Position numbers and translations under genes: made by a program | Assembly: GCA_031289425.1 (NCBI GenBank) | Contig: JAITPM010000114.1 | Span: forward strand, 1-43,046 | Origin: Fusobacteriaceae bacterium | Lineage (GTDB): Bacteria > Fusobacteriota > Fusobacteriia > Fusobacteriales > Fusobacteriaceae | Direction: 5' to 3' | DNA length: 43,046 nt | Notes under the pieces: model-generated | The model's database searches: none | Seen by the model: the letters and a program-made list of their open reading frames with translations, nothing else | Told to the model about the DNA's origin: nothing | In this document: positions 1 to 43,046 of the stretch, in pieces | Numbering within the stretch: position 1 is the first letter of the stretch | How the letters are laid out: each line of letters starts with the position of its first letter

Positions 1-1
1 A

Positions 2-253
2 ATGAAAAATACATATTTTTATACGTGGAAAGAATTTTCAACAAATAATGATATAGAAATTGAAGGTGTTGATATAGCAAAAAGCCCTATACCTCCCGGT
101 TTTTTTAGTGAGTATGGCAATGACTCTGTCTCTCTTTGTTCCAAAGATAAAATAGACAAATATTTCGATATAAAAAATGATTCTGATAAAAATAAAAAAA
201 TAATAGAACTTCTATATTGCGATAATGGATGCCATAATGGCGACGGAGTATAA
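2..253 (+). CDS. C-terminal part of a possible iron-sulfur/[FeFe]-hydrogenase-like protein
   Basis: An open frame reaches the left edge of the window, so the ATG at position 2 may be internal and the gene is probably cut off at its 5' end. The visible 83 residues hold no transmembrane segment. They contain a proline pair (PIPPGFF, about residues 30-36) and end with the cysteine motif LYCDNGCHNGDGV. That ending resembles the C-x-x-GC-x-NG-x-G loop that binds the H-cluster in the C-terminal domain of [FeFe]-hydrogenase-like proteins, but the match is short and from memory. The stop lies 3 bp before the ABC permease start, and the permease Shine-Dalgarno sits inside this gene, so the two are very likely cotranscribed. 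If the reading is right, an iron-sulfur protein is encoded next to the importer; a stand-alone small protein is the alternative. Confidence 0.45.
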   Translation: MKNTYFYTWKEFSTNNDIEIEGVDIAKSPIPPGFFSEYGNDSVSLCSKDKIDKYFDIKNDSDKNKKIIELLYCDNGCHNGDGV

Positions 254-256
254 TAT

Positions 257-1015
257 ATGAAAAAAATTTTTAAAGAAAGCATAATATTTATAATACTTAT
301 TTTATTGTGGCTTGTCCTTTCAAAAATGAATATTTGGAGTACATATATTTTCCCTCCTCCACAAAAAGTGTTGAGTTCATTTGTTAAAACTATAACAAAT
401 GGCGAACTGATAAGACATATATCGGCTAGTTTGCAGAGAGTTATAAAAGGATATACAATCTCATTTTCTATTGCCATTTTATTTGGCACTTTTGCGGGAA
501 TGAAAAAAAATTCTATATCGTACTATAATGGGTTTCTCGAATTTTTGAGAAATATCCCACCTCTGGCGCTTATATCTCTCTTGATATTGTGGTTTGGAAT
601 AGGAGAATTATCAAAAGTCATCGTCATAATTTTAGCTTCATTCTTTCCAATGTTCTTAAATATAAAAAAAGGAATTTCATCATGTGATGAAAAATTATTG
701 GAAGTTGGAAAAATATTTAAATTTTCAAAGTCAAAAATATTTGTTAAAATAATAATCCCATATGCGATACCAGATATCTTAGTCGGGATGAGGATAGGTC
801 TGGGGTATGCCTGGAGAGCTATAATAGGGGCTGAAATGATCGCCGCTGCCAGCGGTCTTGGATACTTTATACTAGATTCTGAACAAATGTCCCGCTCTGA
901 TAAAATATTTGTAGGAATAATAGTAATCGGTACAATTGGGTATATTTCTGATACAATTTTTAGATTGAGCTTAAAGAAAATATTAGGAGAGGGTGTTGAA
1001 AATAGTTGGAATTAG
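257..1015 (+). CDS. ABC importer permease, SsuC/TauC-like
   Basis: This 252-residue inner-membrane protein has about six hydrophobic segments and the BPD_transp_1 fold of nitrate/sulfonate/taurine-type importers. The cytoplasmic EAA-type loop that contacts the ATPase lies near residues 150-185 (EVGKIFKFSKSK followed by IIIPYAIPDILVGMRIGLG). Its length is normal for SsuC/TauC/ThiX permeases. It starts with ATG about 9 bases after GGAG. The ATPase gene overlaps its 3' end by roughly 20 bases and a binding-protein gene follows, completing an importer. The substrate cannot be read from the permease. Sulfonates, taurine, nitrate-like anions and thiamine precursors are all handled by relatives. Confidence 0.88.
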   Translation: MKKIFKESIIFIILILLWLVLSKMNIWSTYIFPPPQKVLSSFVKTITNGELIRHISASLQRVIKGYTISFSIAILFGTFAGMKKNSISYYNGFLEFLRNIPPLALISLLILWFGIGELSKVIVIILASFFPMFLNIKKGISSCDEKLLEVGKIFKFSKSKIFVKIIIPYAIPDILVGMRIGLGYAWRAIIGAEMIAAASGLGYFILDSEQMSRSDKIFVGIIVIGTIGYISDTIFRLSLKKILGEGVENSWN

Positions 1016-1715
1016 AGTAAATAATCTTGTAAAATCTTATGAATTATCCGGAAAGCAAATAAAAGTATTTGACGGGCTCAATTTTCATACCTATAAAAAT
1101 GGTATTACAGTAATATTGGGGAAAAGTGGATGTGGTAAAACTACATTTTTACGCATACTTGCAAACTTAGAAAATATGGATGAAGGCTCTATTGATATTC
1201 CCGGAAATAAAAAAATAGGTTTCGTTTTTCAAGAACCACGTCTTATGCCATGGCTAAATGTCTATGAAAATATAGCTTTTGTTCTGGGGAAGAAGGAAAC
1301 CAAAGAAAGTAAAGGCGAAATTCTTCAATTGATAGAGACAGTTGGGTTACAAAATTTTGAAAAAGCTTACCCCAGACAATTATCCGGCGGAATGAAACAA
1401 AGAGTTGCTATCGCAAGGGCATTGATATACGATCCTGATATCATACTTATGGATGAACCTTTTGCAGCGCTTGATTATTTTACCAGAAAAACAATGCAGG
1501 ATGAACTTATAAAAATACACTCTTTAACTAAAAAAGAGATTTTATTTGTGACTCATAATATAGATGAAGGTCTGATTTTGGGGAATAAAATTGTTATTTT
1601 TGCAAATGGGCAAGTCATAAAAGAATACGATATAGATGATAATTCTTACAATCGTGATTTGTTAAGCGAAAAATTTATAAAATTAAAACAGGATATATTA
1701 AAGAATATTAATTAA
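993..1715 (+). CDS. ABC importer ATP-binding protein, SsuB/TauB-like
   Basis: The protein energises the adjacent importer. Walker A (GKSGCGKT, about residues 43-50), a Q-loop (FVFQEPRLMPW), the signature LSGGM (130-134) and Walker B with the catalytic Glu (ILMDEPFAALD, from about 151) are all present. The QEPRLMPW stretch is typical of the nitrate/sulfonate/taurine subfamily. The first in-frame start is GTG at 993, but this is only 3 bases after AGGAG (985-989). TTG at 996, 6 bases after it, is spaced better, so the true start may be one codon later. The gene overlaps the permease gene, which implies translational coupling. No key residue is missing. Confidence 0.9.
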   Translation: MLKIVGIRVNNLVKSYELSGKQIKVFDGLNFHTYKNGITVILGKSGCGKTTFLRILANLENMDEGSIDIPGNKKIGFVFQEPRLMPWLNVYENIAFVLGKKETKESKGEILQLIETVGLQNFEKAYPRQLSGGMKQRVAIARALIYDPDIILMDEPFAALDYFTRKTMQDELIKIHSLTKKEILFVTHNIDEGLILGNKIVIFANGQVIKEYDIDDNSYNRDLLSEKFIKLKQDILKNIN

Positions 1716-1756
1716 AAATTAAATAATAATAAAAAATAAAAAAGGAGAACAATTTT

Positions 1757-2677
1757 ATGAAAAAAATCTTATTCGTATTAACAACTTTATTTATCAGTAT
1801 CTTCGCTTTTTCAAAGGACAAAGTAACTATTACTTATGTGAAATCACCATTAAATGTCCCTTCAATAGTAGAAAAAGAAAAGGGAATATTCAAATCTAAT
1901 TTTGAAAAAATAAGTTTTGAAGTAGATTATTCAGACCTTACAACTGGACCGGAACAAACGAATGCTTTGGCTTCGGGAGATATAAAATTTTTAAACGCTG
2001 TCGGAGCGACATCTGCGATTTTAGCTAGTTCCAATGGTTCAGATATCAAAATAATAGATGTTTACAGCAGATCTCCAAAAGCTTTTACTCTATTTTCAAA
2101 AGATAAAAATATTAAAAGTCCTTCTGACCTAAAAGGTAAAAAGATAGCAGGACCAAAGGGGACTATTTTGCATGAATTACTTATTGCATACTTAGCAAAA
2201 GATGGTCTAAAAGAATCAGATGTAGAATTTATTCAAATGGGGCTTCCAAATGCCAGAGCTGCATTGGTTGGTGGTAGTGTAGACCTTGCATTGCTTGCAG
2301 GTCCTGTAGCATATACTACGATAAAGGACGGGTATAATATAGTTACTACCGGTGAAGGATTGGTAGATGCTACAATAGTAACGGCCACAAGTGCCAGATA
2401 TTATAAGTCAAACCCTGAGGCCGTAGAAAAATTTATAGATGCCAGAAAGGAAACTTTAGAGTATATAAAAAATAATTATGAGGAAATAATAGCAATAACG
2501 GCTAAAGAAACAGACCTTCCTATAGATGCAGTAAAAGAGATGTATGAAATGTATGATTTTGATAATACTATAAAAGAAAGTGACATAGATTCAATGAAAA
2601 AAACTACAAAATTTATGATAGATAATAAAATGATTGAGAAAGATGTGGATATTCAAGCATTGATTTTGAAAAAATAA
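1757..2677 (+). CDS. ABC importer substrate-binding protein, NMT1/SsuA-like
   Basis: This 306-residue protein has a Sec signal peptide (MKKILFVLTTLFISIFAFSKD) with no lipobox cysteine, so it should be a free periplasmic protein. The body is a type II binding fold of the nitrate/sulfonate/taurine family: KEKGIFKS near the start, GDIKFLNAVG, then SDLKGKKIAGPKGT and a C-terminal lobe ending in YDFDN. It starts with ATG after AAAAGGAG, 41 bp after the ATPase gene, and a hairpin terminator follows the stop, so it closes the operon. High SBP demand could explain the small gap and strong RBS. The ligand is unknown; the family assignment is firmer than any substrate. Confidence 0.87.
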   Translation: MKKILFVLTTLFISIFAFSKDKVTITYVKSPLNVPSIVEKEKGIFKSNFEKISFEVDYSDLTTGPEQTNALASGDIKFLNAVGATSAILASSNGSDIKIIDVYSRSPKAFTLFSKDKNIKSPSDLKGKKIAGPKGTILHELLIAYLAKDGLKESDVEFIQMGLPNARAALVGGSVDLALLAGPVAYTTIKDGYNIVTTGEGLVDATIVTATSARYYKSNPEAVEKFIDARKETLEYIKNNYEEIIAITAKETDLPIDAVKEMYEMYDFDNTIKESDIDSMKKTTKFMIDNKMIEKDVDIQALILKK

Positions 2678-2709
2678 TTATGTGTTTTGTTTAAAATGAA
2701 TTAGAGATT

Positions 2710-2753
2710 ATACAGGGAATATTTTTTATATGATAATATTTCCTGTATTTTTA
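2710..2753 (+). terminator. Rho-independent terminator of the ABC importer operon
   Basis: The arms ATACAGG (2710-2716) and CCTGTAT (2742-2748) pair perfectly. They are extended by a G-T pair and AATATT/AATATT, around an 11-base loop. A run of T follows (2748-2753). The hairpin sits just after the binding-protein gene. Confidence 0.8.
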
Positions 2754-2899
2754 TATAATGTATAATAATGTGATTTTAAACACAAAAACCATTAAAATTA
2801 TGTAATAAACATGGAAAAATTCTATAATCTTATTTTTAAATGGTCAAATTCAACTATTTTAAAATATAGGCTGAATTCCTCTGTTTTATTTTAAACCTT

Positions 2900-3517
2900 T
2901 TACCCCGTAACCACACACCCCTCACGTACCATATTATAACTAGGTAAATTTAACGCAAGTATATCCTCTTTGACCACCTTAAACCCATATTTCTCATATA
3001 TTTTTAAATTCGAGATTTCTTGCGTAGCCAAAAAACATGGATAATGCGAATCGTCTATTTCTTTCAATTTTTTCTTTATCAAAGCATTACCTACCCCCTT
3101 ACCTTGCTCTTCTGGTAATACCGCAATAGGGGACAACGCCCAGAATGGAGGTGCAATAATTTCTTTTATAGTTGTAGTTAAAATCTTAAAAAAATAGAAC
3201 CAATGTTCCCTTGTTTCTTTCCTACACATGGATAATGCATTTTCCATATTTTTAACTGCATTTGAATCAGGTTTTTGATTAAGGTCATGAAAATCCCAAG
3301 ATGCAACCCCTATTATTTTTCTTCCTTCTACAGCAACATCTATTATTTTATCACTAAAGTTATTACTTATTCTATACTTAAATATAGAATATAAAAAATT
3401 TTCTCTTTCTTTTTCATCTTCTGCAAAATATTTGTATAATGGCTTATCTATAAAAGCCTTTGCTATTACACCTACTACTTCATCTAAATCATCTAAAACC
3501 ATTTTTCTGATTTCCAT
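2900..3517 (-). CDS. GNAT-family N-acetyltransferase
   Basis: This 205-residue soluble protein has the GNAT fold. Motif A, which binds the acetyl-CoA pyrophosphate, is visible as LPEEQGKGVGNALI in the second half. It is preceded by a beta-strand ending in WALSPIAV and followed by the motif B region NLKIYEKYGFKVV. It starts with ATG 5 bases after GGGGG. The gene is monocistronic and divergent from the ACT/PFL pair, with its own strong promoter at 3558-3586. The N-terminal half contains an internal stretch (KYFAEDEKEREN) common in acetyltransferases acting on small amines, but the acceptor cannot be inferred. Confidence 0.85.
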   Translation of the reverse strand: MEIRKMVLDDLDEVVGVIAKAFIDKPLYKYFAEDEKERENFLYSIFKYRISNNFSDKIIDVAVEGRKIIGVASWDFHDLNQKPDSNAVKNMENALSMCRKETREHWFYFFKILTTTIKEIIAPPFWALSPIAVLPEEQGKGVGNALIKKKLKEIDDSHYPCFLATQEISNLKIYEKYGFKVVKEDILALNLPSYNMVREGCVVTG

Positions 3518-3557
3518 TTATACCCCCACATGATGTAATATTATTTGTTACAACAAC

Positions 3558-3586
3558 ACTATAACATTATTTCGCTGTATTGTCAA
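3558..3586 (-). promoter_or_regulatory. Sigma-70-type promoter of the acetyltransferase gene
   Basis: On the minus strand TTGACA (3586-3581) is followed after 17 bases by TATAGT (3563-3558). This places transcription start a few bases further on, about 40 bases upstream of the ATG. Confidence 0.75.
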
Positions 3587-3620
3587 TAGTTACACCAAAA
3601 AAACAATTTTATTTTTTTAC

Positions 3621-3649
3621 TTGAAATAAAAGCATTTTCAATATATAAT
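3621..3649 (+). promoter_or_regulatory. Sigma-70-type promoter of the ACT/PFL operon
   Basis: TTGAAA (3621-3626) and TATAAT (3644-3649) are spaced by exactly 17 bases, about 40 bases upstream of the ACT-domain gene. It is divergent from the acetyltransferase promoter; the two -35 boxes are about 35 bases apart. Confidence 0.8.
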
Positions 3650-3689
3650 GGTCAAGTAATCTAAATATTTAAACAGGGGGGATATGTGA

Positions 3690-3959
3690 ATGAACGCAAT
3701 TTTATCAGTTATAGGTAAAGATACTATTGGGATTTTAGCCGATGTATCTGTGGAGTGTGCTAAATATAAAGCCAATATTACTGATGTTAGTCAATCTATT
3801 TTAGGTGAATATTTTGCAATGATTATGGTTGTAAACATTGATAAATTAAATGTTGAATTTACAAATTTTGTAGATAAAATGCAAGAAGTTGGCAAAAAAA
3901 AGAGTTTAGAAATTCATATTATGCATGAAGACATTTTTAATTCTATGCACAAAATTTAA
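3690..3959 (+). CDS. ACT-domain protein, UPF0237 family
   Basis: This 89-residue protein is a single GcvR-like ACT domain: VIGKDTIGILADVS at the N-terminus is the glycine-containing ligand loop, followed by ANITDVSQSIL and a strand FAMIMVVNI. ACT domains bind amino acids and control enzymes or regulators. This subfamily is almost always encoded directly upstream of a PFL/UPF0210 protein, as here (20 bp gap), so the pair probably works together. The ATG at 3690 has GGGGGG 8-9 bases upstream. An ATG six bases earlier is followed at once by a stop codon and is not used. The biological role of the pair is not established. Confidence 0.88.
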   Translation: MNAILSVIGKDTIGILADVSVECAKYKANITDVSQSILGEYFAMIMVVNIDKLNVEFTNFVDKMQEVGKKKSLEIHIMHEDIFNSMHKI

Positions 3960-3979
3960 TTTGACATACGGAGGGGTAA

Positions 3980-5338
3980 ATGATTAGCAATCAAGAAATA
4001 TTAGAAACGATAACTATGATACAAGACCAAAGCCTGGATATCAGAACCATAACAATGGGAATTTCTTTGATAGATTGTATGGATGCAGACATAAAAAAAA
4101 GCTGCGACAAAATATACAAAAAAATATATAGAGTAGCCAATAAGTTAGTAGAAACTGGAGAATACCTTTCCAAAAAATATGGTATTCCTATCATAAATAA
4201 AAGAGTTGCAGTAACACCTATTTCTTTACTTTTGGGAGCTTCAGGTGGCAATCCTCTAGAATACGCATTAATACTCGACAAAGTGGCCTGCGATATCGGA
4301 ATAGACTTCATAGGTGGTTTTTCTGCCCTTGTCCAAAAAGGATTTGCTCCCGGAGAAAGAGAATTGATAGACGCAATCCCAGAAGCCCTAAGTATAACCA
4401 AAAAAGTATGTGCATCTGTAAATGTCGGTTCTACAAGAGCCGGAATAAATTTGGATGCAGTTAAAATAATGGGACATAAAATATTGGAAGCTGCCACCCT
4501 TACAAAAGATAACGAGTGCATGGGAGCAGGAAAATTAGTCGTATTTTGTAATGCTGTCGAAGATAATCCCTTTATGGCCGGAGCTTTTCACGGAATAGGA
4601 GAAAATGATGTTGTTATAAATGTGGGAGTATCAGGTCCGGGAGTTGTGAGAGAAGCCATAAAAAAAATTCCTGCAGATGCAGAGATTTCAGAAATAGCAG
4701 ATACTATAAAAAAGACCGCATTTAAAATAACTAGAATGGGTCAATTAATCGGTGTAGAAGCCAGCAAAATGCTTATGGTGCCCTTTGGGATAGTCGACCT
4801 ATCTTTGGCCCCTACTCCGGCCGTAGGAGATTCTGTAGCTCATATTATAGAAGAAATGGGTATAGAGAGTTGTGGTGGATATGGAACTACTGCCGCCCTT
4901 GCCATATTGAATGATGCTGTCAAAAAAGGTGGAGTCATGGCATCCAGTCGTGTGGGTGGATTGTCCGGAGCATTTATACCTGTATCTGAAGATGCCGGAA
5001 TGATTGCTGCAGTAGAGAGAGGCTCCCTATCTATAGAAAAATTGGAAGCAATGACAGCAGTTTGTTCTGTTGGTCTCGATATGATAGTAATCCCAGGAGA
5101 TACACATCCAGATATTATCGCCGGAATGATTGCAGATGAAGCCGCTATAGGGATGATAAACTCTAAAACTACAGCTGTACGTATCATTCCCGCAGTAGGT
5201 AAAAAGGACAATGAAGGGGTTAATTTTGGAGGTCTTTTCGGATATGGACCTGTAATGAAAATAAATAGGTTTTCCCCAAGCAAATTTATAAATCGCGGCG
5301 GTCAAATACCTGCTCCGATACAAAGCTTAAAAAATTAA
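3980..5338 (+). CDS. PFL-family protein, UPF0210 (DUF711)
   Basis: At 452 residues this is full length for the UPF0210 family, a cytoplasmic protein related in fold to pyruvate formate-lyase-like barrels, of unknown reaction. Recognisable family stretches are [12 protein letters not shown] near the N-terminus, [42 protein letters not shown] and [13 protein letters not shown]. It starts with ATG about 5 bases after GGAGGGG. It forms a two-gene operon with the ACT protein and is followed by a terminator hairpin. Genes of this family are conserved in many anaerobes, so it looks like core rather than accessory DNA. Its activity remains undetermined. Confidence 0.9.
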
Positions 5339-5354
5339 ATATAAAAATGCAACT

Positions 5355-5384
5355 AAAAAAGCTGGTATCTCTACCAGCTTTTTT
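5355..5384. terminator. Bidirectional terminator between convergent genes
   Basis: GCTGGTA (5361-5367) and TACCAGC (5372-5378) form a 7-bp stem with a 4-base loop. It is flanked by six A (5355-5360) and six T (5379-5384), so it can stop transcription from the PFL gene and from the opposing TRAP operon. Confidence 0.9.
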
Positions 5385-5391
5385 GTATTAT

Positions 5392-6321
5392 TTATTTTAT
5401 TCCTTTTTCATCAAAGTATTTTTTTGCACCTGGGTGAAGAGTTATACTCATACCTTGCAATGCAGTTTCAGGTATTATAAGAGCTCCAACTTTGTGTGCA
5501 GCAGTGATTCTTTCTTTGCTTTCATATATAGTTTTTAGCATATTGTAAACCAATTCTTCACTAACTTTTTCATTAACTACTAGCATAGATTGAACAGTTA
5601 CAGATGTAGCGTCTGTTTTTTGAGTACTATAAGTTCCGCCAGGTATCTTATAATCTGTATAATAAGAATATTTTGCTTTTAATTTTGCAGATAATTCTCC
5701 ATCAACCGGTACTATACGTACATCTTTTTGAGTAGCCAAGTCAACTATTGCAGCTGTAGGTATACCAGCAACTTGGAATGCAGCGTCTGCTTGTCCATCT
5801 CTCATAGCTGTAACAGCTTCAGCGAATGATAAATATAATATTTTTACATCTTTTTCAGTAAGCCCTGCAGCTTCCAATATTTGTAGTGCATTAAGACTTG
5901 TTCCAGACCCTATAGCACCTATAGCAACGCTTTTACCTTTTAGATCTGCTACAGCTTTAATACTAGGATCAATTGTTATACATTGGATTGGTTCTGGATA
6001 TAAAATAGCCATTCCTTTTACAGCGCCTATTTTTTCTTTGAATAATTCTACTCCATTTTCAGCATAATATGCAACGTCATTTTGGATAATAGCAACATCT
6101 AAGTCGCCTTTTTGTAGCATATTTACATTAGCTACAGAAGCTCCTGTTGACTCAGCAACTGCATTTACATCTGTAATCTTAGAATTCCATATTTCAGCAA
6201 AAGCTCCGCCTAATGGATAATAAGTACCTGCAGTTCCTCCTGTACCAATGTTTATGTAAGTTGGTGCACTAAATAATACACTTGTCAAAACAATAACCAG
6301 TAAAGAAATAATTTTTTTCAT
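5392..6321 (-). CDS. TAXI-family TRAP transporter substrate-binding protein
   Basis: This 309-residue periplasmic protein has a signal peptide (MKKIISLLVIVLTSVLFSAP) without a lipobox. The mature start INIGTGGTAGTYYPLGG is the diagnostic TAXI motif. Other family stretches are STGASVANVNMLQKGDLDVAIIQND, DLKGKSVAIGAIGSGT and FQVAGIPTAAI. It is the last gene of the operon DUF1850-TRAP permease-SBP. The gap to the permease gene is 60 bp with a good AGG-type RBS. Characterised TAXI transporters carry glutamate, 2-oxoglutarate or other dicarboxylates, but ligand prediction from sequence is poor. Confidence 0.92.
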   Translation of the reverse strand: MKKIISLLVIVLTSVLFSAPTYINIGTGGTAGTYYPLGGAFAEIWNSKITDVNAVAESTGASVANVNMLQKGDLDVAIIQNDVAYYAENGVELFKEKIGAVKGMAILYPEPIQCITIDPSIKAVADLKGKSVAIGAIGSGTSLNALQILEAAGLTEKDVKILYLSFAEAVTAMRDGQADAAFQVAGIPTAAIVDLATQKDVRIVPVDGELSAKLKAKYSYYTDYKIPGGTYSTQKTDATSVTVQSMLVVNEKVSEELVYNMLKTIYESKERITAAHKVGALIIPETALQGMSITLHPGAKKYFDEKGIK

Positions 6322-6381
6322 AAAATACCTCCAGTAATTTTTTAATTTATAAAATAAATAAAATTGACGCCTCTCTAAAGT

Positions 6382-8379
6382 TTAAATTTTTCCTTCTTTT
6401 TTAGCTTTTATACTTTGGTAAATCCACACTAATACAATAATTGCTATTCCGATTACATCAGTCCAAGTACTTTGTTCTATTGTGAAAAGACCTGCAGCAA
6501 GTATTAATATACGTTCTATAATATTTAAGTTAGTTTTAAAATAACCGGTTAATGCTACTGATACACACACTACCCCTATCAAAGCAGTGAGAATCTTAAC
6601 AATAACAAATATAGTAGGGTTGATCATTATAAGTTGTGGTTCCATTACAAATATATATGGAATAAGAAATGCCGCTATAGCAAGTCTTGTAGCTTGAAGA
6701 CCTGTCTTCATAGGTTCAGATTTTGCTACTCCTGCGGCAGCAACCGCAGCCAGACAAACAGGAGGAGTAACATCTGCTATGATTCCAAAATAGAAAACGA
6801 ATAAGTGAGCTGCAAGTACAGGAACTATAGGTACCCCGGCAGCATCCTTTATCATCAATATAGCCGGAGCGGCTATGGTAGATGTGATAACATAATTGGC
6901 TGTCGTTGGTACTCCTATACCGAGTATTAATGATGTAATCATTGTAAATATCAAAGTAAGTAAAAGGTTTCCGTTTGCTATTCCCACAAGAACTGAACCC
7001 ATTTTTAGACCTACTCCGGTTTTTGTTACAATTCCAGTGATAATTCCGGCACAGGCACAAGCAGACACAACTGTAAGCGCACTTTTTGCCCCTTGTATCA
7101 TACCAAGGAATAGATCTTTAGGAGTCAATCTTGTTTCTTTTCTGATAGAAGCACATATTATAGTAGAAACTATCGCACCCAACGCTGCCCTTATAGGAGA
7201 ATATCCTTTTGTCAAAAGGAAAATTACAACTATTATAGGAATAACCAATTGACCTCTTGTCTTCAAAACATTTATTAATTTTGGGATTTCATCTTTTGAT
7301 AATCCCCTTAAGCCTAATTTTTTGGCTTCGAAATGCACTCCGGCAAATACACCCATGTAATATAAAACTGCCGGAACAACAGCTGCCAATACAACTGTCT
7401 TATATGGTGTATTCGTTATTTCAGCAAGTAAAAATGCAGCAGCGCCCATTATAGGCGGCATCAATTGACCTCCGGTAGAAGCTGTGGCTTCCACTGCACC
7501 GGCAAATTCTGGTTTATACCCTAATTTTTTCATCATAGGAATAGTAAAACTTCCGGTTCCTACTACATTGGCAACAGAACTTCCGGATAAAGTTCCCATA
7601 CACGCACTTGATATAACTGCAACTTTTGCAGGCCCACCCGGTGAACTTCCTGATATACTGTTTGCTAAATCTATGAAGAATTCTCCCATTCCTGTTTTTT
7701 CCAAATAAGCACCAAATAATAAGAATAGAAATATAAACGTAGAAGATACTCCTATAGGTAACCCTAATATCCCTTCTGTAGTAAAGAAGAGATGTTGTAC
7801 CAAAGCATTTATACTAACTCCTCTGTGACTCATTATTCCCGGAACACTACGCCCAAAAACTGCATATAGTATGAATATAAGTGATACTATTACCATTGGA
7901 AGCCCAATAACTCGCCTTGCTGCTTCCAACACCAGTATTATTACGATTGCTCCCACTATCATATCGTTAGTATTTGCAAGTCCCGCCCTCATTACAATAT
8001 CTCCATAAAACACAACTCCATAAAGGCAACAACCAGCCGCTAGTATAGCCAACAAAAAATCAAGCGGATTTATTTTGTGCTTATCCATTTTACCATGGAG
8101 CGGATATAAAAGAAATACGGCAGACAGACCGAATGCTAAGTGGATAGAACGAGCTACTTGAGCATCTATTGGATTTTGAGAATAATAAAGTTGAAACAAT
8201 GTAAAACAAAATAATAATGCTGCAACCAATTTCCCTTGTATACCAGATAGTACTCTAAAATTAGAACCTTTATCATATTTTGCTAAAAGTTCATCAACAT
8301 CTACGGCAACATCTTCTGGATTTAAATTTTTATTTAAAGTTCCAGGTTCATCTAGATCTTTTCTTATCTTATCTGTCAT
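6382..8379 (-). CDS. Fused TRAP transporter permease (4TM/12TM, DctQM type)
   Basis: This large membrane protein of about 665 residues joins a small DctQ-like and a large DctM-like subunit, as is usual for TAXI systems. A soluble N-terminal region of about 45 residues precedes the first helix (LVAALLFCFTLFQLYY). The DctM part carries LLFGAYLEKTGMGEFFIDLA, SGSSVANVVGTGSFTIPMM and LGIGVPTTANYVI. An upstream in-frame TTG would add five residues, but it lies next to AGGTGG. The ATG at 8379 (protein MTDKIRKDL) is correctly spaced and was chosen. It couples Na+ or H+ gradients to uptake of the ligand delivered by the TAXI protein. Confidence 0.92.
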   Translation of the reverse strand: MTDKIRKDLDEPGTLNKNLNPEDVAVDVDELLAKYDKGSNFRVLSGIQGKLVAALLFCFTLFQLYYSQNPIDAQVARSIHLAFGLSAVFLLYPLHGKMDKHKINPLDFLLAILAAGCCLYGVVFYGDIVMRAGLANTNDMIVGAIVIILVLEAARRVIGLPMVIVSLIFILYAVFGRSVPGIMSHRGVSINALVQHLFFTTEGILGLPIGVSSTFIFLFLLFGAYLEKTGMGEFFIDLANSISGSSPGGPAKVAVISSACMGTLSGSSVANVVGTGSFTIPMMKKLGYKPEFAGAVEATASTGGQLMPPIMGAAAFLLAEITNTPYKTVVLAAVVPAVLYYMGVFAGVHFEAKKLGLRGLSKDEIPKLINVLKTRGQLVIPIIVVIFLLTKGYSPIRAALGAIVSTIICASIRKETRLTPKDLFLGMIQGAKSALTVVSACACAGIITGIVTKTGVGLKMGSVLVGIANGNLLLTLIFTMITSLILGIGVPTTANYVITSTIAAPAILMIKDAAGVPIVPVLAAHLFVFYFGIIADVTPPVCLAAVAAAGVAKSEPMKTGLQATRLAIAAFLIPYIFVMEPQLIMINPTIFVIVKILTALIGVVCVSVALTGYFKTNLNIIERILILAAGLFTIEQSTWTDVIGIAIIVLVWIYQSIKAKKEGKI

Positions 8380-8445
8380 CGGACCACCTCTCAATATATA
8401 TTTTGGATATAGAAAATCATATATGAACGCTCTTTTAAGATATAA

Positions 8446-8931
8446 CTAAATAATTCTTTTTTTAATTTTTAATAAAATTTTAACCGGCTTATCTCCCAAA
8501 ATATTGCTAAGCATGTACTTTTTATTTTGAATCCTTAAGTAATGTTCTGCAATTGGGGATATAACCATAGAAATACTGGGAAATTCTCTTTCTATTTTGA
8601 GAATAAATTTCCCATCCTTGACTTGCATCTCTCCTTCATCAGGTAAAAATGGTAATCCTACGCCATAAGATTCATAGACCGTTTTTTCTAGAATTATTTG
8701 CTTTTTATCGCCTACCACAAAAAACTCTTCCGTTTCTGTTTTCATAACTGAATGAGTATAACCCAGCGAAAAATTTTTGTCCGGTAACTTGTACTCAACT
8801 GTATTTCCAGTTTCTCTGTTTTCGATAACGAGATAATATCCATTATTCCTAAAAAATAGAAACCCGGCTATTATTATTAATATAATCAAAGAAAGTCCCA
8901 AAATAAACTTTCTCCTTTTTATAGCGTACAT
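8446..8931 (-). CDS. DUF1850 protein, TAXI-TRAP accessory
   Basis: This 161-residue protein has one N-terminal hydrophobic segment (FILGLSLIILIIIAGFLFF), probably an uncleaved anchor, and an extracytoplasmic domain. The family stretches FSLGYTHSVMKTETEEFFVV and ESYGVGLPFLPDEG identify DUF1850. This family is found beside TAXI-type TRAP transporters, exactly the arrangement here, and is presumed to assist assembly or binding at the membrane. It is the first gene of the operon; two tandem sigma-70-like promoters lie in its 318-bp upstream region. Confidence 0.83.
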   Translation of the reverse strand: MYAIKRRKFILGLSLIILIIIAGFLFFRNNGYYLVIENRETGNTVEYKLPDKNFSLGYTHSVMKTETEEFFVVGDKKQIILEKTVYESYGVGLPFLPDEGEMQVKDGKFILKIEREFPSISMVISPIAEHYLRIQNKKYMLSNILGDKPVKILLKIKKRII

Positions 8932-8982
8932 ATATAATTCCCTTTCTCTTTCATCTAAATCATATATACTAATTATTTATGA

Positions 8983-9011
8983 ATTTTACCAACTTTAACA
9001 TGTTATGTCAA
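8983..9011 (-). promoter_or_regulatory. Proximal promoter of the TRAP operon
   Basis: On the minus strand TTGACA (9011-9006) and TAAAAT (8988-8983) are spaced by 17 bases, about 50 bases upstream of the DUF1850 start codon. The spacer holds the palindrome ACATGT. Confidence 0.65.
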
Positions 9012-9171
9012 TATATTTTATGCATCTTAAGATTATTTAACAAAATAAATCAAATTTATTACACTTTATAAGTAAAGAGAACAATATTCAAACTTTAGAT
9101 GCAAATAAAATAAAAGTTTATAATTTCCATAATAATTTTCTAAACAATTATTTGTGAATATCCATAATATA

Positions 9172-9200
9172 GTTATAATCTATTTTTTATTTTTTGTCAA
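9172..9200 (-). promoter_or_regulatory. Distal promoter of the TRAP operon
   Basis: On the minus strand TTGACA (9200-9195) is followed after 17 bases by TATAAC (9177-9172). It lies 50 bases after the IclR stop and would give a leader of about 230 bases. No RNA structure was recognised in that leader. The rest of the 8932-9249 gap is AT-rich without further features. Confidence 0.55.
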
Positions 9201-9223
9201 TATATAATATATATTGTACAAAT
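9195..9223. promoter_or_regulatory. Inverted repeat overlapping the distal TRAP promoter
   Basis: Read on the plus strand, TTGTCAATATATA faces the complement of TTGTACAATATATA, an imperfect dyad with a one-base indel. It includes the distal -35 box and lies next to the IclR gene. This is a plausible, unproven operator for that regulator; AT-richness makes chance symmetry possible. Confidence 0.35.
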
Positions 9224-9249
9224 ACAAAACAATTTTTTGACTTGCCTCT

Positions 9250-10020
9250 CTATTTAGATGGTTGATTTTCAAAATCGATCAGCCTTTTTTCAATTTCACC
9301 GGCTATCTTTCTCATTTCTTTTACAACCAATTTTTCATTCTCTTCTGTAAGTTCATCACAAAAAAATGGACAACTAATTGCAGCAATTATTTTATTAGTT
9401 TTACTCAAAATAGGAACAGCGACCGCTTTCAAATTATTGCTATGTTCCATATTATCAAAAGCAATTTTATTTATACTTATTTTTAGAAGCTGTCTTTTCA
9501 ATTCTTCTATATCCGTAATTGTATTTTCGGTATATTTTGGTAATTTTTTATCCAAAAGTTCATCCAATTTGTTATTATCTAATTGGCAAATCAAAAGTTT
9601 GCTCGCAGCACCTGCATGAAGCGGGAAAATAGCATTTTCTGCGACAGATACTTTTACCACATCACTACTTTCTACCGTTGTAATCGTTCTGATTTTATTC
9701 CCATCCAAGACACTCACCTTGAATGTCTCTTTAAATTTTAAGGATAATTTTTCTAAATACGGATAAGATATATTTTTTATTAAATTATATTTCTCATGTT
9801 TATCTGAAAAGAAATAAAATTTTTCACCTAGAGAATATTTTTTATTTTCAAAATACAAATATTTAAGCTCCGTCAATATATGCAAAAGTCTATTTACACT
9901 CGCTCTAGAAATACCAAGGTCTTGAGCGATTTTACTCTGTGATGAATACCCATTATAATGCAAATACATAAAAATTTTGTCAGCTTTCACTATTGCCGGA
10001 ACTTTTTCTCTCATTTTCAT
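9250..10020 (-). CDS. IclR-family transcriptional regulator
   Basis: The protein has an N-terminal winged helix-turn-helix (KADKIFMYLHYNGYSSQSKIAQ, then GISRASVNRLLHILTE) and an IclR effector domain with VAENAIFPLHAGAASKLL and ISCPFFCDELTEENEKLV. An open frame extends upstream to 10047, but the ATG at 10020 (MKMREKVP) has GGAG 9 bases before it and was chosen, giving about 256 residues. It overlaps the end of the orphan ATPase gene by 41 bases, so the two are cotranscribed. It is followed by the TRAP operon in the same direction. IclR proteins sense small acids and usually control neighbouring transport or catabolic operons, so the TRAP operon or the HMG-CoA reductase operon are candidate targets. 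Confidence 0.88.
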   Translation of the reverse strand: MKMREKVPAIVKADKIFMYLHYNGYSSQSKIAQDLGISRASVNRLLHILTELKYLYFENKKYSLGEKFYFFSDKHEKYNLIKNISYPYLEKLSLKFKETFKVSVLDGNKIRTITTVESSDVVKVSVAENAIFPLHAGAASKLLICQLDNNKLDELLDKKLPKYTENTITDIEELKRQLLKISINKIAFDNMEHSNNLKAVAVPILSKTNKIIAAISCPFFCDELTEENEKLVVKEMRKIAGEIEKRLIDFENQPSK

Positions 10021-11140
10021 ATATACTTTCTCCGTTTTCGCAATCAAAATATATAGCTTTGCTTACATTAAAATAGAAATAATTTGAACTTTGCATATCC
10101 TTTACATCAACTCTACAAACTAGGTCGAATCCATCTATTTTGAAATGTTTGTACAGCTGATCTCCAAGGTTTTCGACTATATCAATGGCTCCTTCAAAGG
10201 TATTTCTATTTTCAACAGGATATTTGAGATTTTCAATATCTTCTGCTCTTATTCCCAGAATAACATTTTTTTCATAATAATTTGTTATTTTTAATAATTT
10301 TTCTTTTTCTAATATTTTGCCTATATATAGCTTCCTGTTATTACCAAACTCAAAAACTATTTCTCTTTCTCCTGTTATTTTTCCTTTAATAAAATTCATA
10401 GGGAAATTTCCTATAAATCCACCTACAAAAATATTTTTTGGATTATTATATAGATTTGCCGGCGTATCAAATTGCTCTATTTTCCCATTGTTTAAAAGGC
10501 AAATTCTATCACCCATAGTCATAGCTTCCAGTTGGTCATGAGTCACATATATAATAGTTGCATTTTTATTTGATTCTTTTAATTCTTTGTGTAATTTTAA
10601 TATCTCAAGGCGCATCGAAGCTCTGAGTCTGGCATCAAGATTTGATAGTGGTTCATCAAACAAAAATACCAAAGGTTCTCTGATTATTACTTTTCCCAAG
10701 GCAACCCTTTGCCTTTGCCCACCTGACATATCTTTTGGTTTTCTATCTAAAATTTCTGTTATTTTTAACTTTTGAGCTATATCTAAAATTTTATCTTTTA
10801 AATTTTTTTTATTTATTTTATTATTTTTATCTATTTTTAAATTAAATCCTATATTTTCATATGCGTTCATATGTGGATACAAGGTATAGTTTTGAAATAC
10901 CATAGATACATTTCTGTCTTTGGGAGATAAATTAACTACATTTTTTTCATCAAAGAAAATTTCTCCTGAAGTTATCTCCTCCAAACCTGATATTATCCTC
11001 AAGATAGTAGATTTCCCACTTCCTGATGGTCCCACCAATACGACAAATTCAGAGTCCTTTATTTCCAGATTTAGGTCATCTATAGCCACGCATCCATTGG
11101 GATATTTTTTTTTTATATTTTTTAAAGTTATATTTGCCAT
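9980..11140 (-). CDS. Orphan ABC ATPase, MalK/UgpC/MsmK-like
   Basis: The N-terminal 240 residues form an ABC ATPase with Walker A (GPSGSGKST, about 38-46), Q-loop (MVFQNYTLYPHM), signature MSGGQRQR, Walker B (VFLFDEPLSNLDARLR) and switch His (IYVTHDQLEAMT). A C-terminal TOBE/OB regulatory region follows (VILGIRAEDIENL), typical of carbohydrate importers (CUT1). No permease or binding protein of that class is next to it, so it may serve transporters encoded elsewhere, as MsiK/MsmK proteins do. Two adjacent ATG codons exist; the second (11140) is better spaced from GAGGG. It overlaps the IclR gene. The signature starts with M instead of the usual L, a conservative change. Confidence 0.87.
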   Translation of the reverse strand: MANITLKNIKKKYPNGCVAIDDLNLEIKDSEFVVLVGPSGSGKSTILRIISGLEEITSGEIFFDEKNVVNLSPKDRNVSMVFQNYTLYPHMNAYENIGFNLKIDKNNKINKKNLKDKILDIAQKLKITEILDRKPKDMSGGQRQRVALGKVIIREPLVFLFDEPLSNLDARLRASMRLEILKLHKELKESNKNATIIYVTHDQLEAMTMGDRICLLNNGKIEQFDTPANLYNNPKNIFVGGFIGNFPMNFIKGKITGEREIVFEFGNNRKLYIGKILEKEKLLKITNYYEKNVILGIRAEDIENLKYPVENRNTFEGAIDIVENLGDQLYKHFKIDGFDLVCRVDVKDMQSSNYFYFNVSKAIYFDCENGESIYENERKSSGNSES

Positions 11141-11211
11141 CATACCCTCTTTTATTTTTTCATTTTTTTTAGTATATCATATTTTTTTAAAAAATATTAG
11201 TAATAAAAAAA

Positions 11212-11229
11212 CGGTTTTTATAAAAACCG
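11212..11229. terminator. Perfect 18-bp palindrome after the HMG-CoA reductase operon
   Basis: CGGTTTTTA and TAAAAACCG are exact complements with no loop base, preceded by seven A. It lies between the end of the TctA-like gene and the ATPase gene, upstream of the ATPase start. It may be a second terminator or an operator; the hairpin alone is weak because its centre is all A/T. Confidence 0.4.
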
Positions 11230-11303
11230 CCGTTTATTCACTATATTCATAATAAATATATTTTAAAACTTTTATTGTTTTAATTTTTATTATTATTTAT
11301 TAA

Positions 11304-11338
11304 AGACTGTCTGAGTAAAATTTTACTTCAGACAGTCT
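11304..11338 (-). terminator. Terminator hairpin of the AtuA-HMGR-TctA operon
   Basis: AGACTGTCTGA (11304-11314) and TCAGACAGTCT (11328-11338) pair perfectly over 11 bp, and inner GTAAAA/TTTTAC pairs extend the stem. It follows the TctA-like stop by about 40 bases. The minus-strand side continues with TTAATA rather than a long T run, so efficiency is uncertain. Confidence 0.7.
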
Positions 11339-11376
11339 ATTTTATTAGTCCTAACAATAAATCTTAAACCAAATTT

Positions 11377-12723
11377 TTAATTTATAAATTTGCACAATGC
11401 AATTACTTGCGTAACAATATACCCAGAGGCATAATATCCCATAAATTGCACTCCTGTATGTATTCCAAATAAATTATTTAAAATTCCACCGAATATTCCT
11501 ACAAATACGGCTACGAATATTCCGAATATACCCGCTTCATAAAATGCAAGCATGCATATTAATCCCATAAAAGCTCCTATTAATGCTTCATGAGAAACAT
11601 ATCGAAACATTGCTTCTGTCCATGAACGAGCTTTTTTGATAGATAGAGGATATGCAAAGAAACATCCACCAACCATTCCGATTATCCCGTATATAAAGTA
11701 TTGAGATATTGATAAATAATCATGCAAATTTATCTGATTGAACAATGGAGACGCCGGACCCAATGCAACCGGGCTTAAGGGAAGTCCAAATGCCACCATG
11801 GGAATCAAAAGTTCCCCAAGATAAGTGGCATTTGAAACTGCATCTTGAACTCCAAGAGTAGCCGTTATCCTATCATATAGTTCTTTCTTGCGGGCAGCTA
11901 TCAATTCTCCCATAAGTACAGTCATTCCAACTGGAGAAAATGTGAAAGTACACGCAGATACTGCAGACGCCCCTGCTATATACCCCACTTGTGATTTTCC
12001 AAAGAAAGAAAATGGGTTTGGAAATATTGAACCCTTAACATTTTTAGATTCCGGTGCAAGCCAAATTACCTTTGGTTTATCTCTTTTTTGCAACTCTCTT
12101 CGCATTGGTATCATGACATTAAATAATTCTGCTATCATAGGTCCTATTGTGATACCCATAAATATAGATATAAATAAAGTTTTCCCTGTAGTCTCCACGG
12201 ATATTCGTTGAAGTCCTTGGATTAAAAATGCAAATGGAAGCAAAGAAATTATGGCACCCCATTTAGCTTTGGAAACATAAGCAATAATAATTGCACCCAA
12301 AGTAAAGATAAGTCCTGAATATGCAGCTACGACTTTACCCAAAGGAGCCAATGCTCCGGCCACGATTATTGCTATCGGGAATGCGATTATAGAGCCTATC
12401 AATGACCCTGCAGCCATTTTTCTCATTGCTATATGAGGAATTCCCAATCTTTTTGCTATATTTGAATTAGCAACCATAGGCACTGCCATAGTCGAACCCG
12501 GTAATGCTGCCATAGCAGTTGGTACAGTATGTGTGATTTGCATAGCAATCAAAATAGCTATAAACCATGCGAATACAACAGTTGGAGGCACTCCTATCAA
12601 GACAAGTACTAGAGTAAGAGGCGCCATAGTAGCAGTCTCATCTGTTCCAGGTATAACTCCAATTATGGAAAATATAATTCCGCCCACGAGAGAAATTGCA
12701 ATAGCTAGTAATATAGTACTCAT
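11377..12723 (-). CDS. TctA-like permease of the HMG-CoA reductase operon
   Basis: This 448-residue integral membrane protein has about 10-12 hydrophobic segments. IFSIIGVIPGTDETATMAPL at residues 17-36 corresponds to the PG motif region of tripartite tricarboxylate transporter large subunits. PTAMAALPGSTMAVPM and GAFMGLICMLAFYEAGIFG are also TctA-like. It is shorter than classical TctA proteins (about 500 residues). Its start lies 3 bases after the stop of the preceding small membrane protein, with AAGGAGG inside that gene. No TctC binding protein is encoded nearby, so it either works without one or borrows one. From context it should import the operon's substrate, possibly mevalonate or another hydroxy acid; this is inference. 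Confidence 0.78.
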   Translation of the reverse strand: MSTILLAIAISLVGGIIFSIIGVIPGTDETATMAPLTLVLVLIGVPPTVVFAWFIAILIAMQITHTVPTAMAALPGSTMAVPMVANSNIAKRLGIPHIAMRKMAAGSLIGSIIAFPIAIIVAGALAPLGKVVAAYSGLIFTLGAIIIAYVSKAKWGAIISLLPFAFLIQGLQRISVETTGKTLFISIFMGITIGPMIAELFNVMIPMRRELQKRDKPKVIWLAPESKNVKGSIFPNPFSFFGKSQVGYIAGASAVSACTFTFSPVGMTVLMGELIAARKKELYDRITATLGVQDAVSNATYLGELLIPMVAFGLPLSPVALGPASPLFNQINLHDYLSISQYFIYGIIGMVGGCFFAYPLSIKKARSWTEAMFRYVSHEALIGAFMGLICMLAFYEAGIFGIFVAVFVGIFGGILNNLFGIHTGVQFMGYYASGYIVTQVIALCKFIN

Positions 12724-12726
12724 AAT

Positions 12727-13218
12727 TTAAACCTCCTTTTTTATATTTTTTTCTATGATATTTTCTTTATCAAGTTCCTTGTATTCTGCTTTATAATTTG
12801 GTGAATCCTCAGGAATCAAAGCCAAAAGAGAATATAATCCCACATCTTCCATTTCTTTTATGATACCCGGATCAAGAGTAGCGAGAGCTTCTATCTCATC
12901 CTCTATAGTCATTCCCGCATCATGAAGAATTTCTTCAAGACTTGCAGGATCCGCCTTTTCTTCTATGATACGCTTTGGTTTAAAACATTTGGCAGAAATA
13001 ACTGCTGCTACAAAACATCCCAAGATTCCGACCAACAATGAATACCCATTGGCAAGACTCTTTTCAATAGTGCCAATTGAATTAAAAATAACCCTTCCTA
13101 TCAAATAAAAAGCCATTGTTAATACAATTCCGATTATAGTAGAAAATATTAATTCTTTTAGACTAACCGTGTCTCCCCATACCTCTGTCAATTGTTGCTT
13201 ATTTTCATTTTTGTCCAT
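12727..13218 (-). CDS. Small membrane protein, possible TctB-like partner
   Basis: This 163-residue protein is not recognised as a known family. It has a short polar N-terminus, two predicted membrane helices (about 23-46, LIFSTIIGIVLTMAFYLIG, and about 58-82, GYSLLVGILGCFVAAVISAK), then an 80-residue acidic soluble tail with a predicted helical segment (DPASLEEILHDAGMTIEDE). Classical TctB proteins have four helices, so this is at most a divergent small subunit. Its position directly before the TctA-like gene, with 3 bp between, and 9 bp after the HMG-CoA reductase gene argues for a transport partner. The basic KPKR after helix 2 favours a cytoplasmic tail. Confidence 0.7.
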   Translation of the reverse strand: MDKNENKQQLTEVWGDTVSLKELIFSTIIGIVLTMAFYLIGRVIFNSIGTIEKSLANGYSLLVGILGCFVAAVISAKCFKPKRIIEEKADPASLEEILHDAGMTIEDEIEALATLDPGIIKEMEDVGLYSLLALIPEDSPNYKAEYKELDKENIIEKNIKKEV

Positions 13219-13227
13219 ACTTTCCTC

Positions 13228-14514
13228 CTATTTAGAATTAAGTCGATCAAATATTTCTTTCGCATATATTGCATTTATATTTTTATCAGTAATCATTTGC
13301 GCTACAATTTTTTCTAAAAGTTCTCCGGTAGCACCAACAGATGCAGCTATATTTCTAGCATGCAATTTCATATGCCCCCTTTGAATTCCATCAGTAGCAA
13401 GGGCTTTTATTGCTGCAAGATTTTGCGCAAGTCCCAGTGCTGCATATATTTGAGCCAATTCACTTGCTGATTGAACTCCCAATATTTTTACAGCGGCTTT
13501 AGCTCCTGGATGTATTTTTGTCGCTCCTCCGACTAATCCCACTGCCATCGGTAATTCTATTGTTCCTACAAGATTTCCATCAAAATCTTTTTCCCATGTG
13601 CTTAATGTAGTATATCGTCCTGAGATGGCTGCATAAGCATGTGCTCCCGATTCTATTGCTCTTGTATCATTTCCTGTGGCTAATACAGCGGCGCTGATTC
13701 CATTCATTATTCCCTTATTATGTGTAGCCGCACGATATGGGTCTGCCGCTGCAAAGGCATATGCATCCAAAATTTTTTCTACAACCTTTGCGCCATCCTC
13801 TGGATCGCCCGTTTTACTTAAGACTTCTTTTTTATAAACTGCTCTTGCCCTTGCCAATCTATAGACTGCGAGATTGGATAGTATACGCAAATCTACCTTA
13901 CAACCTGTTTTTTCTTCTATTAACGGAGATACTGCTTCTGCCATAGAATTTACTGCATTGGCACCCATTGCATCTCCAACATTTACCAGTAGATGTATGA
14001 TTACCATTTTCCCTCTGGATGTATCAATTACACGCACATCCAAATCGTGGAATCCACCACCAAATTTTACAAGAATAGGGTCTTTTGCATTACATATTTC
14101 TTTTATTTTGTCTTTATTTTCAAGAATTATATTTTTTACATAATTGGGGTCAGGTACATTCACTACTTGTACTTGAGCAATCATAATTGACCCGGTAAAA
14201 GATGTTGTAAATCCTCCTGCCACTCTAGCCATTTTAGCAGAATTGGATGCAGCTGCTACGACAGAAGCTTCTTCTGTGACCATAGGAATCAAGACGTCTC
14301 TTCCGTTTATTTTAAAATTAAGTGCTACTCCCATAGGTAGTGAATATGTTCCTATTACATTTTCAATCATATGATCCGCCAAATCATTGGTCAAACTCCC
14401 TGCCTCAGAAATGGCCTTTACATCTTCGGGTGAGATGTCTGTAAGTTCTGCGATTTTTTTTACTCTTTCTAACTGTGATAACTTATAAAAACCTGAAATA
14501 TCACTATTATTCAT
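13228..14514 (-). CDS. mvaA: Hydroxymethylglutaryl-CoA reductase, class II (degradative type)
   Basis: The enzyme interconverts mevalonate plus CoA and HMG-CoA with NAD(P)(H). At 428 residues it has the length of the Pseudomonas mevalonii enzyme. Visible motifs are ENVIGTYSLPMGVALNF (51-67), EEASVVAAAS (81-90, catalytic Glu region), VGDAMGANAVNSMAEAV (179-195), HNKGIMNGI with Lys267, GNDTRA with Asp283 and GHMKLHARN with His381. Those last three positions match the catalytic Lys, Asp and His of the degradative enzyme as I recall the numbering. It starts with ATG after AGGAGG. The neighbours (AtuA pair, permease, sigma-54 promoter) and the absence of other mevalonate-pathway kinases favour the oxidative, catabolic direction. 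Confidence 0.93.
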   Translation of the reverse strand: MNNSDISGFYKLSQLERVKKIAELTDISPEDVKAISEAGSLTNDLADHMIENVIGTYSLPMGVALNFKINGRDVLIPMVTEEASVVAAASNSAKMARVAGGFTTSFTGSIMIAQVQVVNVPDPNYVKNIILENKDKIKEICNAKDPILVKFGGGFHDLDVRVIDTSRGKMVIIHLLVNVGDAMGANAVNSMAEAVSPLIEEKTGCKVDLRILSNLAVYRLARARAVYKKEVLSKTGDPEDGAKVVEKILDAYAFAAADPYRAATHNKGIMNGISAAVLATGNDTRAIESGAHAYAAISGRYTTLSTWEKDFDGNLVGTIELPMAVGLVGGATKIHPGAKAAVKILGVQSASELAQIYAALGLAQNLAAIKALATDGIQRGHMKLHARNIAASVGATGELLEKIVAQMITDKNINAIYAKEIFDRLNSK

Positions 14515-14597
14515 TATAAAACCTCCTATATATTTTTTGTAGTTTATTTATGTTTTTATTTATTAAAATTTATAAAACATTATTATATTATTGCTCT

Positions 14598-14639
14598 ATT
14601 TATCCGTATCTATTTTTATTATTCATCTGTATCTATTTT
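14598..14639. repeat. Tandem duplication at the end of the AtuA-like small gene
   Basis: ATTTATCCGTATCTATTTT (14598-14616) and ATTCATCTGTATCTATTTT (14621-14639) are direct repeats 23 bases apart with two mismatches. The second encodes the last codons (KIDTDE and stop) on the minus strand; the first is non-coding beyond the stop. The remaining gap to the HMG-CoA reductase gene shows nothing else. Confidence 0.6.
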
Positions 14640-14939
14640 CATTCTCATAAATGCAGAACCCATCGATTTTCCCAATGAATCAAGCCTCAAAGAATGTGTC
14701 GCCCCACCACCTAGAGCATGCTTCATAACAAAATTAAATCCATGTAATGTCTCTACTTCATAGCGGATTATTTCTCCCTTTACCATATCTCCAAAATATT
14801 TTTTTACCCTATCTACAGTCAAGATCCGTTTCAAAAACTCATAATCTTTGGGATTTCTTGCAAATACACACACATTGCTCGTATCGCCCTTATCTCCCGA
14901 GCGTCCATGAGCCAAAGTATTTAGATATACTATTGACAT
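14619..14939 (-). CDS. AtuA-like small protein (ferredoxin-fold domain of the AtuA system)
   Basis: This 106-residue soluble protein begins with VYLNTLAHGRSGDKGDTSNV, the hallmark of the small AtuA-associated domain (HGRSGDKGD with GDKGD probably a binding loop). It continues to FVMKHALGGGATHSLRLDSLGKS. In many bacteria this domain is fused to the C-terminus of AtuA; here it is a separate gene beginning one base after the AtuA stop codon, with GGAGGTG inside the AtuA gene. The two products almost certainly act as one enzyme. The reaction is not established; related genes belong to acyclic terpene and branched-acid breakdown. Confidence 0.82.
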   Translation of the reverse strand: MSIVYLNTLAHGRSGDKGDTSNVCVFARNPKDYEFLKRILTVDRVKKYFGDMVKGEIIRYEVETLHGFNFVMKHALGGGATHSLRLDSLGKSMGSAFMRMKIDTDE

Positions 14940-14940
14940 G

Positions 14941-16308
14941 TTATTTCACCTCCAAAACGTGTGATGTCAGCTTTACTTCATCTCTATCTATCAAAGTAGG
15001 CCATAGACCTATGACATCTTGAATAGGTGAACGTCCTCCAAAAAACGATGCTCCAGGGGGGCCATTAAGTTGAAGAGGTGAAATTTCAGGAATCAACTTC
15101 ATAGCCTCTGATTTTTCCTTGACCCTGATAGCTATTCTTAAAACTACCTCATTTATTTTCTTTATAAGGTCTTCGTCGATTTCTGCAACATTTAGATGCA
15201 GTGCATTCAATCCGAGGTAATCTATTCGTATATCTTCGCATTGTAGTCCCTTTCTCTTCATTTTTTTCATAATGATTTCGGCAGTATATTGAGCCTTTTC
15301 ATAGGCATCAGGCCATGCGAATGATAAATATGTAGCCACTTTATACCCTGCATGATATCCTATACACATTTTTAATTTATCCGGCTTCTTTTTGCCCTTT
15401 ATACCTCCCACTCTGACATAATCGTCTCCTTCTTGTTTAAGCGTAGCCTGTGATATGTCTACTGTAACATCAGGAGTAATATAATTGGCAGGGTCATGTA
15501 CTTCATATAGAAATTGCTCTTTTATAGATTGTTCGGAAATCAACCCTCCACAATTTGGAGCTTTGGTAATATGCAAGTCATTTTCTGTCACCTCTGCGAT
15601 GGGAAATCCCAAATTGTCCATATTCGGAACAGATCTCCAATCATATTGGAAATTTCCTCCGGCACCTTGTCCGCCACATTCCAACAAATGGCCTACCATT
15701 ATTCCTCTGGCCAAATCATCCAAATCATTTTCTTTCCATCCGAATTCATGAGCTAATGGAGCCAAAAACAACGCCGAATCTGTAGCACGACCGGTTATGA
15801 CTATATCTGCATTCTCTTTTAAACAATCCATAATAGGTTCTCTTCCGTAGTATACATTTACATTGACAATTTTATCCTTTATCTCATCAAAATCACCGAT
15901 ATCATCCATATTTGGGAAAGTCATTCCATTTTTGATTAATTTAGGTAATTGTAGAAGCATATCATCTCCGGTAACATAACCAATCTTATACCCTGACATT
16001 TTTTGATTTTCAGCTATTTTTTTTACTTCATTTATTGCTCCCTGTATATTCATTCCTCCTGCATTGGATAATATACAAATTTTTTTGTTGTAAGCTTCTT
16101 TCCCTATTTCTTCGATAAGATTGATGAAATCTCTTGCAAATCCACTTTGAGGGTTTTTTAATTTTTGTCTTTGCATAATAGAAAGAGTCAATTCAGCCAA
16201 ATAATCACAAGACATATAATTCAAATTCCCCTCATGAATCATATGAACTGCGGCATCCTGACTATCTCCCCAAAATCCTTGACCACCACCAATACGAATA
16301 GTTTTCAT
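14941..16308 (-). CDS. AtuA-family protein (DUF1446), large component
   Basis: This 455-residue cytoplasmic protein is of the acyclic terpene utilisation AtuA family. It starts KTIRIGGGQGFWGDSQDAA, a glycine-rich strand-loop seen throughout the family. It contains ILSNAGGMN, GRATDSALFLAPLAHEFGW, HLLECGGQGAGGNF and, near the end, LQLNGPPGASFFGGR. It is the first gene of the sigma-54-controlled operon, with an AAGGAGG RBS and a leader of about 90 bases. In Pseudomonas AtuA belongs to the citronellol/geranyl-CoA route, which handles 3-hydroxy-3-branched glutaryl-CoA compounds chemically akin to HMG-CoA. Next to HMG-CoA reductase and without an HMG-CoA lyase gene, it could act on HMG-CoA; this is a hypothesis. 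Confidence 0.88.
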   Translation of the reverse strand: MKTIRIGGGQGFWGDSQDAAVHMIHEGNLNYMSCDYLAELTLSIMQRQKLKNPQSGFARDFINLIEEIGKEAYNKKICILSNAGGMNIQGAINEVKKIAENQKMSGYKIGYVTGDDMLLQLPKLIKNGMTFPNMDDIGDFDEIKDKIVNVNVYYGREPIMDCLKENADIVITGRATDSALFLAPLAHEFGWKENDLDDLARGIMVGHLLECGGQGAGGNFQYDWRSVPNMDNLGFPIAEVTENDLHITKAPNCGGLISEQSIKEQFLYEVHDPANYITPDVTVDISQATLKQEGDDYVRVGGIKGKKKPDKLKMCIGYHAGYKVATYLSFAWPDAYEKAQYTAEIIMKKMKRKGLQCEDIRIDYLGLNALHLNVAEIDEDLIKKINEVVLRIAIRVKEKSEAMKLIPEISPLQLNGPPGASFFGGRSPIQDVIGLWPTLIDRDEVKLTSHVLEVK

Positions 16309-16410
16309 GTCAAATTCCTCCTTACATTAAATATGTTAATTTTCTAAATTTTTAAATTTAATATACTTCATATTATTTTTATAAATATGTGCGCTTATAA
16401 ATTATTATAA

Positions 16411-16425
16411 GCAAATTTCGTTCCA
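16411..16425 (-). promoter_or_regulatory. Sigma-54 (-24/-12) promoter of the AtuA-HMGR operon
   Basis: On the minus strand the sequence TGGAACG-AAAT-TTGC fits the consensus TGGCACG-N4-TTGC with one change, keeping the invariant GG and GC doublets at the right spacing. Transcription would begin near 16399, about 90 bases before the AtuA start codon. The sigma-54 activator is the next gene upstream, which makes this assignment strong. Confidence 0.85.
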
Positions 16426-16532
16426 TATATATATTTTTATTACATAATATATAGCAAAATAACCAAAAATATACAAATTATATTATAAAATATTTGATAA
16501 ATATGCAAAAAAATACATAATATAAAATAAAA

Positions 16533-16571
16533 AATGCCATTTTTGGCATTTTCAATATGCTATTTTTGGCA
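16533..16571. promoter_or_regulatory. Paired upstream activator sites (UAS) for the sigma-54 activator
   Basis: AATGCCA-TTTT-TGGCATT (16533-16550) is a perfect 7-bp-arm inverted repeat. TGCTA-TTTT-TGGCA (16558-16571) is a second copy with one change, exactly 23 bases downstream. A possible third half (ATTATGGCATAAT, 16581-16593) spans the activator's stop. The two sites lie about 110-145 bases upstream of the -24 element, the normal distance for enhancer binding with DNA looping. Confidence 0.75.
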
Positions 16572-16581
16572 CAAGAGTCAA

Positions 16582-18150
16582 TTATGGCATAATTTCTAAT
16601 TCCTTACAACGACGATAAAAAGTTCTTTTACTGAGACCTAACACTTTTATTGTTTTTTCCTTATTTCCATTTTGTTGCTTCAAGGTCTCTTGTATTAATA
16701 ACTTTTCATAATCCTTCAATGCATCCTTTAATGGTTTGTCAGAAAAATAAAATGTTTCGCTTATTATCGATTTTTCTGTAATCAAAGATTTTAAGCCATC
16801 CGATATTGTCTGATATAATGCTTCGATTCCCAATATAGCAACCCTTTCGATACAATTTTGTAATTGCCTTATATTTCCCGGCCAATCGTAACTCATCATA
16901 TCTTCATATTCCTTGGATGTTATCATCAACTTACTTTTGTAACGTTCTTTATATATTTCAAAAAAATGATTTGCAAGAAGTGGAATATCATCCTTCCGTT
17001 CACGTAATGGCGGTATATTTAAAGAGATAACATTTAATCTGAAAAACAAATCCTCTCGAAATTTGTTTTCTTTCATCAGCTCTTCCAATGGTTTATTAGT
17101 AGCAGCTATCACCCGCACGTCTACCGATAATGCGTGCGAACTACCAATTTTTTCGATTTCACCTTGTTGCAATACTCTGAGTAATTTTGCTTGCATAGAT
17201 AATGGCAAATCTCCGATTTCATCCAAAAAAATAGTTCCCTTATCCGCCAATTGAAATTTACCAATTTTTCCGCCCTTATTTGCTCCTGTAAAAGCCCCTT
17301 CCTCATATCCAAATAATTCACTTTCAAATAAATTTTCAGGGATTGCTGCACAATTTACAGTTATAAGTGGATTATTTTTTCTATTACTACCGGAATGTAA
17401 CAATTTTGCAAGGACTTCCTTTCCTACTCCACTCTCTCCTCTTATCAATACTGTCACATCAGTTTTGGCAGCAATATTAGCTACTTCAAGGACATTAATA
17501 AACTTAGAATTTTGTGTGATTATCCCTAGGTTTTTAAAGGCCTCATGATAATCCAATTTTTGTGCCACTTCAGCAATTACCCCTGTCATACGCTGCACTT
17601 CTTGGTTCATAGTATTTAGTTCTGTAATATCCTTAAAAATAGATACGGCACCAATAAAATCCCCTCTATAAAATTGAGGGATTATTTGCAGGGAAACATA
17701 TTTATTTACAGATGCAATCAATTGCTTTTGTTTGGAGATTGGTCTTTTATTCCGCAATACTTTATTTAATAATGCACCTGATTCTATCTTTTGGATATAT
17801 TTACCTATTATTTTATAAAGCGGAATCCCAAGAATATACGAATAGGCTTTATTTAAATAATATATTCTTCCGCTCGCATCTATAGCTACGATGCCCTCTT
17901 CGATATAATCTAACATATCTTCAAATATTTTATTTCTATTCTGTTTTACCAAATAAATTAAATCTCTACTATCTATTTCACCTATAGAAGAGGAGTTTTC
18001 ATCTAAAATTGTTATCATGGATTCTTTACGATTTAGTGTATCCGGATTCAATTCAGATATATTTAAATTACCATTTAATGTAAATGCATTCATTGGAGTA
18101 TTTTTTTGAGGACGAACAAGTTCTTTAATTTTCATTGTTATCTTATTCAC
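16582..18150 (-). CDS. Sigma-54-dependent transcriptional activator with PAS domain
   Basis: This 522-residue bacterial enhancer-binding protein has a PAS sensor domain (about 75-180, IDASGRIYYLNKAYSYILG), a AAA+ domain with Walker A GESGVGKE (238-245), the sigma-54-contacting GAFTGA loop (285-290), Walker B TIFLDE (306-311) and REDLFFRLNV with arginine fingers (365-374). A C-terminal Fis-type helix-turn-helix ends in GLSKRTFYRRCKELE. There is no receiver domain, so the signal is probably a ligand of the PAS or N-terminal region. It starts with GTG in a 4-base GTGA overlap with the ruvA stop and is translationally coupled to it. Its product should bind the paired palindromes downstream and drive the AtuA-HMGR operon. 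Confidence 0.93.
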   Translation of the reverse strand: MNKITMKIKELVRPQKNTPMNAFTLNGNLNISELNPDTLNRKESMITILDENSSSIGEIDSRDLIYLVKQNRNKIFEDMLDYIEEGIVAIDASGRIYYLNKAYSYILGIPLYKIIGKYIQKIESGALLNKVLRNKRPISKQKQLIASVNKYVSLQIIPQFYRGDFIGAVSIFKDITELNTMNQEVQRMTGVIAEVAQKLDYHEAFKNLGIITQNSKFINVLEVANIAAKTDVTVLIRGESGVGKEVLAKLLHSGSNRKNNPLITVNCAAIPENLFESELFGYEEGAFTGANKGGKIGKFQLADKGTIFLDEIGDLPLSMQAKLLRVLQQGEIEKIGSSHALSVDVRVIAATNKPLEELMKENKFREDLFFRLNVISLNIPPLRERKDDIPLLANHFFEIYKERYKSKLMITSKEYEDMMSYDWPGNIRQLQNCIERVAILGIEALYQTISDGLKSLITEKSIISETFYFSDKPLKDALKDYEKLLIQETLKQQNGNKEKTIKVLGLSKRTFYRRCKELEIMP

Positions 18151-18749
18151 TTCCCTTCATTGATTTTTTTTAACACCACTCTTATTGCTTCTTCAATATT
18201 TTTAAACTCCTTTAGTTCTTCTCTTGTAATAAAAATATCTATTTCTTTTTTGTTATAACCTAATCCTTCGAGAGCCTCGTACAGTTCTTCTTCTATGAAT
18301 AGATAATCTGTAGTACCGGAAACTCGTTTGATATTATTTAGTTTGTCCAAAGCCTTTATTTTTGGTTTTAGGTCTAAAATCAATTGTTGCGCTTTTTTTT
18401 CTCCCATTTTTGGGATTTTTCTCAAGTTTTTGTAGTCATTATTTGCAATCAAATCGCAAATAGTTTCTACTTCAAAAGTAGACATTACAGAAATAGCCAA
18501 TGTTACCCCTATCCCTTTTACTCCCATTAATAATTCAAACAAGGCTCTTTCTCTTTCGTCCAAAAATCCTATCAATTTGAAAGTATCCTCTTTGATATGG
18601 TTATAAATATATAATTTTACATTTTCATCTATTGCGATCTTGTTATATACCATAAGAGAAATATTTACTTTATAACCGACTCCATTCACATCCAAAGCCA
18701 CGTAATCAGGTTTTTTATATGCTATTTTTCCGTTTAAGTATTCAAACAT
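18147..18749 (-). CDS. ruvA: Holliday junction branch migration protein RuvA
   Basis: This 200-residue protein has the usual RuvA length and starts MFEYLNGKIAYKKPDYVALDVNGVGYKV, the OB-fold domain I. Two helix-hairpin-helix segments follow (LLMGVKGIGVTLAISVMS and LRKIPKMGEKKAQQLILDL). Domain III (EALEGLGYNKKEID) would contact RuvB. RuvA tetramers bind four-way junctions and load RuvB for branch migration. ruvB is not adjacent. The gene follows uvrA in the same direction and overlaps the sigma-54 activator gene by 4 bases, an unusual pairing of a repair gene with a specialised regulator. Confidence 0.96.
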   Translation of the reverse strand: MFEYLNGKIAYKKPDYVALDVNGVGYKVNISLMVYNKIAIDENVKLYIYNHIKEDTFKLIGFLDERERALFELLMGVKGIGVTLAISVMSTFEVETICDLIANNDYKNLRKIPKMGEKKAQQLILDLKPKIKALDKLNNIKRVSGTTDYLFIEEELYEALEGLGYNKKEIDIFITREELKEFKNIEEAIRVVLKKINEGK

Positions 18750-18835
18750 ACATTTCTCCTATTTTATTTGATATTATATATAAATTTTATTTTTTTTATT
18801 TATATTTTATAAAAAAACTCTTATTTATGAACATT

Positions 18836-21800
18836 CTATTTCATAATTTTTTCTTTACTTTTTATACTCTTTTTTATCCTTTTATCAGATAGCTCTTTAT
18901 TTGTTTTCTCTTTAATTTCTTTCTCTTTAATTTCTTTCTTTTTATTATCTTTTTCTTTATTTATTTTTTCTTTAATCACTTTATCTTTACTTATTTTTTC
19001 TGCTACATTTTTTGCTTTTAATGCGTTATTATTATCTGAAATTATAGTTCCAGTTATTCCCAAAGTCTTTCTTAGGTATTGACCGGTATAGCTAATATCA
19101 ATCTGTGCCAATTCTTCCGGAGTTCCCGTAGCTAATATTCTTCCACCACCATTGCCACCCTCTGGTCCGATATCAATAATGTAATCAGCCGTTTTTACAA
19201 CATCCAAATTATGCTCTATAATAATAACACTGTTACCCAAATTCACAAGCCTATTTAATACTTCGAGGAGCTTTCTAATATCTTCAAAATGAAGTCCTGT
19301 CGTAGGTTCATCTAAGATATAGGCAGTTTTTCCTCTGGAACTTTTGGATAATTCCGTAGCAAGTTTAATTCTTTGCGCTTCTCCTCCAGAAAGAGTTGTG
19401 GCAGGTTGTCCCAATTTAATATAGTCCAATCCCACATCCATCAATACTTTTAGTCTTCGTTCCAAAGAAGGAACGTTTTTGAAAAATTCATAAGCTTCCA
19501 AAACGCTCATATTTAACACATCTGAAATATTTTTACCCTTATAATACACTTCCAATGTTTCTTTATTATATCTTTTTCCTCTACAAACTTCACATTCTAC
19601 ATATACATCAGGAAGAAAATTCATCTCAATTTTTATGATTCCGGCACCTTGGCAGGCCTCACATCTCCCACCTTTTACATTAAAAGAAAATCTTCCCTTA
19701 CTAAATCCGTGTAATTTAGAATCTTTAGTATTTGAAAAGAGATCTCTTATATCATCAAATAATTTTGTATAAGTAGCTGGATTGGAACGTGGAGTACGTC
19801 CAATGGGACTTTGATCAATACTTATAACTTTTTCTAAATATTCCAGTCCTTTGATTTCTTTATATTCTAACGGGTATAATTTTCCCCTATTTAGTTTATT
19901 AAATAAAGCTGGATACAAAGTTTGATTTACAATTGTTGATTTCCCGCTACCACTGACACCGGTAAAAGCACACATTATTCCTAGCGGAATTTCTACATCT
20001 ATATTTTTTAGATTATTTCCCTTAGCTCCAATCAATTTGAGGGATTTATCCCATTTCCTTCTACTTTTAGGTATCTCAATTATCAATTGTTTTTTCAAAT
20101 ATTTTCCAGTGATAGAATCTTCACTGGACATAATTTCCTCTGGCGTCCCATGAGCAACTATGTTCCCGCCAAATTCACCGGCTCCCGGCCCTATATCTAT
20201 TATTTCATCGGCTTTTAACATAGTTTCTTCATCATGTTCTACTACAATCAAGGTATTCCCTAAGTTTTTTAATTTCCCCAAAGAATTTAAAAGCTTATTA
20301 TTATCTCTCTGATGAAGACCAATGCTGGGTTCATCCAGCACATATAGCACACCTGTAAGACCAGAGCCTATCTGAGTTGCCAGTCTTATTCTTTGCGCTT
20401 CTCCTCCGGAAAGAGTTTTAGCTTCTCTTCCCAAGCTTAGATAATCAAGTCCTACATTTATCATAAAGTTCAATCTTTCTCTTATTTCCTTCAATATTTC
20501 CTTTGCTATTTCAGCTTGTTTTTCTTTAAGTTTCAACTGTAAAAAAAAGTCCAAAGCGTCTTTTATACTCAAGTCACATATTTCCATGATATTCTTATCA
20601 CCGACCGTAACGCCCAAAACCTCATCTTTCAATCTTTTTCCATTACAAACAGTACATATTCTATCAATCATGTATTTGTTTTCTATTTCATCTTTTTGAG
20701 CCTCAGAAAAGGAATCATAATACCTTCTCTCCAAATTTTTGATTGCCCCCTCATATATTTTATAACCATGGTATTGCAATTCACCAACATCATAATCAAA
20801 TCTAAATTTTCTATCTGAACCGTGAAAAATTATATCCATTTCTTCTTCTGTTAAATTTTTTATTGGTTTACGAATATCTATTTTATGCTCTCTTGCCATG
20901 GAACAAAATATTTCCCAACTCCACCCTTTTCTACTTAGAGCTCCGGGAATATACATTCCGCCTTCAGCAATGGAAAGATTTTCATCTTCTATTAATTTGT
21001 TTTCATCTACCTCCAATCTTTTACCTATTCCCTTACATTCTGGACACGACCCAAAAGGTGCATTAAATGAAAATAATCTAGGAGATAGATCAGGTATACT
21101 TGTCTCTTCATGGTCAGGACAGGCAAAATTTTCACTGTATTGGTAATCTTTATCATTTACATTTAAAATTATTTTACCATTTGATAGACCTGTTGCGTTT
21201 TCTACAGATTGCGTAAGTCTGCTTTCGAACTCTTTATCATTTTTCTTTAGAACTATTCTATCTATTACGACTTCTATATTGTGTATTTTATTTTTATCCA
21301 TTTCTATATCGTCTTCAAGGTATAATATTTGACCATTTATTCTAGCTCTCACATATCCTTTTTTTAAAAGATTCAAAAGCAAATTTTTATGTGTACCTTT
21401 TTTATCTTTTATAACCGGGCTCAAAACAATTATCTTATCACCATCGGAAAATCTTTCAATGGCTCCTGTTACTATTTCATCCACGCTTTGTTTTTCTACT
21501 TTTTTACCACATATGGGGCAATGAGCAACCCCAATATGTGCGAATAAAAGTCTCATATAATCATATACTTCTGTTATTGTACCCACAGTAGATCTGGGAT
21601 TTCTATTTGTAGTTTTTTGTTCTATAGAGATAGCCGGTGCCAATCCTTCTATACTATCCACATCAGGCTTGTTCATTTGCCCAATAAACATCCTCGCATA
21701 GGCAGATAAACTCTCTACATATCTCCTTTGTCCTTCAGAATATATTGTGTCAAACGCCAGAGATGACTTTCCGCTCCCACTTACTCCGGTGATAACTACA

Positions 21801-21880
21801 AATTTATTTTTATTAATTTCTATATCTATATTTTTAAGATTATGTTGCCTTGCTCCCTTTATAATTATTTTGTCTATCAT
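18836..21880 (-). CDS. uvrA: Excinuclease ABC subunit A, with long charged C-terminal tail
   Basis: UvrA is the damage-sensing ATPase of nucleotide excision repair. Two ABC modules are visible: GVSGSGKSSLAFDT near the N-terminus with LSLGREAKTLSGGEAQR, and GVSGSGKSTIVNQTL with LGQPATTLSGGEAQR. Walker B regions are followed by DEPSIGLHQRD and DEPTTGLHFED. Zinc-binding Cys pairs are present (CPICGKK, CPECKGIG, CTVCNGKR, CEACQGAG, CEVCRGKR). The protein is 1014 residues, whereas about 940 is typical. The surplus is a tail from about residue 946 made almost only of K, E, I, N and D. A dyad overlapping a TATAAT box lies upstream. The start ATG follows AAGAGG. Confidence 0.97.
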   Translation of the reverse strand: MIDKIIIKGARQHNLKNIDIEINKNKFVVITGVSGSGKSSLAFDTIYSEGQRRYVESLSAYARMFIGQMNKPDVDSIEGLAPAISIEQKTTNRNPRSTVGTITEVYDYMRLLFAHIGVAHCPICGKKVEKQSVDEIVTGAIERFSDGDKIIVLSPVIKDKKGTHKNLLLNLLKKGYVRARINGQILYLEDDIEMDKNKIHNIEVVIDRIVLKKNDKEFESRLTQSVENATGLSNGKIILNVNDKDYQYSENFACPDHEETSIPDLSPRLFSFNAPFGSCPECKGIGKRLEVDENKLIEDENLSIAEGGMYIPGALSRKGWSWEIFCSMAREHKIDIRKPIKNLTEEEMDIIFHGSDRKFRFDYDVGELQYHGYKIYEGAIKNLERRYYDSFSEAQKDEIENKYMIDRICTVCNGKRLKDEVLGVTVGDKNIMEICDLSIKDALDFFLQLKLKEKQAEIAKEILKEIRERLNFMINVGLDYLSLGREAKTLSGGEAQRIRLATQIGSGLTGVLYVLDEPSIGLHQRDNNKLLNSLGKLKNLGNTLIVVEHDEETMLKADEIIDIGPGAGEFGGNIVAHGTPEEIMSSEDSITGKYLKKQLIIEIPKSRRKWDKSLKLIGAKGNNLKNIDVEIPLGIMCAFTGVSGSGKSTIVNQTLYPALFNKLNRGKLYPLEYKEIKGLEYLEKVISIDQSPIGRTPRSNPATYTKLFDDIRDLFSNTKDSKLHGFSKGRFSFNVKGGRCEACQGAGIIKIEMNFLPDVYVECEVCRGKRYNKETLEVYYKGKNISDVLNMSVLEAYEFFKNVPSLERRLKVLMDVGLDYIKLGQPATTLSGGEAQRIKLATELSKSSRGKTAYILDEPTTGLHFEDIRKLLEVLNRLVNLGNSVIIIEHNLDVVKTADYIIDIGPEGGNGGGRILATGTPEELAQIDISYTGQYLRKTLGITGTIISDNNNALKAKNVAEKISKDKVIKEKINKEKDNKKKEIKEKEIKEKTNKELSDKRIKKSIKSKEKIMK

Positions 21881-21912
21881 TCTAACCTCTTTTTTATTGC
21901 TGCATAATTTCT

Positions 21913-21940
21913 GATTCTGTTATAATTATAAAACAGAATC
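21913..21940. promoter_or_regulatory. Dyad element overlapping a -10 box upstream of uvrA
   Basis: GATTCTGTT (21913-21921) and AACAGAATC (21932-21940) are perfect 9-bp arms around 10 bases, with TATAAT on the minus strand inside. It lies 32 bases before the uvrA start codon. It could be an operator, perhaps SOS-type, or the terminator hairpin of the upstream nitroreductase gene, though no T run follows it. Confidence 0.45.
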
Positions 21941-21958
21941 CATTGTTAATAATTGTTT

Positions 21959-22483
21959 TTATTCTATTATCTTGATTACACCTTTTTTAGTGACTTCTTT
22001 ATCAAAAGTTCCAGGATTTTGAGGATAACCTATCGCTGCTATTCCATATACATCATGCTCTTTCGGTATTCCGTATTCATTCAAAAGTTTTCTTATATCA
22101 GGAGCATCACTTATAGTTTGCAATTGATTTAACCATACAGAGCCTACACCTAATGAAGTAGCTGCTAAAAATATATTTTCCAATGCACATGCATTATCTT
22201 CTTTGCTCCAATTACCATCTTTTATGTTAGACGTAATTATTATTGCTTCAGCATTATAAAAATCATAGTCCTCTCTTTCCAACACCTTACCTATTATCTT
22301 GTAAAATATTTCTAATTTTTTTCTATTTACAATAGCGGTAAATTGCCAAGTTTGCAGATTTTTTCCACTTGGAGCATATGCTGCTGCCTTCAATATTGCA
22401 TCTAATTTTTCTTTTTCTATGGGTTTTTCTATAAATTTACGGATACTTCTTCTTTTTAAAATATTTTCTATCACTTGGTTCAT
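21959..22483 (-). CDS. Nitroreductase-family flavoprotein
   Basis: This FMN-dependent oxidoreductase of about 174 residues starts MNQVIENILKRRSIRKF. RRSIRKF is the FMN-phosphate binding motif of the family, followed by AAYAPSGKNLQTWQF. ATSLGVGSVWLNQL and a terminal GIAAIGYPQNPGTFDKE complete the fold. An in-frame TTG at 22492 abuts AGGAG, so the ATG at 22483 (9 bases after AGGAG) is preferred. It lies 61 bp after nadE in the same direction and may be cotranscribed with it. The substrate (quinone, nitro compound or enone) cannot be told. Confidence 0.9.
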   Translation of the reverse strand: MNQVIENILKRRSIRKFIEKPIEKEKLDAILKAAAYAPSGKNLQTWQFTAIVNRKKLEIFYKIIGKVLEREDYDFYNAEAIIITSNIKDGNWSKEDNACALENIFLAATSLGVGSVWLNQLQTISDAPDIRKLLNEYGIPKEHDVYGIAAIGYPQNPGTFDKEVTKKGVIKIIE

Positions 22484-22544
22484 TTTTATCAACTCCTATT
22501 TTATTTTTTTAATTATTTTTATTATTTTTATTTGCTTTTAATTT

Positions 22545-24461
22545 TTATAATTCATCCAGCTCATCCGACCATATTTTAGATACAGAATCAGTCGCCATTC
22601 TTAAATCACCTCTAGGTGATAAGGCCACACTACCTACCTTAGGTCCATCCGGAATACATGAACGTTTGAATTGCTGGTTGAAAAATCTTCTGTAAAAAAT
22701 TTTAATCCATTTTAATATTACATCTCTTTTATATTCTTTTTTAAAAGCACATTCTGCCAAATAAAAAATTTTTTTAGGTGAATAGCCAAAACGAAGCATG
22801 TAATATAAAAAGAAGTCATGCAATTCGTAAGGTCCTATTAAATCTTCCGTTTTTTGTGATATTTCCTCATTTATAGGTGGTAATAATTCAGGACTCACCG
22901 GAGTATCCAATACATCTAGCAATATTTTTTTCAATTTTTTATTTCCACAAGAATCAGCATAAAATTTTACTAAATGTCTGACTAATGTCTTTGGAACTGA
23001 GCAATTTACTCCATACATAGACATATGGTCTCCATTATATGTAGCCCAACCAAGAGCCAGCTCAGATAGATCTCCCGTTCCTATCACAAGTCCGTTGTAT
23101 TTATTAGCCAAATCCATAAGAACTTGAGTTCTTTCTCTGGCCTGGCTATTTTCATAAGTCACATCATAGTTATTTATATCCTGCCCTATATCAGAAAAAT
23201 GCTGTAATATAGCTTTTTTAATATCTATCTCCAAAAATGTAGCTCCGATATTTGCAATCAATTGACATGCATTCTGGTATGTTCTATCTGTCGTCCCAAA
23301 ACATGGCATGGTAACCGCAATTATATTTTTTTTAGATATTTTGAGAATATCAAAGGCCTTATTAATAACAAGCAAAGCTAAAGTAGAGTCAAGTCCGCCA
23401 GAAATACCAATTATCGCATATTTGCACCTCGTATGTTCCAGTCTCTTTCTAAGACCATGGGATTGAATATTTAAAATTTCCTCGCATCTTTTATTTTTTA
23501 AGGAGTCCTCTGCAGGTACAAATGGATGAGGATCTATATTTCGTTCAATATCAAAATCTTCAATGTTTATTTTAAATTTGGAAACATAATAAGAATCATG
23601 AGTTTCTGAATTATAACTGGTCATTTTACGCCGTTCATTGTTTAATTTCTCCAAATCTATATCCCCATAAATTATACTATTGGAAAATCTTTCACTTTCT
23701 GCCAACAAATTTCCATTTTCTGCTATGATATTATGACCACTGAATACCAAGTCTTGAGTAGATTCACCTATCCCGGTATTGGCATACACATATCCACATA
23801 TGAGCGAAGCTGATTTACCGATAACTAATTGATTCCTATAGATATTTTTTCCTATGACTTCATCACTGGCAGATGAATTTATAATTATACTGGCACCCGC
23901 TAAACAATGAGAAATGCTAGGTGAATTGGGAACCCAGAGATCCTCGCATATTTCTACACCTATAGCCAAGTTATTTATGTTCTCACATTTAAACAATATT
24001 CTACTTCCAAATGGAATATCTTTATTTTTTTCATCCCAATCAATCAGAAATGGCTCTAAATGCCCTTTGGTAAAATGCCTTAACTCATAAAATTCATTAT
24101 AGTTGGGAATATTTACTTTGGGAACAATCCCCAAAATTTTGCCCTTTAAAATCACTGCTACAGAATTATAAAGCTTATTTTTATATTCAAAGGGAAATCC
24201 CACAGCTATAATCATTTCATAATTTTTACTAAATTCAACAATCTTATCAACGGCAGTTTTTGATTTTTCTAAAAGGGTACTCTGCCAAAATAGATCATTA
24301 CATGTATAAGCACTGACAGCTAATTCAGGAAATACCAAAAGAGAAACCTTTTTTTTACCGGTTCCCTTTATTATGTTACATATTTCATGGACATTGTTAT
24401 CCACATCTGCGACTTTTACGCTATGGGTAGCGGCCGCCACTCGAATAAATCCATACAACAC
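22545..24461 (-). CDS. nadE: Glutamine-dependent NAD+ synthetase
   Basis: The enzyme makes NAD+ from deamido-NAD+, ATP and glutamine. The N-terminal nitrilase-type glutaminase has the Glu46-Lys114-Cys171 triad in FPELAVSAYTC, GIVPKVNIPNYNEF and GVEICEDLW. The C-terminal synthetase has the P-loop GISGGLDST (351-359), then TGDLSELALGWATYNGD and YGVNCSVPKTLVRH. The length of 638 residues fits the two-domain form. It starts with GTG, 7 bases after GAGGTG; no ATG is available. Its promoter sits in the 101-bp repeat upstream. The C-terminus (CIPDGPKVGSVALSPRGD) matches the family end. Confidence 0.95.
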   Translation of the reverse strand: MLYGFIRVAAATHSVKVADVDNNVHEICNIIKGTGKKKVSLLVFPELAVSAYTCNDLFWQSTLLEKSKTAVDKIVEFSKNYEMIIAVGFPFEYKNKLYNSVAVILKGKILGIVPKVNIPNYNEFYELRHFTKGHLEPFLIDWDEKNKDIPFGSRILFKCENINNLAIGVEICEDLWVPNSPSISHCLAGASIIINSSASDEVIGKNIYRNQLVIGKSASLICGYVYANTGIGESTQDLVFSGHNIIAENGNLLAESERFSNSIIYGDIDLEKLNNERRKMTSYNSETHDSYYVSKFKINIEDFDIERNIDPHPFVPAEDSLKNKRCEEILNIQSHGLRKRLEHTRCKYAIIGISGGLDSTLALLVINKAFDILKISKKNIIAVTMPCFGTTDRTYQNACQLIANIGATFLEIDIKKAILQHFSDIGQDINNYDVTYENSQARERTQVLMDLANKYNGLVIGTGDLSELALGWATYNGDHMSMYGVNCSVPKTLVRHLVKFYADSCGNKKLKKILLDVLDTPVSPELLPPINEEISQKTEDLIGPYELHDFFLYYMLRFGYSPKKIFYLAECAFKKEYKRDVILKWIKIFYRRFFNQQFKRSCIPDGPKVGSVALSPRGDLRMATDSVSKIWSDELDEL

Positions 24462-24515
24462 TTTTAAACACCTCTTGATACCTTTGTATTTAAAAAAAAC
24501 CTATATATACCTCTT

Positions 24516-24544
24516 ATGTTACTACAATTTTGGTCTTTTGTCAA
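24516..24544 (-). promoter_or_regulatory. Likely nadE promoter, inside direct-repeat copy 1
   Basis: On the minus strand TTGACA (24544-24539) and TAACAT (24521-24516) are separated by 17 bases, about 55 bases before the GTG start. The -10 box is weak and straddles the end of the repeat; the corresponding hexamer in copy 2 reads TAATAT. Confidence 0.5.
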
Positions 24545-24619
24545 AACGAAAAAGTTTTTTATAAGCTTTAATTTTATAATGTACATTTTTTAGTTTTTTA
24601 GTAAGAAAATAGGAAAAAA
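24519..24619. repeat. 101-bp direct repeat, copy 1 (nadE side of the ToxIN locus)
   Basis: The segment begins TTACTACAATTTTGGTC and ends TAAGAAAATAGGAAAAAA. It is identical to 25374-25474 except for one base (T at 24596, A at 25451). The offset is exactly 855 bases. It fills the gap between toxN and the nadE leader. Confidence 0.95.
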
Positions 24620-24637
24620 TAATAATATAAAAATTTA

Positions 24638-25126
24638 TTAAACATTTTGCTTTTTCATATACAGTATTGCTTTCTCTTCTAATAGTTTGAAGTTACAGCA
24701 CCTTTCTATTATTGGGTTTACTTTTCCAGAATTAACTTCATAATATAATTTTGTTGCTCTATCCCTTATTCTCTTGCTATTTTTATTTATATAACGCATT
24801 TGATTATTCAATAGAGGATACATACTATCTCCAAGTAATTTTAATTTATTGATATTATACTCTATAATAGCTATTTTATTCACAGGAATCATATTATTTA
24901 AATTTATAGCTCCTAGTTTTCCTCCTTCTATTTTAACAAAATCAAGTGTTTCTCTCATCTTTTCATGTTTTAGTTTGGGAGATGTTAATGGAGCAAAATA
25001 TTTAATTTCACCTATTTCAAACAAAATCCCAACATATGGCCTTTTTTCATTCTTATTTTGCGGAACTTTTTTATCATATTTTGCTAAATAGTCAAGATAA
25101 CCATCAGCTAACTTCACCAATATCAT
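24638..25126 (-). CDS. toxN: Type III toxin, ToxN/AbiQ-family endoribonuclease
   Basis: This 162-residue sequence-specific RNase is the toxin of a type III toxin-antitoxin system. Family features are visible in order: MILVKLADGYLDYLAKYD at the start, RPYVGILFEIGEIKYFAPLTSPK (29-51), LDFVKIEGGKLGAINLNNMIPV (61-82) and a helical C-terminus with NQMRYINKN. The open frame continues 30 codons upstream, but those codons run through the antitoxin repeat and hairpin. The ATG at 25126 has GAGGTG 5 bases before it and was chosen. An RNA antitoxin with two repeats and an attenuating hairpin lies just upstream in the same direction. Characterised members block phage growth by abortive infection and also stabilise plasmids. 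Confidence 0.92.
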   Translation of the reverse strand: MILVKLADGYLDYLAKYDKKVPQNKNEKRPYVGILFEIGEIKYFAPLTSPKLKHEKMRETLDFVKIEGGKLGAINLNNMIPVNKIAIIEYNINKLKLLGDSMYPLLNNQMRYINKNSKRIRDRATKLYYEVNSGKVNPIIERCCNFKLLEEKAILYMKKQNV

Positions 25127-25154
25127 ATAATCACCTCTAATTTCTAAATAAATT

Positions 25155-25177
25155 AAAGACTGGTAATAAACCAGCCC
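25155..25177 (-). terminator. Attenuator hairpin between antitoxin RNA and toxN
   Basis: On the minus strand GGGCTGGT (25177-25170) pairs with ACCAGTCT (25164-25157) including two G-U pairs, with a 5-base loop, followed by TTTAATTT. In type III systems such a leaky terminator sets an excess of antitoxin RNA over toxin mRNA. Confidence 0.75.
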
Positions 25178-25283
25178 TTTCTTTTTTAGCTCCTCGCTTA
25201 TATGGCGGAGGTTCACCGCTTTTTTAGTTCCTCGCTTATTGGTGGAGGTTCACCGCTTTTTGTAATTTTGAATTACTTTTATA
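25155..25283 (-). ncRNA. toxI: ToxI-like antitoxin RNA with two pseudoknot repeats
   Basis: Transcription should begin near 25283. Two full repeat units follow on the minus strand: 25261-25226 (36 bases) and 25225-25188 (38 bases), plus a 7-base start of a third (25187-25181). Each unit has GGTG-AA-CCTC-CACC (CGCC in the second) and then GAGG about 7 bases on. GGTG pairs with CACC/CGCC and the loop CCTC pairs with GAGG, an H-type pseudoknot as in known ToxI units. The A-to-G change in the second unit keeps pairing through a G-U pair. Low repeat number (about 2.2) compares with 2.8 for AbiQ and 5.5 for ToxI of Pectobacterium. Confidence 0.88.
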
Positions 25284-25288
25284 TTAAT

Positions 25289-25316
25289 ATTATACCATAT
25301 GAATATGTTTTGTCAA
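25289..25316 (-). promoter_or_regulatory. Promoter of the toxIN locus
   Basis: On the minus strand TTGACA (25316-25311) and TATAAT (25294-25289), both perfect hexamers, are spaced by 16 bases. It is the strongest sigma-70-type promoter in the window. A short dyad GTAATT-N3-AATTAC (25262-25276) lies in the leader before the first repeat. Confidence 0.85.
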
Positions 25317-25373
25317 TAAATTATCTTTTGGATTTCTAAAAAAATTTGGGTGAGATAAAAACAATATATTATA

Positions 25374-25474
25374 TTACTACAATTTTGGTCTTTTGTCAAA
25401 ACGAAAAAGTTTTTTATAAGCTTTAATTTTATAATGTACATTTTTTAGTTATTTAGTAAGAAAATAGGAAAAAA
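25374..25474. repeat. 101-bp direct repeat, copy 2 (antiporter side of the ToxIN locus)
   Basis: This is the second copy of 24519-24619, with 100 of 101 bases identical and the same orientation. It again carries the minus-strand TTGACA (25399-25394), now followed by TAATAT. On the plus strand it has TTGTCA (25393-25398) and TATAAG (25415-25420) 16 bases apart. Recombination between copies would delete 855 bp including the whole toxin-antitoxin locus. Confidence 0.95.
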
Positions 25475-25787
25475 ATTAATTTTATTACTTTTAATCAGAA
25501 TAATAATTATACCTCTAAAATTTTTTATTTTTCATAACTTTTAGAACTACACTACCAAAACTTTTTATAACATAGCAAAATTACAAATCTCATCACTATA
25601 TATAATATTTTATTTAATCTATACATAAATTTTTTATTTTTTTCTTTTAAAAAAAATAAAATGATGGTAAAGTATAATTACTAGATATTAAGTATTTATT
25701 TGCCAATGCAATAAATTAGCAGAGAAACAAAAAAGGAAAAAAATTGCTATAAAATATTTTGTTTTTAATCAAAAAAGGGGATAAGTT
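25475..25787. other. Intergenic leader before the antiporter gene
   Basis: This is very AT-rich sequence without a gene. TATAAT occurs at 25673-25678, about 110 bases before the antiporter start, but no convincing -35 box stands at the right distance. AAAAAGGGG precedes the ATG as the RBS. No riboswitch or hairpin was recognised. Confidence 0.5.
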
Positions 25788-27422
25788 ATGGATGCTTTAA
25801 CATTGGGTTTGTTAGTCAGTTCCGTTGTAATCATTTTATGTATTCTGTGCAACAAGATATCCAATAAAGCAGGAATACCCACACTGGTAGCCTTCATTTT
25901 TCTGGGGATGCTCTTTGGCTCTGACGGTATTGTCAAAATTCCCTTTGAAAACTTTCAATTTGCCGAAGGAATCTGCTCGGTGGCTTTAATATTCATTATG
26001 TTTTATGGAGGATTTGGCACCAAATGGAGTGAGGCCAAATCTGTTGCAGGACGCTCCTTGATTCTCTCATCAGTTGGAGTAATCGTGACAGCGATTATCA
26101 CTGGGATTTTTTGCACATTGATTTTAAAATTCAGTTTTTTAGAAGGAATGTTGGTTGGAGCCGTTTTAGGTTCCACTGATGCAGCTTCAGTGTTTTCCAT
26201 ACTGCGTTCCAAAAAATTAAATTTAAAAAATGGTACAGCTTCTATATTAGAAATAGAAAGTGGGAGTAATGATCCCTTCTCCTATATGATGACTATCATT
26301 ATATTGGCAGTTATGGATGGTTCACAAGGTGGAAAACAGCTTATTTTATTGACTCTTTCTCAATTGGTGCTAGGTGTCTTGCTGGGAGGAGTCGTAGCTT
26401 ATCTAGGTGAATTATTTTTGAGAAAAATATGGATGGAAATAGAAGGCTTTGCTGCAATCTTTGTCTTTGCCATAGCTGTTTTGGGATATGCACTTCCGAC
26501 ATTATTCAATGGAAATGGATATTTGAGCGTATATATTGTAGGAATCTATTTAGGTAACAGCAAAAAAATTCCAAATAAAAAAGAACTTGTACATTTTTTC
26601 AATGGTATCACAGCCTTAATGCAGGTAGCTATATTTTTCATATTGGGCTTACTGGCACTCCCTTCTCAAATGCCAAAACTCATACCGGTTTCAATTACGA
26701 TAGCACTTTTTTTAACTTTTTTTTCGAGACCTATTGCAGTTTTCGGAATTTTAAAATTTTTCCCATCCCCTCGTAATCAAAAACTGCTCATTTCATGGGC
26801 AGGTCTTCGAGGAGCTTCTTCCATTGTTTTTGCTATATTGGCTGTAGTCAGCAAGGCCTATACAAAATACGACATTTTTCATATCGTTTTCATCGTAGTT
26901 CTGTTTTCTATCACCTTACAAGGATCCTTGATTCCGATATTGGCTAAAAAACTTAGTATGATAGACAAAAGTTCTGATGTTATGCGGACATTCAATGATT
27001 ATACTGAAGAGAATGAGATTCAATTTATCAAAATCAATATCGAACCAGAAAGTGACTGGAAAAATAAAACTATCAAAGAGATTGCCGTTCCACCAAATAC
27101 GCTTATTTCCATGATTGTCCGGAAAAATAAGCCTCTTGTTCCTAATGGCAACACAAAGATATTGGAAAATGATGCTGTAATTTTATGTGCCCAAGGTTAC
27201 CATGATGACAAGGGAATCCGGCTCAAAGAAATGATTATTACAAAAAATCATCCATATGTGGATAGAAAAATAGCCACATTACAACTGGAAGAACATACAT
27301 TGATTCTTGTCATCAAACGAAATCAGAAAATTATTGTACCCACTGGGCAGACTAAAATCCATGAAGAAGATATACTGGTAGTCAACCAACTACTGGATGG
27401 ATTGGAATTTCATCAATCATAA
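25788..27422 (+). CDS. CPA1-type K+(Na+)/H+ antiporter with TrkA-C domain, NhaP2/CvrA-like
   Basis: This 544-residue inner-membrane antiporter has about 12-13 helices up to residue 390, then a cytoplasmic TrkA-C/RCK-C domain (WKNKTIKEIAVPPNTLISMIV to the end, repeated as DRKIATLQLEEHTLILVI). Family motifs are FIMFYGGFGTKW, GAVLGSTDAASVFSIL (with the ion-binding Asp), EIESGSNDPFSYM and SWAGLRGASSIVFA. NhaP2 homologues exchange cytoplasmic K+ or Na+ for protons. It starts with ATG after AAGGGG. Its codons look less AT-biased than those of neighbouring genes, and a GC-rich hairpin follows it, which hints at acquisition from another lineage. Confidence 0.9.
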   Translation: MDALTLGLLVSSVVIILCILCNKISNKAGIPTLVAFIFLGMLFGSDGIVKIPFENFQFAEGICSVALIFIMFYGGFGTKWSEAKSVAGRSLILSSVGVIVTAIITGIFCTLILKFSFLEGMLVGAVLGSTDAASVFSILRSKKLNLKNGTASILEIESGSNDPFSYMMTIIILAVMDGSQGGKQLILLTLSQLVLGVLLGGVVAYLGELFLRKIWMEIEGFAAIFVFAIAVLGYALPTLFNGNGYLSVYIVGIYLGNSKKIPNKKELVHFFNGITALMQVAIFFILGLLALPSQMPKLIPVSITIALFLTFFSRPIAVFGILKFFPSPRNQKLLISWAGLRGASSIVFAILAVVSKAYTKYDIFHIVFIVVLFSITLQGSLIPILAKKLSMIDKSSDVMRTFNDYTEENEIQFIKINIEPESDWKNKTIKEIAVPPNTLISMIVRKNKPLVPNGNTKILENDAVILCAQGYHDDKGIRLKEMIITKNHPYVDRKIATLQLEEHTLILVIKRNQKIIVPTGQTKIHEEDILVVNQLLDGLEFHQS

Positions 27423-27445
27423 TATTGTTTTAATATCACTGAAAA

Positions 27446-27463
27446 GGGCGCAATCATGCGCCC
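27446..27463. repeat. GC-rich hairpin after the antiporter gene
   Basis: GGGCGCA (27446-27452) and TGCGCCC (27457-27463) pair perfectly around ATCA, followed by CTATAG rather than a T run. It sits between convergent genes and may terminate the antiporter transcript. Its base composition stands out from the surroundings and resembles GGGCG-type dispersed intergenic repeats of some gut Firmicutes. Confidence 0.5.
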
Positions 27464-27490
27464 CTATAGAAGAATTGTATAAATAACATA

Positions 27491-27892
27491 TTATTTTTTT
27501 GCTTCACTGTCTTTTGCAACTATATCAAGAAAAATTAATGGTTCCTCTCCTATATTCTTTATTGCATGTGATTGTCCTGCTCTTGTGATAGTGATATCTC
27601 CTGCTTCTATCTTAGTAACAACACCATCGTTATCTGTAAATTCTCCCACGCCTGAAATTACTATATAAGAATCCTCATTGTCTGTGTGGGCATGTACCCC
27701 CAGAAAATCTCCTGGTAAAAGTGTCATCCATCCTATTTCTTTTATTGTATATTCCGGTTTTGCATTGTTGCGTGTAAAAGAAAATTTTCCAGAAAACATC
27801 CCTTTTCCGCCGGCTACATTTTCTCTATCCCATGTTTCAAGTTCATTTTTTTTAAATACTTGTTCATTTTTATTGACTGCTTTTGCTGCCAT
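27491..27892 (-). CDS. Cupin-domain protein
   Basis: This 133-residue single-domain cupin has motif 1 GDFLGVHAHTDNEDSYIVISG (His, His, Glu metal ligands) and motif 2 GDITITRAGQSHAIKNIG with the last His. There is no signal peptide. It starts with ATG after GAGGAGGG, is monocistronic and convergent with the antiporter gene. Cupins of this size are often metal-dependent isomerases or simple sensors of small molecules; nothing in the sequence decides between these. Confidence 0.85.
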   Translation of the reverse strand: MAAKAVNKNEQVFKKNELETWDRENVAGGKGMFSGKFSFTRNNAKPEYTIKEIGWMTLLPGDFLGVHAHTDNEDSYIVISGVGEFTDNDGVVTKIEAGDITITRAGQSHAIKNIGEEPLIFLDIVAKDSEAKK

Positions 27893-28331
27893 ACATATCC
27901 CTCCTCTTAAAGTCTGGTACCGATTTATTAGTATTTTATATTTTTTTGTTACATAAAATTATATATTTTATAAAAACAGCAAAGAAATATACCCTCCTCT
28001 GCTTTTAGATTTTATGTTAAATTGTGATTCTGCATTAAATATCTATCAATTTTTAAAATAAATCTTCATTTCATCTACAATTTTATTATACCACATAGCC
28101 CTTATTTTTCAATATCTTTTTAAAACATTTATAAATTATCGGAATTCAAATTATTCTTTAAATATTCAAAAATGCAATTTATTTTATTATAAACATAAAT
28201 AGAGTAAAATTTTAATACGATTTACAAATTCTATTTGTAAAATTTAAATTTTCATGATATAAAGTAATTATACTTTTAATAAATCGTTTTAACTATATTC
28301 GTGATATATTACTTTAATAGGAGTGGTTTTT
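27893..28331. other. Divergent intergenic region, cupin to LysE
   Basis: About 440 bases without a gene. The cupin RBS lies at its left end and the exporter RBS at its right end. The only structured element seen is the palindrome at 28221-28241; no promoter with both good hexamers was found. Confidence 0.4.
28221..28241. promoter_or_regulatory. Operator-like palindrome upstream of the LysE-type gene
   Basis: TTTACAAAT (28221-28229) and ATTTGTAAA (28233-28241) are perfect 9-bp arms around TCT. It is about 90 bases before the exporter start in a long divergent gap, consistent with a dimeric regulator's site. Confidence 0.5.
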
Positions 28332-29069
28332 TTGTGTTGGCTTTTTATCAAGGGCATTATAACCGGTTTCATTCTTGCTCTACCCTTTGGTCCAGTAGGT
28401 ATCTATTGTTCAGAAATAACTTTGTCAGAAGGTCAAAAAAAAGGTCTAATCGCCGCTTTTGGAATGATAACAATTGATTTATTTTATTGTACATTAGTCC
28501 TCTTATTTATGGATAGTGTAGATGAATTCCTTTTAAAATATGAATTATATTTCAAATTCTTAGTAGGGATTTTGTTAATTTTGCTATCTATAAAGAAAAT
28601 TAAAAAGAAAATTAAATTAAAACCTTTAACAAACACTGCCATGGGATATTTTAAAAATTATTCTGCAACGCTTTTCGTTGCTCTCTCAAATATTTCCAGT
28701 TTTTTTTCCATCTGGCTTGTATATACAACATTGAGACTTTTTGCAAATTATAATCGAAACTGGGCACCTCTGGTAATACTTGGTGTATTTACAGGAGATG
28801 CAGGATTATGGATTTTGACTACCAGTATCCTCTCACATTGGAAAAAAAGTATAACGGAAGATACTTTGTTGAAAGTTACCCAAATTCTTGGAATCGTTAT
28901 ATTAATTTTTGGTATAATCATAACTTCCATGGCTGTAAAAATGGCAATTAAAACAAAGTGGAAAGCAAAATGGCCCATAGAAAAAAATAAAATTATAAGT
29001 ATCAATCATTTAATTTCACCCACCAAAATTTTCCAGCGAAAATGTTCTGGATTTTTTAGTAAAACATAA
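28332..29069 (+). CDS. LysE-family exporter
   Basis: This membrane protein of about 245 residues has six hydrophobic segments. The N-terminus GFILALPFGPVGIYCSEITLSEG is the LysE/RhtB signature region (P-x-GP), followed by GLIAAFGMITIDLFYC. A lysine-rich loop precedes GYFKNYSATLFVALSNISS. Relatives export amino acids or other small solutes. A GTG at 28323 overlaps the Shine-Dalgarno (AGGAG, 28319-28323) and is unlikely. TTG at 28332, 8 bases after it, is chosen. It is followed after 23 bp by mnmA in the same direction. Confidence 0.82.
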   Translation: MCWLFIKGIITGFILALPFGPVGIYCSEITLSEGQKKGLIAAFGMITIDLFYCTLVLLFMDSVDEFLLKYELYFKFLVGILLILLSIKKIKKKIKLKPLTNTAMGYFKNYSATLFVALSNISSFFSIWLVYTTLRLFANYNRNWAPLVILGVFTGDAGLWILTTSILSHWKKSITEDTLLKVTQILGIVILIFGIIITSMAVKMAIKTKWKAKWPIEKNKIISINHLISPTKIFQRKCSGFFSKT

Positions 29070-29092
29070 TTTTAAAAAAGAGGTGTAATTAA

Positions 29093-30160
29093 TTGAATAA
29101 TAATTTTGATAAATATCTTACGTATGATGAAAATAATAAACATATTACAGTCGGAGTTGCTATGAGCGGTGGAGTTGACAGTACAACTACTGCTTATTTA
29201 TTAAAAAAACAAGGTTATAATATTTTTGGTGTTACAATGTCCACATGTGGAAAAGAAGATAAAGACGCCAAAAAAGCATGTGATACTTTGGGAGTCCCTC
29301 ACTATTTGTTGGATGTCCAAGAAGATTTCAATAAATATGTAGTTACCTACTTTGTAGATTCATATGTGATAGGAGACACTCCCAACCCATGTGTGATGTG
29401 CAACAGGTATATAAAATTCGGAAAACTCCTTGATTTTATATTTTCCAAAGGAGGGATATACATGGCAACCGGACATTATGCAAATATTATAAATAACAAA
29501 CTTTCTGCAGGAGACGATCTTCAGAAAGACCAGGTTTATTTTTTAGGGCAATGCAATAAAGATAAACTTAAATATATAAAATTCCCAATCGGCGATCTCG
29601 AAAAAACTCAAGTGCGAGAACTTGCAAAACTATTGAATATTCCTGTTTATAATAAAAAGGATTCCCAAGAAATATGTTTTGTGGAAGATGGGAAATTAAA
29701 AGAATTTTTAATTGAAAAAAGCAATGGTATTATTGGAAAACCTGGAAATATAATTGATGAAAACGGTAATATTTTAGGAACACATCATGGTTTGTCTTTC
29801 TACACAATCGGACAAAGAAGAGGTATAGGTATTGCAGGAGATAATCCTTATTATGTGATAAAATTAGACGGTGAAAATAATCAAATAATTGTTGGTGATA
29901 ATGATCGTGTATTTAAAACTCATCTAATTGCAAAAGATATAAATTGTTTCCTTAATGATATCAATGAATTAAATAATTTAATTCTCTATGCAAAGACTCG
30001 TTCTAGGGATGATTTGCACAAATGTAAAGTAAATCTTACAAAAGATAATTTGTTACATGTAGAATTTTTAGAGGAATCAGTCAGGGCTATAACTCCGGGG
30101 CAACTTCTTGTTCTTTATGATGATACTCAATCAATTATTGCCAGTGGATTTATAATATAA
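29093..30160 (+). CDS. mnmA: tRNA-specific 2-thiouridylase
   Basis: MnmA puts sulfur at position 2 of the wobble uridine in tRNA for Lys, Glu and Gln. The PP-loop SGGVDS is at 25-30. NPCVMCNRYIKFG (98-110) holds the nucleophile Cys103, and DSQEICFVEDG (190-200) holds the second catalytic Cys195. HHGLSFYTIGQRRGIGIAG is the conserved tRNA-contacting stretch. At 355 residues it is full length. The only suitable start is TTG, 7 bases after GAGGTG. It forms a likely operon with the LysE-type exporter upstream and the PuuD-like hydrolase 30 bp downstream. Confidence 0.95.
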   Translation: MNNNFDKYLTYDENNKHITVGVAMSGGVDSTTTAYLLKKQGYNIFGVTMSTCGKEDKDAKKACDTLGVPHYLLDVQEDFNKYVVTYFVDSYVIGDTPNPCVMCNRYIKFGKLLDFIFSKGGIYMATGHYANIINNKLSAGDDLQKDQVYFLGQCNKDKLKYIKFPIGDLEKTQVRELAKLLNIPVYNKKDSQEICFVEDGKLKEFLIEKSNGIIGKPGNIIDENGNILGTHHGLSFYTIGQRRGIGIAGDNPYYVIKLDGENNQIIVGDNDRVFKTHLIAKDINCFLNDINELNNLILYAKTRSRDDLHKCKVNLTKDNLLHVEFLEESVRAITPGQLLVLYDDTQSIIASGFII

Positions 30161-30190
30161 TAACTTATTGTTTTAAAGGGGGTAATTGTT

Positions 30191-30922
30191 ATGAAACCAG
30201 TAATCGGTCTTACTACTTGGGGTGAAAAAATTGCAAACGGAGAGCAGGCATCTATTCACTATGATTATGTTAATTCTGTCGAGCGAGCAGATGGTATCCC
30301 TGTACCGATTCCATATGTTGATGATGAGGAGTTTTTATTGGAGTATATCACTTCTACCAACATGTCTGGAATTATTTTCACTGGCGGAGCGGATATCTTT
30401 CCACCACTATACGGGGAAGACACAGGTCTATACGTCAATACCATTGATACACTCAGGGATAGCAGTGAAATGAAACTTTTTAAAATAGCCATAAAAAATA
30501 AAATACCTATTTTAGGTATTTGTCGAGGACTCCAATTTTTCAATGTAGCATTAGGTGGTACTTTGTATCAACACATTGATGCTCAAGTAAAGGATGCTAT
30601 CGGACATCATCCCATAGGCCTTCCAAGAGGGGTTCTAAGTCATGAGATAATAATAGAAAAATCCGGTATTTTATATCCTATTTTTAATAATACAAAAACT
30701 GGTGTCAACTCATTCCATCATCAAGGAATAAAAAAATTAGCCACAGAACTTGTTGCTATTGCCAGATCCAATGATGGTTTAATCGAAGCTATCCAAAGTA
30801 AGGATATGGATAAAAATTTTATATTCGGAGTACAATGGCACCCTGAAAATTTATCTCTAAAATATAAAGAATTTCTTGAATTATTCAAATTATTAGTAAA
30901 AAAAGCTGCTGCAAAGGTTTAA
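30191..30922 (+). CDS. Gamma-glutamyl hydrolase-like class I amidotransferase (PuuD/C26 family)
   Basis: This 243-residue cytoplasmic hydrolase has the class I glutaminase fold. Its catalytic Cys111 lies in GICRGLQFFNV, and His217 and Glu219 in GVQWHPEN. FTGGADIFPPLYGE (63-76) and GVNSFHHQGIKKL are typical of the gamma-glutamyl-gamma-aminobutyrate hydrolase family, which releases Glu from gamma-glutamyl amines in putrescine breakdown or trims other gamma-glutamyl compounds. It starts with ATG after AAAGGGGG. A terminator overlaps its last codons. No other putrescine-utilisation (puu) gene is nearby, so its substrate stays open. Confidence 0.9.
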   Translation: MKPVIGLTTWGEKIANGEQASIHYDYVNSVERADGIPVPIPYVDDEEFLLEYITSTNMSGIIFTGGADIFPPLYGEDTGLYVNTIDTLRDSSEMKLFKIAIKNKIPILGICRGLQFFNVALGGTLYQHIDAQVKDAIGHHPIGLPRGVLSHEIIIEKSGILYPIFNNTKTGVNSFHHQGIKKLATELVAIARSNDGLIEAIQSKDMDKNFIFGVQWHPENLSLKYKEFLELFKLLVKKAAAKV

Positions 30923-30943
30923 TAACCAATGCAGCATTTGTTT
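30906..30943 (+). terminator. Terminator overlapping the end of the PuuD-like gene
   Basis: TGCTGC (30906-30911) pairs with GCAGCA (30930-30935), extended by AGGTT/AACC(A) around a TAAT loop, then TTTGTTTT. The stem begins within the last coding codons. Confidence 0.75.
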
Positions 30944-30999
30944 TATATCTCTTTAATTTCTTTGTCATCGCATTATCATCTATAATATTTTGAGCTTTT

Positions 31000-31085
31000 A
31001 TTTTTTATTTTTTTATTTTTTATTTTTCTTCTTTTTTATTTTTCTTCTTTTTTATTCTTCCTCTTTTTTATTCTTCCTCTTTTTT
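31000..31085. repeat. Homopurine/homopyrimidine tandem repeats at the cyclophilin 3' end
   Basis: Four 16-base units (31022-31037, 31038-31053, 31054-31069, 31070-31085), the plus strand reading ATTCTTCCTCTTTTTT with variants, are preceded by three A-T6-like units of 7-8 bases from 31000. The first unit encodes KKEEE-stop of the cyclophilin, so the other copies are untranslated. Confidence 0.85.
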
Positions 31086-31850
31086 ATCTTTTGACAAACC
31101 TTTTTCTATTTTTCTGATTGCTTTTGGGATAAAGAATTCTTTTTCTTTTTTATCTTTTGATTTCTTTTCATAAATATTTTTTACTTCATTATTATAAACT
31201 GCAATATTAGATGAAGTAGCGGCTCTTACAGGATATTTTTTATAACGGTTTGGATATTGTTCATCTATTATTTTATTCCATACATCCACTTTATCTTTGT
31301 AAATAGATAAGAAAGCATCAGCATTAGGTGTGAATTTAACCTCTTTTATTATGTCTCCATATTCTAATTTTCTTAATATTTCCAGATCCCCTTCTCCTTC
31401 TACTTCTCCGAATACGGTATGCCTTCCGTTCAACCATTCAGCAGGAAATAATGTCATAAAATATTGTGACCCACCTGTATTAGGTCCAGCATTTGCCATA
31501 GCTAACATTCCTTGTTGGAAAAAATCCAACCAATTTACTATTTCATCTGGAACGCTGTATCCAGGGCCTCCTCTTCCTGTTCCACTTGGATCTCCTGCTT
31601 GTACTACAAAGTTTTCAACTGCCCTATGTATTTTATTATCATTGTAAAATCCTCTTTTTCCTAAATTAATAAAATTAGCAACTGTTATTGGTGCCGCCTC
31701 TGGATATAAATAAAAACTAACACTTCCTTGAGTAGTTACAAATGTAACTCTAATATCATTGTACCTCAAAGTCGTTTTTTTATTTTTTCCAAATGAAACT
31801 ACACTAAACAGTAACATCAACAATACTACCAACTTGAATGCTTTTTTCAT
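31068..31850 (-). CDS. Exported cyclophilin-type peptidyl-prolyl isomerase
   Basis: This 260-residue protein starts with a Sec signal peptide (MKKAFKLVVLLMLLFSVVSFG) without a lipobox, so it acts in the periplasm or at the surface. The cyclophilin domain covers about 35-175: FYNDNKIHRAVENFVVQAGD, GPGYSVPDE, MLAMANAGPNTGGSQYFMT and LNGRHTVFGEV, which include the active-site Arg, Phe, Gln and His of the family. A charged C-terminal extension (about 85 residues, rich in Lys and Glu) follows and ends in KKEEE next to the tandem repeats. It is monocistronic with a clear promoter. Confidence 0.92.
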   Translation of the reverse strand: MKKAFKLVVLLMLLFSVVSFGKNKKTTLRYNDIRVTFVTTQGSVSFYLYPEAAPITVANFINLGKRGFYNDNKIHRAVENFVVQAGDPSGTGRGGPGYSVPDEIVNWLDFFQQGMLAMANAGPNTGGSQYFMTLFPAEWLNGRHTVFGEVEGEGDLEILRKLEYGDIIKEVKFTPNADAFLSIYKDKVDVWNKIIDEQYPNRYKKYPVRAATSSNIAVYNNEVKNIYEKKSKDKKEKEFFIPKAIRKIEKGLSKDKKEEE

Positions 31851-31918
31851 AATTTCATGCCTCCTGAATATATGTTTCTATTTTTTGTATTCTAATTTTT
31901 ATCATTAATTTCTAATAG

Positions 31919-31948
31919 ATTATACCACTCTTTTTAATCCTTTTACAA
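31919..31948 (-). promoter_or_regulatory. Promoter of the cyclophilin gene
   Basis: On the minus strand TTGTAA (31948-31943) and a perfect TATAAT (31924-31919) are spaced by 18 bases, about 65 bases upstream of the start codon. Confidence 0.6.
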
Positions 31949-31975
31949 GTAAAATTATTTATCATTTCTATTTTT

Positions 31976-32755
31976 TTAGCTGATAAAGTGTTTTTGTAGT
32001 TTTTTTGTAGATAAAGTAAGTATTATTGATATCCCTATTAACAATACAGAAAGCGAATTTATAGCAGGATTTATGCCGAGCCTAACCATAGAAAATATTC
32101 TCAAAGGTAATGTAGAAGACCCTGGACCTGAGACAAAAAATGTAGTTACAAAATCGTCAAAGGATAAAGTTACTGCTATTAAAAATCCTGATATTATTCC
32201 CGGTAAAATAGCTGGGATAATTATTTTAAATAATGTTTGCATTTCACTAGCACCCAAGTCATAAGCGGCTTCTACTATTGAATAATCAAATTCATCCAAT
32301 CTTGATATTATCAAAAACAAAACATATGGAATATTGAAAGTAGTATGAGCTATAAAAATACTGACTAGTCCCAATTTAAAATTAATTGTAGCAAACATTG
32401 TAAGGAGCGATACTCCCAAAATAATTTCCGGAATTATCAACGGAATATACGAAATTACATTTAATGCTTTTTTCCATTTAAATTCATGCCATTTTAAAGC
32501 TATTGCTCCCAATGTCCCTATTGTAGTAGACAAAATCCCAGAAACCACAGCTATTATCATACTATACCTCAATGAGACCCATATTTTATCAGAATACACG
32601 AAAAGTTCTTTGTACCATTTGAGAGAAAATCCTTTCCATGTCATTGCACGTCCATCATTGAACGAATAAACTATTAGGCATAGTAAAGGAATGTAAAAAA
32701 ATAATATTGTTATTATAAAGATTACAAGAGATGTTCGTCTTTTATTCATCTTCAT
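31976..32755 (-). CDS. potC: Spermidine/putrescine ABC transporter permease PotC
   Basis: This 259-residue inner-membrane protein has six helices. The conserved stretch MTWKGFSLKWYKELF follows the first helix, and the EAA loop IVEAAYDLGASEMQTLFKIIIPAILPGIISG lies in the second half. SFDDFVTTFFVSGPGSSTLPLRIFS is diagnostic of PotC. Its gene overlaps potB by 14 bases. Two in-frame ATGs (32755 and 32749) are both plausible starts. No potD follows: the next gene on the strand is the cyclophilin, 125 bp away. Confidence 0.93.
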   Translation of the reverse strand: MKMNKRRTSLVIFIITILFFYIPLLCLIVYSFNDGRAMTWKGFSLKWYKELFVYSDKIWVSLRYSMIIAVVSGILSTTIGTLGAIALKWHEFKWKKALNVISYIPLIIPEIILGVSLLTMFATINFKLGLVSIFIAHTTFNIPYVLFLIISRLDEFDYSIVEAAYDLGASEMQTLFKIIIPAILPGIISGFLIAVTLSFDDFVTTFFVSGPGSSTLPLRIFSMVRLGINPAINSLSVLLIGISIILTLSTKKLQKHFIS

Positions 32756-33596
32756 CCACCCTTCTTTCCTTAGGTTTATTGCTTAGCTTAAGAAAAATAA
32801 ATATTGTCAGACCAGTAACCAATATCAAAGCCCCAGAAATCACTGATGCCAACGGCCAATTTCTTGTTGTAAGAAGGTGTTGAGCTATCAAATTCCCGAG
32901 CATAATCCCACTGGCACCTCCTACTAATTTTGGTACCGCATACGACCCCAAGCTTGGGATAAATGTAAATAAAACAGCTGTGACTATTCCTGATTTTATA
33001 TTTGGAATAAATACCTTAAAAAATGCTTGTCCATTTGTAAGTCCCAAATCCCTTGCGGCTTCTATGAGAGAAAAATCAAACTTTTCTATTACTGCATATA
33101 AAGGTAATATTGCAAAGGGCAAATTCGTATATACAGATATCACAATTATAGCTGTAAAATTGTATAAAAATTGCACTGGTTCTTTTATTATTCCTATTTT
33201 TAAAAGTATTTCGTTTATGAGTCCATTATTTCCTAATATAGCTATCCATGAGTATATTCTTATTAGAAAATTGGTCCAAAAAGGTATTATAATCAAAAAC
33301 AAAAGCTCTTGTTTATATTTTGATCTTGCTATAAAATAAGCACTGGGAATAGAAAGTCCTACAGTAAATATTGTTATCAAAATAGAGATATATATAGTCC
33401 TTAAAAGCACTATCAAAAATACTCTGTCTTTAAAAATACGAAAACTTTGCAATGAAAACTCAAGTTCTACCCCGCCATACACGCCTTTTTTCAGAAAAGC
33501 ATATACTAATACAATAACCATCGGGAGCATAAAAAATATCAAAAGCCATATAGTCAATGGCAGCGAATATAAAAAACCATATCTATCTTGCTTCAT
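32742..33596 (-). CDS. potB: Spermidine/putrescine ABC transporter permease PotB
   Basis: This 284-residue membrane protein forms the channel with PotC. After the first helix come LEFSLQSFRIFKD and several helices; the EAA loop is SLIEAARDLGLTNGQAFFKVFIPNIKSGI. FTFIPSLGSYAVPKLVGGASGIMLGNLI is typical of PotB. It starts with ATG about 7 bases after GAGGTG located inside potA, and overlaps both potA and potC by 14 bases, so the three are translated together. Confidence 0.93.
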   Translation of the reverse strand: MKQDRYGFLYSLPLTIWLLIFFMLPMVIVLVYAFLKKGVYGGVELEFSLQSFRIFKDRVFLIVLLRTIYISILITIFTVGLSIPSAYFIARSKYKQELLFLIIIPFWTNFLIRIYSWIAILGNNGLINEILLKIGIIKEPVQFLYNFTAIIVISVYTNLPFAILPLYAVIEKFDFSLIEAARDLGLTNGQAFFKVFIPNIKSGIVTAVLFTFIPSLGSYAVPKLVGGASGIMLGNLIAQHLLTTRNWPLASVISGALILVTGLTIFIFLKLSNKPKERRVDEDE

Positions 33597-34716
33597 CTTG
33601 AATCACCTCTACTAAAAAACCATCATCTGCATCCCAATATATATATGCTTCTTCATCCCACCATACTACTTCCTCATCTTCCTCATCAAAATAGATTGCA
33701 TGCTGTTTAAATATCTTAAATGGCATCTCTTTATTATTATTTATCCATACGAAATATTTACTTTGAAATCCTGAATATATAACTTCATGCACATAAACTT
33801 TTAAAATATTCGGATTTTTTATTGAATGAACAGGCTTTACTTTTGAAAGTTTCAATTTTTCCGGTCTTATCGAAACTCTTACATAATCTCCTATCTTTAT
33901 TTTTTTATCCATTTCAATTGTAATTTCACCCAAAATCGGATTTTTCAATTTTGCAAAGGTATCATCTATAATAGAAATAATTTCTCCTTCGAAAAAATTA
34001 TTGTCCCCTAAGAAATCTGCTACAAAAGAATTAACCGGAGCCTCATATACTTCAGCAGGTGTCCCTACCTGCAATATATTTCCCTTGTTCATAACTGCTA
34101 TTCTATCTGATATTGATAGTGCCTCTTGCTGGTCATGAGTAATAAATATAAAAGTAATCCCAACTTCATCATGAATATTATCAAGCTCAATAAGTAGGTT
34201 CTGTCTGAGTTTGGCATCAAGAGCCGACAACGGTTCATCTAGCAAAAGTACTCCTGGTTTATTTATAAGGGCTCTTGCAATTGAAACCCTCTGTTGCTGT
34301 CCTCCAGAAAGTTGATTTGGCTTTTTATTTATATGATCCTGTAATCCGACCAGATCAATATACTTACTTACTTCTGATTTTATCATATTTTCCGGAAGCC
34401 TCTTTATTCTCATTGTAAATGCTATATTTTCATACACTGTCAAATGCGGAAATAATGCATATTTTTGAAATATAGTATTTACATTTCTTTTATTGGGTGG
34501 CAAATTCACAATATTTTTATCGCCCAAATATATAGCACCACTATCCGGACTTATAAAGCCGGCAATCATTCTCAAAAGTGTGGTTTTCCCGCATCCAGAA
34601 GGTCCTAATATAGTGAAAAACTCTCCATCATCTATGGTCAAATTGATATTGTTCAATACTTTTTCTCCATCAAAACTTTTGTTTAAGTTTTCAATTCTTA
34701 TATCGTTTTTTTTCAA
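33583..34716 (-). CDS. potA: Spermidine/putrescine ABC transporter ATPase PotA
   Basis: This 377-residue ATPase has Walker A GPSGCGKTT (38-46), Q-loop TIFQKYALFPHL, signature LSGGQQQR (136-143), Walker B VLLLDEPLSALDAKLR and switch His ITHDQQEAL. The C-terminal TOBE-type region (about 235-377) is where polyamine feedback acts in known PotA. The frame opens with TTG, about 12 bases after GAGGGGGG, a longer spacing than usual; no ATG is available before Walker A, so low initiation efficiency is possible. It heads the operon and is divergent from the Na/Pi symporter gene. Confidence 0.93.
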   Translation of the reverse strand: MKKNDIRIENLNKSFDGEKVLNNINLTIDDGEFFTILGPSGCGKTTLLRMIAGFISPDSGAIYLGDKNIVNLPPNKRNVNTIFQKYALFPHLTVYENIAFTMRIKRLPENMIKSEVSKYIDLVGLQDHINKKPNQLSGGQQQRVSIARALINKPGVLLLDEPLSALDAKLRQNLLIELDNIHDEVGITFIFITHDQQEALSISDRIAVMNKGNILQVGTPAEVYEAPVNSFVADFLGDNNFFEGEIISIIDDTFAKLKNPILGEITIEMDKKIKIGDYVRVSIRPEKLKLSKVKPVHSIKNPNILKVYVHEVIYSGFQSKYFVWINNNKEMPFKIFKQHAIYFDEEDEEVVWWDEEAYIYWDADDGFLVEVIQDEAR

Positions 34717-34901
34717 TTTTTTAGTTTACCCCCCTCGTTTCTCTTATATTTTAAAAAAAATATTCACAAACATGTATACTGCCTATAATTATACCATAAA
34801 GACATATATTTTTATATAGAATTTTTTTGTAAAATATGATAACATACAAATATATGAATTTAATTTTAAAATTTATATAATAAAAAATACTAGGAGGAAC
34901 T

Positions 34902-36524
34902 GTGATTACAAGTATTATTTTAAATGTAATTGGCGGCCTTGGAATATTTTTGTACGGAATGGACAATATGTCCATTGGAATGCGAAAATTAGTAGGCCCA
35001 AAATTAAAAAAACTATTAGCGGTTCTTACAACAAACCGTGTAATGTCCGTACTTATAGGTATTTTCATTACAGCACTTGTTCAATCATCTTCAGCCAGCA
35101 CCGTAATGACAGTGGGTTTTGTAAATGCTTCGCTTTTAACTTTAAAGCAAGGTCTTGGAATAATTTTGGGTGCAAATATTGGTACCACACTGACAGGATG
35201 GATTTTAGTACTGAAAGTCGGTGATTACGGTTTACCATTAATCGGTATTTCTGCCATATTTTTCATTATTTTAGGGAAAGAAAAACATAAGACCATTGCT
35301 CTTACTATTATGAGTTTTGGTTTTATTTTTTTTGGATTAAACCTAATGAGTAATGGATTGAAACCCATCAAAGATCTTCCGGAATTCACAAGATTATTCC
35401 AACTATTTAAAGCTGATTCATATTTCGGAGTCTTAAAAGCTTGTCTTGTGGGCGCTATGGTTACTGGTGTTGTCCAATCTTCTGCCGCTACCATTGGAAT
35501 CACAATTGCATTAGCCAATCAAGGATTAATAGATTATCCTACTTCTGTGGCTCTAGTATTAGGTGAAAATGTCGGCACAACTGTTACTGCATTACTAGCT
35601 TCCTTGAATACTAATTCAAACGCCAAAAGAGCTGCCCTTGCTCATACGTTAATAAATGTATTCGGTGTTCTTTGGGTAACTACTTTATTTAGACCATATT
35701 TATATATATTAGAGAAAATAATGGATCCTTCTTTGCATATTGATAGATTCATTGCTACTTCTCATACTATATTTAATATTTTTAATGTACTATTACTCAC
35801 TCCATTTATAGGTCCTTTTTCAAAATTTTTGCTTTTGATAGTAAAAGATAAAAAAGAAGATAAAGAAAGAGTTACAAAACTTAATGCTCTTATGATAAAG
35901 GTTCCTCCGGTAGTAGTTTCTCAGACAAAATTAGAGGTTTTAGAAATGGGAAATAGAATAAAGGAAGTTTTCCTAGCTTTAGAAAATATATTCAATAAAG
36001 GTGAGAATATAGATAAATCTCTAAAGTTAATCGAAGATGCAGAATTATCCCTAGATCTATACGAAAAAGAAATTTCAGATATAAATTTTTGTATTTTATC
36101 CCGGGAATTAAGTATGGATATGGTAGATGAGACAAGAGGAAATCTGATTACAACTGATGAATATGAGACTATCAGCGATTATTTAGATAGAATTGCTCAA
36201 GAATTAAATAAATTAACAGAAGAGGATTTAGAATTATCCGAAGGAAATGTAAATGTGTTACTCACATTAAATTCTATGGTATCCCAATTTTTTAATGATA
36301 TATATTCTGCTTTTGACAAAAAAAATATACAAGCTTTCGTAAGTACAATAAAGCAATATGATGATATAAAATTTGTGTATAGAGAAGCAAAAACAGAACA
36401 TTTTTCTATGGAACATGGGAATATCCCTTCAAAATTAAGTACAGGATATATTGATATTTTACACTATTATCGAAGAGCAAGTGACCATATATATAATATA
36501 ATAGAACATTTTGCTCAGATATAA
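34902..36524 (+). CDS. Na+/phosphate symporter family protein (NptA/YjbB-like) with PhoU-like tail
   Basis: This 540-residue protein has two inverted membrane repeats carrying the QSS motifs: ALVQSSSASTVMTVGF (about 64-79) and GVVQSSAATIGITIAL (about 187-202), each followed by a GxNxGTT loop (LGANIGTTLTGW and LGENVGTTVTALL). From about residue 330 a helical cytoplasmic PhoU-like domain follows. The family couples Na+ to phosphate movement; YjbB exports phosphate. It starts with GTG, 5 bases after AGGAGG. It is a single gene, divergent from potA. Confidence 0.9.
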   Translation: MITSIILNVIGGLGIFLYGMDNMSIGMRKLVGPKLKKLLAVLTTNRVMSVLIGIFITALVQSSSASTVMTVGFVNASLLTLKQGLGIILGANIGTTLTGWILVLKVGDYGLPLIGISAIFFIILGKEKHKTIALTIMSFGFIFFGLNLMSNGLKPIKDLPEFTRLFQLFKADSYFGVLKACLVGAMVTGVVQSSAATIGITIALANQGLIDYPTSVALVLGENVGTTVTALLASLNTNSNAKRAALAHTLINVFGVLWVTTLFRPYLYILEKIMDPSLHIDRFIATSHTIFNIFNVLLLTPFIGPFSKFLLLIVKDKKEDKERVTKLNALMIKVPPVVVSQTKLEVLEMGNRIKEVFLALENIFNKGENIDKSLKLIEDAELSLDLYEKEISDINFCILSRELSMDMVDETRGNLITTDEYETISDYLDRIAQELNKLTEEDLELSEGNVNVLLTLNSMVSQFFNDIYSAFDKKNIQAFVSTIKQYDDIKFVYREAKTEHFSMEHGNIPSKLSTGYIDILHYYRRASDHIYNIIEHFAQI

Positions 36525-36626
36525 GAAATTATATTAATTTTATTTAGCTTATAATATGAATACAGATATTTATATTATCCCAAAGCGGGGTATTTGTTTT
36601 ATACAAATTTTTATGGAGGTTTTTTA

Positions 36627-38054
36627 ATGATTAGCTTTTTTACATGTTTAGCAATCCTTATTATAGGATACTTCACTTATGGAAAATATGTCGACAATAT
36701 CGTTAAGTCAGATGACAGAAATACTCCCGCTTACAGATTGGCAGATGGATCAGATTATGTTCCAATGGGAACTGCAAAAGTTTTCTTAATTCAACTCTTG
36801 AATATTGCCGGATTAGAACCAATATTTGGTGCTTTAGCGGGAGCTGTATGGGGACCTTCAGTGTTTCTCTGGATAACCTTTGGATCTGTTTTTGCGGGAG
36901 CCGTACATGATTTTTTGACTGGAATGATTTCAGAACGCAACGATGGAGCTACTATATCAGAAATAGTTGGAAAATATTTAGGACCCGTAATGAAATTTAT
37001 AATGCGTATATTTTCTGTTATTTTATTAATTTTAATAGGTGTTTTCTTTACCACAAACCCGGCATTACTCTTGGATTCAACTACTACTAATTTTTTTAGT
37101 ACTAATTTTTGGTTAATTGTGCTTATATTGTATTATTTTATAGCCACTTTTATTCCTATAGATAAAGTAATCGGGAAAATTTATCCAATATTTGGATTTT
37201 GTTTAATATTTATGGCTATTGGTGTTATTACAATGTTATTTATAAATGAGTATAAAATCCCTGAAATCACGCTATCTAACTTACACCCGAACAAAATTCC
37301 TATTTGGCCGGTAATGTTTATAAATGTAACTTGTGGCGCAATATCCGGATTCCATGCTACTCAATCTCCTTTGATGGCTCGCTGTATGAAAAGTGAAAAG
37401 GAAGGTAAAAAAATATTCTATGGTGCAATGATAGCTGAAGGCATTATCACCCTTATTTGGGCTGCTGCTGGATGTGCTTTCTATAATGGTACTGTTGGTT
37501 TGAATGAGGCTCTGGAATCAGGTGCAGGCACTGTAGTGTATCAAATATGCAGTGGTCTCATGGGACCAATGGGTGCTTTTGTTGCAATGATTGGAGTCAT
37601 TGCGTGCCCTGTGTCTTCAGCTGATACGGCTTATCGTAGTGCTAGACTTACTTTGGCGGCTTGGTTCAAATATGATCAAAAACCTCTCAAGAATAGGTTG
37701 GCCATATCAATCCCCTTATTAATAGTTGGTGCTATACTAACCAAAATTGATGTTCGCAAAATATGGAGTTATTTTTCCTGGTCAAATCAAACTCTTGCAA
37801 TGGTTGTTCTATGGGCATGTTCAGTTTATCTGGTAGCAAACAATTTGAACTATTGGATAGCAGTAATCCCGGCTACATTCATGTCTGCTGTAAGTTGTGC
37901 TTTCATATTAAATTCAGGATTGGGGTTTAGTCTTTCTCTTTCTATATCTTGTATCATAGGTATAGTTTTTGCCATTATATGCTTTATAATATTCTGGATG
38001 AAGGCTTCTAAAATAAAAAACGGAGATGAAATTTTAGCAGATATTAATATTTAA
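36627..38054 (+). CDS. CstA-family carrier (short form)
   Basis: This membrane protein of about 475 residues has many hydrophobic segments. PIFGALAGAVWGPSVFLWITFGSVFAGAVHDFLTGMISERNDG is the CstA core and GAISGFHATQSPLMARC its second hallmark. PVSSADTAYRSARL and WSNQTLAMVVLWA follow. CstA was named a carbon starvation protein; members import peptides or pyruvate. This is the short form (about 480 residues) rather than the 690-700 residues of the enteric protein. An upstream TTG at 36594 is possible, but the ATG at 36627 lies 6 bases after GGAGGT and was chosen. Confidence 0.92.
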   Translation: MISFFTCLAILIIGYFTYGKYVDNIVKSDDRNTPAYRLADGSDYVPMGTAKVFLIQLLNIAGLEPIFGALAGAVWGPSVFLWITFGSVFAGAVHDFLTGMISERNDGATISEIVGKYLGPVMKFIMRIFSVILLILIGVFFTTNPALLLDSTTTNFFSTNFWLIVLILYYFIATFIPIDKVIGKIYPIFGFCLIFMAIGVITMLFINEYKIPEITLSNLHPNKIPIWPVMFINVTCGAISGFHATQSPLMARCMKSEKEGKKIFYGAMIAEGIITLIWAAAGCAFYNGTVGLNEALESGAGTVVYQICSGLMGPMGAFVAMIGVIACPVSSADTAYRSARLTLAAWFKYDQKPLKNRLAISIPLLIVGAILTKIDVRKIWSYFSWSNQTLAMVVLWACSVYLVANNLNYWIAVIPATFMSAVSCAFILNSGLGFSLSLSISCIIGIVFAIICFIIFWMKASKIKNGDEILADINI

Positions 38055-38094
38055 ATATTATAAAATATTCTATTCTATCAATTGATTTAAATAC

Positions 38095-38131
38095 AAAAAA
38101 ACTGAGCAGTAAATATATAGCTCAGTTTTTT
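38095..38131. terminator. Bidirectional terminator between cstA-like gene and repeat-protein genes
   Basis: ACTGAGC (38101-38107) and GCTCAGT (38120-38126) form a 7-bp stem. It is flanked by A6 (38095-38100) and T6 (38126-38131), serving the two convergent transcripts. Confidence 0.9.
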
Positions 38132-38149
38132 GTTATAATATATCAATAA

Positions 38150-38905
38150 TTATTTTTTATTTGAACGAGTCCTTCCCGTATCGTCGTCTTCCTCATTAAC
38201 AATTAAATCTTTCTCATCAAATAAAACTTTTTTCTCTAATTTTCCATCCTTATCATATATTGATACTTCTTCCTCTACCTTGTCTTTTTTCCAATTTACC
38301 GTTGCCTTTAATTGACCATTTTTATGAAAATATCTCCCAAGTCCGTGTTTAACATCATTTTTATAAGTTACTTCACTCATCAAAACCCCATTATCATAAA
38401 TTTTTTTTAATGTACCATTTATTTTATCATTTTTATAAAATATTCTACTTATAATGTTACCATTTTTATTATATACTATAGCTTCTCCATTTTTTTTATC
38501 TTTTTTATATGGAATTTCTGATTGTATTACTCCATTTTCGTAATAATCACTTACGATTCCATCCAAAACTCCATTTTTATAAGTAACATTTTTTTTCAAT
38601 TTCCCATTTCTATAGTATAATTTGGATAATCCTTCTTTTTTACCTTTTTCGTACCACAATTCTTTTTCAAGTCGTTTATTTTCATAATAACTCTTGAATT
38701 GACCATTTGGAATACCTTTTAAAAAAGTTCCTTCTGTTTCCATTTTACCATTTTCATAAAATCCTTTGATTTTTCCTGTAAATGGTTTATTGGATGATTT
38801 TTCATAAAAGACTCCTTTTTTTTCTATAATATTAGATCTATCTATTTCTGTTGAATATGTAAATACAGATATTATAAATAAAAATAGAATCAGAATTTTT
38901 TTCAT
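38150..38905 (-). CDS. Exported YwqK/MORN_2 repeat protein 1
   Basis: This 251-residue protein has a Sec signal peptide (MKKILILFLFIISVFTYS) followed by about eight units of roughly 22-23 residues. Their core is YYENG-x-x-x-x-E-x-x-x-K-x-x-x-x-G (e.g. GFYENGKMETEGTFLKG, YYRNGKLKKNVTYKNG), the MORN variant seen in YwqK-type antitoxin components. The tail is acidic then basic (NEEDDDTGRTRSNKK). It is the last of three tandem paralogues. The secretion signal argues against an intracellular antitoxin role; a surface or periplasmic scaffold is as likely. Fusobacteria carry many such genes. Confidence 0.85.
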   Translation of the reverse strand: MKKILILFLFIISVFTYSTEIDRSNIIEKKGVFYEKSSNKPFTGKIKGFYENGKMETEGTFLKGIPNGQFKSYYENKRLEKELWYEKGKKEGLSKLYYRNGKLKKNVTYKNGVLDGIVSDYYENGVIQSEIPYKKDKKNGEAIVYNKNGNIISRIFYKNDKINGTLKKIYDNGVLMSEVTYKNDVKHGLGRYFHKNGQLKATVNWKKDKVEEEVSIYDKDGKLEKKVLFDEKDLIVNEEDDDTGRTRSNKK

Positions 38906-38952
38906 AATCTCACCTATTTAAACTAGTTATTTATTTTGAAAATATAAAACAA

Positions 38953-39876
38953 TTAATTATTTATAACAGGAACATCATCCTTAAATTCATTACTTGATAA
39001 AACTTTCCCATCATCACTATACTCTACTGCTTTCCCATTTAATTGGTCGTTTATAAAAGTACACTCTACTTTTATTTTCCCGTTTTTGTGATATTCCTTC
39101 ATTACGCCTTCTCTAAGATCATCCTTAAAAGTCGCTTCTAACCATAATTTACCGTCGTCATAATATTGTTTGAACGTACTATTTTTTTTATTGTTTTCAA
39201 AATTAACTTCCCCAAGCAAATTACCATTTTCATAATATTCTTTATAAAGACCATCTTTAGCATCATTCTTATAATTAGTTTCAATGGAAACTTTGCCATT
39301 TTTGTGATATTCTACTCCCTTACCATTTCTCATATCTTTAGAATAAGCATATTCAGATTTTTTCTTCCCATCTTCATAATATTTTATTTCCAACCCTTCT
39401 ACCATATCATTTACATAAGCAAATTCACTTTTTAATTTACCATTTTCATAATATTCTCTATAAGGGCCACTTAATTTTTCACCATCTACATTACTTTCTC
39501 TTAATATCATTCCATTTGAATAATATTCTTTTATTACACATTTATTCCCATCATATTCTTCCAACATTTGTATAGTACTATTCTCATAGTAATGTTTCCA
39601 CGTACCAATTTTTTTATCGTTTTCAAAATTTCCCTCAGATCGCAATTTACCATTTGTATAGTATCCCTTTGATATACCCGACATTTTTCCATCTTTGAAT
39701 GACACTTCTGTCCTAATATTTCCATCTTTGTAATAACCTTTAGCTATTCCTGTAAATGGAACATTTTTTGTTGTATTATACCAAACATTGTCTTTTTTTT
39801 CCAATTTTGACGAGTCTATAGTAGTGGCTAGCACCCCTAAACTTACTATCATCAATATCCCTAAAATCTTTTTCAT
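38953..39876 (-). CDS. Exported YwqK/MORN_2 repeat protein 2
   Basis: With 307 residues this is the longest of the three paralogues. It has a signal peptide (MKKILGILMIVSLGVLATTID) and about 11 repeats such as YYENGKLKSEFAYVNDMVEG and YYEDGKKKSEYAYSKDMRNG. Unit length is about 23 residues. A free Cys appears in two units (EEYDGNKCVIKEYYS and IKVECTFIND). It shares the N-terminal pattern signal-SSKLEKKDNVWYN-PFTGIAKGYYKDG with repeat protein 1, showing that the genes arose by duplication. The start is ATG after GGAGG. Confidence 0.85.
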   Translation of the reverse strand: MKKILGILMIVSLGVLATTIDSSKLEKKDNVWYNTTKNVPFTGIAKGYYKDGNIRTEVSFKDGKMSGISKGYYTNGKLRSEGNFENDKKIGTWKHYYENSTIQMLEEYDGNKCVIKEYYSNGMILRESNVDGEKLSGPYREYYENGKLKSEFAYVNDMVEGLEIKYYEDGKKKSEYAYSKDMRNGKGVEYHKNGKVSIETNYKNDAKDGLYKEYYENGNLLGEVNFENNKKNSTFKQYYDDGKLWLEATFKDDLREGVMKEYHKNGKIKVECTFINDQLNGKAVEYSDDGKVLSSNEFKDDVPVINN

Positions 39877-39935
39877 TTATTTTTTCCTCCAGACTAGTAT
39901 TTATCTCTTAATTTTTTTTATTTTTTATTTTTTTC

Positions 39936-40721
39936 TCATTTTTTCTTTACATTTTTAGTATTATTCTTTTTTGTATCTTCTTTTTTTGGAGTTTTAGCAT
40001 TCGTATTTACTTTTTTAACTATATCCGTTTTTTCCTCTATTTTGTCCAATTCACCTAGAGAAATTTCTTTATCTGGTTTATTGCTCGTTTTTAAACTTTG
40101 GAATCCTCCGGCAGAAGATTTTTCTCTCCCATCTTCATAGTATTGTTTCCCTTTTCCATTGGCTTTCCCAGCTACATAAGTTATTTCCGAAGCCAATTTT
40201 CCATTTTTATAGTATCTTTTTATAATTCCATTCAATTTATCAGCACTATAATTGAGCTCCGATTCCAATTTTCCATCTTTATTATAATTTTTTTCAGAGC
40301 CTGTTCTTTTGTCATTTTGATATGTCGTTATAGATTGTAATTTTCCATTTTCATAATAAGTTTTCGAAATCCCATTTTTTTTGCCGGCTTTATATGTCCT
40401 CTCAGCTTTCACATTTCCATTTTGAAAGAATTCCTTTATAGGTCCGTCTACAATTCCATTTGTATAATAAATCTCACCTTGTGTTTTCCCATTCTCATAA
40501 TAAGTCCTTGTGAGGCCGTCAAATTTTCCCTTTTCAAAATGTAAGTCAGCTTTTAATTTTCCATTATTATAATAATCTTTTGCTAATCCTGTAAAAAGGT
40601 TTTGAGTATTTTCATAATATGTAAGTCCATCATCCCTTGCTTCTAGTTCAGATATTTTAACAGCAGTTGCCAAAAGAACACTAGACAATAGAACAACTAT
40701 CAAAACAATTAATTTTTTCAT
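39936..40721 (-). CDS. Exported YwqK/MORN_2 repeat protein 3
   Basis: This 261-residue first gene of the tandem array has a signal peptide (MKKLIVLIVVLLSSVLLAT), then about seven repeats (YYENGKTQGEIYYTNGIVDG, FFQNGNVKAERTYKAGKKNG). It then has a different C-terminal third that is Lys/Thr/Asn-rich and repeat-free (from about residue 205, ending in KNNTKNVKKK). That tail is absent from the other two. It starts with ATG after GGGAG and has a good promoter, so it may drive all three genes; gaps between them are about 47-59 bp. Confidence 0.85.
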   Translation of the reverse strand: MKKLIVLIVVLLSSVLLATAVKISELEARDDGLTYYENTQNLFTGLAKDYYNNGKLKADLHFEKGKFDGLTRTYYENGKTQGEIYYTNGIVDGPIKEFFQNGNVKAERTYKAGKKNGISKTYYENGKLQSITTYQNDKRTGSEKNYNKDGKLESELNYSADKLNGIIKRYYKNGKLASEITYVAGKANGKGKQYYEDGREKSSAGGFQSLKTSNKPDKEISLGELDKIEEKTDIVKKVNTNAKTPKKEDTKKNNTKNVKKK

Positions 40722-40760
40722 ATTTTATCTCCCGTGTGTACAGATAATCTTTTCATAAAC

Positions 40761-40789
40761 ATTTTATCATAAATTACTTATCATTTCAA
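40761..40789 (-). promoter_or_regulatory. Promoter of the repeat-protein array
   Basis: On the minus strand TTGAAA (40789-40784) and TAAAAT (40766-40761) are spaced by 17 bases, about 40 bases upstream of repeat protein 3. Confidence 0.6.
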
Positions 40790-40810
40790 ATTATATTATA
40801 TAATAAAAAA

Positions 40811-40847
40811 AATCTACTAAAAAGTCAAAACTTTAGTAGATTTTTTA
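40811..40847. terminator. Terminator after the SDR gene
   Basis: ATCTACTAAA (40812-40821) and TTTAGTAGAT (40832-40841) pair over 10 bp. Runs of A on the left and T on the right make it usable from both sides; on the minus strand it ends the SDR transcript. Confidence 0.85.
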
Positions 40848-40856
40848 TCTATATTA

Positions 40857-41666
40857 TTATTTAGGTTGTTTTCCGATATACGCAAGTATTCCTCCATCAA
40901 CATATAATATATGCCCGTTCACAAAATTACTTGCATCACTAGCTAGGAATATTGTCGGTCCTATCAGGTCATCAGTTTCTCCCCATCTGGCTGCAGGAGT
41001 TTTAGCTATTATAAAGCTATCAAATGGATGTCTTGAGCCATCCGCCTGTTTCTCTCTGAGTGGTGCAGTCTGTGGAGTAGAAATATATCCCGGTCCTATT
41101 CCATTGCATTGAATGTTATATTCTCCATATTCACTACAAATATTTCTGGTAAGCATTTTCAGCCCACCCTTTGCTGCCGCATAAGCGCTTACAGTTTCCC
41201 GGCCTAATTCTGACATCATAGAACAAATATTGATTATTTTTCCATGCCCTTTTTTTATCATGCTTGGTATAACAGCCTTAGATACAATAAAAGGTGCATT
41301 TAAATCTACATCTATCACTTTTCTAAAATCACTTGCTGTCATATCACACATAGGGATACGTTTAATTATTCCGGCGTTATTTACAAGAATATCAATAGTG
41401 CCAACTTCTTTTTCTATTTTATCAATCAATTCATACACAGCTTTTTCATCAGTCACATCACATACATATCCATAGGCGTCTATTCCCAATTCCTTGTATG
41501 CTTTCAACCCCATATCTACCAATTCTTGATTGATATCATTAAAAACTATCCTAGCTCCAACACTTGCAAATCCACTTGCTATTGCGAATCCTATTCCATA
41601 AGAAGCCCCTGTTACCAAAGCGATTTTATCATTTAACGAAAATGAACAAATATCAAATTTTCCCAT
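40857..41666 (-). CDS. SDR-family dehydrogenase, gluconate 5-dehydrogenase-like
   Basis: This 269-residue classical short-chain dehydrogenase has the cofactor motif TGASYGIG (19-26), NNAG (96-99), Ser near 149-152 and catalytic Tyr162-x3-Lys166 (YAAAK). The C-terminal PGYISTPQTAPLREKQ and the ending NGHILYVDGGILAYIGKQP match gluconate 5-dehydrogenase/2-dehydro-3-deoxy-gluconate oxidoreductase relatives. The DINQ after the second beta-strand (acidic Asp) favours NAD(H). It is followed by a terminator. Upstream on the same strand are a GntR/FCD regulator and a TctA permease, a usual layout for sugar-acid uptake and oxidation. Confidence 0.85.
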   Translation of the reverse strand: MGKFDICSFSLNDKIALVTGASYGIGFAIASGFASVGARIVFNDINQELVDMGLKAYKELGIDAYGYVCDVTDEKAVYELIDKIEKEVGTIDILVNNAGIIKRIPMCDMTASDFRKVIDVDLNAPFIVSKAVIPSMIKKGHGKIINICSMMSELGRETVSAYAAAKGGLKMLTRNICSEYGEYNIQCNGIGPGYISTPQTAPLREKQADGSRHPFDSFIIAKTPAARWGETDDLIGPTIFLASDASNFVNGHILYVDGGILAYIGKQPK

Positions 41667-41762
41667 TTTAAATCATACTCCTTTTCTATTTATCATTTAT
41701 ATATGTTTATATTCCTTAATGTTTGCGATATTTAATATCCAGAAAATCACTATAATTTCCAA

Positions 41763-42530
41763 TCAAATATCAAATTTACCCTCATCAGATTCCTCTTCAA
41801 AGTAATCTCTATAATCCACATCAATTGCATGCCTCATACGTTTCATACTGTAATACAAATGATCTTTTAAGGTATGTCTCAATTTTTTAATATCTTTTTT
41901 TTCTATTAAATTTACAATATTTTTATGCTCTTTTATTATCCTGGTAAAATCAGTCTCTGTTATAAAATCAAGCATTTTGAATCTAGTATAATGCAAATGA
42001 TCAAACTGAAACATCTCCCATAATTTCGATCTGTTCTCAGCTTCAAACCACAATCCATGAATTTGCACGTCAACTCTGTAAAATTGTTCCGGTTTGAAAT
42101 TTTTTGTAACAATCAATGCTTCTTGTTTTCTTATCATATAATTTATATCTTCCAGTACAATTTTATTATCATTATTTATAAAATCTTCCAGAACCATAGC
42201 TTCGACTGCATACCTCATATAAATCATCTGTTTTATATTCTTTAAACTAAGCAATTTAATATATATTCCTCTATAAGGAATAATATCTACGTAACCTTTT
42301 TCTGCCAAAATTCTCAGAGAATTTCTGACAGGAGTTCTAGACACACCAAACATTTGACATACTTCAGCTTCACTCACTACTTGTCCCGGCTTTAATACCA
42401 GTTCCAAAATATTTTTCTTTAGAGCCTCGTATACCATATCCTCTCTGTTTCTATATTTAAAATCATCTATCATTACTATACCTGTATCTACTTTTTCGCT
42501 TTTCATTTTTTTATTAATATAATCCATCAT
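41763..42530 (-). CDS. GntR-family regulator, FCD (FadR-like) subfamily
   Basis: This 255-residue regulator has a winged helix-turn-helix at about 30-95 (VYEALKKNILELVLKPGQVVSE, then FGVSRTPVRNSLRILAEKGYVDIIPYRGIYI). An all-helical FCD ligand domain follows, with Asp and His residues that bind metal in this family (RVDVQIHGLWFEAENRSKLW, KEHKNIVNLIEKKD). FCD regulators respond to sugar acids and other organic acids, which suits the neighbouring SDR and TctA genes. A less acceptable internal Met start exists; the ATG pair at 42530 has only a weak AGGG upstream. Confidence 0.88.
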   Translation of the reverse strand: MMDYINKKMKSEKVDTGIVMIDDFKYRNREDMVYEALKKNILELVLKPGQVVSEAEVCQMFGVSRTPVRNSLRILAEKGYVDIIPYRGIYIKLLSLKNIKQMIYMRYAVEAMVLEDFINNDNKIVLEDINYMIRKQEALIVTKNFKPEQFYRVDVQIHGLWFEAENRSKLWEMFQFDHLHYTRFKMLDFITETDFTRIIKEHKNIVNLIEKKDIKKLRHTLKDHLYYSMKRMRHAIDVDYRDYFEEESDEGKFDI

Positions 42531-42654
42531 TTTATCAACCCTATTATTTTTCTTTTATTTATTTTTTTACTGTTTTTTTATTTATTTTTTTGTTTATTTT
42601 TTTCATAATCTTTCCTTTCTATTTCATTTTAAATAAAATTCTTATTCATTTATT
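42531..42654. other. T-rich (plus strand) intergenic stretch
   Basis: Short units such as TTTATTTATTTTTTT recur without an exact period. No hairpin or promoter was recognised here. Confidence 0.4.
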
Positions 42655-43046
42655 TTAATCATGCTGATTAGCTAAATTTTCTCTCTCTCTTTTTTCTATC
42701 TTTCTTTGGTTGATTACGGAACTTACCAAAGACCCTATAGCAAGTACTGTCAATATCACACATATAGGTCTTGTAAATAATAAATAGAATTTTCCGTTAT
42801 CTATTTGCATCATACGTCTTAGATTACTTTCAGACATTGGCCCTAATATAAGTGCCAACAATATTGGAGAAAGTGGAAATTCATATTTTTGCATCAAATA
42901 TCCTACCATACCCATTGCGATAGCCAATCCTGCATCAAACATATTTCCATTTATAGAATAAGACCCTACTAATGACAATACCAATATTACAGGTAGTAAT
43001 TTTTTCTTATCTATAGATATTACCTTAGCAAACAATCTTATTCCGG
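42655..43046 (-). CDS. C-terminal part of a tripartite tricarboxylate transporter TctA permease
   Basis: The frame is open to the right edge, so the gene continues beyond the window; the apparent start at 43035 is a TTG and probably internal. The visible 126-130 residues hold four hydrophobic segments. They contain FPLSPILLALILGPMSESNLRRMM followed by FYLLFTRPICVILTVL, the conserved C-terminal pattern of TctA proteins (FP-x-x-P-x-x-L-x-x-ILG, then E-x-x-x-RR and an RP pair). A charged tail (NQRKIEKRERENLANQ) ends it. It differs from the TctA-like permease of the HMG-CoA reductase operon, so the genome has at least two. Confidence 0.85.
   Translation of the reverse strand, partial: GIRLFAKVISIDKKKLLPVILVLSLVGSYSINGNMFDAGLAIAMGMVGYLMQKYEFPLSPILLALILGPMSESNLRRMMQIDNGKFYLLFTRPICVILTVLAIGSLVSSVINQRKIEKRERENLANQHD

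Follow-up and report, generated by a model that had tools for sequence, protein, structure and literature searches.

The window analyzed here, a stretch of 43,046 nucleotides from a Fusobacteriaceae bacterium (GCA_031289425.1, contig JAITPM010000114.1), carries on its minus strand an operon-like order of genes that runs from an activator through two AtuA-type genes, an HMG-CoA reductase, a 163-aa protein and a permease to a terminator-like hairpin. The features are as follows.

16582-18150, minus strand: PAS/sigma-54 activator, probable regulator of the operon (PF00158, 234 bits)
16411-16425, minus strand: possible sigma-54 (-24/-12) promoter in the gap before the AtuA gene, one mismatch to TGGCACN6TGC
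14941-16308, minus strand: AtuA family protein, same operon (PF07287, 437.5 bits)
14619-14939, minus strand: AtuA ferredoxin-like domain protein, same operon (PF23544, 102 bits)
13228-14514, minus strand: HMG-CoA reductase, degradative type (TIGR00532, 496.6 bits; cut-off, 259.95)
12727-13218, minus strand: small membrane subunit of 163 aa, with an N-terminal EVWGDTV hairpin, two membrane helices, FKPKR and an acidic tail
11377-12723, minus strand: TctA-like permease of 448 aa, large subunit (Pfam PF01970, 71.1 bits; cut-off, 28.9)
11304-11337, minus strand: terminator-like hairpin 3' of the permease (-19.7 kcal/mol; z of -6.67 for 11295-11345)

The open reading frames of the permease and its small partner are separated by 3 bases. 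The hairpin likely marks the end of the operon, and the activator probably regulates it, with activator homologues found upstream of the pair in 9 of the 80 loci examined among relatives (best 80 of 239). The sigma-54-like site is only suggestive as the operon promoter, given 58 such sites in the window against 44.9 expected, a number little above chance. Just downstream of the pair, a gene for a MalK-like ABC ATPase (9980-11143) overlaps that of an IclR-type regulator (9250-10047), with no adjoining ABC permease. Farther along the window, three MORN_2 repeat proteins are encoded in succession on the minus strand (38150-40721), and a C-terminal piece of a canonical TctA is cut by the contig end at the right edge (42856-43041).

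The large subunit had been described as short in the initial annotation, and at 448 aa it indeed falls below the 493-532 aa of canonical TctA proteins (n = 11); its score against Pfam TctA is likewise far below the 455 bits of the highest-scoring canonical TctA in that genome. When the window permease was aligned with 32 of the 80 listed relatives (alignment A2), TctA was the single Pfam family matched by all 33 permeases (E ≤ 0.001). Like the TctA subunits of tripartite tricarboxylate transporter (TTT) systems, the window permease matches PF01970 over nearly its full length and has a PG motif at the end of its first helix, whereas the GTDET that follows this PG region, invariant across A2, sets its family apart. 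The strict G-x3-G-x3-G-x2-PG motif, expected in duplicate (TM1 and TM7) in TTT systems, is absent from the window permease and also from 2 of the 11 canonical TctA proteins, and occurs twice in only 1 of the 11. We then built a tree of 48 rows from the 33 permeases of A2, 4 permeases with tail-less partners (see below) and the 11 canonical TctA proteins, in which the canonical set formed one side of a branch with support of 100/100. Midpoint rooting divided this branch into halves of 3.61 and 4.86 changes per column (approximately 8.5 in total), with little information on the position of the root. A profile of the permease family aligned with the 11 canonical TctA proteins over 369 columns at a probability of only 59. 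The AlphaFold2 model of the permease was all-helical (pLDDT, 82.8; pTM, 0.84) and gave no Foldseek match at E ≤ 0.001, and no solved chain was related in sequence to the permease or its partner at E values up to 1; neither result speaks for or against a new fold. Altogether, the tree places the permease in its own clade apart from canonical TctA (n = 11).

Hydropathy analysis of the 163-aa partner located two hydrophobic helices (residues 23-41 and 61-79), and its AlphaFold2 model (mean pLDDT, 88) comprised an N-terminal hairpin (10-19), helices at 20-47 and 53-78, and a helical C-terminal part (94-162). Exactly 80 residues, 22 acidic and 8 basic, follow the PKR motif, in agreement with the two-helix protein and 80-residue acidic tail noted at first; because PKR comes after helix 2, this tail is presumably cytoplasmic. 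A net acidic tail and the W-x-D motif were present in all 81 tailed partners (the window and 80 loci), the longest tail possibly reflecting an effect of ORF calling. In an alignment of 30 diverse rows (A3; 2 tail-less and 28 tailed partners, with five of the 33 rows of alignment A1 left out), W, D, G, F, P, K and R were invariant, and these residues lay in the hairpin, the membrane helices and PKR, with none in the tail. A scan of the window partner against Pfam and NCBIfam placed no family over its cut-off, and the same scan of the 30 A3 members gave scattered weak matches only, with no PF07331 (TctB) match listed for any of them or for the window partner. DUF3792 (matching 6 of 30 members, best 8e-5; window, 15.6 bits against a cut-off of 31.3) and TIGR04086 (5 of 30, best 1e-4; window, 18.4 bits against a cut-off of 30) were rejected as generic membrane-helix similarity. 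Searches with the partner model by Foldseek and VIA-align 2 returned nothing convincing, the best hits (Z, 7.4) being generic helical hairpins, a result uninformative on new folds.

To place the pair in its genomic context, we searched genome contigs for relatives of the window permease and analyzed the best 80 of the 239 found, a selection that possibly missed distant members in other settings. The partner adjoined the permease in all 80 loci, with a median gap of -1 base, and this recurrence is therefore not due to chance. Within the same 80, HMG-CoA reductase was encoded in 79, always on the same strand (78 upstream, 1 downstream; more than 3 kb away in 8), and 62 loci had a homologue of HMG-CoA lyase; of the lyase homologues sampled, 10/10 matched the NCBIfam lyase model, 8/10 over its cut-off. 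In a collection of 72,556 plasmids, separate searches with the permease and the partner returned the identical 6 records, compared to 812 for one canonical TctA of the same genome (tblastn, E of 0.001). The 4 of these 6 loci that were inspected all carried, in this order, HMG-CoA reductase, a "hypothetical protein" and a "tripartite tricarboxylate transporter permease," and all had an HMG-CoA lyase. The partner profile was also run against 398 genomes from the phylum of the L012 genome, giving 4 matches, one of which (G250; 26.6 bits within an 809-residue frame) was judged spurious and dropped. The other three partner genomes, one of them the genome on which the sample was centered, all belonged to the 7 that exceeded the TIGR00532 cut-off, with the genes together; when the center genome was left out, 2/2 partner genomes fell among the 6 reductase genomes of 397, approximately 2 in 10,000 by chance by simple arithmetic. 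As judged by eye, three of the other four reductases (L154, L156 and L157) looked biosynthetic, with HMG-CoA synthase or lower-pathway genes nearby, and the fourth (L155) gave no clear assignment.

Mevalonate degradation in Pseudomonas mevalonii is encoded by mvaA (HMG-CoA reductase) and mvaB (lyase), and the same two enzymes stand beside the pair in most loci; our literature search found no transporter gene for this type of pathway. In the window, no HMG-CoA lyase is encoded beside the reductase, and the AtuA and AtuA ferredoxin-like genes (14619-16308) occupy its usual place, as they do in L015 and in the same-genus locus L158; their products may act on HMG-CoA or on a product thereof.

The window operon contains a TIGR00532-type reductase, as expected for a degradative HMG-CoA reductase locus, and the best solved relative of this enzyme is 1qax (E, 4.9e-139), which we take to be the P. 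mevalonii HMG-CoA reductase. Because the window genome encodes IspG and gave no match to HMG-CoA synthase, the enzyme does not belong to a mevalonate biosynthesis route. The cofactor helix was compared to the motifs given in the portion of PMC13370337 consulted, Dx(V/L)xxxL for NADH and (H/Y)xSxxxR for NADPH. The corresponding stretch of the window reductase, DPILVKF, strictly shares with the NADH motif only the initial Asp, the other two positions being Ile and Phe, whereas YPSIVKR in the G085 and L156 reductases conforms to the NADPH motif. Across the 79 reductases of the best 80 of 239 loci, Asp was found at this initial position in 64, no pattern match in 10, and a match elsewhere in 5.

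The pair was also found next to the lower mevalonate pathway. Among 98 genomes of the window's phylum, the partner occurred in three: the window genome, G085 and G086. In the latter two it is a tail-less protein of 83 aa; tyrS (by eye) precedes the pair, and immediately after the pair come genes for mevalonate kinase, diphosphomevalonate decarboxylase and phosphomevalonate kinase (identified in G086), with type 2 isopentenyl isomerase also next in the G085 row; the corresponding gene row of G084, from the same genus, lacks the pair. Because G085 and G086 also encode HMG-CoA synthase and reductase elsewhere in the genome, import by the pair would not be required there and export is possible; neither genome gave an IspG match. 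Another setting is provided by G098, the genome of L016 and the only locus without HMG-CoA reductase among the best 80 of 239. HMG-CoA reductase, HMG-CoA synthase and IspG all went unmatched across its whole genome, and mevalonate kinase (275.7 bits), a diphosphomevalonate decarboxylase and a third GHMP kinase are encoded in a row on a contig other than that of the pair. Because the lower pathway is present and synthase, reductase and IspG gave no match, G098 must, if its assembly is near complete, build its isoprenoids from outside mevalonate, and it is likely a mevalonate-dependent bacterium. The pair therefore accompanies mevalonate kinase in three genomes, as the next gene in two and in the third without any HMG-CoA reductase. 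A separate subclass tied to HMG-CoA reductase loci, as the initial annotation proposed, is upheld by the separate clade, the small subunit of its own, the lack of TctC and the 79 of 80 loci (best 80 of 239), but the tie itself proved too narrow in view of these three genomes.

Different carriers were observed at the same operon position in related genomes. In G051, of the window's genus, a row of activator, AtuA, AtuA ferredoxin-like protein and HMG-CoA reductase (named by likeness to the window genes) continues with MaoC and an enoyl-CoA hydratase-like protein, after which a sodium:solute symporter (PF00474, 186.6 bits) takes the place of the pair, and in G026, of the same family, a GntP-type permease (PF02447, 43.4 bits) lies between HMG-CoA reductase and an HMG-CoA lyase homologue. 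Because various carriers occupy one slot, these arrangements fit a transporter role for the pair. Two gene rows in the window's genus were also noted. In L158 (5046-9139), the genes after HMG-CoA reductase encode MaoC and an enoyl-CoA hydratase-like protein, then a sodium:solute symporter and a type III CoA-transferase, which hints that HMG-CoA may be processed by a different route; in L159 (8265-11464; G052), a beta-keto acid cleavage enzyme and a protein resembling ketopantoate reductase are encoded next to HMG-CoA reductase.

We propose, with a probability of approximately 0.74, that the pair is a two-subunit secondary importer of mevalonate without a dedicated binding protein. Mevalonate is the likely substrate in this genomic context because it is the metabolite common to the HMG-CoA reductase and mevalonate kinase settings. 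The TctA-like permease would carry out translocation, presumably powered by an ion gradient, and the small protein would be its obligatory partner, which would dock onto the permease through the W-G-D hairpin, the helical hairpin and F-x-PKR, the acidic cytoplasmic domain being an optional addition for stability or regulation. In the window, imported mevalonate would be oxidized to HMG-CoA by the degradative HMG-CoA reductase and then degraded further; elsewhere among bacteria, the pair would supply mevalonate kinase for isoprenoid synthesis. That the pair instead carries another acid, such as 3-hydroxy-3-methylglutarate, acetoacetate or mevalonolactone, or acts as an exporter, we consider unlikely: the substrate is read from neighboring genes, the AtuA-type genes of the window could process other branched acids, and G085 and G086 can make mevalonate for export, but it is mevalonate that the two settings share, and G098 has the pair with no match to the enzymes that would make mevalonate from HMG-CoA or supply HMG-CoA.

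The distribution of the tail bears on what the partner does. Tail-less partners occur with HMG-CoA reductase in L152 and L153 and with mevalonate kinase in L096 and L097, and the permeases of these four form one group (96/85); tailed partners are found in HMG-CoA reductase loci and also in G098, which lacks the reductase. The suggestion that the tail binds an enzyme of the operon is thus not favored, and the tail was rejected as a docking site for HMG-CoA reductase because the two do not co-occur consistently; gating and stability are possible roles. The stand-alone TctA proteins of archaea (arCOG04469), reported in excerpts of PMC5812351 and PMC5898192, also lack TctC, and their existence makes it conceivable that the permease acts alone, with the partner as a regulator or enzyme-docking protein. 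This arrangement is nevertheless improbable, since the partner adjoins the permease in every one of the best 80 of 239 loci as well as in the four tail-less cases, its invariant residues lie outside the tail, and the tail does not track HMG-CoA reductase. The presence of a dedicated small partner also distinguishes the window permease from the archaeal proteins, as far as the published descriptions in these excerpts go.

By contrast with the TctC and small subunit found at 10/10 canonical plasmid TctA loci, neither TctC nor TctB is encoded in the window operon. The absence of TctC from the locus, already remarked on in the initial annotation, was borne out: the three TctC and three TctB matches of the window genome all belong to three separate TctC-TctB-TctA loci, which lie outside the window contig. 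Scanning the frames of the 80 loci with a profile built on 13 TctC proteins (flanks of at most 8 kb, cut short by contig ends) detected TctC in the flanks of 2 of the best 80 of 239, in neither case within the operon of the pair (4.5 kb beyond the permease in L028; on the opposite strand with its own TctB in L082). As described in PMC5812351, a TTT system consists of a 12-helix TctA, a 4-helix TctB and TctC; TctA proteins occur in archaea without the other subunits (mostly stand-alone, according to an excerpt of PMC5898192), and for rare bacterial orphan TctA proteins either action free of binding proteins or service by foreign ones is suggested. The partner resembles TctB (PF07331) in its small size, its membrane location and a gene position immediately ahead of the permease, but it has two helices and a presumed cytoplasmic domain instead of four to five helices, and comparison of its family profile with 13 TctB proteins gave a probability of 6.6 over 26 columns, versus 99.2 (E, 1.8e-19) over 149 columns between two halves of the TctB set as a positive control. 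The partner is not, by this profile comparison, a recognizable TctB, and the proposed subclass stands. The pair could be served by a binding protein whose gene lies elsewhere; yet an ordinary TTT system, with a diverged TctB and TctC supplied from another locus, is the least probable reading, in spite of a permease above the Pfam TctA cut-off, the TctC proteins of the genome and the foreign binding proteins envisaged in the cited part of PMC5812351, given the helix count and profile of the partner, the commitment of all three TctC proteins to their own loci and the rarity of TctC near the pair. Because two defining parts of a TTT system, TctB and TctC, were looked for and not found, the pair should not be filed as one.

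The two-subunit mevalonate importer proposed here may have a wider meaning. We lean, by a modest degree, toward an unnamed and widespread class of two-subunit mevalonate importers that dispense with a binding protein and have small subunits of a new family. This class would be present in at least Bacillota, Pseudomonadota, Actinomycetota, Synergistota and the window's phylum, and some bacteria, such as isolate COT-073 (L016), would have lost both de novo routes to isoprenoid precursors and live on imported mevalonate. Mevalonate uptake by Pseudomonas has reportedly been observed, as has a mevalonate-binding TRAP protein. Mevalonate import systems are stated to exist in several bacteria, with no system named, in an excerpt of PMC12405511, which also describes a yeast carrier evolved into a mevalonate importer for isoprenoid engineering, and in PMC3819652 a metabolic model led to the proposal that Blattabacterium imports mevalonate. 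The titles and abstract openings retrieved on mevalonate transport and catabolism named no bacterial mevalonate transporter gene of this kind, and those retrieved included no paper on the permease-partner pair. If the proposal is true, genes could be assigned to the uptake of mevalonate by bacteria, a TctA-type permease would be seen to function with another kind of small subunit and free of binding proteins, and the common annotation of the pair as a "tripartite tricarboxylate transporter permease" and a "hypothetical protein" would be corrected. It would also point to bacteria that depend on the mevalonate of others, and isoprenoid engineering would gain an importer of natural origin. Most likely, the pair brings in mevalonate as food or, in some species, as a source for essential lipids.

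What the first reader, a model, noticed from the sequence alone, without database searches (positions are those of the whole stretch)
25181..25261. Minimal type III antitoxin with two pseudoknot-capable repeats of unequal length
Units of 36 and 38 bases share GGTG-AA-CCTC-(CACC or CGCC) and a downstream GAGG. GGTG pairs with CACC/CGCC and CCTC with GAGG in both; the A-to-G difference is compensated by G-U pairing, which supports the fold. Only about 2.2 units are present, fewer than in characterised ToxI or AntiQ RNAs, and the toxin must process unequal monomers.
Basis: seen in the sequence. Interest (0 to 1): 0.65.

Follow-up and report, generated by a model that had tools for sequence, protein, structure and literature searches.

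The report
Ordinary two-repeat ToxIN toxin-antitoxin module

Summary
On the minus strand, 25181-25261 holds two pseudoknot-capable units between a consensus sigma-70 promoter and an intrinsic terminator. An intact 162-aa ToxN/AbiQ toxin follows (PF13958, E=7.8e-45). The fold is supported by covariation: in 39 aligned units from relatives, 93% of cells pair, 28 cells are changed on both sides, and 0 of 500 shuffles match. The units closely resemble the AntiQ-type units upstream of a Lactococcus plasmid ToxN/AbiQ gene. Corrections: core-to-core spacing is 37 and 38, not 36 and 38 (one base in loop 3); the A-to-G change is a one-sided wobble, not compensation. Unequal units are common. Two-unit arrays are not unusual: a published table lists many toxIN loci with 2.0-2.2 repeats, three in Fusobacterium, and antiQ was reported active with 1.8 repeats. 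New member of a known kind, low interest. Side results of more interest: in Fusobacteriota, single-unit arrays mostly sit beside dead toxins, a three-unit array without toxin exists in another genome, and the cassette is flanked by a 106-bp direct repeat.

The parts
25289..25316 (-). sigma-70-type promoter TTGACA-16-TATAAT (12/12, extended -10 TG) driving the antitoxin and, by read-through, the toxin
   Evidence: consensus match only, not tested by transcription data
25262..25276 (-). small 5' leader hairpin GTAATTCAAAATTAC before the first unit
   Evidence: MFE fold
25219..25261 (-). antitoxin unit 1 with flanking A-run: AAAAAGCGGTGAACCTCCACCAATAAGCGAGGAACTAAAAAA; S1 GGTG/CACC, L1 AA, S2 CCTC/GAGG, L3 AATAAGC
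   Evidence: RNA-model hit 25221-25256 E=2.2e-6, but this unit was in the model's training set
25181..25218 (-). antitoxin unit 2: GCGGTGAACCTCCGCCATATAAGCGAGGAGCTAAAAAAG; S1 GGTG/CGCC (U-G wobble), S2 CCTC/GAGG, L3 ATATAAGC (one base longer)
   Evidence: RNA-model hit 25183-25219 E=1.9e-5 (training member)
25155..25179 (-). intrinsic terminator between antitoxin and toxin, -12 kcal/mol, with an interrupted U tract (AATTTATTTA), suggesting leaky read-through into toxN
   Evidence: read-through is inferred
24638..25126 (-). toxN/abiQ toxin gene, 162 aa, ATG with RBS-like AGAGGTG; conserved LTSPK stretch and RPYVG
   Evidence: Pfam PF13958 E=7.8e-45; PDB 4ato, 2xd0, 7d8o, 4glk; PADLOC AbiQ 8.5e-39; alignment
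24514..24619 (.). 106-bp direct repeat, copy beside nadE (contains the nadE-side TTGACA-17-TAACAT)
   Evidence: D1; only two copies in the genome
25369..25474 (.). 106-bp direct repeat, second copy (98%), on the far side of the TA cassette
   Evidence: D1

Best explanation
A chromosomal type III (ToxIN/AbiQ family) toxin-antitoxin module. One promoter makes a short RNA of about 130 nt holding two 37/38-nt H-type pseudoknot units and ending mostly at the terminator; occasional read-through also transcribes toxN. ToxN cuts the precursor in the A-rich linkers into single pseudoknots, which bind head to tail between toxin monomers (probably a 3:3 triangle) and block the active site. Loss of antitoxin supply, for example on phage infection or loss of the locus, would free the RNase. 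Shown here: the anatomy, toxin homology, unit homology and fold covariation. Inferred from the family: processing, complex, toxicity and phage defence.
For: ToxN_toxin PF13958 E=7.8e-45; solved ToxN, AbiQ and ToxN_Ec homologues E=2e-17 to 1e-10; PADLOC AbiQ. Promoter 12/12, terminator and array in the canonical order. The Lactococcus plasmid ToxN/AbiQ locus L164 has units GCGGTGAATCTCCACCATCAAGTGAGAATCAAAAAA of the same plan and similar sequence, and Fusobacteriaceae L035/G052 has GGTG-AA-TCTC-CACC-AATAAGC-GAGA, a two-sided change. In 39 units, 93.1% of cells pair, 28 cells are changed on both sides against 8.4 shuffled, covariation 0.316 against 0.195, 0/500 shuffles, and slid versions pair at 42-59%. 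This is the only ToxN in its genome with an open full-length frame, which implies that the antitoxin works if the toxin is active.
Against: No expression, processing or toxicity data. ToxI_Pa needed 2.5 repeats in one assay (PMC5086642), so two units could be marginal for some toxins. The terminator's U tract is interrupted. MFE folding without pseudoknots does not recover the structure. Units for the alignment were picked by the S1 pattern, so S1 pairing counts are biased; S2 was not selected on.
Confidence: 0.95

Rival explanations
1. Decaying type III locus: the array has shrunk to two units because the toxin has lost activity, and the RNA now serves little or no antitoxin role.
For: Among AntiQ-like arrays found in Fusobacteriota, single-unit arrays mostly lack an intact toxin (G000:C70, G000:C72, G018, G019, G017), whereas multi-unit arrays mostly have one (7 of 8; Fisher p=0.03, small numbers, selection differs). 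The same genome holds broken ToxIN remnants on three other contigs.
Against: The window's toxin frame, start, RBS and LTSPK motif are intact; both pseudoknots are intact, promoter is 12/12; two-unit arrays with full-length toxin frames exist elsewhere (L039, L044, L052).
Confidence: 0.04
2. Repeats are not an antitoxin but a cis-acting leader or attenuator of toxN, with the pseudoknots acting only on its expression.
For: The array lies just upstream of a terminator in the toxN leader.
Against: Similar head-to-tail processed units are the antitoxin in AbiQ and ToxIN systems; a three-unit array also exists without a toxN downstream (L071), which a cis-element would not need.
Confidence: 0.01

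Closest known systems
AbiQ/AntiQ of Lactococcus lactis (ToxIN family; PDB 4glk)
   Same: Toxin family (E=1.3e-10 to PDB 4glk); a Lactococcus plasmid homologue is about 40% identical with antitoxin units GCGGTGAATCTCCACC-ATCAAGT-GAGAATC of similar sequence and the same pseudoknot plan.
   Different: Three units there, two of 37/38 here; chromosomal here; no phage test here. L164 is a ToxN/AbiQ homologue, not necessarily the characterised AbiQ itself.
ToxIN of Bacillus thuringiensis (4ato) and Pectobacterium / E. coli (2xdb, 7d8o)
   Same: Best solved toxin homologue is ToxN 4ato (2e-17); same promoter-array-terminator-toxin order.
   Different: 2.9 and 5.5 repeats for the Bacillus and Pectobacterium systems (PMC5086642).
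ToxIN loci with about two repeats in Fusobacterium and Firmicutes (Blower et al. survey as tabulated in PMC6315513 Table 3)
   Same: toxIN with 2.0-2.2 repeats of 36-39 nt, e.g. Fusobacterium sp. 3_1_5R, 4_1_13, D12, Eubacterium rectale.
   Different: Exact sequence and genus; their unit sequences were not compared here.
CptIN of Eubacterium rectale
   Same: Type III system with only two genetic repeats; a single repeat suffices (PMC4627078).
   Different: Different toxin family, 45-nt units, heterotetramer.

Membership tests
Type III TA, ToxIN family | Toxin of the ToxN/AbiQ family, full length, conserved active-site stretch | tested here: met
   PF13958 7.8e-45, residues 3-153 of 162 to profile 3-156/159; PDB hits; S-P-K invariant in the LTSPK stretch
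Type III TA, ToxIN family | Tandem array of short (34-39 nt) repeats directly upstream of the toxin on the same strand | tested here: met
   2.2 copies, period 37, 93%
Type III TA, ToxIN family | Promoter before the array, intrinsic terminator between array and toxin | tested here: met
   by consensus only
Type III TA, ToxIN family | Each repeat forms an H-type pseudoknot | tested here: met
   S1 and S2 in both units, covariation across 39 units; no probing data
Type III TA, ToxIN family | Toxin cleaves the array into monomers and assembles with them | not testable with these tools
   needs biochemistry
Type III TA, ToxIN family | Toxicity neutralised by the RNA | not testable with these tools
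   needs expression in a laboratory strain
CptIN / TenpIN families | Toxin matches those families rather than ToxN | tested here: not met
   Only ToxN_toxin hit at E<=0.001 in Pfam; unit length 37/38, not the 45-nt units of CptI_Er

The most novel reading that the evidence does not exclude
Two units may be close to the lower limit for keeping an active AntiQ-type ToxN: in Fusobacteriota, arrays that fall to one unit are seen almost only beside dead or missing toxins, so repeat number may set viability. If true, natural contraction of the array would be a route by which these modules are forced to inactivate their toxin, and solitary units would be the scars, or might serve as trans-acting protection against incoming ToxN.
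Probability: 0.15. Interest if true: 0.45.

Novelty: new member of a known kind. Interest (0 to 1): 0.15.

Why it matters
As a finding it adds one more ToxIN locus with a two-unit antitoxin, in a Fusobacteriaceae genus. Its value is mostly as a compact test case for how many repeats a ToxN needs, together with relatives that have one, two, three or four units of similar sequence, and for the orphan antitoxin units found in related genomes.

Tried and rejected
Rfam at gathering thresholds: no hit anywhere in the window, so no Rfam family covered it at that cutoff. MFE folding of the leader does not show the pseudoknot, as expected for a nested-only method. Close DNA relatives in plasmids: none. 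Pattern GCGGTGAACCTCCRCC in viral contigs gave 24 scattered single matches; contexts were not examined and I treat them as probable chance hits; a stricter unit pattern gave none. Empty-site test for the 106-bp flanking repeat failed: same-genus genomes are too diverged (nadE 63-74% identical) and show no similarity to the repeat. The Blower 2012 survey itself is not held; its data were taken from reviews.

Full report
What is there. On the minus strand of 25155-25316 the order is: a TTGACA-16-TATAAT promoter (25316-25289, 12 of 12 matches with an extended -10), a small leader hairpin, two repeat units, an intrinsic terminator (25179-25155, -12 kcal/mol, z=-4.5), and an ATG with a ribosome-binding-like site that opens a 162-aa frame, 25126-24638. 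The protein is ToxN: PF13958 at 7.8e-45, solved relatives 4ato, 2xd0, 7d8o and 4glk (AbiQ) at 2e-17 to 1.3e-10, PADLOC AbiQ at 8.5e-39. The LTSPK stretch known from the ToxN active site is present (the role of this stretch is from general knowledge).

The repeats. Written 5' to 3' the units are GCGGTGAACCTCCACCAATAAGCGAGGAACTAAAAAA and GCGGTGAACCTCCGCCATATAAGCGAGGAGCTAAAAAA. Each can pair GGTG with CACC or CGCC and CCTC with GAGG, an H-type pseudoknot. TRF reports 2.2 copies, period 37. A strict pseudoknot scan of both strands of the whole window found one tandem pair, this one, and none in 20 Markov-shuffled windows.

Is the fold supported? Within the window the only difference in a stem is U-A to U-G, which is compatible but is not a compensatory change. 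Relatives give real evidence. I took units from viral and genome contigs of Fusobacteriota and other phyla, selecting on the S1 pattern only, and aligned 39 distinct units. With the pseudoknot written out, 93.1% of cells pair (85.5 in shuffles), 28 cells are changed on both sides (8.4), and the covariation score is 0.316 (0.195); no shuffle of 500 reached these, and slid pairings fall to 42-59%. Related sequences can exceed such shuffles without structure, so the shuffle count is not a probability; the slid control and the concentration of changes in S2 carry the argument. Almost all two-sided changes are in S2, which was not selected on: three of its four pairs have them. The nearest relative, G052/L035 (uncultured Fusobacteriaceae), has TCTC/GAGA where the window has CCTC/GAGG.

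Family. A Lactococcus plasmid ToxN/AbiQ locus, L164, has units GCGGTGAATCTCCACCATCAAGTGAGAATCAAAAAA, so the window's antitoxin is an AntiQ-type ToxI. ToxN relatives were found in 25 of 98 Fusobacteriota genomes at E<=0.001, 20 of them above the family cutoff, in 161 plasmid records, in two phage records and in 23 genome loci of the GTDB set, mostly Firmicutes.

Is it minimal or unusual? No. A published table lists toxIN loci with 2.0-2.2 repeats in many gut bacteria, including three Fusobacterium strains (PMC6315513). CptI of E. rectale has two genetic repeats and one is enough (PMC4627078). antiQ was reported active with 1.8 repeats and ToxI_Pa with 2.5 (PMC5086642). In my set, L039, L044, L052 and the Fusobacterium phage phiFN37 locus (L165) also show two units, and L008 has one unit beside a ToxN frame with a long C-terminal extension. 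Unequal lengths in one array are common (for example 34/35 spacing in L043, 35/37 in L046, 37/36 in L034).

How it most likely works. By homology: the short RNA is made in excess because of the terminator; read-through supplies ToxN; ToxN cuts the A-rich linkers and the freed pseudoknots bind between toxin molecules in a closed ring and block the active site; shortage of antitoxin frees the RNase. Two units per transcript are not a stoichiometric problem, because complexes can draw on several transcripts. None of these steps was tested here.

Side observations. (1) The same genome holds further broken ToxIN loci: G000:C70 (L003, one unit TCTC/GAGA, toxin cut short), G000:C72 (L106, one unit, then an 18-codon ToxN-like stub) and G000:C26 (L002, toxin with five stops). 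(2) In Fusobacteriota, single-unit arrays are mostly without an intact toxin: G000:C70, G000:C72, G018 (a ToxN-like start running into an unrelated short protein), G019, G017; one exception is G020. Multi-unit arrays have an intact toxin in 7 of 8 cases; Fisher p=0.03 with small, unevenly sampled numbers. This does not show cause. (3) G026:C52 (L071) has three units and a terminator with no toxin gene, starting inside a short ORF next to a resolvase-like gene (the resolvase label is by eye); phage escape by pseudo-ToxI or acquired ToxI is known in another system (PMC5086642), so a protective role is possible but untested. (4) The cassette is bracketed by a 106-bp direct repeat, 98% identical, that includes the promoter-like sequence beside nadE; the genome has only these two copies. 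It suggests recent gain by a duplication or recombination event, and gives a route to loss; the empty site could not be shown.

Verdict. Real, correctly recognised as a type III antitoxin, and ordinary for its family.

Noticed in passing
window 24514-24619 and 25369-25474: 106-bp direct repeat (98%) brackets the ToxIN cassette and includes the promoter-like sequence beside nadE; unique to this place in the genome.
   Followed up: partly
L071:1471-1577 (G026:C52): Three AntiQ-like units plus terminator with no ToxN gene downstream or above cutoff elsewhere in that genome; the array begins inside a short ORF with its own ribosome-binding site, beside a resolvase-like gene.
   Followed up: partly
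L003 (G000:C70), L106 (G000:C72), L002 (G000:C26): Further decayed ToxIN remnants in the window's own genome, two of them with a single intact-looking antitoxin unit.
   Followed up: yes
L093 (G018), L096 (G019): Single antitoxin units with terminators whose toxin is gone or replaced; in G018 a ToxN-like N-terminus runs into an unrelated 103-aa protein.
   Followed up: partly
L008 (G020:C29) and L163 (Fusobacterium polymorphum plasmid pKKCOM1330A): ToxN with long C-terminal extensions (about 290 codons each) instead of about 160-170 aa.
   Followed up: no
window 38150-40721: Three neighbouring minus-strand genes for signal-peptide-like proteins built of repeated 'YYENGKL'-like motifs (MORN-like by eye).
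   Followed up: no
L165 (Fusobacterium phage phiFN37): A phage record carries a ToxN gene with a two-unit antitoxin of a different sequence class beside structural genes.
   Followed up: no
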